Origin: Propionibacterium cyclohexanicum
GTDB taxonomy: Bacteria > Actinomycetota > Actinomycetes > Propionibacteriales > Propionibacteriaceae
Assembly: GCF_900111365.1 (NCBI RefSeq)
Contig: NZ_FOGZ01000002.1
Location: forward strand, 1-64,000
Direction of reading: 5' to 3'
DNA: 64,000 nt
Position numbers and translations under genes: made by a program. Below are positions 1-64,000 of the stretch, in pieces; the stretch's first letter is position 1, and every line of letters starts with the position of its first letter. The notes beneath the pieces are model-generated. The model made no database searches. It saw only the letters and a program-made list of their open reading frames with translations, and had not been told where the DNA came from.

Positions 1-1
1 C

Positions 2-79
2 TACCGCAGACAGCTGAAACGACTAGCCAACATCATCCACCTCGTCACACGCCTCGAACTCTACCGGCTCGGCTGGTAA
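2..79 (+). CDS. C-terminal tail of an unidentified protein (runs off the left edge)
   Basis: An open frame enters from the left edge and ends in TAA at 77-79. The last 25 residues are basic and helical, ending in ELYRLGW. It stops only six bases from the stop of the facing prepilin-like gene, whose 3' end looks shortened. It could therefore be the end of a transposase that inserted there, but too little is visible to name a family. Confidence 0.35.
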   Translation, partial: YRRQLKRLANIIHLVTRLELYRLGW

Positions 80-84
80 CCGAG

Positions 85-951
85 TTAGGAATAAGCCTCT
101 AAGAATTCACTTCCAGCGTTCGTCGTCGAAATGTCCATAAAGCTGTATGTAGAATCATAGTTGGCTCGTGCCCCCGTGGTGCTTATGCGTTTAATCTCCC
201 CTGCGGCTAGTGTTGTGGATATTCCTGGAGTGTCACAAAAGTCCATAAATACATTTAATGTCGTCGTACCGGGATTGGCGACAAGTACGGATGCAGTATA
301 GGACTCCCCGCCTTCGAGATCGGATGGTTGAACACTCATTCGATAGAGGCCGGTCGCACCTGCAATTCTTACGCGCGTCCAATTATCTCTTTCGCCAAAA
401 GGTACATTTAAGGTGAGTGCGTTTCCCGCATTCGTCACGGTAAAAAAGCCGTTCCCGACCGCGCCGGATAGGCCTTTAGGATTTCTTACAAGATTCGTCA
501 CGATCTCTGGCTGGACGCCTCCGTTGGCGTGCCCCGCACACGCGCCGTCCTGTGGTGTCTTCTGTGCATTGGACACCCATGCACTCTTGTTGCCAGATGT
601 GGCCGTAGCGCAGTAGATGTCTGGGGACGAGGAACTGAAGCGGTACTGGTAGCTCGTCGAGGCAGAGTCCTCGATGCCAATGGCGCTAAGGTTCGCGGGG
701 TAGCTGTCGTTCTCGACGAAGTAGATCTCTGCCTTGTCGGAGAGCTGACGGGCGGCTGAGGTTGCAGCAGTTTGACGAGCTCGGTCTTGGATTCCGTTGT
801 ACGCAACGATACTAATCGCGGCCAGGATGGCGATGACGACGATCACGATGAGAAGTTCGACGATTGTGAATCCGCGTGATGCTGTTCCACGCCTAACCGT
901 TAAGCGCCTTTGTGCGTTGGATGGTGAATTATTCAGTTGATGGTCTTGCAT
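85..951 (-). CDS. Type IV prepilin-like protein with C-terminal beta-rich domain, probably 3'-truncated
   Basis: The protein has a basic leader, then the class III prepilin signature GFTIVELLIVIVVIAILAAI; prepilin peptidase would cut after the Gly and the following hydrophobic helix would anchor the protein. A helical spine follows (YNGIQDRARQTAA...), with the pseudopilin-style segment IYFVENDSYPANL. The last 130 residues (from VTNLVRNP) resemble a beta-sandwich of the carbohydrate-binding or phage-adhesin type. I use the ATG at 951, which gives a 27-residue leader; in-frame ATGs extend up to 1059 and no start has a clear ribosome site. The domain seems to stop before its final strands, next to the unrelated tail at the left edge. 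Base composition is visibly lower in GC than the neighbours, which suggests transfer. Confidence 0.75.
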   Translation of the reverse strand: MQDHQLNNSPSNAQRRLTVRRGTASRGFTIVELLIVIVVIAILAAISIVAYNGIQDRARQTAATSAARQLSDKAEIYFVENDSYPANLSAIGIEDSASTSYQYRFSSSSPDIYCATATSGNKSAWVSNAQKTPQDGACAGHANGGVQPEIVTNLVRNPKGLSGAVGNGFFTVTNAGNALTLNVPFGERDNWTRVRIAGATGLYRMSVQPSDLEGGESYTASVLVANPGTTTLNVFMDFCDTPGISTTLAAGEIKRISTTGARANYDSTYSFMDISTTNAGSEFLEAYS

Positions 952-1144
952 ATACTGCTTATGAATATGCGGGAAATGGGAACGTTTTTCAAGGGCTTCT
1001 CGTTGTATTATGAACATCATTCCCGAACGGACCATTGACTCGGCTATCTGTTCCGTCATAATCAGCGATTACTTCGTTCCTGCTCTGCGGCTTGAACGTG
1101 ATCCGCCCTGGATCGCGGGCCGCACGCATGAAGGAGGTCTCGCC

Positions 1145-1483
1145 ATGAGCGAGCAGCCACCCGCCGTGTCGGGATACGGCAGTGCCGCCTACAAGGTGCT
1201 GTCGGTGAGAACGAGCGAGGACACTCGAGCGCAGCTCGAAGTCCTTGCTTTGCTGAACGAGCGCAGTGTGACCGAGGAGACTCGGATCGCGCTGGAGCAC
1301 TGGGTCGAGCAGTCGAAGTCCGACCCTGCGGTGCTCAAGCGCGCTGAGCAGGTGCGGGCCGAGATCGAGCGCGACGCTGAGACGAGGCGCAACGCGATCA
1401 ACGCCGTCCTTGGAGGCAAGGACACCAAGGCGTCGGCCCGCGCACCCAAGCAGGCGCAGTCGTCAAGCGCGACCAGCACCTGA
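1145..1483 (+). CDS. Small ribbon-helix-helix-like protein
   Basis: This is 112 residues with start ATG 1145 behind a perfect AAGGAGGT at 1131-1138. Residues 18-50 read YKVLSVRTSEDTRAQLEVLA then LNERSVTEETRIALEHW, a beta strand plus two helices as in Arc/CopG-type regulators. A charged helix follows, with a low-complexity Ala/Ser/Thr tail. It is likely a DNA-binding accessory protein of the mobile region. No toxin partner is visible beside it, so calling it an antitoxin would be guesswork. A long hairpin follows 15 bases after its stop. Confidence 0.6.
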   Translation: MSEQPPAVSGYGSAAYKVLSVRTSEDTRAQLEVLALLNERSVTEETRIALEHWVEQSKSDPAVLKRAEQVRAEIERDAETRRNAINAVLGGKDTKASARAPKQAQSSSATST

Positions 1484-1497
1484 CCCACCTATGCGCA

Positions 1498-1552
1498 GCG
1501 GTGGCCGCCCGGAGTTGAGAGCTTTCACGCTCTCCTCCGGGCCGGCCACCGC
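1498..1552 (+). terminator. Long bulged hairpin 1 (terminator-like)
   Basis: The arms are GCGGTGGCCG (1498-1507) with CGGCCACCGC (1543-1552), CCCGGAG (1508-1514) with CTCCGGG (1535-1541), then a TT bulge and GAGAGC (1517-1522) with GCTCTC (1529-1534) around a 6-base loop. A pyrimidine-rich tract CGTTCCTTCCCTTCC follows. It sits between the RHH-like gene and the DUF3846 gene and shares its core with hairpin 2 at 2265. Confidence 0.7.
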
Positions 1553-1649
1553 CGTTCCTTCCCTTCCTCACCTACTGCCTTGTCCGTGTCATGCGGCTGC
1601 AGCAGGAACCATCTCGGTTCCCGGTCGCTCGCACAGGAGGAGGCGAATC

Positions 1650-2246
1650 ATGGTCAAAGGAATCTGCGTCCCAGCAGATGACAGTGAAGCCCTGCAGATC
1701 CGCGAGCTGGAGACGCTCGAGGACTACCGGGAAGCCGTGGACGGCTGCATCGAGGCGGTCGACGTGCCCGATCTCGGCGTGACGATCTATGTCAACGAGG
1801 AGGGTCTGATATCTCGACTGCCGTTCAACCCCAGGGCCTCGTTCCTGTGGTGGTACCACGTGCCCGGCGCGCATAAGGCGATGCTCGTCGGCAACGCCGT
1901 GATCGTGGGGCTGCCCGACGAGAACGGTGACAGCACCGACCTGTCACAGGGGGTCGTTAATCTGCTCACGCGCACCGGAGAGTATGCCGTCGCCGTTCAG
2001 ATGGGCGGCACTTTCGAGCCCAGTTGGCCGGATGGCAAGCTGTCGAGCGTCTTGTTGCCGCTCATGCACGGCGATCCGAGCTGGTGCCTCAGCCTGATCC
2101 GGCACGAGGACTACTTCTCGGCGGCGGCGTGGGCAGTGGTGTTCCGCGAGCGGTGGACTGACGCGGTCAACGTGAGAGTCGTGTCCGCCGTGGAGCTTCC
2201 TCGGCGCATGCAGATCCTCATGGACGACCTACCCCACATCGGCTGA
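1650..2246 (+). CDS. DUF3846 domain protein
   Basis: This is 198 residues starting at ATG 1650 behind AGGAGGAGG (1636-1644). The N-terminal half (KGICVPADDS, then VPDLGVTIYVNEEGLISRLP, FNPRASFLW, VGNAVIVGLPDENGD) has the order of conserved pieces of DUF3846, a small domain found on phages, plasmids and integrative elements, whose function is unknown to me. The C-terminal 90 residues (HEDYFSAAAWAVVF...) are less typical and may be a second small domain. It lies between two similar hairpins. Confidence 0.65.
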   Translation: MVKGICVPADDSEALQIRELETLEDYREAVDGCIEAVDVPDLGVTIYVNEEGLISRLPFNPRASFLWWYHVPGAHKAMLVGNAVIVGLPDENGDSTDLSQGVVNLLTRTGEYAVAVQMGGTFEPSWPDGKLSSVLLPLMHGDPSWCLSLIRHEDYFSAAAWAVVFRERWTDAVNVRVVSAVELPRRMQILMDDLPHIG

Positions 2247-2264
2247 CCTACCTGTCGTGCCCAT

Positions 2265-2318
2265 GGCGGCATCCGACCGAGCTTGAGAGCTATGCGCTCT
2301 CGCTCGGCGGATGCCGCC
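2265..2318 (+). terminator. Long bulged hairpin 2, same design as hairpin 1
   Basis: GGCGGCATCCG (2265-2275) pairs with CGGATGCCGCC (2308-2318). After a single bulged A, CCGAGC (2277-2282) pairs with GCTCGG (2302-2307). After a TT bulge, GAGAGC (2285-2290) pairs with GCTCTC (2296-2301) around TATGC. GTTTTC follows. It lies 18 bases after the DUF3846 stop. Confidence 0.7.
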
Positions 2319-2425
2319 GTTTTCGTCGCCACCTACTTCCCAGCTCGCAGGAGGGGAGCCGCTCTGCCTCGCGGTGCGCACTTCTGGCTCCGGGCAATGT
2401 CGGTGGCGCCTGTCAAGCTTGAGTC

Positions 2426-3229
2426 GTGTCGGATGCTCCTGTTCCCTCCCTGCTCACTGAGATTGAGCGTGACCTGCTCGACGGTATGCCGGTCGCGGAT
2501 GTGCTTCGGAAGCTCATTGTCTTGGGCGGCCGTGCCGGGTCGAGCGAGCTGCGGGATTGGGCATCGCAGGAGCTACGCGGCTATGCCGACGTGCTGGTTG
2601 ATGACCTGCCCGACTACCGCAAGATCCCGGCGATCATCCAACTCGATGCCATCGTGGGCGCGGGAGGGGTCTCGCACCTGACGATCGCACCGCACGAGCT
2701 TCCGGAGCAGGCACGCGAACACATCAAGAACCAGGTGCTGTTCTTTCAAGGCATTGGCGAGATCCAGGCCATGATCGATGGCAGCGGCGAAGGTAAGACC
2801 GTGCGCGTCTCGTTGCCAGGTGAGCGCGTGCTCGCGCAGTGGATGGATAAGGCGTCCGGCAACCCGTACCAGCACATCAATGCGATCTACTGGAGCGTGA
2901 GTGCATCCGCGCTTGAAGGGCTCGTCGACCAGGTGCGCACTCGACTTGCGGAACTGCTCGGAGAGCTACGTGCGGTAACACCGGCGAACGCTGATGCGCC
3001 GACAGCCTCCCAGGCCGCGAACGCAGTCAACATCGTGATCCACGGCAAGGGCAACCGAGTGAACGTCGCTCACGCTGATGGTGAGAGCGCATCCGCATCG
3101 GTGAAGGTCGACCAGAGTGCTGACGGGCCGTTCTGGACATTGGGTAGGCGGATTGGAGCGATTGTTGTGGGATTGGCAACTGTCGCGGCAACGGTCATTG
3201 CCTGGTGGCAGTTCCAGGGCAGCGCGTAG
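2426..3229 (+). CDS. AbiTii-like protein with C-terminal membrane segment
   Basis: This is 267 residues from GTG 2426, with no clear ribosome site. Residues 6-60 (PVPSLLTEIERDLLDGMP, VLRKLIVLGGRAGSSELRDW, ASQELRGY, LPDYRKIPA) match my knowledge of the AbiTii N-terminal domain named from abortive-infection proteins. A middle region follows, then the short repeat-like stretch AVNIVIHGKGNRVNV that often accompanies such domains. A single hydrophobic helix (about 242-262, IGAIVVGLATVAATVIAWW) closes the protein, so the AbiTii part would be cytoplasmic and tail-anchored. A phage-defence role is inferred from the domain name and the accessory context; no catalytic motif is visible. Confidence 0.65.
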   Translation: MSDAPVPSLLTEIERDLLDGMPVADVLRKLIVLGGRAGSSELRDWASQELRGYADVLVDDLPDYRKIPAIIQLDAIVGAGGVSHLTIAPHELPEQAREHIKNQVLFFQGIGEIQAMIDGSGEGKTVRVSLPGERVLAQWMDKASGNPYQHINAIYWSVSASALEGLVDQVRTRLAELLGELRAVTPANADAPTASQAANAVNIVIHGKGNRVNVAHADGESASASVKVDQSADGPFWTLGRRIGAIVVGLATVAATVIAWWQFQGSA

Positions 3230-3238
3230 AACCCTTGG

Positions 3239-3949
3239 TCAGGGCTCGCCTGCTCGAAGCTCATCGCGCTTTCGTCTGGCCTCCTTTGCTGCTTTCTCGG
3301 CCTTGGCGAGTTCGCGCTCGGCGCGGGCGAGTTTCTTGTCGCGCTCCTTCTGGGCTTCACGCTTGCGGGTTTCGGCAGTGACGATCTTCTCCGACGAGAC
3401 GACACCGCGCGTCACACCGCAGTCAGCGCAGTGCTGGGTTGAGAAGCTTGGGCCTGAGTTGGTGTGATGCACGGTCTGCTGCACGGTGTGCCCGCAGGTG
3501 AGCGTGCGCTCCCAGATGTCGAGGTCTTCCTCACGGGTCTTGGAGTTCCTGAAGATTCGAGCGACGGCTTCGAGCTGGGCGTCGGAGAACGGGATCGGCG
3601 GACAGCAGTAGCCGCAGTGGGTTGCCCGGGAGCCGGACATACTCCAACGGTGTGAGCCGCAGTCGGGATGCCTCTCCTTGAACCTCGCCTCGGCTTCGTC
3701 GTACTCGATGCGCTCTTCTCGTGTGAGGTACATGGTGCCGCGCCAGCTCCCGAGGTTGTCGATCACGGGCAGACCGCACCCGCGACAGGGCTCGCCCGCT
3801 GCAGCTTCTTCCCTCGTGAGATACATCCCCTTCTCAACCCACTCCCTGCGACGGGCTTCGTCCCGGTGAGCCCGTGCCTCTTCCTTGAGTGCGTTCGTCA
3901 TCCGACGCTTGGCAGCTCGGGCTGCCTTCTGCTCATCGGTCAGCGGCAT
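3239..3949 (-). CDS. Cys-rich, charged, probable zinc-binding protein
   Basis: This is 236 residues with ATG at 3949. Ends are highly charged and probably coiled coil (MPLTDEQKAARAAKRR at the start; ERDKKLARAERELAKAEKAAK at the end). Between them are cysteine pairs CRGCG (about 55-59), CGYCC (about 112-116), CGHT (about 151) and CADCG (about 173-177), enough for two or more zinc sites. A duplicated piece MYLTREE occurs at about 42 and 73. I do not recognise the family. It converges on the AbiTii-like gene with 9 bases between them and is divergent from the small gene at 3996. Confidence 0.55.
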   Translation of the reverse strand: MPLTDEQKAARAAKRRMTNALKEEARAHRDEARRREWVEKGMYLTREEAAAGEPCRGCGLPVIDNLGSWRGTMYLTREERIEYDEAEARFKERHPDCGSHRWSMSGSRATHCGYCCPPIPFSDAQLEAVARIFRNSKTREEDLDIWERTLTCGHTVQQTVHHTNSGPSFSTQHCADCGVTRGVVSSEKIVTAETRKREAQKERDKKLARAERELAKAEKAAKEARRKRDELRAGEP

Positions 3950-3995
3950 GGAGGCTCCTCGTCAGGATGTCGGGGGTATCAAGGACAATCTCGGC

Positions 3996-4274
3996 ATGGC
4001 AGATCTCTACACCAAGAATGGCCGTCCGCTGAGGCGGGACGGTGACCGGCTGTTTGCGCGCTCGGGAACGTACGTCGGACGCGTCCGCGGCGAGTATGTC
4101 TTCGACCCATCCGGCAACTACGCCGGAACCATCGTGGGCGACCGGGTGGTCTACCGCTCGACGCACTCGGCGCGGATCTCAAGCCCAAGCATCTCAGCCA
4201 ACCGGGTCGGAAGCGCCTCAGCGAACCGGGTGGCGTCCGCGATGTGGGGTGACGAACCGCCCTTCCCCGACTGA
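3996..4274 (+). CDS. Small beta-repeat protein (4-fold beta-flower-like)
   Basis: This is 92 residues with ATG at 3996. It is built of short repeated units: LYTKNGRPLRRDGDRLFARS, GTYVGRVRGEYVFDPS, GNYAGTIVGDRVVYR, each with an 'xG.xxG.v.gd.vY' pattern. That is the look of the 4-fold beta-flower fold, usually a small immunity- or effector-associated domain. The tail (residues 60-92) is Ser/Asn-rich. Function is unknown; the repeat is seen directly while the family assignment is from memory. Confidence 0.5.
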   Translation: MADLYTKNGRPLRRDGDRLFARSGTYVGRVRGEYVFDPSGNYAGTIVGDRVVYRSTHSARISSPSISANRVGSASANRVASAMWGDEPPFPD

Positions 4275-4311
4275 CGCAGGCAATGTCCGGGCCGCTCGGT
4301 AGCCTCGAATC

Positions 4312-4896
4312 GTGGTGGATACGAAGCAGACGAAGACGATCGGGGAGCATCATGTTGCGGCGGAGTTGGCGCGACGTGGATGGGCGCCAGCGCTGACCCG
4401 CGATGGTCTGGAGCGTACGGACATCCTCGCCGTGTTGACGGAGCCAGATAACCGCCGCCTGGTCGAGATCCAGGTGAAGACGGCGCGCGGCGGGAGATGG
4501 GATTCGATCAGCTGGCCGCTTGGCCCGAAGTCGCAGAGTCCGAGCCAGCACGAGCGTGAGTACTTCGTCATGGTGGCCGTGCCACACGACCTCACGTTGG
4601 CACCGCGGAACTTCGTCGTGCCCCGTTCGCACGTTGCAGCGGCAGCGTGGATCGAGCACATGAACTGGCTCACCGAACCCGGCATCGAGCCAGGCAAACG
4701 CAACGCGCCAGTTGAGCGCTCCCGCGTCTCGCTGTCGACGTTCGTGCGCTACGAGGATCGGTGGGATCTGCTGCTGGTCGACGAGACAGAGGCGCCGGTG
4801 CTGCTGCCTGGGCACTACCGTGCGTTCGCGCTGGAGGAACGTGTGGGGCTACCGGAGCAGCACGCATGGCGCGAGACGTTACCCGAGTGGCAATGA
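4312..4896 (+). CDS. PD-(D/E)XK-like nuclease-fold protein
   Basis: This is 194 residues from GTG 4312 (a second GTG follows at once). The first 65 residues carry a restriction-endonuclease-like core: helix KTIGEHHVAAELARRGW, an Asp in GLERTDILAV (about 37), then LVEIQVKTARGG with the E-x-K pair (EIQVK, about 52-56). This is the layout of resolvase-like PD-(D/E)XK proteins that act on DNA. The rest (AVPHDLTLAPRNFVVPR, residues about 90-105) is typical of related proteins with an added beta domain. Activity is inferred; it sits in the defence-like cluster. Confidence 0.6.
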   Translation: MVDTKQTKTIGEHHVAAELARRGWAPALTRDGLERTDILAVLTEPDNRRLVEIQVKTARGGRWDSISWPLGPKSQSPSQHEREYFVMVAVPHDLTLAPRNFVVPRSHVAAAAWIEHMNWLTEPGIEPGKRNAPVERSRVSLSTFVRYEDRWDLLLVDETEAPVLLPGHYRAFALEERVGLPEQHAWRETLPEWQ

Positions 4897-4946
4897 CGAG
4901 GTCGTATCCGTCGAGCCGGCAGACATCGACCTGAGATAATCCGCCT

Positions 4947-5669
4947 GTGGCAGAAGCAAAGAAGTTCGACTCGAAGGCACTGGTCAAAGCGGGGCTCAAT
5001 AAGGCGCTCGACAGTCAGCAGCCAGTCGCGGTGGCGAACGTGGCGCGCCTGCGCCGTGTGCATCCGGACGAGTCGCCTGCCGAGCTAATTGCCTACATGA
5101 ACAAGTGGTACATCGGGTCAGTGTCCGCCACAGGGGTTGGAGCAGGCGCGGCAGCGGTCGTGCCCAACGGGTTCGTCCAGGTGCCTGCTGCTCTGGCAGA
5201 CCTGCTGACGCACCTTGAGGCGTCGGTGTTGTACACACTGTCGGTCGCGGAGATTCATGGCCTGGATCTAGAAGACATCGAACGGCGTCGGCTGTTGGTG
5301 ACGGGCGTGCTGGTGGGTAACTCTGCATCGACGCAGGTGCTCGAGAAGGTGATCGGTCGCGCCGCACCCTACTGGGGGAAGAAGGTCGTTCAGGCGATCC
5401 CGATGGCAGCGATCGACGCAGCCAACAAGCTGCTTGGGCCGCGCTTCATCACGAAGTGGGGCACCAAGCAAGGGATCCTGGTGCTCGGCAAGCAGGTGCC
5501 GCTCATGATCGGTGCCGCCATCGGAGGTGGCGGCAATGGCCTGTTCGGATGGTTCGTCGTCAAGTCAGCCAGAAAGATACTCGGTCCGGCGCCGGAGGCG
5601 TGGGATATCCGAAGCGATGGTTCGCCTGACGACGAGAACCCGGACACTATCTTGGTGACGAACGGCTGA
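4947..5669 (+). CDS. EcsC-like protein
   Basis: This is 240 residues with ATG at 4947. Residues 60-100 form an alanine-rich helical segment (GAAAVVPNGFVQVPAALADL) followed by DLLTHLEASVLYTLSVAEIHG. Near the C-terminus, VPLMIGAAIGGGGNGLF (about 187-203) leads into FVVKSARKILG. This order (alpha-helical body, then a Gly-rich hairpin helix and a conserved 'A.k.fg' helix) is what I know of EcsC-family proteins. Function is unknown in most hosts, though family members are common in defence and stress islands. It may associate with membrane. Confidence 0.55.
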   Translation: MAEAKKFDSKALVKAGLNKALDSQQPVAVANVARLRRVHPDESPAELIAYMNKWYIGSVSATGVGAGAAAVVPNGFVQVPAALADLLTHLEASVLYTLSVAEIHGLDLEDIERRRLLVTGVLVGNSASTQVLEKVIGRAAPYWGKKVVQAIPMAAIDAANKLLGPRFITKWGTKQGILVLGKQVPLMIGAAIGGGGNGLFGWFVVKSARKILGPAPEAWDIRSDGSPDDENPDTILVTNG

Positions 5670-5788
5670 GGCTCTCAGCGCCCTGCCACGCGATGACGTT
5701 GTTCGGAAACAAGGAGATGGGGTCGCGGTTACTGATCTCCTGTCGCGAGTGATTCAAGATCGCCACATTTCACCGTTGTTGGCGGGGG

Positions 5789-6466
5789 CTACTTCTTGAT
5801 GGCTTCTGCGAGCTTCTGGTTGCTAACGATGTAGACGTTGCGGCTCCAGTGCCAGTCGGCGATGAGGGCTGAGCCGTCGAACCATTCGCGGTCGCCTTCT
5901 GCGAGGTAGACGCCTGCGGCGTCGTCGGGGATGGCGTCGGCGTCGTCGACGCTGGCGATGAGGGCGAACTTGGTGCCGTTGGAGTAGTAGAGGTAGTGCT
6001 TCGCCCCGTACATGGTGTCGCAGTCCTCAGTGCTGGTCGCCTCGGTGCCCTGCGCTGCCCTGGTGGTCTTGGCAATGCCTGCCGGGTCACGTGGGATGGC
6101 GTCGATGACGGCTTCGCGTTCGAGGTCGGTCTGGAGGCCGAGGTCGGCGTCGCTGTCGAAGCTGCCGCCTGCGCAGGTGCCGGTGCTGATCGGATACCCG
6201 CCGTGCTGCTCCTTGTAGGTCTTGAGTGCTGCGGCGAGGCGGTCGAGGTCGGCAACGCGCTTCGCGTCACCGCGAGGGAGATCCTTCTCCTCTTCCTGCT
6301 TCTCGGCGGTCTGATTGCTCGCGTTGTTCGTGGTCGTGGTCTGGCCGGTGAGGCTTGGAAGGGTGAGCCGGATGAGGCCATAGGTAATGCCGACGGTGAC
6401 GGCAATGATCAGGACGGTGAAGATGACCCGGCTGCGGGTTTCTCGTTGCTGGTGGTAACTGCTCAT
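5789..6466 (-). CDS. Membrane-anchored pseudopilin-like protein
   Basis: This is 225 residues with ATG at 6466, overlapping the stop of the upstream glycosyltransferase gene by 4 bases (ATGA), so the two are translationally coupled. One transmembrane helix (about 13-36, VIFTVLIIAVTVGITYGLI) precedes a Thr/Asn/Glu linker. The outer domain holds RVADLDRLAAALKTYKEQ then HGGYPI (about 70-93), the 'L..aL..Y....g.YP' pattern of the major pseudopilin globular domain, plus four cysteines that could pair. No prepilin peptidase site is present. It is probably an extracytoplasmic partner of the glycosyltransferase. Confidence 0.55.
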   Translation of the reverse strand: MSSYHQQRETRSRVIFTVLIIAVTVGITYGLIRLTLPSLTGQTTTTNNASNQTAEKQEEEKDLPRGDAKRVADLDRLAAALKTYKEQHGGYPISTGTCAGGSFDSDADLGLQTDLEREAVIDAIPRDPAGIAKTTRAAQGTEATSTEDCDTMYGAKHYLYYSNGTKFALIASVDDADAIPDDAAGVYLAEGDREWFDGSALIADWHWSRNVYIVSNQKLAEAIKK

Positions 6467-7935
6467 GCTGCTTTTTCTCCTGCTGCTACTTCGGCGGCAG
6501 CGACGCGCTTAGGTTGCCGTTTCCGATCCACGGCGAGCTTCGGGGTCGGCTTCCACGCCACCTCACGGATGCCTGCGAGCCACTTCAGGACGGCCACGAG
6601 AGGGCCGGCGGTGTCGATGACACCGGCGAACGGCGTGACGAGGAGCACCAGGATGTGGTCGCGAAGCTTCTGCAGACGACTCATGCCGGTATAACGGAGG
6701 TTGTAGAACAAGCCGAGCTGCGTGCCCGCCATCCAGAGGACGAGCCCGATCGTCGTGATGATGCCGTAGACAGTCAGCTCGGGGGCGACGACCGTGATGG
6801 TGCCCTCTCGGACGGCTTCAGTGGCGAGGATGAGCAGGATGACGACGTTAGAGCCCAGCGCAAGCAGCGAGACCGGAAAGCCGAGGGCGTAGGTCAGTAC
6901 CCGCAGGCGAATGATCACGTTGATGTGCCAGCGATCCTTCCGGGACAGACGCATCCAATCCGGCTGCTGGCGGATGTGCGCGAGAGCCTGCATCGCGCCA
7001 AAAACCCAGCGTTCACGCTGCTTGTAGGCGGCCTTCAACGTGAACGGCGGCTGCTCGATCATCTCGGTGTGATGCCACCCGAACACGTCCTTCCCGAACT
7101 TGAGATACGCGGCGAGACCGAAGACAAGGTCTTCCGCGATCAGGGCGGAACCATCGAGGTTGCCGATGTCCCAGCCGATCTGGTTCTCCAGATCCTGACG
7201 GACGACGAGGTTCGAGCCGTGCAGATGCATCGGCGGCGGGCTGGTCATCACGGAGTAGCACTCGTGGCAGCCGAAGGGACGGTTGGACTCCATCGCCTTG
7301 TTCAGCAGCGTCGTCTCGTTCCAGTCCAGACCATAGGAGATTATGCCCTCCGAGATCCCGACCGGATGACGGCTCAGGCGATGCACCAGGCGTGCAAGGT
7401 TGTCGGGAGTGAAGACGGACTCCTCGTCGTAGTGCACGACGTAGGAATCGGTCGGAGAGGCGCGGTGCTGCTCGACCATGTACTCCAGCGCACGAGCCTT
7501 GAGACGGGTGTCCTTCGGCGTGCGGTAGTCCGTCGGCAGCAGGTACGGCGTCACCGGGATGACCGCGTTGCGATAGCGGGTCTGGAGCGCGGCCACTTCG
7601 TCGGCGTCCTCGGTGATGATCTCGACCCAGACGACCTTCTGCAGCACCGGATAGCGGGCAACGCCCGCGAGGACGTTGTCGATGCCGCGCTGGACGACGG
7701 AGAGCGCACCGCCCTTGGTGGTGATCTGGATCAGGAAGCGATGCGTGTTCCCTTTCCCCTTCGCATGAGCGAGAGACGCGGCGAGCTTCAGGTTGGTGAC
7801 CTTCTCACGAGATACATGCTTGTGAGCACTGGCCTTGATCACCATCCACCAGAAGTAGAGATAGGTGAAGATCAGGAGCACCATCGCCCCGAATAGGAAC
7901 CAACCGACTGGTGAGAGATCCGGAACCAGGCGCAT
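6463..7935 (-). CDS. Processive family 2 glycosyltransferase, integral membrane
   Basis: This is 490 residues with ATG at 7935. An N-terminal membrane helix (about 11-33) is followed by a GT-A domain: nucleotide-sugar region, acceptor-site HYDEES (about 166-171), HLHGSNLVV, LDGSALIAEDLVFG with the acidic 'ED' (about 268), and QRERW (about 306-310), the QxxRW box of processive enzymes. Four to five C-terminal helices follow. The arrangement is that of cellulose/hyaluronan-synthase-like enzymes and closest in feel to the egghead-type group. It would add sugars at the inner face and move the chain outward. The sugar cannot be told from sequence. It is first gene of a two-gene unit with the pseudopilin-like protein. 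Confidence 0.8.
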   Translation of the reverse strand: MRLVPDLSPVGWFLFGAMVLLIFTYLYFWWMVIKASAHKHVSREKVTNLKLAASLAHAKGKGNTHRFLIQITTKGGALSVVQRGIDNVLAGVARYPVLQKVVWVEIITEDADEVAALQTRYRNAVIPVTPYLLPTDYRTPKDTRLKARALEYMVEQHRASPTDSYVVHYDEESVFTPDNLARLVHRLSRHPVGISEGIISYGLDWNETTLLNKAMESNRPFGCHECYSVMTSPPPMHLHGSNLVVRQDLENQIGWDIGNLDGSALIAEDLVFGLAAYLKFGKDVFGWHHTEMIEQPPFTLKAAYKQRERWVFGAMQALAHIRQQPDWMRLSRKDRWHINVIIRLRVLTYALGFPVSLLALGSNVVILLILATEAVREGTITVVAPELTVYGIITTIGLVLWMAGTQLGLFYNLRYTGMSRLQKLRDHILVLLVTPFAGVIDTAGPLVAVLKWLAGIREVAWKPTPKLAVDRKRQPKRVAAAEVAAGEKAA

Positions 7936-8367
7936 TACTGGGTGGCTCCGAAGTCACCCCCTCGAATGGTGAGGGTGCAAGAAAAGTCTGTGATGGTGTG
8001 GTGGAAATCCGGACGCATTACTGTGTCGGAATATAACATGAATCGATTGCTGAGACAATACTGAAATGGCTTCTCACCAGGCAATTCTTGGACAGATATC
8101 GGTATTCCTATTCCAGCAAATTGAGGATTATGAGAGAATGGGAGGTAGATCGCAGCGTCCCGGTCGAGCCGTCCGGCTCCCGCCTGCGACAGCCCGACCC
8201 GCCCGAGCGGCGCGGCACCTTAGCAGTGTCGGAGGTCGCGGGTACCTTGGGACACGGCACTATGAGCACAACTTAAGACGCGCCCTCGGCGCGGAGGAGC
8301 ACAACCCGATGAAGCAACACAGAGAGCCAACGCGCCCGGCACACGACGTGCCATCGAGGACGGTGAG
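7936..8367. promoter_or_regulatory. Divergent intergenic region, glycosyltransferase versus hsd operon
   Basis: These 432 bases contain no convincing gene. Around 8020-8080 the sequence is locally AT-rich (GGAATATAACATGAATCGAT) and probably holds promoters in both directions. A short G+C stem GCGCC...GGCGC lies near 8281-8297. GAGGA at 8356-8360 is seven bases ahead of the hsdM GTG. Confidence 0.4.
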
Positions 8368-10821
8368 GTGGTAGTGGCCCTCAAGAAGTCTGACCTGTAC
8401 AGCTCCCTCTGGAGCAGTGCTGACGAGCTTCGCGGCTCGATGGACGCCAGCCAGTACAAGGACTACGTCCTGACGTTGCTCTTCGTGAAGTACGTCTCGG
8501 ATAAGGCCAAGGCTGACCCCTACGCTCTGATCGAGGTGCCCGAGGATGGCTCCTTCGACTACCTGATCACCCTCAAGGGCAAGCCGGACGTTGGCGAGAA
8601 GGTCAACGTCGCCATCCGCAAGCTGGCGGAGGCGAACAGCCTGCAGGGCGTCATCAACAACGCCGACTTCGATGACCCGACCAAGCTCGGGTCTGGCAAG
8701 GATCTCCAGGATCGTGTCTCGAACCTGATCGGCATTTTCCAGGACATCGACTTCACCGGCTCTCGGGCCGAGGGTGACGACCTGCTCGGGGATGCCTATG
8801 AGTACCTGATGCGGCACTTCGCCACGCAGTCCGGCAAGAGCAAGGGCCAGTTCTACACGCCTGCCGAGGTCTCGCGCGTGATGTCTCAGCTGCTGCAGAT
8901 CCCGGCGGGAACGCCGAAGTCGACGACGGTCTACGACCCGACCTGTGGCTCGGGCTCGCTGCTCATCAAGGTGGCCGACGCGGCACCAAACGGCCTCACC
9001 ATCTACGGCCAAGAGAACGACAACGCCACGTGGGCCCTGGCGCGGATGAACATGATCCTTCACGGCAACGAGACCCACGAGATCGTGCAGGGCAACACCC
9101 TGGCCGATCCAAAGTTCCGTGAGGGCGACAAGCTCACCACCTTCGACTATTTGGTGGCCAACCCTCCGTTCTCGGTCAAGACCTGGAAGAACGGGTTCGA
9201 GAAGGACTACGGCCGCTTCGACGGCTTCGCAACGCCGCCGGATAAGAACGGTGACTACGCCTTCCTGCTCCACATGGTTAAGTCGCTGAAGTCGACCGGA
9301 CGTGGCGCGGTCATCCTGCCGCACGGCGTGCTCTTTCGCGGGAACTCCGAGGCACAGATCCGCAAAGAACTGATCAAGCGCGGCTACATCAAGGCCATCA
9401 TCGGACTGCCGGCGAACCTCTTCTACGGCACCGGAATCCCGGCCTGCATTCTGGTTCTCGACAAGAAGAGCGCCGCTAACCGCACGGGCATCTTCATGAT
9501 CGACGCTTCCAAGGGCTTCGAGAAAGACGGCCCGAAGAACCGTCTGCGCCCGCGCGATATGCGAAAGATCATCGATGCCTATCTGTCTCAGGCGGACATC
9601 GATCGCTTCTCTCGCTTTGTACCGAATAGCGAGATCGAGGACGCGAAAAACGACTACAACCTCAACATCCCTCGCTACATCGGCTCGTCCGAGCCGGAGG
9701 ACATCCAGGATCTCCGCGCCCACCTGCAGGGCGGCATCCCGAACCGCGACCTCGACGATTTGCAGCTCTACTGGGACGCCTTCCCCGGCCTGCGCGAAGA
9801 GCTGTTCTCGCCTCTACGCGATGGCTACTCGGAACTGAAGATCAGCAAGGCCTACATCGAGTCGACAGTGCTTGGCTTCGGCCAGTACGCAGTGATCAGC
9901 TCTGAAACAACGGATCTCGTCAAGTCGTGGTGGCACGCGAACCGCGCGGCACTCGAAGGGATTGATGGATCGACCCGGCCGAACGATCTGTCATCCGATC
10001 TTGGTGAGTCGCTCCTGGAGAGCTTCCGCGCGCATCGACTGCTCGACGAGTACGCCGTCTACGAGCAGCTGATGAGCTACTGGAACGCATCGATGCATGA
10101 CGATGTCGCCTTGATCGTCGGCGAAGGCTGGGACGCCGCGGCCAAGCCTCGTACTGCCCGCACCTGGAAAGACAAGAGCAACAAGACCAAGTATGAAGAC
10201 GCTCATCTGACCTTCGGTACCGGCGCCAAGGCCAAGCGCTGGGTCATGGACCTTATTCCGCCGAACTACATCATCGAACGGTTCTTCGCCGATGAACAGG
10301 CCCAGCTCGACCAGCTGGCCGCCGATTTCGAAGCTGCGACGCAGGCGGTCGAGGAATACACCGAAGAGCACGCCGTCGAGGAAGGCCTGCTCTGGGAGGC
10401 CGTCGAGGACGACAAGATCACCGCGACCACAGTCAAGAACCGGCTCCGTGCAGCCAAGGCCGAGAGAGCCGATCCCGATGAGATCAAGGCGCTGAACCAC
10501 GTCGCCAGCCTGTTCGCCGCTGAGGCAGCCGCCAAGAAGGCGGTCAAGGAAGCGACGACCAAGCTCGAGGAGCAGGCTCTGGCTCAGTACGGCAAGCTCA
10601 CCACCGACGACATCAAGCAGCTCGTCATTGACGACAAATGGGGCGCCACCATCGCGACGGGCATAGAGAGCGAGCTTGTGACAGCAGTGCAGAAGTTCAC
10701 GGCTCGCCTACGTGTGCTCGCCGAACGATACGAGACCACGGTCGGGCATCTCGACGCCGAGATCGAGGCGTCGAGCGCGAAGGTTGTACAACATCTTGCG
10801 TCGATGGGGATGTACTCATGA
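8368..10821 (+). CDS. hsdM: Type I restriction-modification methyltransferase subunit HsdM
   Basis: This is 817 residues from GTG 8368 with GAGGA upstream. It transfers a methyl group from SAM to adenine N6 within the target chosen by HsdS. The N-terminal helical bundle (SLWSSADELRGSMDASQYKD) is followed by the SAM site DPTCGSGSLLIK (about 191) and catalytic NPPF (about 264). It is long for HsdM (usually 500-550); residues about 500-817 are a charged, coiled-coil-rich extension (QAVEEYTEEHAVEEGLL, AAAKKAVKEATTKLEEQA), as in the long HsdM subfamily. The stop overlaps the hsdS start (ATGA at 10818). Confidence 0.95.
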   Translation: MVVALKKSDLYSSLWSSADELRGSMDASQYKDYVLTLLFVKYVSDKAKADPYALIEVPEDGSFDYLITLKGKPDVGEKVNVAIRKLAEANSLQGVINNADFDDPTKLGSGKDLQDRVSNLIGIFQDIDFTGSRAEGDDLLGDAYEYLMRHFATQSGKSKGQFYTPAEVSRVMSQLLQIPAGTPKSTTVYDPTCGSGSLLIKVADAAPNGLTIYGQENDNATWALARMNMILHGNETHEIVQGNTLADPKFREGDKLTTFDYLVANPPFSVKTWKNGFEKDYGRFDGFATPPDKNGDYAFLLHMVKSLKSTGRGAVILPHGVLFRGNSEAQIRKELIKRGYIKAIIGLPANLFYGTGIPACILVLDKKSAANRTGIFMIDASKGFEKDGPKNRLRPRDMRKIIDAYLSQADIDRFSRFVPNSEIEDAKNDYNLNIPRYIGSSEPEDIQDLRAHLQGGIPNRDLDDLQLYWDAFPGLREELFSPLRDGYSELKISKAYIESTVLGFGQYAVISSETTDLVKSWWHANRAALEGIDGSTRPNDLSSDLGESLLESFRAHRLLDEYAVYEQLMSYWNASMHDDVALIVGEGWDAAAKPRTARTWKDKSNKTKYEDAHLTFGTGAKAKRWVMDLIPPNYIIERFFADEQAQLDQLAADFEAATQAVEEYTEEHAVEEGLLWEAVEDDKITATTVKNRLRAAKAERADPDEIKALNHVASLFAAEAAAKKAVKEATTKLEEQALAQYGKLTTDDIKQLVIDDKWGATIATGIESELVTAVQKFTARLRVLAERYETTVGHLDAEIEASSAKVVQHLASMGMYS

Positions 10822-12059
10822 CAAACTGGCCCATCGTCTCCGTCGAGGATATCGCGGCCCGTTCCGCAAACGCTATGTCTACTGGCCCTTTCGGGTCGTC
10901 GATCGGTTCGCGGTTCTTCCGTCCATCGGGGATCCCAATTGTTAGGGGAAGCAATCTTAGCGCCGACTCTGAGATTCGCTTCAGGGACGAAGGATTGGTC
11001 TTTCTAGATCCGACCAAAGCGGCGGAGTTCTCGCGATCTGTTGTCCGGGAGGGGGATCTGATATTCAGCTGCTGGGGGACGATCAACCAAGTTGGGCTGC
11101 TCGACGGGACTTCGGCATACCGCGAGTATGTCATCTCAAACAAGCAGATGAAGTTGACTCCTGATCCCAGCATCGTCCTACCAGAGTATCTCTACTATCT
11201 GTTCTCAGGATCTGAGATGCAGCAATCGATACTTGGCGGAGCCGTAGGCACTGGAGTTCCAGGATTCAATCTTGCCCGGCTCAAGTCGTTGAAGTTCCCG
11301 TTGCCGCCCATAGAAGCACAGCGGAGAATCGCTGATTCGCTATCCTGTGCGGATCGACTAATTACGAATATGAAATGCCGTATCGCAAAGGCTCGCGGGA
11401 TCAGGCGGGGCCTGATCCAGGAGCTGTTGACTGGCCGTACACGCCTGCCGGGGTTCGCCGGACCATGGCGCCGCAAAGAGTCACTACTGGCGGTTGCAAC
11501 AAAATTCTCCGGCTATTGGGGGAGCGCGCCCGGAGGCGCAGCCGTGGAAGGCCGTGTCATTCGTGCGGGAGACGTGACGGCGGACCACGTCATAAAGGGG
11601 TACGCATTGCGTGGATTAACCACATCAGAGGCCGCTCGCGCTGCCCTGCTCCCCGGCGATGTTGTTATAACAGCGAGTGGAACGATCGGCAACGTGGCGC
11701 TTATCAGCGATCCAGGCTTCTACTCTTCAAATTTTATCCGAGCACTTCGGCCGAGGCCGCAGCTCATCACGGGCGTCTATCTCTACTTTGCTCTGCAAAC
11801 CCGTTCCGCACGGGCCGCCATGGATGCTCACCTCGGCCTGAGCGCCATGCCGAACCTCGGGCGCGGATTTTACACGGACCCCTGGCTCGATCTTCCGCCA
11901 CTGGACGAGCAACGTGCGATCGGTGCGGTTCTTCAGAGCATCGACGACGAGATCGCCGCTCTGGCGCGTCGCCTCGAGTCTGCTCGGGCTATCAAGCAGG
12001 GCATGATGCAGGAACTGCTGACTGGGGGCACGCGTCTCACCGAGGGGGCCGCAGCATGA
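10818..12059 (+). CDS. hsdS: Type I restriction-modification specificity subunit HsdS
   Basis: This is 413 residues with ATG at 10818. It carries two target-recognition domains, each followed by a conserved helix that docks HsdM. The first half holds TGPFGSSIGSRFFRPSGIPI and ends in FPLPPIEAQRRIADSL (about 161-176) plus RGIRRGLIQELLTGRTRL. The second has GDVVITASGTIGNVAL and ends in LPPLDEQRAIGAVLQSIDDE with IKQGMMQELLTGGTRL. The nearly repeated 'QELLTG.TRL' pieces are the usual internal duplication. Local GC in the first recognition domain is lower than in hsdM and hsdR, as expected for a rapidly exchanged segment. Confidence 0.93.
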   Translation: MTNWPIVSVEDIAARSANAMSTGPFGSSIGSRFFRPSGIPIVRGSNLSADSEIRFRDEGLVFLDPTKAAEFSRSVVREGDLIFSCWGTINQVGLLDGTSAYREYVISNKQMKLTPDPSIVLPEYLYYLFSGSEMQQSILGGAVGTGVPGFNLARLKSLKFPLPPIEAQRRIADSLSCADRLITNMKCRIAKARGIRRGLIQELLTGRTRLPGFAGPWRRKESLLAVATKFSGYWGSAPGGAAVEGRVIRAGDVTADHVIKGYALRGLTTSEAARAALLPGDVVITASGTIGNVALISDPGFYSSNFIRALRPRPQLITGVYLYFALQTRSARAAMDAHLGLSAMPNLGRGFYTDPWLDLPPLDEQRAIGAVLQSIDDEIAALARRLESARAIKQGMMQELLTGGTRLTEGAAA

Positions 12060-15000
12060 GCACCGTAGGTCAGATCGAACGCAAGACGCAGAACCGTGTC
12101 GTGGCTCTCTTCCGTGAACGGCTCGGCTACGACTACGGCGGCAACCGCGAGGATCTCGACAACCGCAACATCGACGAGGCTCTGCTGGTCCAGAATCTGA
12201 AGGCTCGCGGCTACGACGACGAGCTGATTCGTCGTGCGGTCTCTCAGCTCCTGACCGCCGCCTCTCTGGCGGATGGCCAGAAGCTCTACGACTCGAACCG
12301 CAAGTTCTACGAGCTGCTCCGCTACGGCGTCAAAGTGAAGCGCGACGTCGGCGAGACCACCGAGACGGTATGGCCGATCAACTGGGAGAATCCGCAGGCC
12401 AATCATTTCGTCGTGGCTGAGGAAGTCACCATCAAGGGTGAGCACACCAAGCGTCCCGACGTCGTGCTCTACGTCAATGGCATCGCGCTGGGCGTGATCG
12501 AGTTGAAGCGCTCGTGGGTCAGCGTCAGCGAGGGCATCCGCCAAAACATCGGCAACCAGAAGCAGCACTTCGTGCGGCCGTTCTTCGCGACTGTCCAGTT
12601 GCTGTTCGCTGGCAACGATGTCGAGGGCTTGCGCTATGGCGTGATCGATACACCCGAAAAGTACTGGCTCGAGTGGAAGGAGTCCGGCGAGGAGCCGAAC
12701 CCGCTCGACCGTTCCCTGCTCCAGATGTGCTCCAAGGATCGGCTCCTGGAGATCATTCACGACTTCATCGTGTTCGACTCGGGGGTCAAGAAGACCGCCC
12801 GACACAACCAGTTCTTTGGCGTCAAGGCCGCTCAGGAGCGTGTCCGCCGGCGCGAGGGCGGCATCATTTGGCACACGCAGGGTTCGGGGAAGAGCCTGAC
12901 GATGGTGTGGCTGGCGAAGTGGATTCGCGAACATCAGACCGATGCCCGCGTCCTGATTATCACGGATCGCACCGAACTCGATGAGCAGATCGAGAAGGTC
13001 TTCGGCGGCGTCAACGAGTCGATCTATCGGTCGACTTCGGGCGCTGACCTGATCGGCAAGCTCAACCAGAGCCAGCCTTGGTTACTCTGTTCACTCGTCC
13101 ACAAGTTCCGCTCCGGCGACCAGACCGACGACGTGGACGAGACCGACAGCGACGAGTTCATCAAGGAGCTGGGCTCTCGCATCCCGGCTGACTTCAAGCC
13201 CAAGGGCAATCTGTTCGTATTCGTCGACGAGGCGCACCGTACTCAGAGCGGCAAGCTGCACAAGGCGATGACTGCCCTGCTACCGGACGCGATGTTCATT
13301 GGCTTCACCGGCACGCCGCTGCTCAAAGCCGACAAGATGACGAGCATCGAGACTTTTGGCTCGTTCATCCACACCTATAAGTTCGATGAAGCTGTGCGCG
13401 ACGGCGTGGTGCTCGACCTGCGCTACACGGCTCGCAACATCGACCAGGATCTGATCGGCCCTGAGCAAGTTGACAAGTGGTTCGATATCAAGACCAAGGG
13501 ACTGACTGACCTCAGCAAGGCACGCCTCAAGAAGAAGTGGGGCACCATGCAGAAGGTCGTGTCGGCTCGTTCGCGCGCGGCCATGATTGTGCAGGACATC
13601 CTTATGGACTTCGAGCGTGAGCCTCGCTTACTGTCTGGACGCGGCAACGCGATGCTGGTGAGCGAGAGCGTCTACCAGGCCTGCAAGTTCTACGAAATGT
13701 TCGTCCAGGCGGGCTTCAAGGAAAAGGTCGCCATCGTGTCGAGCTACGTCCCGACCGCTACCTCGATCTCGAAAGAGGATACGGGTGCGGGCGACAATGA
13801 AGAGCTGATCAAATACGACATCTACCGCCAGATGCTGGCGGACTACTTCCACGAGTCGGCAGACCAGGCGGTGCAGCGAATTGAGGAGTTCGAGAAGGAC
13901 GTCAAGCGTCGCTTTATCGAAGAGCCCGGCCAGATGCGGCTGCTGATCGTGGTCGACAAGCTTCTGACCGGCTTCGACGCCCCGAGCGCCACTTACCTCT
14001 ACATCGACAAGAAGATGCGGGATCACGGCCTGTTCCAGGCCATCTGCCGCGTCAACCGCCTCGATGGTGACGACAAGACATACGGCTACGTCATCGACTA
14101 CCGTGATCTGTTCAAATCGCTCGATCAAGCCATCTCGGACTACACATCGGGTGCCCTCGACGGCTACGCCAAGGAAGACATCGAAGGACTGCTCAAGGAT
14201 CGCACCGAGCAGGATCGGCAGGATCTGGATGAGGCACTGGAGCGAGTTCGTGCCCTCTGCGAACCCGTGGCTCCGCCGAAGGGAACTTTGGAGTATCAGC
14301 ACTACTTCGTCTCGCTTGAGCCGGGCGATGCGGAGCAGATCAAGCTCAACGAACCGAAGCGTATCGAGCTGTATAAGTCGGTCGCTTCGCTGGTTCGCGC
14401 CTACGGCACCTTGGCAAACGACATGGAGTCGGCTGGTTACACGGCTGCCGAAGCGGCTTCCATCAAGAATGAGGTCGCTCACTACGTTGCCGTCCGCAAT
14501 GAGGTCGAACGTGGAGCTGGCGAGAACATAGACATGAAGCAGTTCGAAGCAGGCATGCGTTCGCTACTCGATACCTACATCCTGGCCGAGCCATCAGAGA
14601 CGGTGGCGACCCTGGACCAGGGCTTGGTGCAGCTGATCGTTGAACGCGGTGCCGGGGCCATCGACACCCTGCCGGAAGGTATCCGAAAGAATCCCGAGGC
14701 GGTGGCTGAGACCATCATCAACAACGTCCGCAAGACCATCGTCGACGAGCGGGCGCTGAACCCGAAGTACTACGACCAGATGTCTTCACTGCTCGACGCC
14801 ATCATCGAGCGTCGTCGTGAGGAAGCCGAGGCCTACGCCGACTTCCTGAGCGACCTCCTCTCCCTGACCGCTCAGGTCGGAAAGAAGGAGTCGGACACCG
14901 CCTACCCTGCTTGGGCATCAACTCCAGCTCGTCGGGCACTGGTCGACTTCAGCTGGCCGAGCGACATCGTCGTCGATGTCGAGTACCTGAGCAACGTCAT

Positions 15001-15151
15001 CCAGAACAACAAAGAGCACGACTGGGCAGGCAATCCGATCAAGGAGCGTGCCCTGGCCCGCACGCTTCGCCGCGAGCTACCGGACGGCTTCGAAGCGGAG
15101 CGTCTGGAGGCACTCGTGAAGCTTCTGAAGGGGCACGATGAGTACCGCTAG
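12056..15151 (+). CDS. hsdR: Type I restriction endonuclease subunit HsdR
   Basis: This is 1031 residues with ATG at 12056 inside the hsdS stop (ATGA). The N-terminal nuclease domain has the PD-(D/E)XK pieces RPDVVLYVNG and GVIELKRSW (about 132-152). The SF2 translocase follows: Walker A HTQGSGKSLTMVW (about 273), VFVDEAHRTQSG (about 388), GFTGTPLL (about 417) and the later motif TGFDAPSATYLYIDK (about 638). The helical C-terminus would bind the methylase core. It cuts unmodified DNA after ATP-driven translocation. The reading frame is intact. Confidence 0.95.
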   Translation: MSTVGQIERKTQNRVVALFRERLGYDYGGNREDLDNRNIDEALLVQNLKARGYDDELIRRAVSQLLTAASLADGQKLYDSNRKFYELLRYGVKVKRDVGETTETVWPINWENPQANHFVVAEEVTIKGEHTKRPDVVLYVNGIALGVIELKRSWVSVSEGIRQNIGNQKQHFVRPFFATVQLLFAGNDVEGLRYGVIDTPEKYWLEWKESGEEPNPLDRSLLQMCSKDRLLEIIHDFIVFDSGVKKTARHNQFFGVKAAQERVRRREGGIIWHTQGSGKSLTMVWLAKWIREHQTDARVLIITDRTELDEQIEKVFGGVNESIYRSTSGADLIGKLNQSQPWLLCSLVHKFRSGDQTDDVDETDSDEFIKELGSRIPADFKPKGNLFVFVDEAHRTQSGKLHKAMTALLPDAMFIGFTGTPLLKADKMTSIETFGSFIHTYKFDEAVRDGVVLDLRYTARNIDQDLIGPEQVDKWFDIKTKGLTDLSKARLKKKWGTMQKVVSARSRAAMIVQDILMDFEREPRLLSGRGNAMLVSESVYQACKFYEMFVQAGFKEKVAIVSSYVPTATSISKEDTGAGDNEELIKYDIYRQMLADYFHESADQAVQRIEEFEKDVKRRFIEEPGQMRLLIVVDKLLTGFDAPSATYLYIDKKMRDHGLFQAICRVNRLDGDDKTYGYVIDYRDLFKSLDQAISDYTSGALDGYAKEDIEGLLKDRTEQDRQDLDEALERVRALCEPVAPPKGTLEYQHYFVSLEPGDAEQIKLNEPKRIELYKSVASLVRAYGTLANDMESAGYTAAEAASIKNEVAHYVAVRNEVERGAGENIDMKQFEAGMRSLLDTYILAEPSETVATLDQGLVQLIVERGAGAIDTLPEGIRKNPEAVAETIINNVRKTIVDERALNPKYYDQMSSLLDAIIERRREEAEAYADFLSDLLSLTAQVGKKESDTAYPAWASTPARRALVDFSWPSDIVVDVEYLSNVIQNNKEHDWAGNPIKERALARTLRRELPDGFEAERLEALVKLLKGHDEYR

Positions 15152-15863
15152 CGCCTACCTCACCGTCGCCGGCCTCGGGATTGATGTGGTCTATAAGGAC
15201 ATCAAGAACCTGCACATCTCCGTCTACCCGCCGGTCGGGCGAGTTCGCGTTGCCGCTCCAGATACCACCGACGAGGACACCATCCGGCTAGCGATCGTCC
15301 AACGTTTGCCATGGATCAAGCGTCAGCGTGAGCAGCTGCAGAAGGCAGATCGCCAGACCAAGCGTGAGATGCAATCCGGTGAAACTCACTACGTCTGGGG
15401 TCAGCGATACCGGCTCGATGTTTCGCGCACCTCGGGCAACTTCCACGTCGAGACCAAGGGGCAGACACTCTGGGTAGTGACGCCCGCCGGTGCTGACAGT
15501 GAGGCCAAGCTCTCCGCTCTGGATCGCTGGTACCGCCGAGAGATCAAGGCCGCCCTGCCTACCCTGCTCGCTAAGTGGCAACCGATCATGGGAGTCGAAG
15601 TCGACAAGATCGTTGTGCGACGGATGAAGACCAAGTGGGGCACCTGCATGGCGCACTCCCGCACGATCTGGATTAATCCCGAGCTGGCCAAGAAAAACCC
15701 GCGTTGCCTCGAGTACATCGTCGTACACGAGCTGACGCATCTGCGCGAACGCAGCCACAACCGGCGCTTCACCGAGCTGATGGATCAGTTCTTGCCGGAC
15801 TGGCGCCCACGCCGCGACGAGCTTAACGGTGCCCCGTTAGCGAGCGAGGACTGGCATGAGTGA
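15138..15863 (+). CDS. YgjP/M48-type zinc metallopeptidase (DUF45)
   Basis: This is 241 residues. ATG at 15138 lies 14 bases inside the 3' end of hsdR, so it is part of the same operon. Central pieces KTKWGTCMAHSRTIWINPEL and YIVVHELTHLRERSHNRRF give the HExxH zinc motif (HELTH, about 197-201) and the third ligand His (HNRRF) of the WLM/YgjP-like DUF45 group. The N-terminal region DVVYKDIKNLHISVYPP is also typical. Such a peptidase is a known companion of some type I restriction operons, with no agreed role; cleaving or clearing a restriction subunit would be guesswork. Confidence 0.85.
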   Translation: MSTASAYLTVAGLGIDVVYKDIKNLHISVYPPVGRVRVAAPDTTDEDTIRLAIVQRLPWIKRQREQLQKADRQTKREMQSGETHYVWGQRYRLDVSRTSGNFHVETKGQTLWVVTPAGADSEAKLSALDRWYRREIKAALPTLLAKWQPIMGVEVDKIVVRRMKTKWGTCMAHSRTIWINPELAKKNPRCLEYIVVHELTHLRERSHNRRFTELMDQFLPDWRPRRDELNGAPLASEDWHE

Positions 15864-17658
15864 TCAGCCGCCAGAGAGTGTTCCGCCGGCGGTAGATGAC
15901 TACGGCGATCGAGAGAAGTATCGCCAAAAGCGTAGAAAGCCACGGTCGCCTCGAGATCTGGATGAATCGTCGATCTCTAAGGTGATCGAAGAAGCCTATG
16001 ATCTGGTTCCAGAGATCGGAGAGGGGTATCGCTGGTATGACTGGCCATATCGATCGCTCCGTTGGCTCGGCTCAGGTTGGAGGCGAAAGCTCTTCCCAGG
16101 ACGAGCCGGTAACTGGATTTGGTCAGGGGTCAACTATCTGATCCCGTTCGCGGAGCACGACCGCGACAAGGTTTGGCCGCTCGACGACCTTCACCACAAC
16201 CTGTTCGTGCCCAAGGATGAACATGTCAAGGTCGCAGGAATCTGGGCGATTGAACTGTTCCCGCCCGCTGAACTCCACGCTTTCGAACATGCACTTCGCA
16301 AGAACGGTTGGCAGCGTCGGCAGCGATGGGCATCCCACGAAGAGGACAATTCAACGGTGCTCGAACGCTCCCGCTCCGGGGGTGGGGCCTGGTGGTGGCG
16401 ACTTATCGATGTTGTGAAGAGAGATTCAAAGTGGTTTGTTCCGGACGGTGTCGAGGCGGATCTACCCCCGCAGTTCGAGGTTATTCATCTTCGAGCCATA
16501 CAGGTTGGTGCTGGCCTGACCGCGGTTCTTGCGGAGTTCACGCTCACGGAGGTGGCTGCAACATCACTGGATGAGGAGTGGCATCGGCGGCATGAACCGA
16601 TGATGCTACCAACCAAGGGGGGCGGGCGGCCGCGAAACTTTGACCGTCAGTGGTCTGCATACTGGCAGACTCAGACGAAGCGCCGCGACCTTCACGATGC
16701 AGCTCGTGACTGGATGTCGAAGATGGTTCCTGGGTATTTCGCTATCCATAAGTCAGCTCAGCCACTATTTGATCTGCTGCTCTTTGAGCAGCTCGATCCA
16801 ACCGAGGAGCCGTACGTAGAGCTGGCACACGAAGAGCGGATCAAGAGAAGTAATGCGCTTAGGGCGCTCGGACTTGATGATCACAGATTCCATCACGTCA
16901 CTTCAGAGCACCTACCCAATCTGGTGCTTTCACCCCTCAATGATCACCTGCATGAGGCATTAGGTGATGCTCCGACCTGGACGCTATGGGGCAATCGGGA
17001 TGCGATCATAGAGGCTATCGGCAAAGACACGCTCTCGATGGTAGGAGGGAGTGCTGAGCGGGCTATCTCCTACCGCGTCAAATACATGTACAACATGCAA
17101 GTGATGTTGGCGGTTTCGGAGTTTCTTCATGTCAGCAACAAGCGGTATGCAGCCATTCGAGATCATGCGAGCACCAGACATGGCAAGTTCAAGCCCGCTG
17201 CTCTACGGGAGCTCCGCAGGAACTTGCTTACGCTAAGCCTAAACATTGCGACGGTGCGACGAGACGTTACGGAATTCTGGAAGTCACCTGTCTGGCGTTG
17301 GGATGGCGGAGCCGAATTTGATTACGTTCCGACTCCTTGGACAAAGTTCCGAGACGAGAAGGCCGGGCGAAAGCCTGATAAGCCGACTAGCTTCAACAAA
17401 GAGGTGAGGAAGCAGCACAACAAGCAGTTCCGCCAACTCGCACAGGCAGATCGCGACTACCGTGACATCCTCTCGACCGTTGCATCGTTAGGTGCGTCGG
17501 TCGATGCCTTCAAGATTGGCCGCTGGGCACTCTTTGTCGCGATCGTCTCGCTGATCGTCGCAATGGGCACGATCGCGCTTGCCGATGCTGGGTGTAGTAG
17601 CTTGGTGCACCAACTACTCGGATGGCCCTCTGGCGTCCAATGCCAGACGCTTCCATAG
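15856..17658 (+). CDS. Unrecognised 600-residue protein with C-terminal membrane anchor, last gene of the hsd operon
   Basis: ATG at 15856 overlaps the peptidase stop by 8 bases, so it is translated with the hsd genes. The N-terminus is rich in Arg/Trp (RWYDWPYRSLRWLGSGW). A long soluble body contains HEEDNSTVLERSRSGGGAWW, VIHLRAIQVGAGLTAVLAEF and many charged helices. One strong hydrophobic helix (about 557-577, WALFVAIVSLIVAMGTIALA) is followed by a 23-residue tail with two cysteines. No nuclease, ATPase or protease motif was found. I do not recognise the family. Position suggests a membrane-tethered accessory of the restriction system; codon use and GC drop slightly below the hsd genes. 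Confidence 0.7.
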   Translation: MSDQPPESVPPAVDDYGDREKYRQKRRKPRSPRDLDESSISKVIEEAYDLVPEIGEGYRWYDWPYRSLRWLGSGWRRKLFPGRAGNWIWSGVNYLIPFAEHDRDKVWPLDDLHHNLFVPKDEHVKVAGIWAIELFPPAELHAFEHALRKNGWQRRQRWASHEEDNSTVLERSRSGGGAWWWRLIDVVKRDSKWFVPDGVEADLPPQFEVIHLRAIQVGAGLTAVLAEFTLTEVAATSLDEEWHRRHEPMMLPTKGGGRPRNFDRQWSAYWQTQTKRRDLHDAARDWMSKMVPGYFAIHKSAQPLFDLLLFEQLDPTEEPYVELAHEERIKRSNALRALGLDDHRFHHVTSEHLPNLVLSPLNDHLHEALGDAPTWTLWGNRDAIIEAIGKDTLSMVGGSAERAISYRVKYMYNMQVMLAVSEFLHVSNKRYAAIRDHASTRHGKFKPAALRELRRNLLTLSLNIATVRRDVTEFWKSPVWRWDGGAEFDYVPTPWTKFRDEKAGRKPDKPTSFNKEVRKQHNKQFRQLAQADRDYRDILSTVASLGASVDAFKIGRWALFVAIVSLIVAMGTIALADAGCSSLVHQLLGWPSGVQCQTLP

Positions 17659-17710
17659 GGCTGCTGGAACTTGTGTAGCTGCTGATTCTCGACGCCAGCA
17701 TGGTTGCGAG

Positions 17711-18265
17711 CTATCTGAAAACTATGGATAGGCGACAATCGATTTTGGTCGGTAATTGACGCGTTCTTGAGCGGTGATATCCATACCCTTCAGCCCGGCT
17801 GCGGCGCCTTCGCCTTCGCGGCTCGCGAAGGGCGACCCCTGCCCTGATGATCGCCACCCGCATGGTTTCCTGGTTCACGCTAAGCGCCTCGGCCACCTGT
17901 GACAAGGAGAGGCCGGACTCATAGAGGCGGGCGGCTTGACTGACCTGGTCTGTCGTCATCGGCTGTCGGCGGACAACGACATTGTTGGCGCGGAGAATAC
18001 CGATAATCGTGGACTTGGCGACGTCGTAGTCTTTCGCCAAGGCTGTCGTAGTGTCGCCTGCCGAGTACCGTGCGACCACTTGCGCGCGGGCTTCGTCGCT
18101 CAGGCGCTTCCACTTGCGGCGAGGAGCCGTGACAGCGCGAGAGGTTTGAGCGCCGTCCGGCAAGGTGTCAGCGCCCGCTGTCCGGGATGCGACGAGAGAA
18201 CCCCTGATCCGGCGCAGGTTCTCGGTTTCTACCCCTGTTGGGTATTTACTGGAACAGAGGTCAAT
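17711..18265 (-). pseudogene. HTH protein remnant with two helix-turn-helix units
   Basis: The frame encodes two successive HTH units: LSDEARAQVVARYSAGDTTT + ALAKDYDVAKSTIIGILRAN and MTTDQVSQAARLYESGLSLS + QVAEALSVNQETMRVAIIRA. Such domains occur at the ends of site-specific recombinases and in small element regulators. The frame is open upstream through a terminator hairpin into the integrase fragment, and no start codon lies between the hairpin and the first HTH. I take it as a 5'-truncated remnant rather than a true fusion. The tail after VALREP is an Arg-rich run-on. Confidence 0.45.
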
Positions 18266-18280
18266 AAGGGCAACGTAAAA

Positions 18281-18311
18281 GCCCAGGTGAGAGCAGGTTT
18301 CTCGCCTGGGC
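18281..18311 (-). terminator. Hairpin terminator between integrase and HTH remnants
   Basis: GCCCAGG (18281-18287) pairs with CCTGGGC (18305-18311) and inner GAGA/TCTC add to the stem. On the minus strand the stem is followed by TTTTAC. It lies inside a continuous open frame, which argues that the frame joins two unrelated genes. Confidence 0.65.
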
Positions 18312-18988
18312 TTCATCATGTCCGGCGGTCGTTTTTCCGTGGTCCCCTCTGGTCCCTCCCGGCGCTCTCGCCAGCGGTCACCTGTGGCCGAAGGGGCGCC
18401 TTGAACCCCCTTCCTGTGGATAAGGGGACCAAAAGGGGACCAGAACGCTTCCAGGAGCACTCCCGCGAGCATCTGAGCGCATCCCAGGCCCCTGGGTGCC
18501 GGGATGCTGCGTCGGGCGTGCTTGCGTTGCCCGGCAGCGGAGAGGAAGGCATTGGCCTGCTCGGCGGCGGGGGCAAGGTGACGGTCGTCAGGGTGGAGAT
18601 ACCCGCGAGTGGTTTCCATCGAGGCGTGCCCCAGAATCTCTTGAAGCACGTGCAGCGGGACCCCGGCATCGGCCATCCAGGTCGCGCCCGTGGGACGGAG
18701 CCCGTGCCGGGTGAGGTCGGGCAGCCCGAGCTTCGCGACGATGCCGTCCCAGTTCGTGGCGTCGCGGACGGTCGGCCTCGTCAGCACCCCACCCTTGGGC
18801 CCGACCACGAACTGCGCCTCGGGCTCCTTCCCTTCAGCAAGGCGTTCCAGCACGGGCCGCAGCGGTTCCAGGATCGGCACGCGGCGTTCTTTGCGGCTCT
18901 TGGTCGGTTTCGTGACGAGCCCGCCCTTGCCGGGGAAGATCTGGTGTGCGATGACGACGAGGTTCTTCGGCCTCGATCTTCGCGGCAT
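18312..18988 (-). pseudogene. Tyrosine recombinase (phage integrase) fragment, N-terminus missing
   Basis: Residues from about 25 on match the catalytic half of an actinobacterial integrase: TKSRKERRVPILEPLRPVL, then LPDLTRHGLRPTGATWMADA with H-x-x-R, VPLHVLQEILGHASMETT (the LGH box) and RGYLHPD with the nucleophile Tyr. The core-binding and arm-binding domains and the first catalytic Arg region are absent; the frame opens at PKNLVVIAHQIFPG and the upstream sequence is in another frame. It cannot be a working recombinase. After FLSAAGQ the frame crosses repeated GGGGACC sites. Confidence 0.8.
18340..18442. repeat. Inverted repeat of GGGGACCA units
   Basis: TGGTCCCCTCTGGTCCC (18340-18356) is nearly the reverse complement of GGGACCAAAAGGGGACCA (18425-18442). 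Each arm holds two GGGACCA copies. The position just behind the integrase catalytic domain suggests recombinase arm sites or the edge of an attachment region; no flanking tRNA gene was found. Confidence 0.4.
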
Positions 18989-19118
18989 GTTTACGGGCTT
19001 TCCCTTGCCGGCGGCGCTCTCCGGCCGGTTCGACCAGCGCCGCGGTATGGGGCTTCTGTTGATCGCTCACAATGCTCGCCCCCGTAGCGCCGACGAGGAC
19101 TGCGATGGCGCGAACCAG

Positions 19119-19523
19119 TCATCCTCGTCTTCGACCACGGGTGTTTGCCTGCGCCAGTGACCGGCTCGGCGCGGTTCGCGCCGCCGCACCTCCTACCTTC
19201 CGCTCTCGTGGTTCTGGGTGTGCGCGGAGCAGGGAGACGTGCCCGTGGTCATGGTTGTAGGTCAGCGCGTAGGCGATTGTGGTGGTGGTGCGGTCGAGGG
19301 GACCGGTGGGGATCGTGTCGTAGACGTATCCGTCGACAAGCGCAGCCTGCGTGGTTTCCTCGCCCATGTCGAACCCGGCCAGATGCTCGATCGCGGCGTC
19401 TGTACAGTCGCGGTCGACGATCGCCAGCACCTCGTCAGCATCCTGACCCTGCAAGAACACCACGCTCCCCCACCGCGACACCGGTGGTGCGGGATGCCAG
19501 GCGATCCGCCCAGAAGCAGACAT
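19119..19523 (-). pseudogene. Small mobile-element cargo protein, 3' end run-on
   Basis: From about residue 16 the protein reads RWGSVVFLQGQDADEVLAIV, IEHLAGFDMGEETTQAALVD, GYVYDTIPTG, YALTYNHDHGHVSLLR. I recognise this as a short protein common on actinobacterial integrative elements; its function is unknown. After HVSLLR the frame runs into an Arg-rich low-complexity tail, so the natural end is probably lost. The first residues (MSASGRIAWHP) look like the end of the preceding gene, joined by a frameshift. Confidence 0.5.
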
Positions 19524-19539
19524 CGCCACATTGACCCGG

Positions 19540-19836
19540 TCATGCACCCCCGTCCGGGAGCGCCGCGGCCGGCTGCAACGCGGCTGTTGCTGTGAGAGCA
19601 AAGGTCGCGCCGGCAGTCTGATCCGCGGCGTCGTCGTATGCGCGCACCCGGTTCGTCCCGTGGGCGGTGGCGAGCTGGTCGAGCACGTGCCGGAGGGAGC
19701 GCACCCCGGCAAGGACATCACCGAGCACCGTGTAGGTGTCGGCGGGGTTCTCACACGCACGGGTCGCGTGTGCGAGGCCGCGCAGCGCTTCGGATGCTTC
19801 CGCTGCGTCGACAGTCGGGTTCTCGAACGTTGACAC
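19540..19836 (-). pseudogene. Small mobile-element cargo protein, frameshifted near its end
   Basis: This is 98 residues from ATG 19836 (MSTFENPTVDAAEASEALRG, VLGDVLAGVRSLRHVLDQLA, GTNRVRAYDDAADQT). It is an alpha-helical protein of unknown function found with the neighbouring gene on integrative elements. The frame ends at ALPDGGA, but removing one base from the G5/C5 run at 19547-19551 would let it continue as DGVHDRVNVAMSASGRIAW, a natural-looking end. The break could be a true mutation or a homopolymer error. Confidence 0.5.
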
Positions 19837-19895
19837 TGGGGCCTCCTGCTCTGCTGGGTGTCGAGTAGGTACGCCACGGCCTGTGCCGTTGATGG

Positions 19896-20387
19896 GTGGG
19901 GTCAGTGTTCCAGGACAGTGCGATTCAGCCCGATGGGCGGATAATCCGTGCCGCCCTGAGCGCCGACCCCGAGGTCTGGGACCTGCTGACCGCGGTGCTG
20001 ACGGATTCGGGGGTCACCGTGTCATGGCGGTACTACCGCGACGGGGGCTGGCTAGCGAAGGCGACGCTGAAAACCAAGACGATCGCGTGGCTCGCTGTCG
20101 GGAAGGGCTCCGTGCGAGTCACGTTCCACTTCTCCGAACGCCACCCCGACCGGCTCTGCGCTCTTCCTGAGCTGCCCGCAGAGGTTCGCCGGTGGATCGC
20201 GGAGACCGCGCTGAGCGGGAAACTTCTGCCGGTGACGTTCGAGGTACGAGACAGGACCGATATCGCACCAGTTCAGGCGCGGTGGTGGATCACAAGCTGG
20301 CGGCGCGGTGACGGCTACGTCCGCTGCGCGCACACGGCGAATGTCGGAGACGACGGTTCGTACTCGGCACCAGCGATGTCACCGTAG
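19896..20387 (+). pseudogene. DUF3788-like protein, C-terminus replaced
   Basis: The start is GTG 19896 or 19905. LLTAVLTDSGVTVSWRYYRD, GGWLAKATLKTKTIAWLAVG, RVTFHFSERHPDRL, LPELPAEVRRWI and GKLLPVTFEVRDRTD follow the order of DUF3788 proteins. The last strand and helix are missing: after APVQ the sequence becomes ARWWITSWRRGDGY, overlapping the 3' end of the facing methyltransferase remnant. I read this as truncation at a recombination junction near 20275. Confidence 0.55.
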
Positions 20388-21056
20388 ACCTCGGGTGCGT
20401 CGAAGCCTGCGAATTGGAGTTCTTGTGTGACGAGGTCGGGAGTGAGGCAGTGGGTCCAGTTCCAGAACTCTCGCTGTTCACGCGCCGTGGTGATCGTGTA
20501 CTTCTCCAGCGCGAGCGCCAGGGCAGGATAGGTCCACGTCTCCACGACACCGTCATAGGGCTCCGGCGCCCAGAACCCGCCCAACAGATTCGGCTCCTGC
20601 ACGATTCCCTCGACGAAGGAGCCGAACCTAGCGGCAGCGGTGACGTCGAACACGATCCTTCCACCGGGCCGGAGCGCGGCCCGCACCCGCCGCAACAGAG
20701 TCGCACGGTGGTCCGGGCTGAGGGCGGAGTAGCCCTCGAAGATCAAAGGGCCGCGTCATGACCCTCGCCCAGGTCAGCACTCAGGTAGTCACCGAGCCGG
20801 AACACGTAGGCAGACCTTCGCGTGTGGCGATGTGGCGGGCGTGATCGAGGGATCGTTGTGAGACATCGATGCCGAGCACCTGGATGCCGTGCCGTGCGAG
20901 GCGATGCGCGTACAGTCCAGGGCCACAGCCCAGGTCGAGCACTCTCGAACCCGGATGCAGCGCGAGCGCCCCGATGAGCCACTCGGCCGACTGGTCGATG
21001 AACCCGTGTGCTCGTGAAGCCAACGGGGCGATCGGGTCGAGATGCTGAATCAGCAT
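20315..21056 (-). pseudogene. SAM-dependent methyltransferase, frameshifted
   Basis: The N-terminal part (MLIQHLDPIAPLASRAHGFI, SRVLDLGCGPGLYAHRLARH, the SAM loop) reads from 21056 to about 20812. The central part YVFRLGDYLSADLGEGHDAA is in a second frame and the C-terminal part IFEGYSALSPDHRATLLRRV to SSPTFAVCAQRT in a third. Two indels, near 20812 and 20749, therefore separate three pieces of one class I methyltransferase. Codons for VELWSDPHISEQ lie in frame before the first ATG without a start, so the 5' end is also damaged. The substrate is unknown. Confidence 0.7.
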
Positions 21057-21087
21057 CTGCTCGGAGATGTGCGGATCGCTCCACAGT

Positions 21088-21909
21088 TCAACCGTCGTGA
21101 ACGACGAAAACGGAGCGGGACGAGAAGACTGGTGCGTGTGAGTTCCTGGGGTCGATAATGGCCGACGTCGTGGTGTCGAAGAGTTGGAGACGTATCAGGA
21201 ATCCACGCCTCAAGGATATCCCCCACCGAGCGCCACCCTCGAACCGTGCATCGACTCGGTCAGACGGTGCGGCACAGCGGCACGCTGCGACGGTGAAGGC
21301 TTGGGCCTGCTGCCCGACGAGACGCCGGGTCTCACAAGAGGCTTGGATTGCGGCCTGTTCGATTGCTGCGACTGCGGTGTCGAGTTCTTCCGGGGTTGGT
21401 GCGGAGACGCTGATGAGGCCGGTGTAGCGGAGGACGCCGTGGCCGGCGGTGAGGTCGGCTTCTTGTGGGAGCACGTCACCGTATTCGGCGGTTTGGGAGG
21501 CGTCTTCGATTCGCCCCATCTCCTGCCGCTGCGCCGCGTCCGAGTTCAGTTCGGTCTTCTTCTTCCTGATGTCACGTGCTGCCTGATCCGACCGGATCGG
21601 CGTGCACACGAGCGAGAACGAGCGTTGAATCCCCGACGACAGCAGTACCGGGGCGAGGAATCCTGGATACACCTGTGACAGCGGCCACTCCGAGACCCAC
21701 AGCACCGCATGGAACGCGGAATCAGACCTGAGGCGATCCCACGATCCGGTGACCGCGACCAGCCGCGCGGTCGCAAGGGTGCGCGCGATGTCGGTGTTCC
21801 GTTCGAGGATCGCGGCGGCGCTTCCCCCGAAGCATGGGACCGCTGCCACTAGCTCCGTGCGAGTCCACGTGGTCCCACTCCAGGAATTCGCACCGCGAGG
21901 GTGCGACAC
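21088..21909 (-). pseudogene. SCO6880-family conjugation protein fragment
   Basis: The stretch FHAVLWVSEWPLSQVYPGFL, APVLLSSGIQRSFSLVCTPI, SDQAARDIRKKKTEL, GYVLP-like QEADLTAGHGVLRYTGLISV and CETRRLVGQQAQAFTVAACR matches the middle and end of SCO6880-type proteins, which work with the TraG/VirB4-like machinery of actinobacterial integrative conjugative elements. At least half of the usual N-terminus is missing and no other transfer gene is nearby. It is a relic of a lost element. The start given is simply the first available codon. Confidence 0.65.
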
Positions 21910-21940
21910 GCAACCGAGAATGACTCCTATAGGGGGGAAA

Positions 21941-22021
21941 GGCGTGCTTTTTCTACCCCAAGTCTGCCCAAAACCACCGTTCCGCGCCGCCAGGGCGAAC
22001 TTCGGTCATGAAAAGCACGCC
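21941..22021. repeat. Palindromic element A
   Basis: GGCGTGCTTTTTC (21941-21953) is answered by GAAAAGCACGCC (22010-22021), giving a long imperfect hairpin. The left arm shares its first 11 bases with palindromic element B at 23943, and both elements carry a CGCCAGG core. Confidence 0.55.
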
Positions 22022-22058
22022 ATCGCCCCGGCGCACCCCGATGGGTTCCGGGCGTCGC

Positions 22059-22895
22059 TCAGCGGAACAGATCGATGTTGTCGTCGACCCAGGTGCGGAA
22101 CGTGCGAGAGGGCCGCGCAGTGATCTGGGTGTACTCGCCCGAGATGATCGGGGTGGCCCCGACGGCCTCCCGCCACCCCTTGATGATCTGACGCACCCAC
22201 ACCTCGGGCACATAGCGAGAGAGCATGGCGGACGACTCCTGCTCGGTCTGTTCGATCACGGACAGCCGACGGCCGATCACCTCGCCGATCGTGGCCACCT
22301 GCTCGCGCAAGCTCAGTCGCTCAGGACCGGTGAGCACCGGCCTCTTACCGATCAGGCTGTCACCAGTGAGGGCAACGACGGCGACGTCGGCGATGTCCTG
22401 CTCGTGGACCGGAGCCTGGACCGCCTCCGGATACGGCAGAGGCACGGCGCCGTCTGCCTTGATCCCCCAGCTCCAGCGCGCCGCATTGCTGGCGAACCCG
22501 CCCGGGCGAAGGAAGGTGTACGCCAGCCCCGACTCCTCGACAGCACGCTCCACCGCGAGGAAACGGGATCCGTTGAAATCCTCGGCCGCCCCTGGGAATG
22601 TCACCGACGAGGACGACAGCAGCACCACGTGCCGTACGCCTGCTGCAGCGACAGCAGCGAGCAGCGCCTGCGGCTGTGCGAGATCCGCATAGAGGAAGAT
22701 CCGGTCGACGGATTCCAGCACCTCCGCGAATGAGGCCGGGTCGTTCATGTCTGCGGCGAACACCCCCACCTGCTCGGGCAGCGACAACTTCTCGGGTGTG
22801 CGGCTCGTCGCCCGTACGTCGACACCCCGCTCCAGCAATCCAGCCACAACGCCACCGCCGACAGACCCACTGGCCCCCACGACAAGAACAGTCAC
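22059..22895 (-). CDS. NmrA-like NAD(P)-binding reductase
   Basis: This is 278 residues from GTG 22895. The N-terminus MTVLVVGASGSVGGGVVAGL holds the Rossmann GxxGxxG. AADMNDPASFAEVLESVDRI and VVLLSSSSVTFPG follow the atypical short-chain (NmrA/QOR2-like) pattern, with no YxxxK active site. Members act as quinone reductases or redox-sensing regulators. It is divergent from a TetR gene with palindromic sites between them, so the TetR protein probably controls it. Both genes lie between two similar palindromes. Confidence 0.8.
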   Translation of the reverse strand: MTVLVVGASGSVGGGVVAGLLERGVDVRATSRTPEKLSLPEQVGVFAADMNDPASFAEVLESVDRIFLYADLAQPQALLAAVAAAGVRHVVLLSSSSVTFPGAAEDFNGSRFLAVERAVEESGLAYTFLRPGGFASNAARWSWGIKADGAVPLPYPEAVQAPVHEQDIADVAVVALTGDSLIGKRPVLTGPERLSLREQVATIGEVIGRRLSVIEQTEQESSAMLSRYVPEVWVRQIIKGWREAVGATPIISGEYTQITARPSRTFRTWVDDNIDLFR

Positions 22896-22922
22896 GATTC
22901 TCCCCCATCTTTGACGAACACC

Positions 22923-22949
22923 GTTCGCGAACAGTATTCGTCACGAATA
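22923..22949. promoter_or_regulatory. Probable TetR operator pair
   Basis: GTTCGCGAAC (22923-22932) is a perfect palindrome, and TATTCGTCACGAATA (22935-22949) is a second with one central base. They share TTCG/CGAA half-sites and sit between the divergent reductase and TetR starts, the usual operator position. Confidence 0.6.
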
Positions 22950-22978
22950 TGAATCGTGTCAACTGCTATCGTCGAACC

Positions 22979-23692
22979 ATGCCAGACCACCGCGAGCCAG
23001 TGTCACGACGGGCGCGCCCTGCGAAGTCCCCGCTCTCGCGCCGCTCGATCCTCGACGCGGCGATGACGCTCATCCGCGAGCACGGCGTCGAGGCCGTGTC
23101 GATGCGCCATGTCGCTGAGCAGGTCGAGACAGGTCCGGCCTCGCTCTATGCCTACTTCGAAAGCCGCGACGTGCTGCTCGAGCACGTGCTCGACGCCGTC
23201 TACGGGAGGGTGGAGCTCGTCGAACTCGGCGCCCTCGACTGGCGGGAGGCGCTGGGTGGGACGATCACCAACACCATCGAGACCCTGGAGTTCTACCCCG
23301 GGCTCAGCGCTGTCGCCCTGGGCACGATCCCCACGCTTCCCGGAGCGCTCCGGCTCGCCGAACACGAGCTCGCGCTCATGGAAGCCGGCGGGATCGCCGA
23401 AGACCGTGCTGCCCTGGCGGTAGACCTCATCGCCCAGTTCGCCGCCGTCACGGCAGTCGAGCGCACGGTGCGGCACGATCGCGCACGTGGTGACGGCGAG
23501 CGAGAGCATGTCCGTACTGCCTACCAGAATGCCGACCCCCAGCTATTCCCCCGCGTCACGCGGTCGGCAGCACTCCTGACAGGCCCGGACGAGCGGGCCC
23601 GACGCGACTTCACGATCCGCGTCATCATCGCCGGAATCGAGCAGGACCCCGGGGATGGCTCGGATCGAATGCGCGTCCGGCACGCCGGCTAG
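22979..23692 (+). CDS. TetR-family transcriptional regulator
   Basis: This is 237 residues with ATG at 22979. The HTH is SILDAAMTLIREHGVEAVSM then RHVAEQVETGPASLYAYFES, followed by RDVLLEHVLDAVYG, which is canonical. The C-terminal ligand domain (LGALDWREALGGTITNTIET, ALAVDLIAQFAAVTAVERTV) resembles the TetR_C33-like group that often senses drugs or electrophiles. It faces away from the NmrA-like reductase, and two palindromes fill the gap. Confidence 0.88.
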   Translation: MPDHREPVSRRARPAKSPLSRRSILDAAMTLIREHGVEAVSMRHVAEQVETGPASLYAYFESRDVLLEHVLDAVYGRVELVELGALDWREALGGTITNTIETLEFYPGLSAVALGTIPTLPGALRLAEHELALMEAGGIAEDRAALAVDLIAQFAAVTAVERTVRHDRARGDGEREHVRTAYQNADPQLFPRVTRSAALLTGPDERARRDFTIRVIIAGIEQDPGDGSDRMRVRHAG

Positions 23693-23810
23693 GAACGCCG
23701 AACCGACACTGGCTCCCGGACCGACCGCGGTTATCCGCACCGGCACCAAGCGGAGCGGATGACCGGACGCTCGCCCGGGGGAATCGGGCTGCCCAGCGCA
23801 CATGATGTCC

Positions 23811-23864
23811 ATGCCAAGCACCCACCCAATGCCAAGCACCCACCCCATGCCGAGCACCCATCGC
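23811..23864. repeat. Three tandem 18-base repeats
   Basis: ATGCCAAGCACCCACCCA at 23811-23828 is followed by a copy with one change (23829-23846) and a more diverged copy (23847-23864). The region is intergenic, between the TetR gene and palindromic element B. No coding frame is convincing. Confidence 0.75.
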
Positions 23865-23942
23865 GCAGCGAATCTGGGATGCGGGTTATCCGGGCAGGCT
23901 CGCCCCCTACGGCGAACCTGGTGCTGCTGGTCAGGGCGGTCA

Positions 23943-24022
23943 GGCGTGCTTTTCCTGACGCACGTTGGCCTGTTACGCGGGGTTCGGCACCGCCAGGCCC
24001 AACGTGCGTCAGAAAAGGCACA
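23943..24022. repeat. Palindromic element B
   Basis: The left arm is GGCGTGCTTTTCCTGACGCA (start 23943) continuing CGTTGGCCTG. The right arm is CCAGGCCCAACGTGCGTCAG then AAAAGGCAC. Pairing covers most of 80 bases around a G-rich loop. It is similar in size and arm sequence to element A. Confidence 0.7.
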
Positions 24023-24135
24023 CAACCTTCGTCGTCGGGGCCTCAGCATCGCCATCCGAGCCTCAGCATCGCAAACCTGGGCCCCGTATCGACGTCGGAG
24101 CCTGAGCGGCTCATCGAGCGCACCGTTCGGCTGAG

Positions 24136-24744
24136 TCAGCCTGATGCTCCGCGGTTGAGCGCCTGCACCACCTGCGGCAGTTCGGTGATGCCCTCACTCG
24201 CGAGAAAGTGGCCCGCTCCCGCGATGACCACGCTCCTGGCTCCGGTCTGCTCGGCAAACTTGTCCGAGATGGCCGGTGGCACGAGGGGGTCGTTGTCGGA
24301 GCGGATCACTGTGACCGATGCCAGGCGGTCTGGCAGAGAACTGAGGCGTGCACCCGTGAGGAATGCCGGCAATCCGGTGGCGACGAAGCTGTCCAGCTCC
24401 CCCTCGCCGGTGGCCGGCAGTTCTTGGGCGAACGGAGCCACTGCTATGAATGCCGCCAGATGCCCGCTGTGGTGTCTCGCCAGGGATTCGACTGCCCGCA
24501 CAGCGGCGATGCCACCAAGGCTGTGGGTGATCAGAGCCGTGTCGGCACTCAGGTGGTCGATCGCCCTGGCGATCACCGGCACCCAACGAGCGGCTTCGGG
24601 TGCGTGAGGGGTGGGCATCGACAGCACCTCGACACCTGGGATCGCTCGGGTCAGCCAAGGAAACCAGTGGTCTTGCGGAGTCGCGCCGAAGCCGGGAACG
24701 ACAATCACCCGGGTGACAGTGGGATTCAAGGGAATGGCGGTCAT
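24136..24744 (-). CDS. RBBP9/YdeN-type alpha/beta hydrolase
   Basis: This is 202 residues from ATG 24744. VIVVPGFGATPQDHWFPWL opens the fold; ALITHSLGGIAAVRAVE carries the Ser of the H-S-L-G-G nucleophile elbow (about 82). Asp in RSDNDPLVPP and His in GAGHFLASEG complete the triad. This is the RBBP9/YdeN group of small serine hydrolases, whose substrates are mostly unknown. It is divergent from a MerR gene with an inverted repeat in the gap, so the two probably form a regulated pair. Confidence 0.85.
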   Translation of the reverse strand: MTAIPLNPTVTRVIVVPGFGATPQDHWFPWLTRAIPGVEVLSMPTPHAPEAARWVPVIARAIDHLSADTALITHSLGGIAAVRAVESLARHHSGHLAAFIAVAPFAQELPATGEGELDSFVATGLPAFLTGARLSSLPDRLASVTVIRSDNDPLVPPAISDKFAEQTGARSVVIAGAGHFLASEGITELPQVVQALNRGASG

Positions 24745-24761
24745 GGCGATGACGTTAGGAG

Positions 24762-24783
24762 TTGACGTCAGCGTGAAGGTCAA
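24762..24783. promoter_or_regulatory. MerR-type operator candidate
   Basis: TTGAC (24762-24766) and GTCAA (24779-24783) form a 22-base interrupted inverted repeat between the divergent hydrolase and MerR starts. MerR proteins bind dyads of about this size within the spacer of the promoter they control. Confidence 0.45.
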
Positions 24784-24826
24784 GCACAACCGCCCCAGCT
24801 GCGGTGCCGGGCATGCAGGAGATGAC

Positions 24827-25186
24827 ATGCGGATCGGTGAGTTCGCGCGGCGCGGAGGCGTCAGCCCGCGGGCCCTGCGTCATTACGAACAGAGCGGCCT
24901 CCTCGTTGCGCGACGCACCAGCAGCGGCTACCGCGACTACGACGAGGACCAGCTCGAGAGCCTGGCGCGCATCCGTGTCATCCTGGACGCCGGGCTCGGC
25001 ACGGCCGCGGCACGCAGCTATCTCGACTGCGTCGAGTTGCGGGGCGGCGCAACGAGGGTGCACATGTGCCCACAGCTGCTCGAGAGGGTGCGAGCCCTCG
25101 AGCAACGAATCGCCGACAACCGCGCCCGTGTGCAGCAACAACGCGAGGCAGTGACCCGGTTCGTCGCCGCCGCAGACCGAGACTGA
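24827..25186 (+). CDS. MerR-family transcriptional regulator
   Basis: This is 119 residues with ATG at 24827 behind AGGAG (24817-24821). MRIGEFARRGGVSPRALRHY, EQSGLLVARRTSSGYRDYDE is the standard winged HTH, followed by the dimer helix (LEQRIADNRARVQQQREAVT). The effector region has single cysteines (DCVEL, HMCPQ), not the C-x7-C metal loop of CueR, so copper sensing for the downstream ATPase is unlikely. It more probably controls the divergent hydrolase. Confidence 0.85.
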   Translation: MRIGEFARRGGVSPRALRHYEQSGLLVARRTSSGYRDYDEDQLESLARIRVILDAGLGTAAARSYLDCVELRGGATRVHMCPQLLERVRALEQRIADNRARVQQQREAVTRFVAAADRD

Positions 25187-25238
25187 CCTGTCATCCGCGC
25201 CGCTCACCGGCGGGAATCTGCCCCTGCGGCGGGCCTCG

Positions 25239-25272
25239 GCGCCGGAGTGGATGGTGCGCCGGAGTGGATGGT
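25239..25272. repeat. Two tandem 17-base repeats
   Basis: GCGCCGGAGTGGATGGT is repeated without a gap at 25239-25255 and 25256-25272, followed by a degenerate GCCTGGATGG. It lies 110 bases upstream of the RibD/DHFR-like gene and may affect its expression, or may be inert. Confidence 0.6.
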
Positions 25273-25381
25273 GCCTGGATGGATTGTCCCCAGCTGGGGT
25301 AATACACGGGCGAAGTCATCCACCCGAAGAATCGGCGCCGGCGGTGCCGCCGCGAACGGCATCCGAGTGAGGAGCGGACAC

Positions 25382-25969
25382 ATGTCCCGCGTGATCTATT
25401 CGATGGGCATTTCCCTGGACGGCTACATCGTGGGCCCCGATGGCCGTTTCGACTGGACGGTCCCGAGCGAGGAGCTCTTCGGCATCTCGGTCGATGAGAT
25501 CAAGCAGACGGGCACCTATCTGCTGGGACGGCGCCTGTACGAGACGATGCTGTACTGGGAGGACGTGGACCAGAGCCCCTCGCTGGACTTCTCGACACTG
25601 GAATGGGCCCGTCTGTGGCGGGCCCTGCCGAAGGTCGTCTTCTCCACCACCTTGCACCAGGTGGAGGGGAATGCCCGTCTTGCCACCGAAGGACTCGCCG
25701 GCGAACTCCATCGGCTGCGTGCCGAATCGGTACAGGGTGAGATTGCGATCGGCGGTGCAGGCCTCGCCGCGCAGGCAGCGGCACTGGATCTCATCGACGA
25801 ATACCGGATCCGGATCCACCCGGTGCTCCTCGGAGGTGGCACGCCGTTCTTCGCGCCGCTGCGCGCTCGGACCGACCTCGAGCTGGTGGAGAACCGCACC
25901 GTGTGCCCCGGTGTCGTCTATCTGCGCTATCGGGTGACGCGGCCCGCCGATGCCGATGCTCGGTCATAG
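25382..25969 (+). CDS. RibD C-terminal/DHFR-like reductase
   Basis: This is 195 residues with ATG at 25382 behind GAGGAGCGG. VIYSMGISLDGYIVGPDGRF opens the dihydrofolate-reductase-like fold; YLLGRRLYETMLYW and VVFSTTLHQVEGNAR follow; EIAIGGAGLAAQAAALDLID is the NADPH-binding Gly stretch, and HPVLLGGGTPFFAPL the family signature. Relatives are stand-alone reductases (YwjB/YyaP type) of unknown substrate, not the bifunctional riboflavin enzyme. Confidence 0.85.
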   Translation: MSRVIYSMGISLDGYIVGPDGRFDWTVPSEELFGISVDEIKQTGTYLLGRRLYETMLYWEDVDQSPSLDFSTLEWARLWRALPKVVFSTTLHQVEGNARLATEGLAGELHRLRAESVQGEIAIGGAGLAAQAAALDLIDEYRIRIHPVLLGGGTPFFAPLRARTDLELVENRTVCPGVVYLRYRVTRPADADARS

Positions 25970-26046
25970 CCGGGCCAGGTGGGGAATGGATCGGCTGGCG
26001 GACCGGTTGGGGCGGGTGTTCGCGAAGCATTCCTGAGGAGGCCGAG

Positions 26047-28317
26047 ATGGGCAACCACGAGGGTTCTTACAGCGACCTGACCCAGCCCGAGACGACGGAG
26101 GCACATCCAACTCACTCGGATCACATGGCAGGACATCTCGCCACCGGCGCGGCTGCCTCGGACCAGCACGGTTCCCCCCGTGAGCATGCGGACCGCACCG
26201 ACCATGCGGATCGCACCCAACACGAGGGCCACGCCGGACACGAAGGCCACGCCGGACACGAAGGCCACGCCGGACACGAAGGCCATGCCGGACACGAAGG
26301 CCGCACCCAACACGAAGGCCACGCCGGACACGAGGGCCACGCCGGACGCTTCCGCCGACTGTTCTGGACGATGCTCGTCCTGGCGGTGCCGGTTGTCGCC
26401 CTGTCGCCGATGTTTGCGATGGTGGTCGGCTACCGGCTTCCCGTCGACGGCGCCCTGACATGGTTGCCGCCGATCCTGGGCACGGTCCTGTACGCCTGGG
26501 GCGGCTCCCCCTTCCTCACCGGTGCGCTGGGTGAAGCGAGGTCTCGGCGACCGGGGATGATGATGCTCATCGCCCTGGCGATCACCGTCGCCTTCCTGGC
26601 CAGTTGGGGTGCCACCCTCGGCCTCTTGAGCCACACCATGGAGTTCTGGTGGGAGCTCGCCCTGCTCGTCGTCATCATGCTGCTCGGGCACTGGCTGGAG
26701 ATGCGCTCCCTCGCCCGCACGACGAGCGCACTCGATTCCCTCGCGGAGCTGCTGCCCGATACCGCCGAGGTGCTGCGCGGCGACCAGGTCGAGCAGCTGC
26801 CAACCGCCGACCTGGTGGTTGGCGACGTCGTCCTCGTGCGCCCGGGCGGGAGCATCCCGGCCGACGGCCGGATCACCGAGGGCGAGGCCGATCTGGACGA
26901 GTCCATGGTCACCGGTGAGTCCCGCACCGTACACCGGGGTCCCGGGGAGAGCGTCACGGCAGGCACGGTGAGCACCGATTCGGGGCTCCGGGTCGAGGTC
27001 TTGGCCACCGGTGAGGACACCACCCTGGCCGGCATCCGCCGCCTGGTCCGCCAGGCACAGACCTCGACCTCGCGAGCCCAGTCCCTGGCGGACCGGGCAG
27101 CAGCTGGCCTGTTCTGGTTTGCCCTTGGCGCGGCAGCGCTCACCGGCATCGTCTGGACGGCAATCGGTCAGCCCCAACAGGCCGTGGTGCGAGTCATCAC
27201 AGTGCTGGTCATCGCCTGCCCCCATGCTCTCGGCCTGGCGATCCCGCTGGTCGTGGCGATCTCGACCGAACGAGCGGCTCGCGCCGGAGTCCTCATCAAG
27301 GACCGCGCTGCCCTCGAGCGCATGCGGACCGTGACCACGGTCGTGTTCGACAAGACGGGCACTCTCACCAAGGGCCAACCCGCCCTCGAGCTCGTCGAGA
27401 CCGTCGAGAGCACGACCCGCGATGACGTGATCCGGCTCGCCGCTGCCGCCGAGACCGGCTCCGAGCACCCGCTCGCCCGAGCGATCGTCCGTGCAGCGCA
27501 GGAGGCGGAACTCCAGGTGCCGCAAGCCCGTGAGTTCAGCTCCGAGCCGGCACTCGGCGTGCGTGCCCAGGTGGACGGGTCGACCATCCGCGTCGGCGGA
27601 CCGCGACTGCTCGACCAGACCGGAATCCCTGATCCCTTCGCCCATTCGACGGCACATGACCCCGGACTGACCAGGCTGTACGTGCTTCGAGACGAACAGC
27701 TTGTGGGAGCGCTGAGCCTGGCCGACGAGATTCGCCCCGAGTCTGCCGATACTGTCGCCGCGCTGCACCGGCTCGGGGTCAGGGTGACGATGATGACCGG
27801 CGACGCGAAGCCGGTCGGTGAGCGAGTGGCCGCCCAGGCGGGCATCGACAGCGTGCGGGCCGAGGTGCGGCCCGAGGACAAGGCAGCCGAGGTCGCCAAG
27901 CTCCAGGCGGCAGGCGAGCGGGTGGCCATGGTCGGCGATGGCGTGAATGACGCTCCCGCCCTGGCCCAGGCCGATGTCGGACTCGCGATCGGCGCGGGAA
28001 CCGACGTCGCCATCGCCTCGGCAGGCGTGATCCTCGCCGGCGACGACCCGCGCACGGTGGTCTCGGTGATCGAGCTGTCCAAGGCCAGCTACCGCAAGAT
28101 GATCCAGAATCTGTGGTGGGCCGCCGGATACAACCTCCTCGCGGTGCCGCTGGCTGCCGGCGTCCTTGCCCCGATCGGCATCACCTTGCCAATGGAGCTC
28201 GGCGCGATCCTCATGTCCATCTCCACCGTCGTTGTCGCGCTCAACGCCCAGCTGCTGCGAAGGATCGACCTTCGCCCGGCCGCCGCTCACGGGCAGTCCG
28301 CACCTCGGCATCCGTGA
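26047..28317 (+). CDS. copB: CopB-type copper-exporting P-type ATPase
   Basis: This is 756 residues with ATG at 26047 behind GAGGAGG. Residues 1-105 are a His-rich tail of repeats (HEGHAG), a cytoplasmic metal sponge; there is no CxxC heavy-metal domain. Eight membrane helices follow. Signatures are the actuator MVTGESRTV, membrane ACPHALGLAIPL (the CPH triad of the P1B-3/CopB group), phosphorylation [18 protein letters not shown] and [10 protein letters not shown]. It exports Cu ions from the cytoplasm at the expense of ATP. Specificity for Cu2+ over Cu+ is inferred from CPH. No chaperone or CueR-like gene is next to it. Confidence 0.92.
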   Translation: MGNHEGSYSDLTQPETTEAHPTHSDHMAGHLATGAAASDQHGSPREHADRTDHADRTQHEGHAGHEGHAGHEGHAGHEGHAGHEGRTQHEGHAGHEGHAGRFRRLFWTMLVLAVPVVALSPMFAMVVGYRLPVDGALTWLPPILGTVLYAWGGSPFLTGALGEARSRRPGMMMLIALAITVAFLASWGATLGLLSHTMEFWWELALLVVIMLLGHWLEMRSLARTTSALDSLAELLPDTAEVLRGDQVEQLPTADLVVGDVVLVRPGGSIPADGRITEGEADLDESMVTGESRTVHRGPGESVTAGTVSTDSGLRVEVLATGEDTTLAGIRRLVRQAQTSTSRAQSLADRAAAGLFWFALGAAALTGIVWTAIGQPQQAVVRVITVLVIACPHALGLAIPLVVAISTERAARAGVLIKDRAALERMRTVTTVVFDKTGTLTKGQPALELVETVESTTRDDVIRLAAAAETGSEHPLARAIVRAAQEAELQVPQAREFSSEPALGVRAQVDGSTIRVGGPRLLDQTGIPDPFAHSTAHDPGLTRLYVLRDEQLVGALSLADEIRPESADTVAALHRLGVRVTMMTGDAKPVGERVAAQAGIDSVRAEVRPEDKAAEVAKLQAAGERVAMVGDGVNDAPALAQADVGLAIGAGTDVAIASAGVILAGDDPRTVVSVIELSKASYRKMIQNLWWAAGYNLLAVPLAAGVLAPIGITLPMELGAILMSISTVVVALNAQLLRRIDLRPAAAHGQSAPRHP
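26221..26346 (+). repeat. Seven tandem 18-base repeats inside the copper ATPase gene
   Basis: Units of CACGAAGGCCACGCCGGA start every 18 bases from 26221 to 26346 with few changes (the fifth ends in CGCACCCAA). Each encodes HEGHAG or a variant. Near-identity at third positions shows recent duplication. Confidence 0.9.
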
Positions 28318-28334
28318 GCACCCTCGGCAGCTAC

Positions 28335-28379
28335 GGCGCCCGAGCCCACGGCGCCCGGACCCACGGCGCCCGGACCCAC
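28335..28379. repeat. Three tandem 15-base repeats
   Basis: GGCGCCCGAGCCCAC, then two identical GGCGCCCGGACCCAC units, lie between the copper ATPase stop and nhaA. No gene is visible in the 236-base gap. Confidence 0.75.
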
Positions 28380-28553
28380 GGCGAGCACCTCGCGGGCTCT
28401 GCGGACACCCCACCGGCCCGTCCGGACAGAACCGCATCCGCCCGGACGGGCAGCCCTGGGCGCACTGAGTAGAATCGATTCCGGTGCGTCGGGAAGTCTG
28501 GTCGACATCATCGGTGGCATGCCCACCGGCAGTTCTTCGGCCAGAGGAGATTG

Positions 28554-29807
28554 ATGACTCACTTCGCCCGCATCCGTGAGCTACGCCATCGCTACCGTCG
28601 GTGGGTGACCACCGAGACGGTCAGCGGCCTGCTCCTGCTGGTGTGCGCGGTCATCGCGCTGGTGTGGGCGAACTCGCCATGGCGTGCCGGCTTCACTGCA
28701 CTGTCCGGATTCAGGCTCGGGCCCGAGGCGCTGCACCTGCATTTGAGCCTGGCCCAGTGGGCGGCTGACGGACTGCTCGCCGTCTTCTTCTTCGTCGTCG
28801 GCATCGAGCTCAAGCAGGAGATCGTCGCCGGAAGCCTGCGCAACCCCAGGGAAGCGGCTGTCCCGGTGTTCGCAGCTGTCGGGGGGATGGTAACCCCGGC
28901 GATTCTGTTCACCCTCGTCATCCTCCTCACTGGGGAGCACAGCGCGGTGCACGGCTGGGCAATCCCGACCGCAACCGACATCGCCTTCGCACTGGCAGTG
29001 CTGGCGATCTTCGGACGCGGATTGCCGAAGGCCTTGCGCACCTTCCTGCTGACCCTGGCCGTGGTGGACGATCTGCTCGCCATCATCGTCATCGCCGTGT
29101 TCTACACCCACAGCATCGACTTCCTGGCGCTCGCCGCGGCGCTGGGAACCGTCGTGGTCTTCGGATTGCTCGTGCGGATGCGCCGTGTGCGGTGGTGGCT
29201 GCTCGTCCCGGTCGCGGTGGCGGCCTGGGCATTCATGCACACCTCGGGGGTGCATGCCACCATCGCCGGCGTGCTCATCGGTGTCAGCGTGCCCGCGCGG
29301 CCCATCCACGACGACAAGGAACCGCGGACCCTCCGCTTCGACGACGCCTGGCGCCCCTTCTCCTCGGGAGTGGCCCTGCCGGTGTTCGCGTTCTTCTCCG
29401 CCGGTGTCTCTCTCGTCGATGACGGGGGCCCGGGCCGGGTGATCGGCCAGCCGATTGTTCTCGCGATCGTCATCGGGCTCGTGCTCGGCAAGCTCATCGG
29501 GGTGCTGGGGACCACTGCCCTGGTCACCAGGCTCACACCCTTGCGCCTACCCGACGCCATCGGCCTGCGCGATCTGCTGCCCATCGGATTCCTGGCGGGA
29601 ATGGGCTTCACCGTGTCCTTGCTCATCGCCGAACTGTCCTTCCCCGACAGCGAGCACACTCAGGGGGCCAAGATCGCCATCCTGCTCGCGACACTGATCT
29701 CCGCCACCCTCGCGGCCGGCATGCTGCGGTGGGATGTCCACAAGACACGCAGCGCCGACATGAACGAGGACGGGGTTCGCGATGTCCACACCGAGCTGAT
29801 CGGCTGA
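28554..29807 (+). CDS. nhaA: Na+/H+ antiporter NhaA
   Basis: This is 417 residues with ATG at 28554 (a TTG lies one codon earlier) behind AGAGGAGA. About 12 membrane helices are predicted. Key residues of the family are present: TDIAFALAVLAIFG with the helix-IV Asp, and LAVVDDLLAIIVIAVFY with the paired Asp of helix V that carry Na+ and H+. FFFVVGIELKQEI and GMGFTVSLLIAELSF are further signatures. It exchanges internal Na+ for external H+, mostly at alkaline pH. Confidence 0.95.
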   Translation: MTHFARIRELRHRYRRWVTTETVSGLLLLVCAVIALVWANSPWRAGFTALSGFRLGPEALHLHLSLAQWAADGLLAVFFFVVGIELKQEIVAGSLRNPREAAVPVFAAVGGMVTPAILFTLVILLTGEHSAVHGWAIPTATDIAFALAVLAIFGRGLPKALRTFLLTLAVVDDLLAIIVIAVFYTHSIDFLALAAALGTVVVFGLLVRMRRVRWWLLVPVAVAAWAFMHTSGVHATIAGVLIGVSVPARPIHDDKEPRTLRFDDAWRPFSSGVALPVFAFFSAGVSLVDDGGPGRVIGQPIVLAIVIGLVLGKLIGVLGTTALVTRLTPLRLPDAIGLRDLLPIGFLAGMGFTVSLLIAELSFPDSEHTQGAKIAILLATLISATLAAGMLRWDVHKTRSADMNEDGVRDVHTELIG

Positions 29808-29914
29808 GGGCAGTCCCCCGCGGCGCCGGGCAGCACGCGACCTCGGCGCGAACCGGTGGACATCAAGCGTGCAGAGACTGGACCGCATTCTTGGTGTCCA
29901 CCGGGCGGGGACCC

Positions 29915-31612
29915 TCAGACGCCCTTTTGCCAGCCGATTTCCTCGGGCAGCGGTGAGTAGAAGATCGTCGCACCGACATTCGCCAGGCCCTTCTTCACCG
30001 CGTACGTCGACGGGCCGCTGTACAGCGGCAGTACACCGTACAGGGCAAGTGCCTTCTGCTCCACCGCATTCGCCTGCTCGATCTGCTCGGCAGGATCGGC
30101 AATGGCATTGACACGCTTGATCTCCTGGTCGATCTCGGGAGTTCCGATGCCGGTGATATTGCTCTCACTGTCAGAACTGTAGAAACCGGACAGGCTGTAC
30201 GAGCCGTACGGGTCCAGCGAGCGGTTCCCCGAGAGGACCAGGTCAAACTTGCCGCCATTGATGGTGGACGCCCACTCCGAGGAGTCGGTTGCCTGAATGT
30301 TCACCTTGATCCCAGCCTTCTTCTCCGAGGCAACCAGTGACTGGGCGACCGCCTTGTCAAGCGGATCATCCCCGAACAGCACGTAGTTCACCTCGAGTGC
30401 CTTTCCGTCCTTGGTCCGAATACCGTCCGAGCCGACCTTCCAGCCCGCTTTGTCGAGGATCTGCCCGGCCTGATCGGTGGAGTAGGACAAGACCTTCGAG
30501 ACGTTGTCCTGGTAGCCCTTCTGGAACCCGTAGTAGATGGACGATCCAGGTAGCGGCTCGCTGTAGTTCAGCCCCTGGAACTCGATCTGGGCGATTTCGG
30601 CGCGATTGACCGCGGCGAAGACGGCATGACGCACGTCGACGTCCTTGAGGACTTCCGACCTGCCGTTCGCGAAGAGATAGTACTCGAAGGGGCTACCACC
30701 CTGACGGATCTCGGTACCGGGGGTTCCCTTGGCCTGGTTCAGCGCCTCAGCAGTGCTCAGCCCCGTGTAGTCGATCTGCCCGTTCTTGAATGCATTGATG
30801 GCCGACTGGGATCCAAGATCGAGGTAGATACGCTTGTCCAGCTTCGCGGTGCGTCCCCACCACCTGGGATTGCGAGTGAAGACAATCTGCTTGGAATTCT
30901 GATCGTAGGACTCGACTGTGAACGGGCCGGCACCCCATTGGGGCTGCAGGCGATTTGAGTAGGCGTTGTTGAAATCGTCCTCGCTGGCAGCTTCGGGATT
31001 GATGAAGCGGGCGAACAGCGCCGGCCACGCACTGTACGGTTGCGCAAATGTGACAACGGCCTGGCGGTCATCGATGCCCCGCTTGACCGATTCGATCTGG
31101 TCGAATCCAGAGGTACCGCCGACCTTGTAGTTCTTGTTGCTGCCGTTGTTCACCTTCCAGGTGGCCTCGATGGAGTGCCAGTCAATGGGTGTCCCGTCGT
31201 TGTAGCTGGCCTTCGGATTGATCGTGATCGTCACGACCTGCTTGCCGTTCACGGTCGCGGATGTGGCGTCGGTGTAATAGTCCTTGTTGATCTGAACATC
31301 GCCAGACGGCGAGAAAGTGATCGCCACCGGGTTGTACCACGCCCAGATGCGAGCGCCGGTCAGTGATGCATTGACATTCCACGGCAATCCCTGGGTGTCG
31401 TCCCCGGAGAAGGATCCGCCACTGGTGTAGGTGCCGCCATCCTTGAGGTTGTCATAGCTCTGCGGGTTGTAATCGACCTTGGCGCTCACCGCCGAGGCGG
31501 AGGCCGAGGGGGACTGCGAGGCGCCGGCCGAGGCACTGGACGAGCAGCCGCTCGCCAGCAGCGCCAGCGCGGCGATCGTGGCAGCGAGGGACAGTCTTCG
31601 GGTTGTTCTCAT
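29915..31612 (-). CDS. oppA: Oligopeptide ABC transporter substrate-binding lipoprotein
   Basis: This is 565 residues with ATG at 31612 behind GGAAGAAG. The signal peptide ends in the lipobox LLASGC (Cys about 23), then a Ser/Ala-rich linker. The body has family 5 traits: YNPQSYDNLKDGGTYTSGGS, VTFAQPYSAWPALFARFINP, DVRHAVFAAVNRAEIAQIEF and YVLFGDDPLDKAVAQSLVAS. It captures peptides (or another SBP5 ligand) outside the membrane for the permease encoded upstream. It lies last in the operon, 150 bases behind the ATPase, which is less common than first position. Confidence 0.9.
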   Translation of the reverse strand: MRTTRRLSLAATIAALALLASGCSSSASAGASQSPSASASAVSAKVDYNPQSYDNLKDGGTYTSGGSFSGDDTQGLPWNVNASLTGARIWAWYNPVAITFSPSGDVQINKDYYTDATSATVNGKQVVTITINPKASYNDGTPIDWHSIEATWKVNNGSNKNYKVGGTSGFDQIESVKRGIDDRQAVVTFAQPYSAWPALFARFINPEAASEDDFNNAYSNRLQPQWGAGPFTVESYDQNSKQIVFTRNPRWWGRTAKLDKRIYLDLGSQSAINAFKNGQIDYTGLSTAEALNQAKGTPGTEIRQGGSPFEYYLFANGRSEVLKDVDVRHAVFAAVNRAEIAQIEFQGLNYSEPLPGSSIYYGFQKGYQDNVSKVLSYSTDQAGQILDKAGWKVGSDGIRTKDGKALEVNYVLFGDDPLDKAVAQSLVASEKKAGIKVNIQATDSSEWASTINGGKFDLVLSGNRSLDPYGSYSLSGFYSSDSESNITGIGTPEIDQEIKRVNAIADPAEQIEQANAVEQKALALYGVLPLYSGPSTYAVKKGLANVGATIFYSPLPEEIGWQKGV

Positions 31613-31762
31613 CAGACTTCTTCCATGGTGAATTGGTTCATCGGGGAAAGGGAATTCACGGCTCTTCGCCCGGCGGTTTTGCCCCGATCGGGCATCTTCT
31701 GGGTGCCGAGCAGGGAATGCTGGCAGGCAGGCGTGCTGAACGGTTCCGGGCAGCGAGTGTGC

Positions 31763-33802
31763 TCAGTCCACCGCGACTGCATGACACGCCACGCGGTGGC
31801 CAGGGACGCCATTGCGAGCGCGCATCACCTGAGGTTGGTGACATCGGGCACGCATCTCATCCGGAAGGGCCGAATAGAGCGGACATTGCGGGCGGAAGAC
31901 ACACCCGCCGTCGTCGTCCTCGGAGCCGGTCTCGCCGTGCAAGACGATGCGCTGACGGGTCCTCTCCACCACCGGATCTGGCACCGGGCTCGCCGACAGC
32001 AGAGCCTTCGTGTACGGGTGCAAGCCATAGTCGAACAGGTCCTCGGCGGGCGCGCTCTCGACGATCGTTCCCAGATACATGACCGACACCCGGTCGCTGA
32101 GATAGCGCACCACCGATAGATCGTGGGCCACCAGGAAATAGGCCACCGACAGCTGGGACTGCAGGCGCACCAGCAGATTGAGGATGTCTGCCTGCACTGA
32201 CATGTCCAGTGCGGAGACCGGCTCATCGAGCACGACGACTTTCGGTTCCAATGCCAGCGCCCGGGCGATGCCAATTCGCTGACGTTGCCCCCCGGAGAAC
32301 GCTGTCGGGAAACGGTCCGCCACGTCGTGGGCCAGGCCCACCAGGTCGAGCAGCTCATAGATGCGTCCGCGAATCTGCGCCCGCGAGCGGTGGGCCGCCT
32401 GGAGGGGTTCCGCCAGCACATCGTAGACGGTGAGGCGTGGATTGAGCGAGGCAGTCGCGTCCTGGGTCACAAGCTGGATTCCCGCCCTCAGCCTGCGCCG
32501 GGTGTGCGCATCCAGTGCCCCTGTGATGGGCGTGCCGAGTACCTCGATCTGGCCCTTCTCGGGCGGGTTGAGGTGCAGGATCTCCATGATCGTGCTGGTC
32601 TTGCCACTTCCGGATTCCCCTACCAGGGAATGCGTCTCCCCAGCGAACAGATCGAAGTCGACACCTCGCACCGCGACATTGGTGCCCACTTGGCGACGCA
32701 GCAAGGTGCCCTTGGTGATCGGATAGGACTTCACGAGTCGACGGGTCGACAGCACGAGTTCACCGTGCTGGATACTGCGCTGCTCGACGGCTTCGTTTCC
32801 TCGTGCATACAGCGCGGCGATATCGAGTCCGTCGTGGGCGATCTCGCCGGAGCGAATGCAGGCGACGAGATGACCCGAGGTCTCGGAGCGCAATGCGGGT
32901 TCGGCTTGGGCGCAAGCCTCGATGGCAGCCGGGCAGCGGTCGATGAATGGGCACCCGGACGGCTCCTGATGGAGCTGGGGCGGATCGCCTGGGATGGCGA
33001 TGAGTGGAGTGCGCTGCCCGGCTGTTGCGGTGGGTACGGCACCGAGCAGGCCGATGGTGTAGGGCATGAGTGGGCGGGCGAACAGTTCGTTGACCTTCGC
33101 GTGTTCCACGACAGCGCCGGCGTACATGACGTTGACATCGTCGGCGTGACCTGCCACGACCCCTAGATCATGGGTGATGAGCAACAGGCCCGCGCCGGTT
33201 TCCTGCTGTGCAGTGTGCAGCACTTCGAGCACCTGGGCCTGCACAGTGACGTCCAGTGCGGTGGTGGGCTCATCGGCGATGAGAAGATCGGGGTTGTTCG
33301 CGATGGCGATGGCGATGACGACCCGTTGGCGCATCCCGCCGGAGAACTCGTGAGGGAAGGATTTGGCGCGGCGCGCAGGGTCGCGGATCCCCACGAGTTC
33401 CAGCAGGTCCACCGCTTTGTTCCACGCCTGCTTGGCGGTGAGATTCTGGTGCACCCGGATGGCATCGCAGACCTGGCGCCCAACGCTGAACATGGGGGTG
33501 AGCGCGGACAGCGGATCCTGAAAGACCATGCCGATTCGCCGGCCGCGGACCCGGGAAAGCTCCTGATCGGTGCGGCCGGTCAGTTCCTGCCCGTCGAGCA
33601 GGACTTGGCCGCTGATGATCGCCGAGGGTGGCAGCAGCCCAATGATGGCGCCTGCCACAGTGGACTTGCCAGAGCCGGATTCGCCAACCAAGCTCAGGGT
33701 TCTGCCGGCCTCCAGTTCGAGATCGACACCCCTCACGGCGTGCACGGGCCCGTGCTCGGAGGGGAAGGTGACGCTCAGGTCGCGTACTTGCAGTAGGCTC
33801 AT
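31763..33802 (-). CDS. oppD: Fused two-domain oligopeptide ABC transporter ATPase (OppD-OppF)
   Basis: This is 679 residues with ATG at 33802, overlapping the oppC stop by 4 bases. Two complete ABC domains are joined. Domain 1 has Walker [13 protein letters not shown], signature FSGGMRQRV and Walker [13 protein letters not shown], with the Opp-type Cys-rich tail ([15 protein letters not shown]). Domain 2 has [26 protein letters not shown] and [11 protein letters not shown], with a second tail CVFRPQCPL. It powers uptake; fused DF proteins are common in Actinomycetota. Confidence 0.93.
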
Positions 33803-34710
33803 CGCCGGCCTCGAGCCGCCGAGGTGGGATCGAAGGCGTCGCGTAGCCCGTCGCCGATGAGCGTCACCGAGACCGTGAGCAGGACGAGCACCGCCGCGGG
33901 GAAGAAGAAGATCCACGGGGCCGTCGTCAGCGAGCTCGAACCCTCTTGCAACAAGACACCCAATGAGACGTCGGGAACTTTGATGCCGAAGCCCAGGAAC
34001 GACAGGGAGGTCTCGGTGAGCACGGTGCCGACCACGCCGAGGGTGGCGTTGACGATGAGGAGGGACGCCAGATTGGGAATGAGATGCCGCACGATGATCC
34101 GCCACCTCCCCACTCCCATGAGCTCAGCCATGACGACGTACTCGCGTTCCCTGAGCGTCGTGGAGACCGACCAGATGACACGGGCCGCACCCACCCAGCC
34201 GAATGCCGACAGTACGACGATGAGAACCCGCCAATCGCCGGCCACACTATTCGCGATGAGCGCAAGAATAAGAAAGGATGGCACGACGAGCAGGAAATGG
34301 ATGAGGCCCAGCGATACTTTTTCCACAGTACCTCGAAGATATGCCGCACCGGCTCCGATAACAGCCGAGAGAATCACTGTGGCGAGCGAGACACATATCG
34401 CAATTGTCAGAGATCTTTGCATTCCATGAATCACTTGCGCGAGAACATCGTTCCCGCCACTCGTAGTGCCGAACAGGTGTGCCGCGCTGGGAGGCTGGGT
34501 CAGCGCCAAGAAATCTGGGGTGGCATAGTTGTACGGGCTGAGGAAGCCGCCGAACAGCGATATTAGAACGAACAGTGCGAATATCAGCAGGCCTGCGAAG
34601 GCCGCCCGATTGCGCATGAAACGGCGCACGTACAGGCGTGTGCGTCCCAGCCGCTCGGGCTCAGCATGGACCGATTCGATTCGGAGGATGGAGGCCGTGG
34701 TGACGCTCAT
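33799..34710 (-). CDS. oppC: Oligopeptide ABC transporter permease OppC
   Basis: This is 303 residues with GTG or ATG at 34710, overlapping oppB by 4 bases. The N-terminal helix RAAFAGLLIFALFVLISLFG and the outer loop with GTTSGGNDVLAQVIHGMQRS are OppC hallmarks. The EAA-type loop VVMAELMGVGRWRIIVRHLI contacts the ATPase, and the end FFFPAAVLVLLTVSVTLIGD GLRDAFDP is typical. It forms the channel with OppB. Confidence 0.93.
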   Translation of the reverse strand: MSVTTASILRIESVHAEPERLGRTRLYVRRFMRNRAAFAGLLIFALFVLISLFGGFLSPYNYATPDFLALTQPPSAAHLFGTTSGGNDVLAQVIHGMQRSLTIAICVSLATVILSAVIGAGAAYLRGTVEKVSLGLIHFLLVVPSFLILALIANSVAGDWRVLIVVLSAFGWVGAARVIWSVSTTLREREYVVMAELMGVGRWRIIVRHLIPNLASLLIVNATLGVVGTVLTETSLSFLGFGIKVPDVSLGVLLQEGSSSLTTAPWIFFFPAAVLVLLTVSVTLIGDGLRDAFDPTSAARGRR

Positions 34711-35690
34711 GCCAGCCTCACACGCGGATCGAGAAAGGCCGTGGCGATGTCGGCCAGAATGGCGCCGATGGCCGTCATGAGTGCGCCGAAGGCAGCAACC
34801 GCCACCACGCCGTTCACATCGTTCTTGGCCAAGGTGAGCGAGAAGTACTCCCCCATGCCGTGCCAGCCGAAGATGCTCTCGGTGATGATCGCGCCGGTGA
34901 ACACTCCGGGGATGCTGAAGGCTACGGAGGTCGCCGTGGGGATGAGCGCGGCGCGCAGGGCATGACGCCGGATGGCCTTTCCGTAGGGAAGCCCAGTGGC
35001 TCTGGCGGTGCGCACGAAATCTGCATTGATGGTGTCAAGCAGCAAGGAGCGCTGGGTCAGGTGATAGCCGACATATCCCAGCAGTGTCAGTGACACAGTA
35101 GGCAGCAGCAGGTGCGCCAGCCGATCCACGATGGTCGGTAACAAGCCGCTGACTTGCGGTGATTGCGAACCAGCGACGAGGAACAGGGTGTGCCCCACCG
35201 ACTCGTTGATCCGGATGGCCCCGAACACCAGGAGCAGGGCCATGACGACGGTCGGTACGTTGTAGAGCAGGATCGAGACCGCTTGGAGCACTCGGTCGAT
35301 GACACCGTACTGGTGGATTGCACTGACCACCCCCAGGCCGACGCCGACGATGACGCACAGGACGGTCGCGATGAGGACGAGCTGGGCGCTGACCAGGGTG
35401 CGATAGGCCATTTCGGCGTTGACCGAGCCACCGTTGGGCGATCGACCCCAGTCGAAGTGCAGCACGATATCGCGCAACCACGACCACCAGCGTTCGATGA
35501 GTGGAACGCGTGGATCGAGTCCATAGGCTGCCAGCGAGTCATCGATCTGTTTCTCGCTGGGAATCGGCCGGGTCTCCCGGTAGTTCGAGCGCGGATCGAG
35601 GAAAAGGTTTGCCAGGAGATAGGTGACATTTGTAGCGACAACAATGAGGATCAGCCAGCTCGTCGAGCGCCGGACCAGTAATTTGATCAT
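34707..35690 (-). CDS. oppB: Oligopeptide ABC transporter permease OppB
   Basis: This is 327 residues. I choose ATG 35690 (MIKLLVRRSTSWLILIVVAT); a GTG five codons earlier is possible. Six membrane helices, the long first outer loop with HFDWGRSPNGGSVNAEM, and the EAA loop FVRTARATGLPYGKAIRRHA are standard for OppB/DppB. FSIPGVFTGAIITESIFGWH GMGEY is the family signature. It is the first gene of the opp operon on the minus strand. Confidence 0.92.
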   Translation of the reverse strand: MIKLLVRRSTSWLILIVVATNVTYLLANLFLDPRSNYRETRPIPSEKQIDDSLAAYGLDPRVPLIERWWSWLRDIVLHFDWGRSPNGGSVNAEMAYRTLVSAQLVLIATVLCVIVGVGLGVVSAIHQYGVIDRVLQAVSILLYNVPTVVMALLLVFGAIRINESVGHTLFLVAGSQSPQVSGLLPTIVDRLAHLLLPTVSLTLLGYVGYHLTQRSLLLDTINADFVRTARATGLPYGKAIRRHALRAALIPTATSVAFSIPGVFTGAIITESIFGWHGMGEYFSLTLAKNDVNGVVAVAAFGALMTAIGAILADIATAFLDPRVRLA

Positions 35691-36305
35691 CGGTAGCGAT
35701 TCCACCCGCTCGCCATGTCACCAGTTACCCGATGCTGGCCTCCGAATTCGCAGGAAATGTCGCTCACGGCTGATGGGAGTATTCGATTCGACGTCTGAAG
35801 CAGGGCATTGATAGACGACATGACCACAATTGAAGAGACCACGATGACAAACTGTCCTCACATCTGATTCGGCGGATTCAAGCATCCTCGTTCGCATTGG
35901 CGAACCCCTGAATCAACACCAACAGAAGGAGAACGCGGGATACTCCACCGGCGTCGCGTGAGTGCGCTGCGGGAAGAACATATGGCGAGTGAAACATCTT
36001 GATGATCGCGGTGTCAAATTATTTCATAATATTGCATCTGGAGGTTCGGGCGCCGCCGTGCACGACACGGCGAACTCCATCGCGGAACGCCGGGTCAGCG
36101 CTGTCCACGACACCTTTTCGCCGGCCCTGCGGGTCTGTCACCGGGCCAGGTGCGGAACGAGTGGCGACATGCACCGCAGCTGATTCACGGGTACTTGGAC
36201 CCATCGGCAGGTCCGTCCACCCCTCGGGAACACTCGATGCGCGTTGCCCCGGACGAGGCGGCGGGCATAACGTCGAGGGGAGCAGTGCGCACGTGTGGGG
36301 GTTCG
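35691..36305. promoter_or_regulatory. Divergent intergenic region, opp operon versus MFS gene
   Basis: About 600 bases hold no credible gene. An AT-rich block near 36015-36040 (TCAAATTATTTCATAATATT) stands out from the high-GC surroundings and is a likely promoter area, followed by TGGAGG. Confidence 0.35.
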
Positions 36306-37517
36306 GTGACGATCAAACAAGAGGCTCAGCAGACCTGGACGGGGCATCGCAAGGATTCAGTGGAGTATCGCCGAATCCTCATTGCGCTGCTCGGCGCGGG
36401 AATCGCCACCTTTGCCCAGCTGTACTCCCCGCAGGGCATCCTGCCTCGGCTCGCCGACGACCTGCACGTGAGCGCCGCGGCCTCCGGCCTGGTGATCTCG
36501 GCGTCCACCATCGGCCTGGCGGTGGCCGTGCTGCCCTGGTCGCTGGTGGCCGACCGGATCGGGCGGGTGAGGGCGATGCGCATCGCCCTGGTCGCCGCCA
36601 CCGTTCTCGGCCTCGTCATGCCGTGGAGCCCCTGGTTCAGCTCCCTCATGGTGGTGCGGATCCTTGAGGGTGCTGCGCTGGGGGGTATCCCGGCGATCGC
36701 GGTGACCTATCTCAACGAGGAGGTGGACGCCCGCCACGCGGCCATCGCGGCTGGCAGCTATGTCTCGGGCACCTCCATCGGTGGCCTGCTCGGCCGGCTC
36801 GTCGCCGCGCCGATTGCGGACGTGGCCGGCTGGCGGATCGGCACCTTCGTCGTGGCGGTGATGGCGGCACTGGCCACCGCCACCTTCTTCTGGATCACTC
36901 CTCCGCCACGGGGATTCACGCCCCACAGCGTCTCCATCCGCCAGGTGGCGCGGGCGACGCTTGAGCACCTGCGCAGTCCCCGGCTGGTCGTGCTGTATGT
37001 GCAGGGATGCCTGCTGATGGGCGGCTTCGTGGCCACCTACAACTATCTCGCCTTCCGGCTCGAGGCTGCGCCGTTCAATATGCCGGTCGGGCTCACCAGC
37101 CTGCTCTTCCTCGCCTATCTGGCCGGCACTGTGTCCTCGCGAGCCTCCGGGGATCTGGCGGCCCGCTGGGGCCGTGGGACGGTGCTCATCGCCTCGACGA
37201 TGATGATGATCGCCGGTATCTGCATCACCTTGTCCTCATCGCTGCCCGTGATCATCGTTGGGCTTGTCATCTTCACGGCCGGCTTCTTCGCGGCCCACTC
37301 CATCGCCTCGGGCTGGGCGGGCGCGCGCACCACGCGCAACCGTTCCCAGTCGACCTCTTTGTACAACTGCTGGTACTACACCGGGTCGAGCGTCTTCGGC
37401 TATCTGGGCGGGGTGGCTTGGCTGCATTACGGCTGGGGTGGCCTGGTGACGATGGTGGCGGGGATCGCTCTCGTCGCCGCCGTGTGGGCCCTGTTCGCGG
37501 CCCGCGGACGCAGCTGA
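36306..37517 (+). CDS. MFS transporter, YnfM-like
   Basis: This is 403 residues from GTG 36306 with GGGGG a few bases before it; ATG 36237 would add 23 untypical residues. Twelve helices are predicted. EYRRILIALLGAGIATFAQL YSPQGILP is a near-signature of the YnfM/arabinose-efflux-like subgroup, and LVADRIGRVRAMR is the MFS loop 2-3 motif. ARTTRNRSQSTSLYNCWYYT near helix 10 is also typical. It is probably a drug or metabolite exporter. It converges on the acetoin genes. Confidence 0.85.
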   Translation: MTIKQEAQQTWTGHRKDSVEYRRILIALLGAGIATFAQLYSPQGILPRLADDLHVSAAASGLVISASTIGLAVAVLPWSLVADRIGRVRAMRIALVAATVLGLVMPWSPWFSSLMVVRILEGAALGGIPAIAVTYLNEEVDARHAAIAAGSYVSGTSIGGLLGRLVAAPIADVAGWRIGTFVVAVMAALATATFFWITPPPRGFTPHSVSIRQVARATLEHLRSPRLVVLYVQGCLLMGGFVATYNYLAFRLEAAPFNMPVGLTSLLFLAYLAGTVSSRASGDLAARWGRGTVLIASTMMMIAGICITLSSSLPVIIVGLVIFTAGFFAAHSIASGWAGARTTRNRSQSTSLYNCWYYTGSSVFGYLGGVAWLHYGWGGLVTMVAGIALVAAVWALFAARGRS

Positions 37518-37591
37518 CGCCTCACGGGCCGCGAACAGAACGCTCGGGCTCTGCCCAGCTCTGCGGCCCTGAGCCCATCCGATCTTTGAGC

Positions 37592-38341
37592 TCAGCGGTC
37601 TGCGGCCGCACTGGCCGCCGAGTGCACCTCGGCCTTCTCCAGCTGAGCGGCAAGATCCTCGGGGCTGAGGTCAGCGCGGCGGAACTCGTGGTTGAGGGGC
37701 AGGCGCAGGTGCAGATCGGTGCACAGGCACAGCTCGATGGTGCCCTCGGCGATCGTGAAGTCGAGCACATGCCCGCCGTGGGTGCGGTCCTCGCTGATGA
37801 AGTGCGCATGGCATCCCGGGACGCCGATGCCCTGCTCGTACAGCGGGGTGCGGAAACCCACGATCGTGCCGACCGTGTCCTCGAACCGCAGCACCGCGTC
37901 GTCATCGGTGGCCTGCGTCATCGGACGGTAGGGCTTCTCCTGGCGGGTCACGGTCCGCGCCGTCACCCAGGAGAATCGCCCGGTGATCCGCAGCGCATAC
38001 ATATAGTTCGGCGAATCGGTCAGCTCGTCGATGAAGGCGCCGCACTGGGCCCGGGTGGCATTGTGCGGGGCGGGGCGCGTCACGGTGGATTCGAAATCGG
38101 TGACCACCGCATAGGGAGACTTGTCCGCGCCCTGCGCGACCACGACAGTGCCGTCGCCGCGCAACTGGTAGGCAGTGCCGTCCACGACGACCATCTCGCC
38201 GTCGAGCGCGTTGAAGGTGCCGATACCGAAACTGCCGTGCTCCAGCAGCTCGGCGACGGTCATTTCGTCCTCGTAGACGCCATCCAGGAGCGCGCTCATG
38301 AGGCTCGTCTGAAAAAGGGCATGACGGGAATTGCTGCTCAT
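37592..38341 (-). CDS. budA: Alpha-acetolactate decarboxylase
   Basis: This is 249 residues with ATG at 38341 behind GGAAAGG (a TTG lies two codons earlier). HALFQTSLMSALLDGVYEDE, HGSFGIGTFNALDGEMVVVD and YQL open the fold; VPGCHAHFISEDRTHGGHVL (about 190-209) has the three zinc-binding His. It converts 2-acetolactate to acetoin, diverting pyruvate from acid formation. It is 16 bases behind acetolactate synthase, so the two form a budBA operon divergent from a LysR regulator. Confidence 0.95.
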   Translation of the reverse strand: MSSNSRHALFQTSLMSALLDGVYEDEMTVAELLEHGSFGIGTFNALDGEMVVVDGTAYQLRGDGTVVVAQGADKSPYAVVTDFESTVTRPAPHNATRAQCGAFIDELTDSPNYMYALRITGRFSWVTARTVTRQEKPYRPMTQATDDDAVLRFEDTVGTIVGFRTPLYEQGIGVPGCHAHFISEDRTHGGHVLDFTIAEGTIELCLCTDLHLRLPLNHEFRRADLSPEDLAAQLEKAEVHSAASAAADR

Positions 38342-38357
38342 TGTCAACCTTTCCGTA

Positions 38358-40115
38358 TTACAGCAGGACGTCGGCGAGGAGATCGCCGCCGAGCTGGCGA
38401 AGATTGTTGCTGTAGTCCACCGGAACGTCGATGACCGACGGGCCGGCCTCGCTCATGGCTGCGCGGATGGTCCCCACGAGATCGCCGATCCGCGTCACGC
38501 GATGGCCGTGCGCCCCGAAGCTTCGGGCGAATCCGACCAGATCCGGATTGCCCAGATCGACTCCCGCAGTGCGGCCGTACTTCTGCTCCTGCTGGAAGGC
38601 CACCATGTTGTACGACGAGTCGTTGAACACCAGGTGGGTGAACGAGGTGCCCAGCCGCACGGCGGTGTCGAGCTCCACGGCCGAGTACAGGAAGCCGCCG
38701 TCCCCGGAGACCGAGAAGATCGGCGTGCCGGGACGCGCCAGGCTCGCGGAGATGGCCCAGGGCAGCGCCACCCCGAGCGTCTGCTGGCCGTTGGAGAACA
38801 GCAGCGAACGCGGGCGGTAGGTACGGAAGTGACGGGCCATATACAGATAGTGCGAGCCGACATCGCACAGCACAGTCGCCGAATCGGGCAGCGCCTCGCG
38901 GATGGCGGCCACCACCGCCACCGGGTCAAGGCCTGCCGAATCGTCGTGATCGGGATCGCCGAGGTCGGTGAGCGCCAGTCGGCCGCGCTCACGCGCGATG
39001 ACATGCCGAGCCGCGTCACTGAACTCGATGGTGCCGATCCGCTGCGAGAGCAGGCCCAGGGTCGTGGCGATATCGCCGACCAGCTCGACGGTGGGGCGGT
39101 AGTCGTTGTCGACATCGGCGGCGATCTCGTCGATATGGACGATGGGGCGCGCCTTGCCGACATTCCACTCGGCCGGGCCGAACTCCACGAAGTCGTAGCC
39201 CACCGAGATCACCAGATCGGCCTGGTCCAGCAGCACGTCGCCCGGCTGGTTGCGGGCAAAGCCGACACGTCCCAGGTAGTTGGCCTCCAGCTCGCGCGAG
39301 ACGAGACCGGCGGCCTGGAAGGTCTCCACCACCGGCAGGCCGCTCGCGCGCAGCAGCTCGTGGAAGGCCGCAACCACATGGTCGTCGCCGCTGCGCGCGC
39401 CGGCGAGCAGCACCGGGAAGCGGGCCTGGCGAATGAGCTCCAGCGCCCGGTCGACAGACTGGGCGGACGCCGGCCCCTTCGCAGCGGCCATCACCGGATC
39501 GCTGAAGCCGATCCGGGTAGGTTCGGTGGACACGTCATAGGGCAGCACCACGGCGGCCGCGCCCCGCGGCTCGTGGAGTGCCGTGCGGAACGCCCCGATC
39601 AGGGCCTCCGCGACATTGTCCGGATCGGTGACCTCACAGGCCGACTTCGTGACGCTCGAGAGCAGGCTCACCGCGTCCATTGCCTGATGGGTGCGCTTGA
39701 GATGCTGGGACCTCGCGACAGCACCACAGATCGCCACGACGGGGTCGCCTTCGGTGGTGGCGGTGACCAAGCCGGTAGCAAGATTGCTCGTGCCCGGACC
39801 ACTGGTCACCAGGACGACGCCGGGGACGCCGGTGAGACGGCCCACAGCGGCGGCCATGAACGCGGCGTCCTGTTCGGTACGGCAGGTGACGAGCCGGGGG
39901 GCGCCCTGCTGGCCCTCGACCTCGGCCAAGGCATCGAAGACCGGATCGATCTTGGCGCCGGGGACCCCGAAGACCCACTTCACGCCCTCGGCGCAAAGCG
40001 CCTCGACGACGCGATCGGCGGATCGTCGGGGAAGCTGGCTGGCGGCCACCTTTGGCTCAGGTGTCGTTTCCGGGCTCGGCTCGGCTGGGGAAAGTGGTTG
40101 GGCGAACGTTGTCAA
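38358..40115 (-). CDS. alsS: Catabolic acetolactate synthase
   Basis: This is 585 residues from TTG 40115 behind AAGGAAGAG. ThDP-enzyme landmarks are WVFGVPGAKIDPVFDAL, the catalytic Glu in TCRTEQDAAFMAAAVG, TSGPGTSNLATGLVTA and the cofactor motif SGDGGFLYSAVELDT ... FNDSSYNMV. FAD-dependent but regulatory-subunit-free, two pyruvates are joined to acetolactate. Coupling with the decarboxylase marks it as the acetoin-pathway enzyme, not the biosynthetic IlvB, and no ilvN is present. Confidence 0.93.
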   Translation of the reverse strand: MTTFAQPLSPAEPSPETTPEPKVAASQLPRRSADRVVEALCAEGVKWVFGVPGAKIDPVFDALAEVEGQQGAPRLVTCRTEQDAAFMAAAVGRLTGVPGVVLVTSGPGTSNLATGLVTATTEGDPVVAICGAVARSQHLKRTHQAMDAVSLLSSVTKSACEVTDPDNVAEALIGAFRTALHEPRGAAAVVLPYDVSTEPTRIGFSDPVMAAAKGPASAQSVDRALELIRQARFPVLLAGARSGDDHVVAAFHELLRASGLPVVETFQAAGLVSRELEANYLGRVGFARNQPGDVLLDQADLVISVGYDFVEFGPAEWNVGKARPIVHIDEIAADVDNDYRPTVELVGDIATTLGLLSQRIGTIEFSDAARHVIARERGRLALTDLGDPDHDDSAGLDPVAVVAAIREALPDSATVLCDVGSHYLYMARHFRTYRPRSLLFSNGQQTLGVALPWAISASLARPGTPIFSVSGDGGFLYSAVELDTAVRLGTSFTHLVFNDSSYNMVAFQQEQKYGRTAGVDLGNPDLVGFARSFGAHGHRVTRIGDLVGTIRAAMSEAGPSVIDVPVDYSNNLRQLGGDLLADVLL

Positions 40116-40221
40116 GACTCTTCCTTCGTTGTGCGTGGATCCATCGTGACGCGCCCGTCCCTTCTGAAGAAGACGCCATTCGCGAACTGTCTCATCTGAT
40201 CGGCAGATGCATTATCGTGTC

Positions 40222-41157
40222 ATGGACATTCGTCACCTCACGGTCTTCGCGGCCGTCGCCCAAGATCTCAGCTTCACCAGAGCCGCCGAGCGGCTGCTGC
40301 TCGCCCAGTCGGCCGTGTCGACCACCGTGCGCGAGCTCGAGCACGAACTCGGCGTGGAGCTGTTCGATCGCACCCACCGCCAAATCCGCCTGACCCGTGC
40401 CGGAGACGAGTTGCTCGTGAGGGCCTTGGACATCGTCGATCGGATGCGCCAGATCGAGGAGGCGATGAGCGAGCCGGGTACCGGGCTGCGCGGGACAGTG
40501 AGCATGGGGCTCATGACGGCCGTCAATCTCGTGGACGTACCAGGTCTCCTCGGAGAGTTCCACGCCACGAACCCGCAGGTCACGGTGCAATTGCGCACGG
40601 CCCGGCTCGGTTCCTCCGATCTCGTGGCCCAGCTGGAGCGCGGCGAGATCGACATCGCCCTGCTCGCGGCGGTGAACCGACTGCCGGCCTCGCTGCGCGG
40701 CGGAGTCGTCGCGTCCTCCCCTTTCGTTGTCGTCGTGCCGGCCCAGCACCCACTGGCGCGCTCCCAGTCCGTGTCGCTCGGCCAGCTCGACGGCGAAGGA
40801 TTCATCGACGTGCCGCTGGGCTATGGCTCCCGGCGCATCAGCGACGACGCGTTCGCTGCTGCGGGCACCAGCCGACGGGTGCTCATGGAAGTGGCGGAGA
40901 TCGACACAGTGGCCGAGTATGTGGTGGCCGGGCTGGGGCTGGCCCTGGTCCCACAGTTCGCGGCCATGGGTGCCCAGGACGTGCGGCTGCTGCGCCCCCA
41001 GGAGGACATCCCGCCCTTCGAGGTGTGGGCAGCGGTCTCGCGCCGCCGTCCGCTGCGCCGCGCGACCTCTGCGCTCCTCGACCTCATGAAACGCGAACTC
41101 GTGGACCCACTGGTCGCCGGATCGCCCGACGCTGCCCCAGCCACGAATGGCGCCTAG
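40222..41157 (+). CDS. LysR-family regulator of the acetoin genes
   Basis: This is 311 residues with ATG 40222; an in-frame ATG at 40207 is possible, and neither has a clear ribosome site. The HTH is MDIRHLTVFAAVAQDLSFTR AAERLLLAQSAVSTTVRELE. The effector domain follows the type 2 periplasmic-binding pattern (VVVVPAQHPLARSQSVSLGQ, VAEYVVAGLGLALVPQFAAM). Divergent position from alsS-budA, about 107 bases away, suggests an AlsR-like role, activating the pathway in response to acetate or low pH; this is inferred. Confidence 0.85.
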   Translation: MDIRHLTVFAAVAQDLSFTRAAERLLLAQSAVSTTVRELEHELGVELFDRTHRQIRLTRAGDELLVRALDIVDRMRQIEEAMSEPGTGLRGTVSMGLMTAVNLVDVPGLLGEFHATNPQVTVQLRTARLGSSDLVAQLERGEIDIALLAAVNRLPASLRGGVVASSPFVVVVPAQHPLARSQSVSLGQLDGEGFIDVPLGYGSRRISDDAFAAAGTSRRVLMEVAEIDTVAEYVVAGLGLALVPQFAAMGAQDVRLLRPQEDIPPFEVWAAVSRRRPLRRATSALLDLMKRELVDPLVAGSPDAAPATNGA

Positions 41158-41163
41158 CTGTCC

Positions 41164-41991
41164 TCAGCACTCCGGCGCTGCGGTGTCGGTGAGCCCCAGC
41201 TCAGCAAACAGTGTCGCGAGCCCATTGCGGCCAGGAGGCGGGGCAAGCCGTTGGGCGACAGCGCGCAGCCGAGGATCGGAGCCCTCGATGGCCACCCCCA
41301 GGCCCGCGAATTCGAGGAGCTCGAGGTCATTCATGCCATCGCCCACCGCCATGATCTCGCAGGGCGGCACACCCATTGCCCGCGCTGCGAGATCCGCGCC
41401 GAGGGACTTGTGGATGTCCGGAAGGTAGATCTCCCCGCCATCGTGCGCGCCGCCGGGCAAGGAGGACTCGATGGTGGCGACGCCCGCGCCGATCTCGGTG
41501 ACCAGCCGCTCGAGGGGCACGGGCGAGTCGTAGCAGCTCACCTTCGCGAACGATGCACTGCGCAGCTCGCCGCTCTCCTGTACCCCGAGCCCCGGGAGGA
41601 GCGCGCCGGGATCGATCCCGCCGCGTTCCAGCCGCTGGGCGATACGGCCGATGACTCCCGGCGGCCCGAGCACCTTATCGGGTGCCTCCAGCAGATAGGC
41701 CACCTGATGCGCGTCCAGCACCTCGACGGTGCGCGCAGCGAGCGGCGAGGGGAAGCGGCGGTCGAGCAGCACCTGCCCGTCCACCTCCACATATCCGCCG
41801 GCCGAGGCGACCAGACCATCGAAACCGATGGGCCAGATCTGCCCGAGCATCGCCTTCGAGCGCCCGGTGCACAGCAGGACACGCGCCCGCCCCCGTGCCC
41901 TGCGCACCGCTTCGACATGGGCGGGCGGCACGACACCGCCCTCGGCCAGCGTTCCATCGAAGTCGAGAAAGACCGCGCGCAAGGAACTCAC
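41164..41991 (-). CDS. Cof-type HAD-superfamily hydrolase
   Basis: This is 275 residues from GTG 41991. LRAVFLDFDGTLAEGGVVPP carries the DxD nucleophile; VLLCTGRSKAMLGQIWPIGF is motif II with the cap region; GDGMNDLELLEFAGLGVAIE is the C-terminal Mg2+ motif. The large C2 cap makes it a Cof/YbjI-type sugar-phosphate or flavin-phosphate phosphatase of unknown substrate. It converges on the LysR gene with six bases between stops. Confidence 0.88.
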   Translation of the reverse strand: MSSLRAVFLDFDGTLAEGGVVPPAHVEAVRRARGRARVLLCTGRSKAMLGQIWPIGFDGLVASAGGYVEVDGQVLLDRRFPSPLAARTVEVLDAHQVAYLLEAPDKVLGPPGVIGRIAQRLERGGIDPGALLPGLGVQESGELRSASFAKVSCYDSPVPLERLVTEIGAGVATIESSLPGGAHDGGEIYLPDIHKSLGADLAARAMGVPPCEIMAVGDGMNDLELLEFAGLGVAIEGSDPRLRAVAQRLAPPPGRNGLATLFAELGLTDTAAPEC

Positions 41992-42084
41992 CCCTCGATC
42001 CTGACATGACTTCCTCGTGAGCGGTCGAAAGCTCACCAGATCCACCGCGAGTGGTCCCTGCGCACCTGGCGGGCCACGTCGATA

Positions 42085-42133
42085 ACGGCGTCATGGCCAT
42101 GGCAGACCAGGCATTGTCGTGCCATAACGCCGT
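42085..42133. promoter_or_regulatory. Long inverted repeat upstream of the TctA-like genes
   Basis: ACGGCGTCATGGC (42085-42097) and GCCATAACGCCGT (42121-42133) pair at 12 of 13 positions. They lie in the divergent gap between the HAD hydrolase and the small membrane gene, and could be paired operator half-sites. Confidence 0.45.
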
Positions 42134-42190
42134 CATGTAAGGCACGGCTACAGTAGCGACGTTTCAGCCTCCCGATGACAGGAGCCGATC

Positions 42191-42520
42191 ACGTCCTCGC
42201 TCGCCGTACCTCCTTCAGCCCCCGACTCCCCCACGCCCGATCGGCCAGCGCAGACCGGCACCATCGAGGTCTGGAACGACCTCGTCTCGTTGCATGATCT
42301 GCTCATCTCGCTGGCCGTCTCCGTGGCGGCAGTGGTCCTGGCCTGCCTCATCGCGACCCTGCTCAGGCAGCCATTGCTCTTCTGGGGGCTCGGCGGCTCC
42401 GCCGTCGGCTTCGCGGTCAACTGCCTCATCGTGCCTCCCAAGCGCGATGTGCGGATCGTCGACGACGCCGAGGCCGGAATCGATGCATCCGCCGCGGCCT
42501 GGGAAGGTGGCGTGCGGTGA
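42191..42520 (+). CDS. Small membrane protein partner of the TctA-like permease, possible ACG start
   Basis: The open frame runs from after TGA at 42176. AGGAG (42180-42184) is exactly six bases before ACG 42191, where an ATG would be expected; the first standard start is TTG 42290, which lacks a ribosome site and would cut off 33 residues. From ACG the protein is 109 residues: a Pro/Ser-rich head, two helices (LISLAVSVAAVVLACLIATL; LLFWGLGGSAVGFAVNCLIV) and a short acidic tail. Its stop overlaps the permease start (GTGA at 42517). Size and place recall TctB, but sequence similarity is not evident. Confidence 0.5.
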   Translation, partial: TSSLAVPPSAPDSPTPDRPAQTGTIEVWNDLVSLHDLLISLAVSVAAVVLACLIATLLRQPLLFWGLGGSAVGFAVNCLIVPPKRDVRIVDDAEAGIDASAAAWEGGVR

Positions 42521-43887
42521 CCGCCACCGTGGTGTTCCAGATGCTGCTCGCCGTGCTCGCCGCGGTGGCTCTCTACACCTTCATCGGCTTCATCCCGGGC
42601 ACCGACGAGACGAGCGTCCTCGCCCCAGTGACTCTTGCCGTCGTCCTGGCCGGCGTACAGCCGATGGTGGTGCTCGCCTTCTTCATCGCCGCCATCGTCA
42701 CGCTCAACCTCATGAACGCCATCCCGACCGCACTGGTGGGTCTGCCGGGCGGGGTGATGTCGGCGCCGATGATGGAGCACTCCTTGCTGCTGAGGGCCAA
42801 GGGCCTGGCATCCACGACCATTCGCAAGATGGCCGTCGGCTCGGCGATCGGCACCCTCGTGTCCATCCCCATCAGCTTCGGGATCGCGGTGGCGATCGCC
42901 CCACTGGCCAGCACCTTCAAGTCCCAGGCCGCGCTGCTGCTCACTGTCGGGGCCGTCGTCTTGGCCCTGCTGGGGCGCAACCGCCTGCTCGCACTCATCG
43001 CGATCGTCCCGCTGTCCTTGCTCTTCCAGTCCCTGCCGATGCTCTACAAGAGCATCGGGGCGATTCCCCAGGAGAAGACGATCAGCATCTCCTTCTTCCT
43101 CGGCATCACGGTGGGGCCCATGCTCGTCTCCCTGCTCAGCCTGCTCAACTCCTCACAGCGCGCGGCGTTGCCGAGGATGGGGCGCACCCAGGTGGCCCTG
43201 GCCCGATCCGGATTCGAGCGGCAGAGCCTCCTGCCCAACCGGCTCATCACCAGGACCGAGGGCTGGTGGAGCGCGGCCATGGCGGCGGCGTCCACGCCAC
43301 TGTTCTTCCTCAGCCCGGTCGGCCTGACCTTCCTGCTCGGCGAGGCGACGGCCGGCAGCCGCAAGGATCCGGTGGCCCGCTCGCAGCGGGCGGTCACGGT
43401 CATGAGCGCCCTGACCCATTCCACCTATCTGGTCGGGGTCATCATCCCGCTCGTCGCGCTGGGCATCCCCTTGTCCGGGGTCTCGGTGGGCCCGGCCTCG
43501 CCGCTGTTCATCGCTCCGCCCGTCTACTCGGTCGGGCACAACCTGCACGATCTGCTCACCATGCCCCAGTTCGTCGTTGCTGTCTGCTTCGGGGCACTCG
43601 TCGCCCTGGTGCTCACCTACATCATCGCGGTGCGCTGGTCGTCACAGATCACCCACTTCGTCATGACGAAGGTGCCGCACGAGGCGGTGCTCGCGCTGTT
43701 CATCGCCTTCATCCTGTTGCTCGCCTACATCGATGCGGGATTCCTCAACATCTTCGGCGTGCTGCTCATCGGCATCGTCTGCGGCACGCTCAACAAGATG
43801 GGCGTGAACTACGGCGTGCAGTTCATGACTCTGTACGCCTCCGCCTGGATCGTGCCGCAGCTGGGCCACCTGCTCGCGGTCCACTGA
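42517..43887 (+). CDS. Tripartite-tricarboxylate-transporter-like permease (TctA family)
   Basis: This is 456 residues from GTG 42517. There are about 11-12 helices. ALYTFIGFIPGTDETSVLAP stands where TctA has its Gly/Pro-rich substrate loop (GxxPGxxxxxxA), and SAPMMEHSLLLRAKGLAST follows. The second half repeats the pattern (IIPLVALGIPLSGVSVGPAS), and GVLLIGIVCGTLNKMGVNYG is family-like. It would move a carboxylate with a binding protein, yet no TctC-type protein is encoded here, so the full system or the substrate is unknown. It converges on the mevalonate genes. Confidence 0.7.
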   Translation: MTATVVFQMLLAVLAAVALYTFIGFIPGTDETSVLAPVTLAVVLAGVQPMVVLAFFIAAIVTLNLMNAIPTALVGLPGGVMSAPMMEHSLLLRAKGLASTTIRKMAVGSAIGTLVSIPISFGIAVAIAPLASTFKSQAALLLTVGAVVLALLGRNRLLALIAIVPLSLLFQSLPMLYKSIGAIPQEKTISISFFLGITVGPMLVSLLSLLNSSQRAALPRMGRTQVALARSGFERQSLLPNRLITRTEGWWSAAMAAASTPLFFLSPVGLTFLLGEATAGSRKDPVARSQRAVTVMSALTHSTYLVGVIIPLVALGIPLSGVSVGPASPLFIAPPVYSVGHNLHDLLTMPQFVVAVCFGALVALVLTYIIAVRWSSQITHFVMTKVPHEAVLALFIAFILLLAYIDAGFLNIFGVLLIGIVCGTLNKMGVNYGVQFMTLYASAWIVPQLGHLLAVH

Positions 43888-43906
43888 GCAAGCCGAGCCC
43901 GGCGGC

Positions 43907-44968
43907 TCAGTGCTGGCGGTGCGCCAGGGCCGCCAGGTCGATGCCCCGCAGCCGGGCCAGCTCGGCGGTCCGCCCGGTGACCAGGAGATCGACCTTCGAC
44001 AACTCGGCCAGGCTGGCGCAGCCCATGAGCGCCATGATCGAGCTCAGCTGCTCGGCCCAGCGCGCGAGCTCGGCGATGAGCGCCTCCTCGCCCTCGTCGA
44101 GCAGGGTATGGAGGAAGTGCCCCGACACCCCCACCGCGCGGGCCCCCAGCGCCAGCGCCCGGACCACGTCGAGTGGATGACGCACGCCGCCCGAGGCGAG
44201 GATCTCGAGCGGAACGGCTGGAGGCAGGTGCAGGCTCTCGAGCAGGCAGAAGGCGCTCGACTGGCCCCAGCCGGCGAGATAGCCGTATTCGGATCGCCGA
44301 CGGCGGTGGTTCTCGATGTCGATGAAGTTCGTGCCGCCGGCCCCGCTCACATCGGCTGCTCTGACGCCTCTGCGGGCCAGCTCCTCGATGCTGCGCCGGC
44401 TCAGCCCGAAGCCCACCTCCTTGGCGAGCACCGGCACCGGCACTGCGCCGGCGATCGCCTCGATGCGCTGTGCCCAGTCGCTGAACTGTCGATCGCCCTC
44501 GGGCATGACGATCTCCTGAGCGGGATTGATGTGCACCTGAAGGGCATCGGCGTCGAGCATCTGCACGGCCCGGCGAGCTTGCTCGGGACTGACGGTCGGG
44601 CCGACATTGGCGAAGACGAAGGCATCGGGCGCCTCGCGGCGCACCACCCGGAAACTGTCCTCGAGGCTGGCATCGCGCAGCGCGATGTGCTGCGAGCCGG
44701 TGGCGATGGCCACCCCGGCAGCCCGGGCGGCCCGGCCCAGCCCGGCGTTGATTCGAGCGGTGCGCTGCGAGCCGCCAGTCATCGCGTTGATGTAGAAGGG
44801 CAGTGGCCATCGCGCACCGAGCACGCTCGTGGAGAGGTCGACCCGGGCCACATCGATCGCGGCCAGGCTGTGGTGGATGAAGCCGATGTCGTCGAAGCCG
44901 TTGGGCCGGCTCTCGTCGCGCAGCTTCTGCGCGAGTGCGACGTGCTGGTCCTTCCGCTCGGTGCTCAT
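43907..44968 (-). CDS. fni: Isopentenyl-diphosphate delta-isomerase, type 2
   Basis: This is 353 residues with ATG at 44968 overlapping the kinase stop (ATGA). RKDQHVALA and FINAMTGGS-like YINAMTGGSQRTARINA start the FMN barrel. VHINPAQEIVMPEGDRQF, VPVLAKEVGFGLSRRSIEEL and DVSGAGGTNFIDIENHR bind FMN and substrate, and SGGVRHPLDVVRALALGA closes it. It interconverts IPP and DMAPP using reduced FMN. It is the last gene of the mevalonate operon. Confidence 0.95.
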   Translation of the reverse strand: MSTERKDQHVALAQKLRDESRPNGFDDIGFIHHSLAAIDVARVDLSTSVLGARWPLPFYINAMTGGSQRTARINAGLGRAARAAGVAIATGSQHIALRDASLEDSFRVVRREAPDAFVFANVGPTVSPEQARRAVQMLDADALQVHINPAQEIVMPEGDRQFSDWAQRIEAIAGAVPVPVLAKEVGFGLSRRSIEELARRGVRAADVSGAGGTNFIDIENHRRRRSEYGYLAGWGQSSAFCLLESLHLPPAVPLEILASGGVRHPLDVVRALALGARAVGVSGHFLHTLLDEGEEALIAELARWAEQLSSIMALMGCASLAELSKVDLLVTGRTAELARLRGIDLAALAHRQH

Positions 44969-46059
44969 CGGGGCATCCGCATCGGCTGATGCACCGACAG
45001 GCCCAGAGCCGTGATCCCGGCCCCCGCCCAGCGCTCGGTGATCCTGGCGGCATCGGTGCCCGTGTCGCACAGCACGATGCCGCAGTCTCCCCCGCCCGCC
45101 CCGGAGCTCTTCGCCGCCGCACCGGCCGACTCGGCGATCTCGACGAGCCGACGCAGCTTGGGGGTCTCGATGACAATCCCGGTGTGCTCGCTCAGCGCAT
45201 TGAGCAGCTCCCGGTTGCGGCTGAGCTGGACGAGGATCGTCGCCGCATCGCCCTCGTCGAACGCGGCAATGAGGGTGGCCACGCACTGGGCGCTGCGGGC
45301 GAGGAAGTCCTCGTAGTGCACCCCTCGGATGCCCTTGCGGGCCTGCACATCGCCCACCAGGCGCGAGGTGGAGGCCGGCGTGCCCGTCCAGCCGACGAGC
45401 AGCCGCAGCCCGCCGGGCGGGGTGAGCTCGCGCACCGACAGGCCCGGCCACGAGCGGGCGATCAACTCGGCGACGGGGACGTCGAAGCGCTGGGTCCGCA
45501 GCCACGAGCGGTCGAAGGAGGTATAGGCGATCCAACCACCGAAGAAGCTGGCGGCGATGTCCCCGCCAGAGCCGGAGCGCTGCACATCGTCGCTGGCCAT
45601 GAGGGCCAGCTTGAACATCTCCATCTCGCTCAGCTGCAAGCCGTAGAACTGCGCCATGGCGCGCACCGTGGCCACCGTCACCGCCGCCGAGGAGCCGAGC
45701 CCGAACTTGCGTCCGGACGCGTCGTCGAGCTCGCTGGTGATGTCGAGATCGAACAGCGTGAGCGGAGCACCCAGCGCGCGGGCGGCCTCTTCGACGACCC
45801 GGATCGCCGAGAGCACGAAACTGTAGGGGGTCTCCTCGTACTCGATGACCAGATCGCCGTCGAGTCGATGCCACACCAGAGGAAGGTTCTCGTACTGATC
45901 GGAACGGATGTGCCCGGCGTCGGTGGCGGCGACGACCCGCACCGTGATGTATCGGTCGATGGCAACCAGCACTGCTGGCTGCCCGGGCTCGACCACGGCA
46001 TACTCGCCGGCGATGTAGAGCTTTCCCGGGGCACGGACCTCAGCCACGCTCATCCTCAC
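44965..46059 (-). CDS. mvaK2: Phosphomevalonate kinase
   Basis: This is 364 residues from GTG 46059 (ATG 46053 is an alternative); the start overlaps mvaD by about 20 bases. GHMP-kinase motifs are APGKLYIAGEYAVVEPGQPA, KFGLGSSAAVTVATVRA (the ATP loop PxxxGLGSSAA) and SSGAGGGDCGIVL. The GEYAV opening and the short QRSGSGGDIAASFFGG segment fit phosphomevalonate kinase, and the operon order confirms it. It makes mevalonate 5-diphosphate. Confidence 0.93.
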   Translation of the reverse strand: MRMSVAEVRAPGKLYIAGEYAVVEPGQPAVLVAIDRYITVRVVAATDAGHIRSDQYENLPLVWHRLDGDLVIEYEETPYSFVLSAIRVVEEAARALGAPLTLFDLDITSELDDASGRKFGLGSSAAVTVATVRAMAQFYGLQLSEMEMFKLALMASDDVQRSGSGGDIAASFFGGWIAYTSFDRSWLRTQRFDVPVAELIARSWPGLSVRELTPPGGLRLLVGWTGTPASTSRLVGDVQARKGIRGVHYEDFLARSAQCVATLIAAFDEGDAATILVQLSRNRELLNALSEHTGIVIETPKLRRLVEIAESAGAAAKSSGAGGGDCGIVLCDTGTDAARITERWAGAGITALGLSVHQPMRMPR

Positions 46060-47047
46060 TGATCAGACGCGCGGCAGGGCCGCAGCAGTTCACCGACACG
46101 GGTATGTTCTCCAGTCTCGTTGACAGCCAGGCCGCCGCTTCGGTGGCCAGTTCGGCGCTGGTGACGACTTTCACATTCGGGCCGGCGTCCATTGTGGCCC
46201 ATACCGGCAGCCCGGCGTCCCGGGCCCGGTGCACCGCGTCCAGGACGCGCACGGTGTCGGGTTCCCAGTACACGATCGCCGGGCGGGCCGAGATCATGGT
46301 GGCGTGCATGCCCAGGGCATTGCCCTCGAAGATCGTCCCCGCGGCCCCCAGATCGCCGGCACGCAGGGCACTCAGCGCGTCCTCGAGATCGACTGCGCTG
46401 CGCTGCACCCATGCCTCGTAGAGCGGGGAGCTCGCCACGGTGCGGCGCATGGCCTCCCGACTCGAGATCGCCTTGCGCCCGGCGTTCACCTGGGCGACGA
46501 GCACCGCCAGCGGAATCGGACAGTCCAGTGGCTCGGCGAACGAGCTCAGATCGTCGTGACCGGCCCGCCACACCACCAGACCTCCGAAGATCGAGCGGCA
46601 GGCTGACCCCGAACCCCGCCTGGCGAGTCGAGACAGCTCGCGGCTGGACAGCTCCAGGCCCGCGGCGGCCGACGCAGCGAGTGCCAGGGCCGCGAATCCG
46701 GATGCCGAACTCGCCAGCCCGGCGGCGGTCGGTCCGTCGTTGCGTGAGTCGACCTGGGCGTGCTGCTCGATGCCCGCGAGACCGCGGACGATGTCGAGGA
46801 AGCGGCTGACCCGACGAAGTGCTTCCCCGGACTGCTCCTCGCCGTCCAGCGACAGGCTGTCGGACCGGGCCCCGGTGAAGGTGACCGTGGTCGTGGTGGC
46901 CAGCCCGTCCAGGGTCAGGGACAGGCTTGAGGTGCGGGGCAGCACCAGCGTCTCGTCGGCCTTGCCCCAGTACTTGATGAGCGCGATGTTCGCGTGGGCG
47001 ACTGCGGTCGCCCGGCCGGGCCCGAAAGACCTGGACGCCGTGCTCAC
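46040..47047 (-). CDS. mvaD: Diphosphomevalonate decarboxylase
   Basis: This is 335 residues with ATG at 47047 overlapping the mevalonate kinase stop. ATAVAHANIALIKYWGKADE, LPRTSSLSLTLDGLATTTTV, NDGPTAAGLASSASGFAALA and SGSACRSIFGGLVVW are the classic boxes, and AGPNVKVV carries the region of the catalytic Asp (TMDAGPN). It converts mevalonate diphosphate to isopentenyl diphosphate with ATP. Confidence 0.95.
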   Translation of the reverse strand: MSTASRSFGPGRATAVAHANIALIKYWGKADETLVLPRTSSLSLTLDGLATTTTVTFTGARSDSLSLDGEEQSGEALRRVSRFLDIVRGLAGIEQHAQVDSRNDGPTAAGLASSASGFAALALAASAAAGLELSSRELSRLARRGSGSACRSIFGGLVVWRAGHDDLSSFAEPLDCPIPLAVLVAQVNAGRKAISSREAMRRTVASSPLYEAWVQRSAVDLEDALSALRAGDLGAAGTIFEGNALGMHATMISARPAIVYWEPDTVRVLDAVHRARDAGLPVWATMDAGPNVKVVTSAELATEAAAWLSTRLENIPVSVNCCGPAARLISEDERG

Positions 47048-48030
47048 GCCGTCACCTCGACCGGCTGGAGCGGATGGATCCAGGTCGCCACCGCACCCGC
47101 GCCTGTCAGTGCAGAGCGGACCTGCTGGGCGATCCGGGCGGTGGGCGCCAGCGAGATGACACAGCCTCCCAGTCCTCCCCCGGTCAGCTTCGCGCCGAGC
47201 GCCCCGGCCCGGATCGCGGCGTCATTGAGTACGTCGAGTCTCTCGTGGCTGACCCCCAGGCTCGTGAGCAGCTGCTGGGCGTGGTTCATCGCCTCGCCCA
47301 GGGGATGAACATTGCCCTCGGCCACATCGCGCAGGGCCTGCCGGGCGAGTCCTCCCAGGTCCGCCAGGAGCTCGCCCACCGCACCCGGCTCCCGCTCGTA
47401 GCGCTCGCGCACCCCCGTCACGGCAACGCGGGTGCTGCCACGGATCCCTGAATCGGCGACCACCAGGTGGGCATCGAGCTTCATCTGCACGAGTTCCATG
47501 CGCCCCGACTCGAAACGGACCGGCCCCTGTGCCGCGGTGACCGCTGCGTCCAGCCCGGAAGGTTGCCCGTGGGCCACCTGTTCTGCCTGCTGGGTCAGCT
47601 CGAACAGCTCTGCTGGGCTGGCCGATACGCCGAAGGCGCCGAGCACTGCCCGGATCACCGCGCCGGCGGATGCTGCGGACGAGCCCATCCCCCGTTCCGG
47701 CGGGAAATCGCTGACCGTCTCGATATCGAGCCGGGCGTGGGGTTGCCCCACCCTTTCGAGAGCGACGTCGACGGCCCGTCGCAGGCAGGCGAAGCGCCGG
47801 CCCGAGGCGGCGAGCTCGCCGCGATAGTCCAGGCTGCGCAGCATGGGGACACCGGCCGCTGGACGGACCTGGGCGTGCATTCGCAGGCTACGCAGCGGGA
47901 GCGCAAGGGCCGGATGGCCATAGACGACCGAGTGTTCACCGAACAGAATGATCTTGGCCCAGGTGTCCCCGGAACCAGCGTGGGGCGACAATTGCACCGT
48001 CGATGCCTTTCCCGGTGGCCGGCGGCGCAC
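47044..48030 (-). CDS. mvaK1: Mevalonate kinase
   Basis: This is 328 residues from GTG 48030, or 317 from GTG 47997; the latter has GGGAAAGG at a good distance and is likely the true start. WAKIILFGEHSVVYGHPALA, ERGMGSSAASAGAVIRAVLG and GAKLTGGGLGGCVISL are the three GHMP motifs, and the GEHSVVYG form is that of mevalonate kinase. It is the first gene of the four-gene operon; the enzymes making mevalonate (HMG-CoA synthase, reductase) are not in the window. Confidence 0.95.
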   Translation of the reverse strand: MRRRPPGKASTVQLSPHAGSGDTWAKIILFGEHSVVYGHPALALPLRSLRMHAQVRPAAGVPMLRSLDYRGELAASGRRFACLRRAVDVALERVGQPHARLDIETVSDFPPERGMGSSAASAGAVIRAVLGAFGVSASPAELFELTQQAEQVAHGQPSGLDAAVTAAQGPVRFESGRMELVQMKLDAHLVVADSGIRGSTRVAVTGVRERYEREPGAVGELLADLGGLARQALRDVAEGNVHPLGEAMNHAQQLLTSLGVSHERLDVLNDAAIRAGALGAKLTGGGLGGCVISLAPTARIAQQVRSALTGAGAVATWIHPLQPVEVTA

Positions 48031-48142
48031 CGTTGCAGCCCCCGACCGGGGGGTGCATGACTCACAGCAAGATTAGGGGCCACGGTCAACTGCACGTCAC
48101 CTGGTCCCCGGTGCAGGGGCATCTCCATCGCGCACTCCTGCC

Positions 48143-49087
48143 TCAGCTGGGGCGGGCGCGGGCGGTGATCGCCCTGCCCAGGGGAGTCACCACCGAAGCG
48201 ATACCCACACCGGCGATGCCCCCTGCGAGCAGCACGCCGAGCACGGTGCGCACAGAAGGCGCCACGGCGTCGAAACTGGCCACCAGCGCAGCGTCCAGCA
48301 GCATCCCCTGCCCGAGCAGCACCAGTGCCGCGGTCGTGACCGCCAGCTGCACCACGGCATAGCCGAGGGCCGTCGGGATCGTCCACCCCCGGCGGCGAAA
48401 GACCAGTACCTCGATGGCTGCGCTGAGCGCGAGGGCGACGAACAGGGCAGACATCCACCAGGGCCACAGCGAGGAGGCGAAGACGCACAAGCCCTCACCG
48501 TTCCAGCCCAGGAAGCGATCCCACACGATAGCGCCCGCGAACAGCGCAGAGGCCACCAGCGAGCCGACGAGTTCACCGACCGATCCGGAGTCCTCAGGTG
48601 CCTGCGGCAACTGTTCGGGTTCCCAAGAAGCGCCCACCGATTCAGTGGCGCCGGCGCGCTCGAGGACGAAGAACACGAGGGTGGTCCAGAAGACGATGTG
48701 CACGCCAGTCTGCAGGACACCCACCGCAGTGCCACCCGCCGTTGCGCCGATGCTCGCGCCCGCGAGCAGCTGACCCAGTGCCATACCGGCCGCGGTGAGC
48801 GGGAGGATGATCCACAGGAGCGCCCGGAGCAGTCGCACCCAGGAGGCGTACAACCGCGGACCGACGACCCACAGCGGCCGATCGGTGAAGCGGGAGGCCA
48901 ACACGAGCGGGTCGCCCAACTCGACGAGCACGGCCCGCTCTGCGCTTCGCAAGGACTCGCCATCGGCAATCCGCGCCTCGACCTGGTCGGTGATCGAGGC
49001 GGACAGTTCTGCGCCGACATCGCGGCGGGCGGCGGGTGGCACCGTGCGGGTCACGGCGGCCACATAGCGTTCGGTGTAGCTGGTCAT
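48143..49087 (-). CDS. HAAS-domain membrane protein paired with PadR regulator
   Basis: This is 314 residues with ATG at 49087, one base after the PadR stop. The N-terminal helical domain TSYTERYVAAVTRTVPPAAR, DVGAELSASITDQVEARIA, AVLVELGDPLVLASRF is the HAAS (permease-prefix) domain that interacts with PadR-like proteins. Six or seven membrane helices follow. The pair is a known type of one-component signalling unit; the signal is unknown. Confidence 0.75.
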   Translation of the reverse strand: MTSYTERYVAAVTRTVPPAARRDVGAELSASITDQVEARIADGESLRSAERAVLVELGDPLVLASRFTDRPLWVVGPRLYASWVRLLRALLWIILPLTAAGMALGQLLAGASIGATAGGTAVGVLQTGVHIVFWTTLVFFVLERAGATESVGASWEPEQLPQAPEDSGSVGELVGSLVASALFAGAIVWDRFLGWNGEGLCVFASSLWPWWMSALFVALALSAAIEVLVFRRRGWTIPTALGYAVVQLAVTTAALVLLGQGMLLDAALVASFDAVAPSVRTVLGVLLAGGIAGVGIASVVTPLGRAITARARPS

Positions 49088-49088
49088 G

Positions 49089-49421
49089 TCAACCCTCCTG
49101 GGGCAGCGCGGCGATCGCCTTCGAGATCGCCTGGAACTCCTGGTCGAGCCGTTGGGCAAGGCGGGAACCGGCGGGCGAGGTGCGATAGAACTTGCGGGGA
49201 CGTGTGTCCTCGGTGTTCCACTCGCTGTCGAGGAAGCCCTGCTTCTCCAGACGCCGCAGCAGCGGATACAGCGTGTTCGCGTCCGTCGCGAAGCCCGCAT
49301 CGTCGAGCTGCTGAAGCAGGTTGTAGCCATATCCGGGCACCGCCAGGATCCGCAGGCAGGCGAGTACGACGGTGCCCCGCCGCAGCTCCTGCAGGTGTCC
49401 TTCGAGGGCTACGGATCCCAT
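49089..49421 (-). CDS. PadR-family transcriptional regulator
   Basis: This is 110 residues with ATG at 49421. LQELRRGTVVLACLRILAVP GYGYNLLQQL, TDANTLYPLLRRLEKQGFLD and FYRTSPAGSRLAQRL form the winged HTH and dimer helix of PadR. A strong palindrome overlaps the promoter just upstream, which implies autorepression of the PadR-HAAS operon. Confidence 0.9.
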   Translation of the reverse strand: MGSVALEGHLQELRRGTVVLACLRILAVPGYGYNLLQQLDDAGFATDANTLYPLLRRLEKQGFLDSEWNTEDTRPRKFYRTSPAGSRLAQRLDQEFQAISKAIAALPQEG

Positions 49422-49431
49422 GTCACCAACT

Positions 49432-49452
49432 ATAGTGTGTCTGACACATTAT
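49432..49452. promoter_or_regulatory. PadR operator candidate
   Basis: ATAGTGTGTCTGACACATTAT is a 21-base dyad: ATA/TAT and TGTGTC/GACACA pair around a central T, with one mismatched position in each arm. It begins 11 bases upstream of the PadR start codon, where a repressor site is expected. Confidence 0.75.
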
Positions 49453-49683
49453 CGGAAACGACGCAGACCAGACGCTCCCGGGCAGCTGACCGAAGGTGAA
49501 CAGTGCGTGAACCGTAATTTCATCTACAAGCGTCGTGCGGACGAAGCGTTCATAACTGGCTAGCCTGCTCCTGACAACACATCCGTCCGCCCCTCCCAGA
49601 ACCGCGGTCTGTGGTCGCCGAACTCCGGCAGTCCCATGGGCCGCCACCCGCTACCGAGTGCCACCCCTCATGAAGGACCAACA

Positions 49684-50715
49684 GTGAAGATCACACAATC
49701 AAGAGTCATCGCGACAGGACTGGCCTTCGCCAGTGCCCTCGCCCTGTGCGCCTGTGGCGTGAGCCAGAACGCCGCCTCGGGCACCAACGGCTCGGCCTCG
49801 GCGTCGGCGAGCGCTGCGGCCTGCGTCGGCACGAGCGATCCCGCGGCCGCCGCGCCCACCAAGCTGACCCTCGCTCTCGTGCCCTCGGGCGACGCCACCA
49901 AGCTCGTCGAATCGGTCAAGCCGCTGGCATCAGCCCTGAGCAGCAGGCTCGGTATCCCCGTCGAGGGCGTCGTCACCGCCGACTACCAGGCCGCCGTGGA
50001 GGCCATCGGCTCCAATCAGGCTCAGATCGGCATGCTCCCCTCGCTGCAGATGAGCCAGGCCTGCGACAAATACGGCGCCGTTCCCGCTCTCCAGACCTTG
50101 CGGCAGGGAAAGAGCACATATGCCGCCCAGATGTTCACCAACAATCCGGACAAGTACTGCTCCGACACGCCCAAGCCCGGGGCGAACGGCATGCTCTACT
50201 GCAACGGCACCGAGTCGGGCAATGGCCCGGCCGGGCTCGATTCCATCACCAAGGTGAAAGGCGCCAAGGTGGCGATGCTCTCGGCCGCGTCGCCGGCCGG
50301 CTACATCTTCCCGGTGGCAGCCCTCAAGGCGAAGGGCGTCTCCGTCGGCGACGTCACCCCGGTCAAGGTGACCGCCAACGATGCCTCGGTCCTTGCGGTG
50401 TACAAGGGTGATGCCGAGGTGGGCTTCAGCTACTGGGACGCCCGTACGGTCGTCAAGAAGGACAACCCCGACGTAGGAAACAAGGTCGTCGTGTTCGCCC
50501 TGACCGACGAGGTTCCCAATGACGGCATGTCGATCACCGGCAAGATGAGCGCACAGTGGCAGGACAAGGTGAAGAACGCCATGCTCGATTACGCCGGCAC
50601 TCCCGACGGGGTGAAGACGCTCACCGCCATCTACCAGATCACCGGCATGAAGCCAGCCGACGTCGAGGCCCTTGGCCAGACGCAGGCCGCCGCCCGGTCG
50701 ATCGGACTGGGCTGA
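49684..50715 (+). CDS. phnD: Phosphonate-type ABC transporter substrate-binding lipoprotein
   Basis: This is 343 residues from GTG 49684 behind AAGGA. The signal peptide ends in the lipobox LALCAC (Cys at about 23), followed by a Ser/Ala linker. LTLALVPSGDATKLVESVKP, GVVTADYQAAVEAIGSNQAQ IGMLP and SPAGYIFPVAALKAKG are PhnD/PtxB traits. It binds a phosphonate, phosphite or phosphate ester outside the cell. It is first of four transporter genes. Confidence 0.88.
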   Translation: MKITQSRVIATGLAFASALALCACGVSQNAASGTNGSASASASAAACVGTSDPAAAAPTKLTLALVPSGDATKLVESVKPLASALSSRLGIPVEGVVTADYQAAVEAIGSNQAQIGMLPSLQMSQACDKYGAVPALQTLRQGKSTYAAQMFTNNPDKYCSDTPKPGANGMLYCNGTESGNGPAGLDSITKVKGAKVAMLSAASPAGYIFPVAALKAKGVSVGDVTPVKVTANDASVLAVYKGDAEVGFSYWDARTVVKKDNPDVGNKVVVFALTDEVPNDGMSITGKMSAQWQDKVKNAMLDYAGTPDGVKTLTAIYQITGMKPADVEALGQTQAAARSIGLG

Positions 50716-50719
50716 TCCC

Positions 50720-51529
50720 ATGACGCGCACCGGGGCGGACATCCGCATCCGTCATGTCGGGGTCACCTATCCCAACGGCTTCACCGCCTTGCGCGATGTG
50801 AGCCTCGACATTCCGGCCGGCCAGATGGTCGGTATCGTCGGCCTGTCTGGGGCAGGCAAGTCCACCCTGGTGCGCACCATCAATGGGCTCGTACCGATCA
50901 CCAGCGGCACCATCACGCTCGGCGATCACGAGCTGCGCCCCGCCGGCCAGCGCCAGATGGCATCGCGGGAACTGCGCCAGCTGCGTTCCTCGGTGGGAAT
51001 GGTCTTCCAGAGCTTCAACCTCGTGAAGCGCACCAGCGTCCTCAACAATGTGATGATGGGCCGGCTGTACCACAATCCGGCCTGGCGAGTCCTGCTTGCC
51101 GCGTGGTCAAAGGACGATGTCGAACTGGCCATGCAGGCCCTGGAGCGCGTCGAGATCGTGTCGAAGGCCTACGAGAAGGCAGCCAGCCTCTCCGGCGGCC
51201 AGCAGCAGCGGGTGGCCATTGCCCGCACCCTCACCCAGCAGCCGCGAGTGATCCTGGCCGACGAACCGGTCGCCTCACTCGATCCCCCCACCTCCCACGT
51301 CGTCATGCGCGATCTGCAGCGCATCTGTTCCGATCTGGGCATCACCGTGCTCGTCAACCTGCATTTCCTCGACCTGGCCAGGCGCTATTGCGAGCGCCTG
51401 GTGGGCCTGCGCGCCGGAGAGGTGATCTTCGATGGCCCGGTGGCCGATGCGAGCGAGTCGGTCTTCGAGGAGATCTACGGACGCTCCTTGAGCGCCGAGG
51501 ACGTCCTGGACTCGGGGGTGAGGCTGTGA
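50720..51529 (+). CDS. phnC: Phosphonate-type ABC transporter ATPase
   Basis: This is 269 residues with ATG at 50720. Walker A is [13 protein letters not shown]-loop [20 protein letters not shown], signature [15 protein letters not shown] and Walker [15 protein letters not shown]. The stretch [13 protein letters not shown] after the Q-loop is characteristic of PhnC. Its stop overlaps the next GTG (GTGA). Confidence 0.93.
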
Positions 51530-52335
51530 TCCCCGTCGATGGGAGCGGGCAGCGGCCGACGGCTCGGCCCAGCAGGCCCGACCACAGGCTGCGAACCGGC
51601 ATTGTGATCGTGCTCGTCATGGCCATCACAGTGTGGTCGGCCCGCGGCATCGACGTGGATCCGGCGGCGATCCTCGCCAATTGGCCCAATGCCGTCGGCA
51701 ATCTCGTCCAGCTCTTCCAGCCCGACTACAGCTTCTTCCCCCAGACTCTTCCCGCTCTGGTGGAAACCCTCCAGATGGCCGTCATCGCCACAGCCGTCGG
51801 CTCAGCGCTCTCCCTGCCGCTGGCATTCGGGGCATCGCGCGCCGCGAACCCGAATCTCACCGTGCTACGCGTCGTGCGTTTCGTCATGAACCTGGTGCGC
51901 TCGGTTCCCGACATCCTCTACGCGGCAATCCTGGTGGCCATCGTCGGCGTGGGGGCGCTGGCCGGCATCCTGGCTCTCGTGCTGTTCAATATCGGCATCA
52001 TCGTCAAGCTGGTGTCCGAGGCGCTGGACGGCCAGGACCTCGGCGCTCAGGAGGCTGCGCTGGCTGCCGGAGGCAGCTGGTTCGGGGCCAACAGGATGAG
52101 CCTGCTGCCCCAGATCCTGCCCAGTTTCGCCTCGCAGGTGCTGTACACCTTCGAGCTGAATATCCGGGCCTCGACGGTGATCGGCCTGGTGGGCGCCGGC
52201 GGGCTGGGCCTTCTCATCGACAATGTGCGCAACTACTTCCTCTACCACTATCTCTCGCTCATCATCGTGGAGATCCTGGTGCTCGTCGTCCTGCTCGAGG
52301 GCTTCTCCTCCTGGCTGCGGAAGAAGTTGCTGTGA
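51526..52335 (+). CDS. phnE: Phosphonate-type ABC transporter permease 1
   Basis: This is 269 residues from GTG 51526. PDYSFFPQTLPALVETLQMA is the PhnE start of the membrane domain; SVPDILYAAILVAIVGVGAL and the EAA loop DLGAQEAALAAGGSWFGANR contact PhnC. FELNIRASTVIGLVGAGGLG is the strongest family signature. It pairs with the second PhnE. Confidence 0.92.
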   Translation: MIPVDGSGQRPTARPSRPDHRLRTGIVIVLVMAITVWSARGIDVDPAAILANWPNAVGNLVQLFQPDYSFFPQTLPALVETLQMAVIATAVGSALSLPLAFGASRAANPNLTVLRVVRFVMNLVRSVPDILYAAILVAIVGVGALAGILALVLFNIGIIVKLVSEALDGQDLGAQEAALAAGGSWFGANRMSLLPQILPSFASQVLYTFELNIRASTVIGLVGAGGLGLLIDNVRNYFLYHYLSLIIVEILVLVVLLEGFSSWLRKKLL

Positions 52336-53216
52336 GCGCCACTGCAGGGTCGGTGCGTCCCGTGAGGCCCGCGAACTGGGGCCAGCGGGCAGCCTGGTGG
52401 CTGGTCTCGCTCATCGTGGTGGCGGCATTCTGGTCGGTGCGCATCAAGTGGTCGGCGCTGCTCGACTTCCCCGGTCAGTCCGCGAAGTATCTGCGGGCGC
52501 TGTTCGTGCCGCCGGCCTGGCACAAGGCCGGCGAGGCCTTCTCGTCGATGATTCTGTCGGTTCAGATGGCCTGGTTCGGCACCGTGCTGGGCATCGTCGT
52601 CTCGTTCCCGCTCAGCTTTCTCGCGGCCAGGCCCCTGGCCCCCCTCGGTGTGCGGCTCCCGCTGCGCGGCCTGTTCGCGATCATCCGGGCCGTGCCCGAG
52701 GTGGTCACCGCGATCCTCATCTTGTCGGTGACCGGCCTGACCCCCTTCACCGGGGCCCTGGCGCTGGCCATCGGCTCGATCGGGACGCTCGGCAAATGGG
52801 GATATGAGGCGTTCGAGGCCGCCGAGAGCGGACCGCTGGAGGCCATCCGCACGAGCGGCGGCGGCATGGTTGCCCTGCTGCGCTGGGGCGTGTGGCCCAG
52901 CTCGGCCCCCGAGGTGCTGTCCTTCTGGCTCTACCGCTTCGAGATCAATGTGCGCGCCTCGGCGATCCTGGGACTCATCGGCGCAGGCGGTATCGGCAAG
53001 ATGCTCCAGGACAACGTGCAGTTCCGCAACTGGGATGTCGTGGGCATGCTGCTCCTCGTCGTCATCATCGTGACGATGGCCATCGACCAGATTTCCGGAG
53101 CGGTGCGGGTCCGGCTGGTGAGCGGGAGGTGGGAACTGCCGCTCGTGCGCCGGTTAGCATCGGGCGGTGCGCCACGCCGCAAAGGCCTCTCACCGGAGGC
53201 AACGCCGCCCGGGTGA
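52332..53216 (+). CDS. phnE: Phosphonate-type ABC transporter permease 2
   Basis: This is 294 residues from GTG 52332, overlapping phnE1 by 4 bases. It keeps the family order: MAWFGTVLGIVVSFPLSFLA, FAIIRAVPEVVTAILILSVT, EAFEAAESGPLEAIRTSGGG and RFEINVRASAILGLIGAGGI. The duplicated permease implies a heterodimeric channel. No C-P lyase, phnX or ptxD gene is in the window. Confidence 0.92.
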   Translation: MSATAGSVRPVRPANWGQRAAWWLVSLIVVAAFWSVRIKWSALLDFPGQSAKYLRALFVPPAWHKAGEAFSSMILSVQMAWFGTVLGIVVSFPLSFLAARPLAPLGVRLPLRGLFAIIRAVPEVVTAILILSVTGLTPFTGALALAIGSIGTLGKWGYEAFEAAESGPLEAIRTSGGGMVALLRWGVWPSSAPEVLSFWLYRFEINVRASAILGLIGAGGIGKMLQDNVQFRNWDVVGMLLLVVIIVTMAIDQISGAVRVRLVSGRWELPLVRRLASGGAPRRKGLSPEATPPG

Positions 53217-53402
53217 GCCTGAGCCGGTCGCGCGCTGGCCGGGACGGCGCCTGGGCAGGCGCGCCGCGGTTCCCCGAAGCTGTTCGGAAGGGAATGTTGC
53301 AAGCGCGTTAAAGGTAGATTTCAAGTCGTCAATTCATACTCTGAGTCTGATTCAGTGGGTTCAGCGGTCCTCCCGGATCGCCGAGACCCATCGGAGGATT
53401 CC

Positions 53403-54860
53403 ATGAGTGCTGACACCCAGCTCGCTCCACCGGCTACCGGCCATAGTTCACGCCTCAAGGGCAATCAGCTCGGAACCACCCAGATCGTCTTCCTCGTCAT
53501 GGCGGCCGTGGCGCCGCTCACCGCGATGATCGTCGTCGCATCCATCGGCATGGCGCTCGGCAACGGCGGCGGCATGGTGGCATCGTTCATCGCCGTCATG
53601 CTCGTCATGATCTGCTTCGCAACCGGCTACGGCCAGATGTCCAGCAGCGTCGTGAACGCCGGAGGCTTCTACGCGTATACCGTGCGGGCGCTGGGCAGGC
53701 AGGCGGGCATGGCGTCCGGGCTCATCGCCCTGCTCGGCTACAACGGCTTCGTCATCGGCGCATTCGGCACCACCGGCTTCTACTTCCAGACGATTGTGGC
53801 GTCGCTGACCGGCATCGACATCCACTGGATGATCTGGGCCGTCGTGCTGGGTGTCATTGCCTTCCTCTTCACCCGCCAGGGCATCCAGTTCAGCACCAAG
53901 ATCCTCAGCATCTCGCTCGTGCTCGAGATGGCGATCCTGCTGGTCCTCGATGTCAAGATCCTCGCGACCACGGGATTCACGATCCACGCCTTCGATCCCT
54001 CGGTGATCACGTCCGGCTCGGTCGGGCTCGGCCTGCTCTTCGCGGCCAACGCCTTCGTCGGATTCGAGGCCACCAGCCTGTTCTCGGAGGAGGCACGCGA
54101 CCCCCACCGCACCATCAAGCGGGCCACTTTCGCCGCAATCCTCACCATCGGACTGTTCGCGGCCTTCACCACATGGGCGTTCGTGAGCGCACTCGGGGCA
54201 TCCTCAACGCAGTCGATCGCCGCCGAACACCTGGCGGCCGGTGACCTGGTGTTCACCATTTCCACCCACTATCTCGGCAGCGCCTTCACGACTGTCATGC
54301 AGTTGCTCCTTCTCGTGAGCCTGTTCGCTGCCCTTCTCGCGCTGCACAACTCGGCCACCCGGTATCTGTACGCCCTGGGGCGAGCCAGGGCACTGCCGAG
54401 CTGGCTCAGCCACACCCGCCCGGACAATGGGGCTCCCGTCCATGCATCGGCCACCCAGGTGGTTCTCTCCCTGGCAGTGCTGATGATCTTCGTCGTGGCC
54501 GGTGCCCAGCCCATGACCTCCGTCGTCCCGGCAATGACCGGCTTCGGGACGCTGGCCATCATCGCCCTCCAGCTGATCGCCGCAGTTGCCATCATCGTGT
54601 TCTTCCGGCGCCGCCACGACACCAGGCTGCTCACCACCCTCGTGATCCCCGGAATCGGCACTGTCGGGCTCGCCGTGATCCTCACGCTCGCCATTGCGAA
54701 CTTCGGCGTGATGGCCGGCTCCAACTCCCCTGTCGTGGCGGCACTACCCTGGCTTCTCCCGATCGTGGCCGTTGCCGGCGTGATCTATGCGCTGTTCCTC
54801 AAGGCACGTCGCCCTGCGGTCTACCTGGCCCTCGACGACGACATCGAGGCGCTCGCATGA
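53403..54860 (+). CDS. APC-superfamily amino acid permease
   Basis: This is 485 residues with ATG at 53403 behind GGAGGATTCC. Twelve helices are predicted. LGTTQIVFLVMAAVAPLTAM and the Gly-rich helix 1 are APC traits; NAGGFYAYTVRALGRQAGMA and FVGFEATSLFSEEARDPHRT are typical of the amino acid or ethanolamine/polyamine branch. The stop overlaps the kinase gene (ATGA), so it likely imports the substrate of the operon. An amino alcohol or hydroxy-amino acid is inferred. Confidence 0.88.
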   Translation: MSADTQLAPPATGHSSRLKGNQLGTTQIVFLVMAAVAPLTAMIVVASIGMALGNGGGMVASFIAVMLVMICFATGYGQMSSSVVNAGGFYAYTVRALGRQAGMASGLIALLGYNGFVIGAFGTTGFYFQTIVASLTGIDIHWMIWAVVLGVIAFLFTRQGIQFSTKILSISLVLEMAILLVLDVKILATTGFTIHAFDPSVITSGSVGLGLLFAANAFVGFEATSLFSEEARDPHRTIKRATFAAILTIGLFAAFTTWAFVSALGASSTQSIAAEHLAAGDLVFTISTHYLGSAFTTVMQLLLLVSLFAALLALHNSATRYLYALGRARALPSWLSHTRPDNGAPVHASATQVVLSLAVLMIFVVAGAQPMTSVVPAMTGFGTLAIIALQLIAAVAIIVFFRRRHDTRLLTTLVIPGIGTVGLAVILTLAIANFGVMAGSNSPVVAALPWLLPIVAVAGVIYALFLKARRPAVYLALDDDIEALA

Positions 54861-55927
54861 GCATCGCGACGCAGGCCTCGCAGCTGCCCACCTCCCCCGT
54901 CCGATTCGACATCGAACCCCAGCCCACCATCGCAGCACTCGTCCGAGCCGCCTGCCAGGCCTGGGGCCTGACCGATACGACCGCCGAATTCATCAAATAC
55001 CGGGAGAACTGGGTCTTCAAGCTCACCAGCGGTGGGGACCAGTTCGCACTGCGCATCCACCGCCCCGGCTACCAGAGCAGAGCATCCATCCAGTGCGAGA
55101 TGGCCATGCTCACCGCACTGGGCCGAGAGGGGCTCCCGGTTCCCCGCCCCCGGGCCAATGGCCGCGACGAACTGGTGCTCAGCCTGCGTGGGGATGACTC
55201 CCGCAGCTATCAGCTCGACATCCAGGAATGGATTGCCGACACCAAGCCGCTCGGCGAGGTCACACAGCTCTTCCTGGGCGGTCCGGTTCCCGAGCCCGCC
55301 ACCTTCGAGGCAATTGGGGAACTGGCTGGCCGGACCCACTCGGCGCTGGCTCGGGCCGTCGCCGAGGGCCGAGTCGACGCCACCGCACGCCCGAGCTGGG
55401 ACCGCGACGCCCTGGTGGGCCCCCATCCGCTGTGGGGAGATCCGCGGCGTCTGCTCGACGACGACGCCGACCGGCGGGTTATCGACCGGGCGATGAGGCG
55501 GATCTCGGAGCGACTGGAAGCACTGGGCCAGGGCGAGGAGGACTTCGGACTCATCCACGGCGATCTCACCCCGGAGAATCTGCTGGTCCGCGAGGGCTCG
55601 CTCATCCTCATCGATTTCGACGACGCCGGCACGGGCTGGCATCTGTTCGACCTCGCAACGGCAGTAGTGTTCCTCACGGCGAGGCCGGACTTCGTGCGCT
55701 ACGAGCAGGCCCTTCTGGGGGGCTATGAGAGGGTGCGTCCGCTCTCGCAGCAGGCACTGGCAAGCTGGCCCGACGTGCTGCTGGCACGGGCACTGACCTA
55801 TCTGGGCTGGGCAGCGGATCGCCGCGGTGACGAGGCGGCCGAATTCCTCCATGACCACTTCATGGCCCATGTCGTGCAGCGGGCACGCGACTATCTCTCG
55901 GTCCCCCAGGCTCAGCCGCGCGGCTGA
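54857..55927 (+). CDS. APH-fold small-molecule kinase
   Basis: This is 356 residues with ATG at 54857. ENWVFKLTSGGDQFALRIHR is the N-lobe sheet; LIHGDLTPENLLV (about 232-244) is the Brenner catalytic loop and LILIDFDDAG (about 249-258) the metal-binding Asp. This is the aminoglycoside-phosphotransferase/choline-kinase fold as used by hydroxylysine kinase and homoserine kinase II. With the downstream class III PLP enzyme it suggests phosphorylation of an amino alcohol or hydroxylysine-like substrate. Antibiotic resistance is unlikely given the operon. Confidence 0.82.
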   Translation: MSIATQASQLPTSPVRFDIEPQPTIAALVRAACQAWGLTDTTAEFIKYRENWVFKLTSGGDQFALRIHRPGYQSRASIQCEMAMLTALGREGLPVPRPRANGRDELVLSLRGDDSRSYQLDIQEWIADTKPLGEVTQLFLGGPVPEPATFEAIGELAGRTHSALARAVAEGRVDATARPSWDRDALVGPHPLWGDPRRLLDDDADRRVIDRAMRRISERLEALGQGEEDFGLIHGDLTPENLLVREGSLILIDFDDAGTGWHLFDLATAVVFLTARPDFVRYEQALLGGYERVRPLSQQALASWPDVLLARALTYLGWAADRRGDEAAEFLHDHFMAHVVQRARDYLSVPQAQPRG

Positions 55928-55988
55928 ACCGCCGATGGACCACGACATGGCAGCGACGATCGACGACAGACAAGACGAAGGACATCCC

Positions 55989-57350
55989 ATGACAGCAGTC
56001 GGGTACGCATCCAACGGACAGCCCCGCAAGGTGGAGGCACACAGCCAATTGCTGGGCCGGCGCATCGCCACCCTCGGCCCCTATTCGCCCCTGTTCTACC
56101 GCGAGCCCCTCGAGCTGGTGAGCGGTTCGGGTGTCTGGGTCAGCGACCGGCAGGGCCAGCGCTATCTGGACGCCTACAACAACGTGCCGCACGTCGGGCA
56201 CAGCAATCCGCGTGTCCGTGAGGCCGTTGCGAAGGCGCTGGGAACCATCAACATCAACAGCCGCTATCTCACCGAGCAGCCGATCGCCTACGCCGAGCGC
56301 CTGCTCGCCACCTTCGCACCGCAGCTGGACCGCGTCATGTTCACCAACAGCGGCTCCGAGTCCAACGAGCTGGCGCTGCGCATCGCGCGCCAGCACACCG
56401 CAAGCGACGGCGTGCTCATCTCCGACTTCTCCTATCACGGCAATACGACCTCCCTTGCCCAGATGACCACCGGTCTGCAGGTGGCCGAGCCGCTGGGCGA
56501 TCACGTCCGTCCCATCCGCATCCCCGACGTCCCCCAGGACGCCTCCGCCCAGGAGACTGCCTCGCTGGTGAGCAGCGCGCTCGCCGAGGTCGACCGGGCC
56601 ATCGATCTGCTCACTGCCCGGGGACACCGCCTCTCGGCGGTGCTGCTCGACCCCTCCTTCTCCACCGAGGGCCTGCCCCGGGTCCCGGTGAGCTATCTGC
56701 GCGGCCTCGTCGAGCGCGTGCACAAGGCGGGTGGCCTGTACATCGCCGACGAGGTCCAGTCGGGCTTCGGGCGGCTGGGCTCATGGATGTGGGGCCACCA
56801 GCGCTTCGGTGTCGACCCCGATCTCGTGACACTCGGCAAGCCGATGGGCAATGGCATCCCCATCGGGGCCGTCGTCCTGCCGGACGGGCTGCTGGAAGAA
56901 TTCGGATCGCGTAATCAGTACTTCAACACCTTCGCCACCACTGCGGTTCCCTCATCGGCTGCACAGGCTGTGCTGGACGTCATGGCGGACGAGCAGCTCG
57001 CGGCACGCGCCGAGCAGATCGGACGTGCGCTGCGCGAGGATCTCACCGGCTACGCGCTGACCGATCCATTCGTCTCCGATGTACGCGGACAGGGCCTGTA
57101 CCTCGGCATCGAGTTGACGGTGGCCGGGGAGCCCGCCCCGGCACTGGCCGGGTGGCTCAGCGAGGCCTTGCGGGAACGCGGTGTGCTGGCAAGCCGGATC
57201 GGGCGCCACGACAACGTCATGAAGGTGCGCCCGCCGCTGGTCTTCGGTTCCCAGGATGCCCGCACCCTGGCCTCGGCACTCGAGGACGCCCTCGCCGAGG
57301 CAGCCCAGGGCGAGTGGGCGCGGCATGCCGCGGTCGGGGGGAGGGCCTAG
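55989..57350 (+). CDS. Class III PLP enzyme, probable phospho-lyase
   Basis: This is 453 residues. I choose ATG 55989 behind AAGGA; ATG 55935 lacks a ribosome site. VWVSDRQGQRYLDAYNNVPH VGH, INSRYLTEQPIAYAERLLAT and VMFTNSGSESNELALRIAR match the group that includes ethanolamine-phosphate and phosphohydroxylysine phospho-lyases more than classical aminotransferases. IADEVQSGFGRLG and TLGKPMGNGIPIGAVV place the PLP Lys at about 284. It would release ammonia, phosphate and an aldehyde. An ordinary aminotransferase role remains possible. Confidence 0.82.
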   Translation: MTAVGYASNGQPRKVEAHSQLLGRRIATLGPYSPLFYREPLELVSGSGVWVSDRQGQRYLDAYNNVPHVGHSNPRVREAVAKALGTININSRYLTEQPIAYAERLLATFAPQLDRVMFTNSGSESNELALRIARQHTASDGVLISDFSYHGNTTSLAQMTTGLQVAEPLGDHVRPIRIPDVPQDASAQETASLVSSALAEVDRAIDLLTARGHRLSAVLLDPSFSTEGLPRVPVSYLRGLVERVHKAGGLYIADEVQSGFGRLGSWMWGHQRFGVDPDLVTLGKPMGNGIPIGAVVLPDGLLEEFGSRNQYFNTFATTAVPSSAAQAVLDVMADEQLAARAEQIGRALREDLTGYALTDPFVSDVRGQGLYLGIELTVAGEPAPALAGWLSEALRERGVLASRIGRHDNVMKVRPPLVFGSQDARTLASALEDALAEAAQGEWARHAAVGGRA

Positions 57351-58109
57351 GTGACCACGCTGGGCATCGCGGGCAAGCGCCTGCTCGTCACCGGCGGGGC
57401 CTCCGGCATCGGCCTGGGCGTGGTCCGCCTCGCGCTGGCCGAGAAGGCCCAGGTCGGGGTCATCACCCGCCGCCAGTCCTCCGTCGAGGCCCTGCGCGAT
57501 GCGACGGGACACGATCCGGCATGCGTAGCAGTGCGCGGCGACGTCACGGACCCGACGCAGCTGCGCAACGCGGTCGATGAGCTGGCCCAGCAGATGGGCG
57601 GAGTCGACATCGTCGTCACCTGCGCGGGCGTCGACGGGGTATTCGGCAACAGCGTGGAAGGCGTGAGCCCCGGCGAGTTCCGCGAGGTGCTCGACACCAA
57701 TGTGGTGGGAACCTTCGCGACGGTACAGGCCGCGCTGCCGTACCTCCGCCGCTCGCTGGCGCCCTGCGCGGTGCTCATCGGCTCGGACTCCGGATTCGTG
57801 TCCGCCCCGGGCATGGTGCCCTACATTGCCTCGAAGGGCGCGGTCCGCCAGCTCACCCAGGCCCTCAGTCTCGAGCTGTTCGGCGACATGATCCGGGTCA
57901 ACTCCGTCTGTCCCTCGGTGGTAGACACTCCGATGGCCCGCCGTGATCTCGGGATCGATTCCTTCGACGAGGTGGGCTATCCGGTCCAGACCGTCGACGA
58001 AGTGACCTGGACCGTACTCATGCTCGCCTCACCGCGCTCCCGCGCGGTCAATGGGGTGTCCCTGCTCAGCGATTTCGGATACTCGGGCCGCTCGAGCTTC
58101 CCCGCCTGA
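57351..58109 (+). CDS. Short-chain dehydrogenase/reductase
   Basis: This is 252 residues from GTG 57351, directly after the preceding TAG. LLVTGGASGIGLGVVRLALA is the cofactor loop, CAGVDG the NNAG-like box and YIASK (about 158-162) the catalytic Tyr-Lys, with Ser in GSDSGF. The absence of a basic residue right after the Gly-rich loop but TRRQSS later suits NADP(H) or NAD(H). It may reduce or oxidise the aldehyde made by the upstream enzyme. Confidence 0.88.
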   Translation: MTTLGIAGKRLLVTGGASGIGLGVVRLALAEKAQVGVITRRQSSVEALRDATGHDPACVAVRGDVTDPTQLRNAVDELAQQMGGVDIVVTCAGVDGVFGNSVEGVSPGEFREVLDTNVVGTFATVQAALPYLRRSLAPCAVLIGSDSGFVSAPGMVPYIASKGAVRQLTQALSLELFGDMIRVNSVCPSVVDTPMARRDLGIDSFDEVGYPVQTVDEVTWTVLMLASPRSRAVNGVSLLSDFGYSGRSSFPA

Positions 58110-58126
58110 GGACCGCCTGGCGCGGA

Positions 58127-58765
58127 CTAGCGTCCCGCAGTGGCGGTGAGCGCCCCGACGAGCCAGCCGAACGCCTCGAGGGATTCCTCGCCGTCGAGTT
58201 CGCCGCGAGCAATGGCCATCCCCGATTCACGCAACGCACCGACGAGCATGCGAGCGATGGCACGAACCGGAGCCGATGAGTCGAGCTCACCGGCTCGCAC
58301 TGCATTGTCGAGAGAGCCCACGAAGACCTGGAGGGTCGCCTCCGAGCCACCGCCCGTGGCGCCGGAAGCAGCCACGAGCCGGGGGCCGACCAGATTGTAG
58401 AAGGTGCCGACCCGGGGCTGTGCGGAGACTGCGAAGAACTCCCTCGCCCAGGTCATGAGCACCTCGCGCCAGGGGGTGGCCGGGCTGACGAGCGACTGGC
58501 AGCGCTGCGTCAGATCCCGGCCAATGCTCCGGTAGGTCTCGGAGATGATGGCGTCCAGACCGTCGGGGAACCGCGCGTAAACCGTGGCCCGCGCCATGTG
58601 CGCCATCTCGGCGAGCCGGTCGATACTGACCGCCTGGGGACCCGACTCGGCGATGATCTCCAGTGCGGCGCCGATGATGTCCGCCCGGCCCTGCTCCTGC
58701 TGCCGTTCACGCAGCGACAGCGTCTGTTTCGGCACCCGCTCACTCCTCGTATTGCCCAGGTCCAT
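58127..58765 (-). CDS. TetR-family transcriptional regulator
   Basis: This is 212 residues with ATG at 58765. DIIGAALEIIAESGPQAVSI then DRLAEMAHMARATVYARFPD is the HTH. The C-terminal domain TFYNLVGPRLVAASGATGGG, LDNAVRAGELDSSAPVRAIA is of the TetR_C_34-like sort. It converges on the SDR gene and is divergent from the metallophosphoesterase, so either could be its target. Confidence 0.87.
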   Translation of the reverse strand: MDLGNTRSERVPKQTLSLRERQQEQGRADIIGAALEIIAESGPQAVSIDRLAEMAHMARATVYARFPDGLDAIISETYRSIGRDLTQRCQSLVSPATPWREVLMTWAREFFAVSAQPRVGTFYNLVGPRLVAASGATGGGSEATLQVFVGSLDNAVRAGELDSSAPVRAIARMLVGALRESGMAIARGELDGEESLEAFGWLVGALTATAGR

Positions 58766-59018
58766 TGCCCTGCCCGATCCGGCCAGGCGCATCTCTCGTC
58801 GGTCCCGCGTGCACCGCCGACACGCTGGTGCGTACCGGCGCACGGTTGGCAGCCAGACTAGCCGCTCGCCGCCCGATGGATTCGCGCGCCACGCGGTGAA
58901 CCCAGTGCAAGCGGCCCCCAGCAGCGCTGAGCAAGCCCTCGGAGGGCTCTGGGAGAAGGCCTCGTCGCTGACCGATAGCCTCTCGACTGGCACCTCACCC
59001 CACCGGAAGGAAGACAAG

Positions 59019-59978
59019 ATGGAAAGCCTGCACATCCTCCAGCTCAGTGACACCCATCTGCGAGGTGAGCGCCTGCCGGGCACTCCTGACCCCGATGCTC
59101 TGTGGCGCCGCGCGCTCGAAGCGCTGGACACCCTAGGCGAACTCGACCTCATCGTCCTGAGCGGCGATCTGTCGGACGACGGCTCGATCGCCTCCTACGG
59201 ACACCTGCGCACCACGATCACCCAGTTCGCGGCGCGCCATGGGGATGCCGCGCTGGTCTGGGTGCCCGGCAACCACGACAGCCGCCCGGGATTCCGGGCA
59301 GTGCTGGGCCCCGGACTCAGCAGGGCAGCGGTAGCGGCCGGCGCCGACGAGCGCCCGGTGTTCAGCGCCCGGACGATCCACGGCTTCCGAATCATCGGCC
59401 TGGACAGCTCCGTCCCCGGACGCAGCCATGGGCTCGTCGATGACGAGCAGCTCGCATGGCTGCGCGATCTCCTGTCGGTGGACTGCGGCGCAGGCAGCGT
59501 TGTCGTTGTCCACCATCCCCCGGTGGCTCCCGTCACACCGCTCCACCAGGGCATCGGGCTCATCAACACCGAGCGCCTGGCGGACGTGCTCGCCGACTCC
59601 GATGTCCGCCTGGTCCTCTCGGGCCATTATCACCACGCACTGATCGACTCGATCCCGGGGCGGGACGGCGCAATCCCGGTCGTCGTGGCACCCGGGATCA
59701 TCAATCACAATCAGGTCCTGGCACCGCGCGGTCACGAGCTCGCCTCGGCGGCCAGCGGAGCCACTCTCGTCGAGTTGACCACCGACCCTGGCAGCTCGGC
59801 GCTCGACCAGCCGTCCGCGGGCCGCGCACTGCCGGCGAGGGTCCGTGTCATCCCCGTGACTCTCAGCCCCGAGCCGCAGCTGTCGCTGCTCGACCCCGAT
59901 GCCGTCTTGGCGCTCGCCGGGCGCATCGACGCCTCCGAGCAGGAGCGGCGAGCCGCGCGTGGCACAGCCAGCCGCTGA
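59019..59978 (+). CDS. CpdA-like metallophosphoesterase
   Basis: This is 319 residues with ATG at 59019 behind GGAAGG. Metal-site motifs are ILQLSDTHL (D-x-H), VLSGDLSDDG, VWVPGNHDSRPGF and VVHH then LSGHYHH. This is the class III nucleotide phosphodiesterase/CpdA arrangement. Cyclic nucleotide, glycerophosphodiester or another phosphoester substrate is possible; presence beside a phosphonate importer and a phospho-lyase operon may point to organophosphate use. Confidence 0.85.
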   Translation: MESLHILQLSDTHLRGERLPGTPDPDALWRRALEALDTLGELDLIVLSGDLSDDGSIASYGHLRTTITQFAARHGDAALVWVPGNHDSRPGFRAVLGPGLSRAAVAAGADERPVFSARTIHGFRIIGLDSSVPGRSHGLVDDEQLAWLRDLLSVDCGAGSVVVVHHPPVAPVTPLHQGIGLINTERLADVLADSDVRLVLSGHYHHALIDSIPGRDGAIPVVVAPGIINHNQVLAPRGHELASAASGATLVELTTDPGSSALDQPSAGRALPARVRVIPVTLSPEPQLSLLDPDAVLALAGRIDASEQERRAARGTASR

Positions 59979-60108
59979 GCCAGGGGCGCTGAGATGCGGA
60001 TATCATCGCCACTGGCGGGACCAGCACCGAGTCACGGCAGGGACGGCGTGGCCCACGGGCTTCGCCCCACCGCCAGATACCCATCGACGACGATGTAGGA
60101 GCGGACCC

Positions 60109-60597
60109 ATGGATCCCAGCGGACGCCTCGAGGATGACCGGAGCACTCTGGTGCTGCACCGCAGCGTGGCAGCGACGCAGCGTGAGATCTGGGCCTGCCT
60201 CACCCGCCCGAAGCTGCTCGCGAAATGGTACGGATCCTGGACCGGCAGCCCGCGCGATGGATTCGTCACCGTCCAGATGTCCCAGGAGCAGGGCAGCCCG
60301 CCGGTACGCCACCGTATCCTCACCGCCCAGCCGCCCACCGTGCTGACGGTCTGCTCCGACACCGGCAACGAGGAATGGCTGCTGAACGTCCGGCTGTCCC
60401 ACGACCACGGCCGTACCCAGATCACCCTGCGCCAGGAGTCCTTCGATCCCGAATCTTTACCCTCGATAGCCCCCGGCTGGGAGTGGTATCTGGACCGGCT
60501 GGTGGCAACCCTGCTCGATACCACCGTGCCCACCTTGGACGACTTCGAACGGGACTATCTCACGCTCGCGGATGCCTATCTCGCGATGATCGAATGA
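60109..60597 (+). CDS. SRPBCC/AHSA1-like protein
   Basis: This is 162 residues with ATG at 60109 behind AGGAGCGG. TLVLHRSVAATQREIWACLT RPKLLAKWYGSW is the opening of the AHSA1/START-like fold. GFVTVQMSQ, LLNVRLSHDHGRTQITLRQE and PGWEWYLDRLVA complete it. It is a small-molecule-binding cytoplasmic protein with no known ligand. Confidence 0.85.
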   Translation: MDPSGRLEDDRSTLVLHRSVAATQREIWACLTRPKLLAKWYGSWTGSPRDGFVTVQMSQEQGSPPVRHRILTAQPPTVLTVCSDTGNEEWLLNVRLSHDHGRTQITLRQESFDPESLPSIAPGWEWYLDRLVATLLDTTVPTLDDFERDYLTLADAYLAMIE

Positions 60598-60616
60598 AAC
60601 CCGCCGCCAGGGCAGC

Positions 60617-61246
60617 TCAGGCGATCGCCTGCCCGGACCCACGACGCCCGCTCCCGCCGCCGGGAAGCTCTCGGCCCAGCCGCAGCGCACGCTCCAGATC
60701 CTCCTTGGCCCGACCGGCCCAGCCCTCGGCGTCGCGGCGGACTGCTCCGCCAAACACATGGAAGCTGGAGACGGCTGCCCGGTCGAAGATCCGGTCGGCG
60801 AGCATCACCGTGCGCATCGCGGGGCCACGGCCGGTCTCGTCGAGCCAGGCCTCGGTGTTCCCGGCGGTGCACATGACGAGGGCAGAACGCGCCTTCACGA
60901 GTGTCCCGGGGTGGTAGGCCCATCCGGCGGTCCAGACCCGATCGAACCAGCCCTTGAGGATGGCGGGGCAGTCGGTCCACCAGACCGGGTAGATGAAGCA
61001 CCACACATCCGCGGCGTCGAGCTTGGCCTGTTCGGCGCGCACATCATCGGCTACCGAGATCCCCTTACCGCCGCCGGATTCGCGCTCGTACTCGTCCGCT
61101 GACATCACCGGGTTGAAACCCATCGCGTACAGGTCAGACACCGTGTGCCGGTGGCCCGCGGCGTCGAGGCCGGCGACGAAGGCCTCGAGCAGCGCGTGGC
61201 TGAACGAATGGACGCTGGGATGGGCATAGACGATGTGGACGTCCAT
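60617..61246 (-). CDS. NAD(P)H quinone reductase, flavodoxin fold
   Basis: This is 209 residues with ATG at 61246 behind GAGGAG. HIVYAHPSVHSFSHALLEAF and VSDLYAMGFNPVMS open the Kef-linked/NQO1-like fold; CFIYPVWWTDCPAILKGWFD RVW and CTAGNTEAWL are FMN and quinone site pieces. It reduces quinones by two electrons. A DtxR-like box lies about 125 bases upstream, so iron control is possible. Confidence 0.88.
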   Translation of the reverse strand: MDVHIVYAHPSVHSFSHALLEAFVAGLDAAGHRHTVSDLYAMGFNPVMSADEYERESGGGKGISVADDVRAEQAKLDAADVWCFIYPVWWTDCPAILKGWFDRVWTAGWAYHPGTLVKARSALVMCTAGNTEAWLDETGRGPAMRTVMLADRIFDRAAVSSFHVFGGAVRRDAEGWAGRAKEDLERALRLGRELPGGGSGRRGSGQAIA

Positions 61247-61311
61247 GAAAACTCCTCGCCTTGGGGGCTGCGCCTGTTCGCGCAGCGGCCTCGCGTCACG
61301 CCGCACAGCAA

Positions 61312-61342
61312 GAGCGCCCCCGGCGCGGGGCCGGAGGCGCTC
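61312..61342 (-). terminator. GC-rich hairpin after the P-type ATPase
   Basis: GAGCGCC (61312-61318) pairs with GGCGCTC (61336-61342), extended by CCGGC/GCCGG. On the minus strand it follows the ATPase stop by about 70 bases and is followed by TTGCTG, only a weak T-tract. Confidence 0.45.
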
Positions 61343-61370
61343 AACTCTGGGTCGTGGCAACCCGTCAGAA

Positions 61371-61386
61371 CTTAGGTTACCCTAAG
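61371..61386. promoter_or_regulatory. DtxR/IdeR-like iron box
   Basis: CTTAGGTTACCCTAAG is a palindrome with 6-base arms. Aligned to the general consensus TTAGGTTAGSCTAACCTAA, 14 of 19 positions agree. It lies upstream of the quinone reductase start and downstream of the ATPase stop. Confidence 0.5.
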
Positions 61387-61410
61387 CTCCCCCTGCGGGA
61401 CAGCCCTCGG

Positions 61411-63999
61411 TCAGGCGTTCTTGCTGCGCGCGAAGCGGATCGCCTTGCCCATCTCGACGAGCAGGAAGAGGACAACGGCCAGCCCGAAGGACCAGCCCCA
61501 TTGGGCGAGTGTCATCGGGGCCGAGCCGAACCAGGTGTTGAGAACGGGCAGATAGACGAACAGTGCCTGCAGGACCACCAGGGCCCCCGCTGACCACCAC
61601 AGCACCCGGTTGCCGGTGAGGACCTTCGTCGAGAAGCTCGAGCGCTCGAGGAACCGGCAGTTGAACAGATAGCCGAGCTGGGCCAGCGCCAGCGTCGTCA
61701 CGGCAGTGGTCTGCGCCTGATCGACGCTGGCACCGTGGTCCTTCTGCCACAAGAAGACGAACAGCGCCGCCGCCCCGATGAGGGCCGAGACGGCGACGAT
61801 CCGCCGCAGCGCCACCCCATCGAGGATGGACGCCCGCTGGTCACGCGGCGGCTTGTTCATCGTGCCAGGCTCGATCGGCTCACCCGACAGCGCCAGCGAG
61901 AGGGTGACCGAGGTGATCATGTTGATCCACAGCACCTGCACAGGCTTGAGCGGGGTCGACAGTCCGAGGATCACTGCCACCAGGATGACCAGGGCCTGGC
62001 CGCCATTGGTGGGCAGCAGGAACAGCACGGACTTGCGAATGTTCGCATAGATCCGGCGGCCCTCCTCCACAGCGCGCTCGATCGTCGCGAAGTTGTCGTC
62101 GGCGAGCACGACGTCGGCTGCCTCCTTGGTGGCCTCCGTACCCTTGATGCCCATCGCGACACCCACATCGGCCTGGGTCAGCGCCGGGGCATCGTTGACT
62201 CCATCGCCGGTCATCGCCACCACCTCGTGGTGGTGCTGCAAGGCCTTGACGATCCGGATCTTGTGCTCGGGGCTGGTGCGTGCGTAGACGTCCACCTCCG
62301 GGGCCGCAGCCCGCAGCTTCTCGGTGCTCATCTTCTCCAGCTCGGCACCGGTGAGCACCCGGGCTCCTGGATCGTCCATGATGCCCATCTCCTGGGCAAT
62401 CGCCACGGCGGTGCCGGCATGGTCGCCGGTGATCATCTTCACCCTGATGCCGGCGCTGCGGCACGTGGCGATGGCCTCGATGGCCTCGGGACGCGGCGGG
62501 TCGATGATGCCGATCATGCCCACCATCTGCAGGTCCTGCGCGAGGTCGTCATGACCCAGCCGCTCGGCGCCACGGGCTGCCGTGCCGCGGGCGGTGGCCA
62601 GCACCCGCAGGCCCTTCGCGCCGAGCTCGTCGATCACGCCGGTCCACAGTCCGACGTCGATCGGCTCATCGCGGCCGTCTGCGGTGAGCTGGGACGAGCA
62701 GCGTGTCAGCACCCGGTCCGGCGCGCCCTTGAGCAGGATGCGGTGCTCATCGACGCTCCCGGACTCGCTGCCGGGCTCGGCGACCAGCACCGCCATGTAC
62801 TTGTATTCCGAGTCGAAGGGAACCTCGGCCAGTCTGCGCCAGCCCTGCCCATCGAACCCGGCCTTGCGGGAGAGCACATGAAGGGCGCCCTCGGTAGGTT
62901 CTCCGATGAGGGTCCAGTGCCCTTCGCCGTCCTGGCGCACCTCGGCATCGTTGGCCAGCGCCGAGATCTCGATGACGGCTTGCAGGTCGGGTAGTTCGCC
63001 GGGATCGACGCTCACATCGTTCTCGCGGAACTCGCCCTCGGGTGCGTAGCCGGTGCCCTCGACGGTGATGGTGCGCCCGGCGGTGCGCACGAATTGGGCC
63101 GTCATCTCGTTCTTGGTGAGTGTCCCGGTCTTGTCCGAGCAGATGGTCGTCACCGAGCCGAGCGTCTCGACCGAGGGCAGGCGGCGCGTGATGGCCTTGC
63201 GCCGCGCCATCTGCTGGACACCGAGCGCCAGCGTGATCGTCACGAGTGCCGGCAGGCCCTCGGGCACCGCCGCGACAGCCACACCGATGGTGGCCGAGAG
63301 CAGGCTGTTGGCGTCCATGCCGTGCACGGCCCGGCCAATGATGACCATGATCACCGAGACGGCGATGATGCCCCAAACGATGGCGTTTCCCAGCTTGCCC
63401 AGCGAGCGCGACAGGGGCGTCTCGACCGCCTCGACCTCGGCCACCATCTCCTGGATCCGGCCGATCTCGGTGTCCTTGCCGATCGCCACGACCACGCCGG
63501 TGGCGGCACCGGCGACGACGATCGTACTGGAGAAGAGCATGGACGAGCGGTCGCCCAGGCCGGCATCGGTTTCGGCTGCGGTCACGTCCTTCGTGGCGGG
63601 CACGGATTCGCCGGTCAGCGCCGATTCCTCGGCCCGCAGCCCGGTGGCATCGAGGATGCGCATGTCCGCCGGCACACGGTCGCCAGGACGCAGCCGCACC
63701 ACGTCGCCGACGACCAGTTCCTCTGCATCGACCTTGGACCACTGGCCATCGCGCAGCACCTGCGCCTCGGTGGAAAGCATGCCGCGTATCGCGTCGAGGG
63801 CCTTCTCGGCCCGCCCCTCCTGGATGAGGCCGATCGCTGTATTGATGACGGCCACCGCCATGATGACCGCAAAATCGACCCAGTCACCCATGACTGCCTT
63901 GAGGGCGGCCGCGATGAGCAGCACGAAGATGAGCACGTCATTGAGGTGGCGCGCCAGCTTGTGCCAGAAGGGTTCGGGCTTGCGGGACTCCAGGCGGTT
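61411..63999 (-). CDS. Type II P-type cation ATPase (CtpF/PacL-like), 5' end beyond the window
   Basis: About 862 residues are visible; the frame is open at the right edge ([20 protein letters not shown]), so the N-terminus lies outside. [12 protein letters not shown] is the actuator, [20 protein letters not shown] helix M4, [14 protein letters not shown] the phosphorylation site, [10 protein letters not shown] a Ca-ATPase hallmark and [18 protein letters not shown] the hinge. Helix M6 reads [19 protein letters not shown], without the Asp of classical Ca2+ pumps, as in CtpF-like bacterial ATPases. It moves a cation out of the cytoplasm; which one is uncertain. Confidence 0.9.
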
Positions 64000-64000
64000 G

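What the first reader, a model, noticed from the sequence alone, without database searches (positions are those of the whole stretch)
53403..58109. Permease-kinase-phospho-lyase-SDR operon
Four abutting genes encode an APC permease, an APH-fold kinase, a class III PLP enzyme of the phospho-lyase type, and an SDR. Vertebrates degrade hydroxylysine and phosphoethanolamine by just such a kinase and phospho-lyase. The bacterial operon reads as a complete route: import, phosphorylate, cleave to aldehyde plus ammonia and phosphate, then redox conversion. This pathway has, to my knowledge, rarely been described as one bacterial operon.
Basis: partly seen in the sequence, partly recalled or inferred. 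Interest (0 to 1): 0.65.

Follow-up and report, generated by a model that had tools for sequence, protein, structure and literature searches.

The report
Amino-alcohol kinase and phospho-lyase operon
Four genes that import an amino alcohol, phosphorylate it and split off phosphate and the amine to leave an aldehyde form a cassette that recurs in many soil bacteria, and gene fusions in relatives suggest its fuel is a phenylethanolamine-type amine (such as octopamine or synephrine) rather than hydroxylysine or ethanolamine.

Summary
In detail: 53403-58109 encodes an APC permease, an APH-fold kinase, a class III PLP enzyme and an SDR, packed in one direction. A TetR gene (58127-58765, -) and a palindromic operator at 53338 belong to it; phnDCE upstream does not appear to. 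The PLP enzyme is ~57% identical to A1RDF1 of Paenarthrobacter aurescens (PDB 5g4i/5g4j, phospholyase), so the kinase/phospho-lyase reading holds. The cassette is not rare or new: A1RDF1's own plasmid locus carries all four homologues plus TetR and ALDH, at least nine other fetched loci carry the four, and three genomes fuse kinase to lyase. It is not the related aminoacetone/aminopropanol microcompartment (RMM), which was tested and separates cleanly. The substrate is what I would change. In the lyase's own clade three genomes fuse it to a phenylacetaldehyde dehydrogenase (StyD, above NCBIfam cut-off), and relatives lie beside PaaK, PaaZ, StyD or amine oxidases. The window's genome already holds ethanolamine ammonia-lyase. 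Best reading: aryl-ethanolamine -> O-phosphate -> arylacetaldehyde + amine + phosphate. The SDR probably acts on the alcohol/ketone. Substrate is inferred, not shown; this genome lacks PaaK and a StyD-level dehydrogenase.

The parts
53338..53346 (.). Candidate TetR operator ACTCTGAGT (core of the overlapping palindromes TCATACTCTGAGTCTGA and CTGAGTCTGATTCAG, 53334-53355)
   Evidence: ACTCNGAGT occurs once in the 64 kb window, 57 bp before the permease start, and also in the intergenic regions beside TetR and kinase of homologous clusters L016, L021, L062 (4 observed, 0.015 expected in 1.77 kb; pattern chosen after looking)
53403..54860 (+). APC-family permease, import of the amine (inferred)
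   Evidence: PF13520; weak full-length similarity to ethanolamine permease model, far below cut-off (61.8 vs 381.75 bits); homologues at 46-59% identity in related clusters
54857..55927 (+). APH-fold small-molecule kinase, amino alcohol O-kinase (inferred)
   Evidence: PF01636; fused to the lyase in L008, L018, L028; in a kinase clade of 32 rows congruent with the lyase clade (SH-aLRT 100); only 28-30% identical to RMM aminopropanol kinases
55989..57350 (+). PLP-dependent phospho-lyase of the class III aminotransferase fold
   Evidence: phmmer 5g4i (A1RDF1 phospholyase) E 1.7e-152, human ETNPPL 6tor E 4e-80, then racemases/aminotransferases at E 1e-47 and weaker; A1RDF1 homologue on pTC2 about 57% identical
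57351..58109 (+). Short-chain dehydrogenase/reductase; probably acts on the alcohol/aminoketone side of the pathway (inferred)
   Evidence: PF00106; conserved at 45-55% identity in related clusters, often beside a separate ALDH; top solved SDR match only E 6e-30
58127..58765 (-). TetR-family regulator, convergent with the operon
   Evidence: PF00440; 34-42% identical to TetR genes adjacent to the kinase in L016, L020, L021, L062, three of which share the operator motif (L016, L021, L062)

Best explanation
A TetR-controlled catabolic operon that works by phosphorylation and then elimination. The permease imports a 2-amino-1-alcohol, the APH-fold kinase uses ATP to phosphorylate its hydroxyl, and the PLP enzyme removes phosphate and the amine to leave an aldehyde. 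The substrate is most likely an aryl-ethanolamine (phenylethanolamine, octopamine or synephrine type), so the products are an arylacetaldehyde, ammonia or methylamine, and phosphate. The SDR most likely interconverts the alcohol and the aminoketone, which would let the other enantiomer or the ketone enter. In this organism the gain is probably nitrogen: the aldehyde would be oxidised by a general ALDH or reduced, because no phenylacetate pathway was found. Shown by sequence: gene identities, kinase-lyase coupling, membership of the phospholyase clade, shared operator. Inferred: catalytic activities, substrate, order of steps. Probability that it is a kinase/phospho-lyase amino-alcohol pathway: about 0.9; that the substrate is an aryl-ethanolamine: about 0.5.
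For: Phospholyase: 5g4i E 1.7e-152, ETNPPL E 4e-80; the lyase lies in a 34-row actinobacterial clade (SH-aLRT 99) with A1RDF1, ETNPPL outside. Coupling: kinase-lyase fusions L008, L018, L028; kinase and lyase trees agree. Aldehyde product: lyase-ALDH fusions L019, L025, L027. Aryl substrate: the ALDH domains of those three fusions pass the StyD phenylacetaldehyde dehydrogenase cut-off (874.5, 876, 882 vs 800); Paraburkholderia L035, L047, L048, L052 have StyD-passing ALDHs nearby; L130 has PaaZ, PaaK and StyD, all above cut-off, with kinase, permease and lyase; L041/L042, the sister pair of window+L005 (SH-aLRT 97), have all four genes plus PaaK and PaaZ. PaaK lies near the lyase in 6 independent lineages of the 80-locus scan, against about 0.28 loci expected (rough Poisson P about 5e-7). 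Copper amine oxidases, which make the same aldehydes, lie near 7 loci. A1RDF1's locus adjoins homoprotocatechuate genes and an annotated phenylacetaldehyde dehydrogenase; L109 adjoins paaABCDE, L108 hpc genes. The own genome has full-length EutB, making a second ethanolamine route redundant. SDR coexists with ALDH in L014, L016, L020, L041, L042, L104.
Against: A1RDF1 was, as I recall Cuetos et al. 2016 (not held), assayed on O-phosphoethanolamine, so the clade accepts small substrates. The window's genome has no PaaK and none of its three full-length ALDHs reaches the StyD cut-off, so the aromatic fate seen in relatives is missing here. The window's own neighbours carry no aromatic gene. Substrate may have shifted along the long window branch (kinase end branch 0.87). 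L027 and L130 use a different kinase subclade. ALDHs of several clade loci (L014, L020, L041, L104) reach only about half the StyD cut-off and could serve other aldehydes.
Confidence: 0.55

Rival explanations
1. 1-amino-2-propanol/aminoacetone catabolism without a microcompartment: SDR reduces aminoacetone to aminopropanol, kinase phosphorylates it, lyase gives propionaldehyde, which suits a propionibacterial metabolism.
For: Same gene kinds as the published RMM/aminoacetone cluster (permease, phosphotransferase, SDR, aminotransferase-fold enzyme; PMC4207490, PMC8007038). Closest solved kinase is 6ef6 (E 1e-22), which I recall to be the M. smegmatis aminopropanol kinase. Explains the conserved SDR.
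Against: In five mycobacterial genomes the true RMM kinase (70-78% to 6ef6) coexists with window-type lyase clusters elsewhere; the RMM kinase, SDR and PLP enzyme are only 25-32% identical to the window's, whereas the lyases of the separate clusters are about 50% identical. No BMC shell gene in the own genome. Phenylacetaldehyde dehydrogenase fusions are unexplained.
Confidence: 0.17
2. Ethanolamine catabolism by ethanolamine kinase and O-phosphoethanolamine phospho-lyase, giving acetaldehyde, ammonia and phosphate.
For: Closest characterised homologue A1RDF1 is reported active on O-phosphoethanolamine (from memory of the paper on 5g4i/5g4j); human ETNPPL is the next solved match. An ExaC-like ALDH that could take acetaldehyde is in the genome (607 bits, below the 900 cut-off).
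Against: Genome already has ethanolamine ammonia-lyase EutB (658 bits). Permease and kinase are far from ethanolamine permease and choline/ethanolamine kinase models. Relatives' context points to aryl aldehydes.
Confidence: 0.13
3. Hydroxylysine catabolism, as in vertebrates (HYKK and PHYKPL).
For: Same enzyme classes in the same order of reactions; APC permease could import an amino acid.
Against: No lysine or aminoadipate gene was noticed among the neighbour families examined in related loci, though these were not searched exhaustively; StyD fusions argue for an arylacetaldehyde, not aminoadipate semialdehyde. PHYKPL itself could not be compared.
Confidence: 0.04
4. The PLP enzyme is an ordinary class III transaminase and the kinase modifies something unrelated (for example an antibiotic).
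For: Pfam and most public annotation call it an aminotransferase; the kinase is APH-fold.
Against: Best matches are phospholyases, far ahead of any transaminase; kinase-lyase fusions; kinase hits no aminoglycoside-resistance model near cut-off (27.8 vs 205 bits).
Confidence: 0.04

Closest known systems
A1RDF1 / AAur_pTC20101 locus of Paenarthrobacter aurescens TC1 plasmid pTC2 (PDB 5g4i, 5g4j phospholyase)
   Same: SDR 52%, permease 58%, kinase 42%, lyase 57% identical, plus TetR
   Different: There split into divergent units with TetR and an ALDH, next to homoprotocatechuate genes; in the window one unidirectional operon without ALDH
Vertebrate HYKK/PHYKPL and ETNPPL (AGXT2L1)
   Same: Kinase followed by PLP ammoniophospholyase; ETNPPL is the second solved match
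   Different: ETNPPL lies outside the bacterial clade; no fused or linked aromatic aldehyde dehydrogenase there
RMM/AAUM aminoacetone utilisation microcompartment (Mycobacterium, Rhodococcus)
   Same: Permease, APH kinase, SDR and class III PLP enzyme in one cluster
   Different: Proteins only 25-33% identical, shell genes present there and absent here; both systems coexist in the same genomes
PbfA, (R)-1-hydroxy-2-aminoethylphosphonate ammonia-lyase
   Same: Class III fold lyase that removes ammonia (PMC8154272)
   Different: Window enzyme scores 169 against a cut-off of 525 bits; the PhnDCE genes upstream are a neighbour only
Octopamine and synephrine dehydratases (EC 4.2.1.87, 4.2.1.88; from memory)
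   Same: Same net conversion, aryl-ethanolamine to arylacetaldehyde plus amine
   Different: Described as single ATP-independent activities; genes unknown to me; no paper on them was held

Membership tests
Bacterial PLP phospho-lyase (A1RDF1/ETNPPL type) | Sequence closer to phospholyases than to class III transaminases | tested here: met
   E 1.7e-152 and 4e-80 for the two phospholyases; next match 1.5e-47; clade support 99
Bacterial PLP phospho-lyase (A1RDF1/ETNPPL type) | PLP-binding lysine conserved | tested here: met
   TLGKPMGNG aligned with TMGKPMGNG of 5g4i
Bacterial PLP phospho-lyase (A1RDF1/ETNPPL type) | Releases phosphate and amine from an amino alcohol phosphate | not testable with these tools
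   Needs an enzyme assay
Kinase/phospho-lyase amino alcohol cassette (pTC2 type) | Permease, kinase, lyase and SDR homologues together | tested here: met
   All four in L104 and in L014, L016, L017, L018, L020, L026, L036, L041, L042
Kinase/phospho-lyase amino alcohol cassette (pTC2 type) | Linked aldehyde dehydrogenase (frequent, not universal) | tested here: not met
   No ALDH in the window operon; three full-length ALDHs elsewhere in the genome
Aryl-ethanolamine catabolism | Lyase clade members physically joined to a phenylacetaldehyde dehydrogenase | tested here: met
   L019, L025, L027 fusions above StyD cut-off
Aryl-ethanolamine catabolism | Arylacetate pathway in the same genome | tested here: not met
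   PaaK absent, no StyD-level ALDH; homoprotocatechuate route not tested
RMM/AAUM aminoacetone microcompartment | BMC shell proteins | tested here: not met
   No PF00936 match in the own genome
RMM/AAUM aminoacetone microcompartment | Aminopropanol kinase orthologue | tested here: not met
   28-30% identity to RMM kinases; those are 70-78% to 6ef6
PbfA | NCBIfam NF049939 cut-off 525 | tested here: not met
   168.9 bits
Vertebrate-type hydroxylysine pathway | Activity on 5-hydroxylysine and its phosphate | not testable with these tools
   Needs assay; PHYKPL not among the solved structures matched

The most novel reading that the evidence does not exclude
The clade is the genetic basis of bacterial breakdown of octopamine/synephrine-type amines: a kinase plus phospho-lyase pair, sometimes with the lyase fused to the kinase or to phenylacetaldehyde dehydrogenase, carries out the conversion long attributed to 'octopamine/synephrine dehydratases', and this window is a stand-alone nitrogen-scavenging version of it.
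Probability: 0.35. Interest if true: 0.65.

Novelty: new member of a known kind. Interest (0 to 1): 0.45.

Why it matters
It moves a widespread family, mostly annotated as aminotransferase plus aminoglycoside phosphotransferase, to a concrete and testable pathway. If the aryl-ethanolamine reading holds, it gives genes for bacterial removal of octopamine, synephrine and related drugs, and natural fusion enzymes for making or oxidising arylacetaldehydes. It also corrects a likely misreading of these clusters as ethanolamine or hydroxylysine degradation.

Tried and rejected
PhnDCE upstream as part of the unit (organophosphate import): no PhnD, PhnE or metallophosphoesterase homologue near the lyase in the 41 loci compared, and the operator lies between phnE and the permease. 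RMM membership: rejected. PbfA/phosphonate degradation: below cut-off. Anti-phage role: no PADLOC match. Sigma-70 promoter and terminator scans were uninformative. Literature searches for kinase/phospho-lyase breakdown of phenylephrine, synephrine or octopamine found nothing in the open library; I have a vague, unverified memory of work on an Arthrobacter strain (TS-15) in this area, so prior description cannot be ruled out. No structure prediction was run, since 5g4i at ~57% identity is a better template.

Full report
What is there. The four genes are as described. The permease and kinase overlap by four bases, the lyase follows after 61 bases, and the SDR abuts the lyase. A TetR gene (58127-58765, minus strand) ends 17 bases beyond the SDR. 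A 9-bp palindromic core, ACTCTGAGT at 53338, occurs once in the window, 57 bp before the permease. The same ACTCNGAGT core lies in the intergenic regions of homologous clusters whose TetR proteins are 34-42% identical to the window's (L016, L021, L062, TetR identities). The pattern was chosen after inspection, so the P value (2e-9) overstates the case, but the position is comparable in each. This marks the operon start downstream of phnDCE.

What the PLP enzyme is. Against all solved structures the best match is the phospholyase A1RDF1 of P. aurescens (5g4i/5g4j, E 1.7e-152), then human ethanolamine-phosphate phospho-lyase (6tor, 4e-80); everything else is at 1.5e-47 or weaker. In a tree of 111 rows the window lyase lies in a 34-row actinobacterial clade (SH-aLRT 99) that includes A1RDF1; the human enzyme is outside. 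The tree was a quick search with some long branches, so fine placement is unsure.

The cassette recurs. 517 candidate relatives were found in the genome collection and 80 loci fetched. The kinase lies close to the lyase in most of them. Homologues of all four window genes (permease 46-59%, kinase 35-42%, lyase 49-57%, SDR 45-55%) occur together in L014, L016, L017, L018, L020, L026, L036, L041, L042 and in A1RDF1's own locus L104, in different orders. Kinase-lyase fusions exist in L008, L018 and L028. Kinase and lyase trees show matching clades (32 and 34 rows). So the functional link is strong. The three same-genus genomes sampled show only matches at the level of general aminotransferases, which points to horizontal acquisition.

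Substrate. Three clade members (Streptomyces humidus L019, Geodermatophilus tzadiensis L025, S. torulosus L027) fuse the lyase to an aldehyde dehydrogenase, and in all three the ALDH domain passes the NCBIfam cut-off for phenylacetaldehyde dehydrogenase StyD. Four Paraburkholderia loci have a StyD-passing ALDH near the lyase. A further mycobacterial locus, L130, has PaaZ, PaaK and StyD above cut-off on one side of a TetR, kinase, oxidase, permease, dehydrogenase and lyase set. L041 and L042, the nearest supported relatives of window plus L005 in the lyase tree, carry all four cassette genes plus PaaK and PaaZ. L031 carries PaaK just below cut-off and PaaZ. Copper amine oxidases lie near seven loci, and N-methyl amino acid oxidase-like enzymes near L025, L027 and, by sequence appearance, L130. 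PaaK near the lyase in six independent lineages of this scan, against about 0.28 loci expected by chance, gives P about 5e-7 under a crude Poisson model; that model ignores clustering of catabolic genes in general. Together these say that the product of this clade is often an arylacetaldehyde, hence the substrate an aryl-ethanolamine.

Caveats for the window itself. Its genome lacks PaaK, and its three full-length ALDHs do not reach the StyD cut-off; the best is ExaC-like. No aromatic gene was seen beside the operon. On the other hand the genome has a full EutB, so ethanolamine already has a route. I therefore put the aryl-ethanolamine reading at about 0.5 for the window and higher for the clade as a whole, with nitrogen supply as the likely gain.

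The SDR. In L014, L016, L020, L041, L042 and L104 it sits beside a separate ALDH, and in S. humidus it accompanies the lyase-StyD fusion. An aldehyde-handling role is then unneeded, and conversion between alcohol and aminoketone is more likely. In the aminoacetone microcompartment an analogous SDR acts on 1-amino-2-propanol (PMC4207490). This is inference.

The RMM rival was tested directly. Five mycobacterial genomes contain both a true aminopropanol-kinase-type gene (70-78% to 6ef6) and window-type or intermediate kinases (27-47% to 6ef6) at other loci. In the two RMM loci read out, the PLP enzyme, SDR and kinase are 25-32% identical to the window's, and small proteins that look like BMC shell subunits lie between them. 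The window's genome has no BMC shell gene. It works like that pathway but is not a member. The identity of 6ef6 as the M. smegmatis aminopropanol kinase is from memory; the file calls it an aminoglycoside phosphotransferase.

Verdict. The operon is a new member of a known kind whose most interesting aspect, the phenylacetaldehyde link, lies in its relatives.

Noticed in passing
window 49636-53216: phnDCE1E2 transporter; PhnC and both PhnE pass NCBIfam cut-offs, the binding protein passes only the broad phosphate/phosphite/phosphonate model. No phosphonate catabolic gene seen beside it.
   Followed up: partly
window 59019-59978: Calcineurin-like phosphoesterase, weakly like CpdA/SpdA, divergent from the TetR gene; not linked to the lyase elsewhere.
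   Followed up: partly
window 43907-48030: By sequence appearance a mevalonate-pathway block (kinases, diphosphomevalonate decarboxylase-like, type 2 IPP isomerase-like) on the minus strand; not checked with models.
   Followed up: no
L019:3022-4677 and 16 other loci: A YtcJ-like amidohydrolase (by appearance) recurs near the lyase clusters; perhaps it frees the amine from an N-acyl form.
   Followed up: no
L107 (E. coli plasmid) and L110 (Pseudomonas plasmid beside VIM-2 integron): SDR, kinase and lyase sets also travel on plasmids of enterobacteria and pseudomonads, one near a class 1 integron.
   Followed up: no
L129:8789-11200: A third, divergent kinase/lyase pair in Mycolicibacterium (lyase 333 bits, kinase closer to 6ef6), neither RMM nor window type, without aromatic neighbours seen.
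   Followed up: no
L005:7806-9359: Bifidobacterium tibiigranuli encodes the window lyase's closest relative (57-59%) with no kinase homologue found within 8 kb.
   Followed up: no
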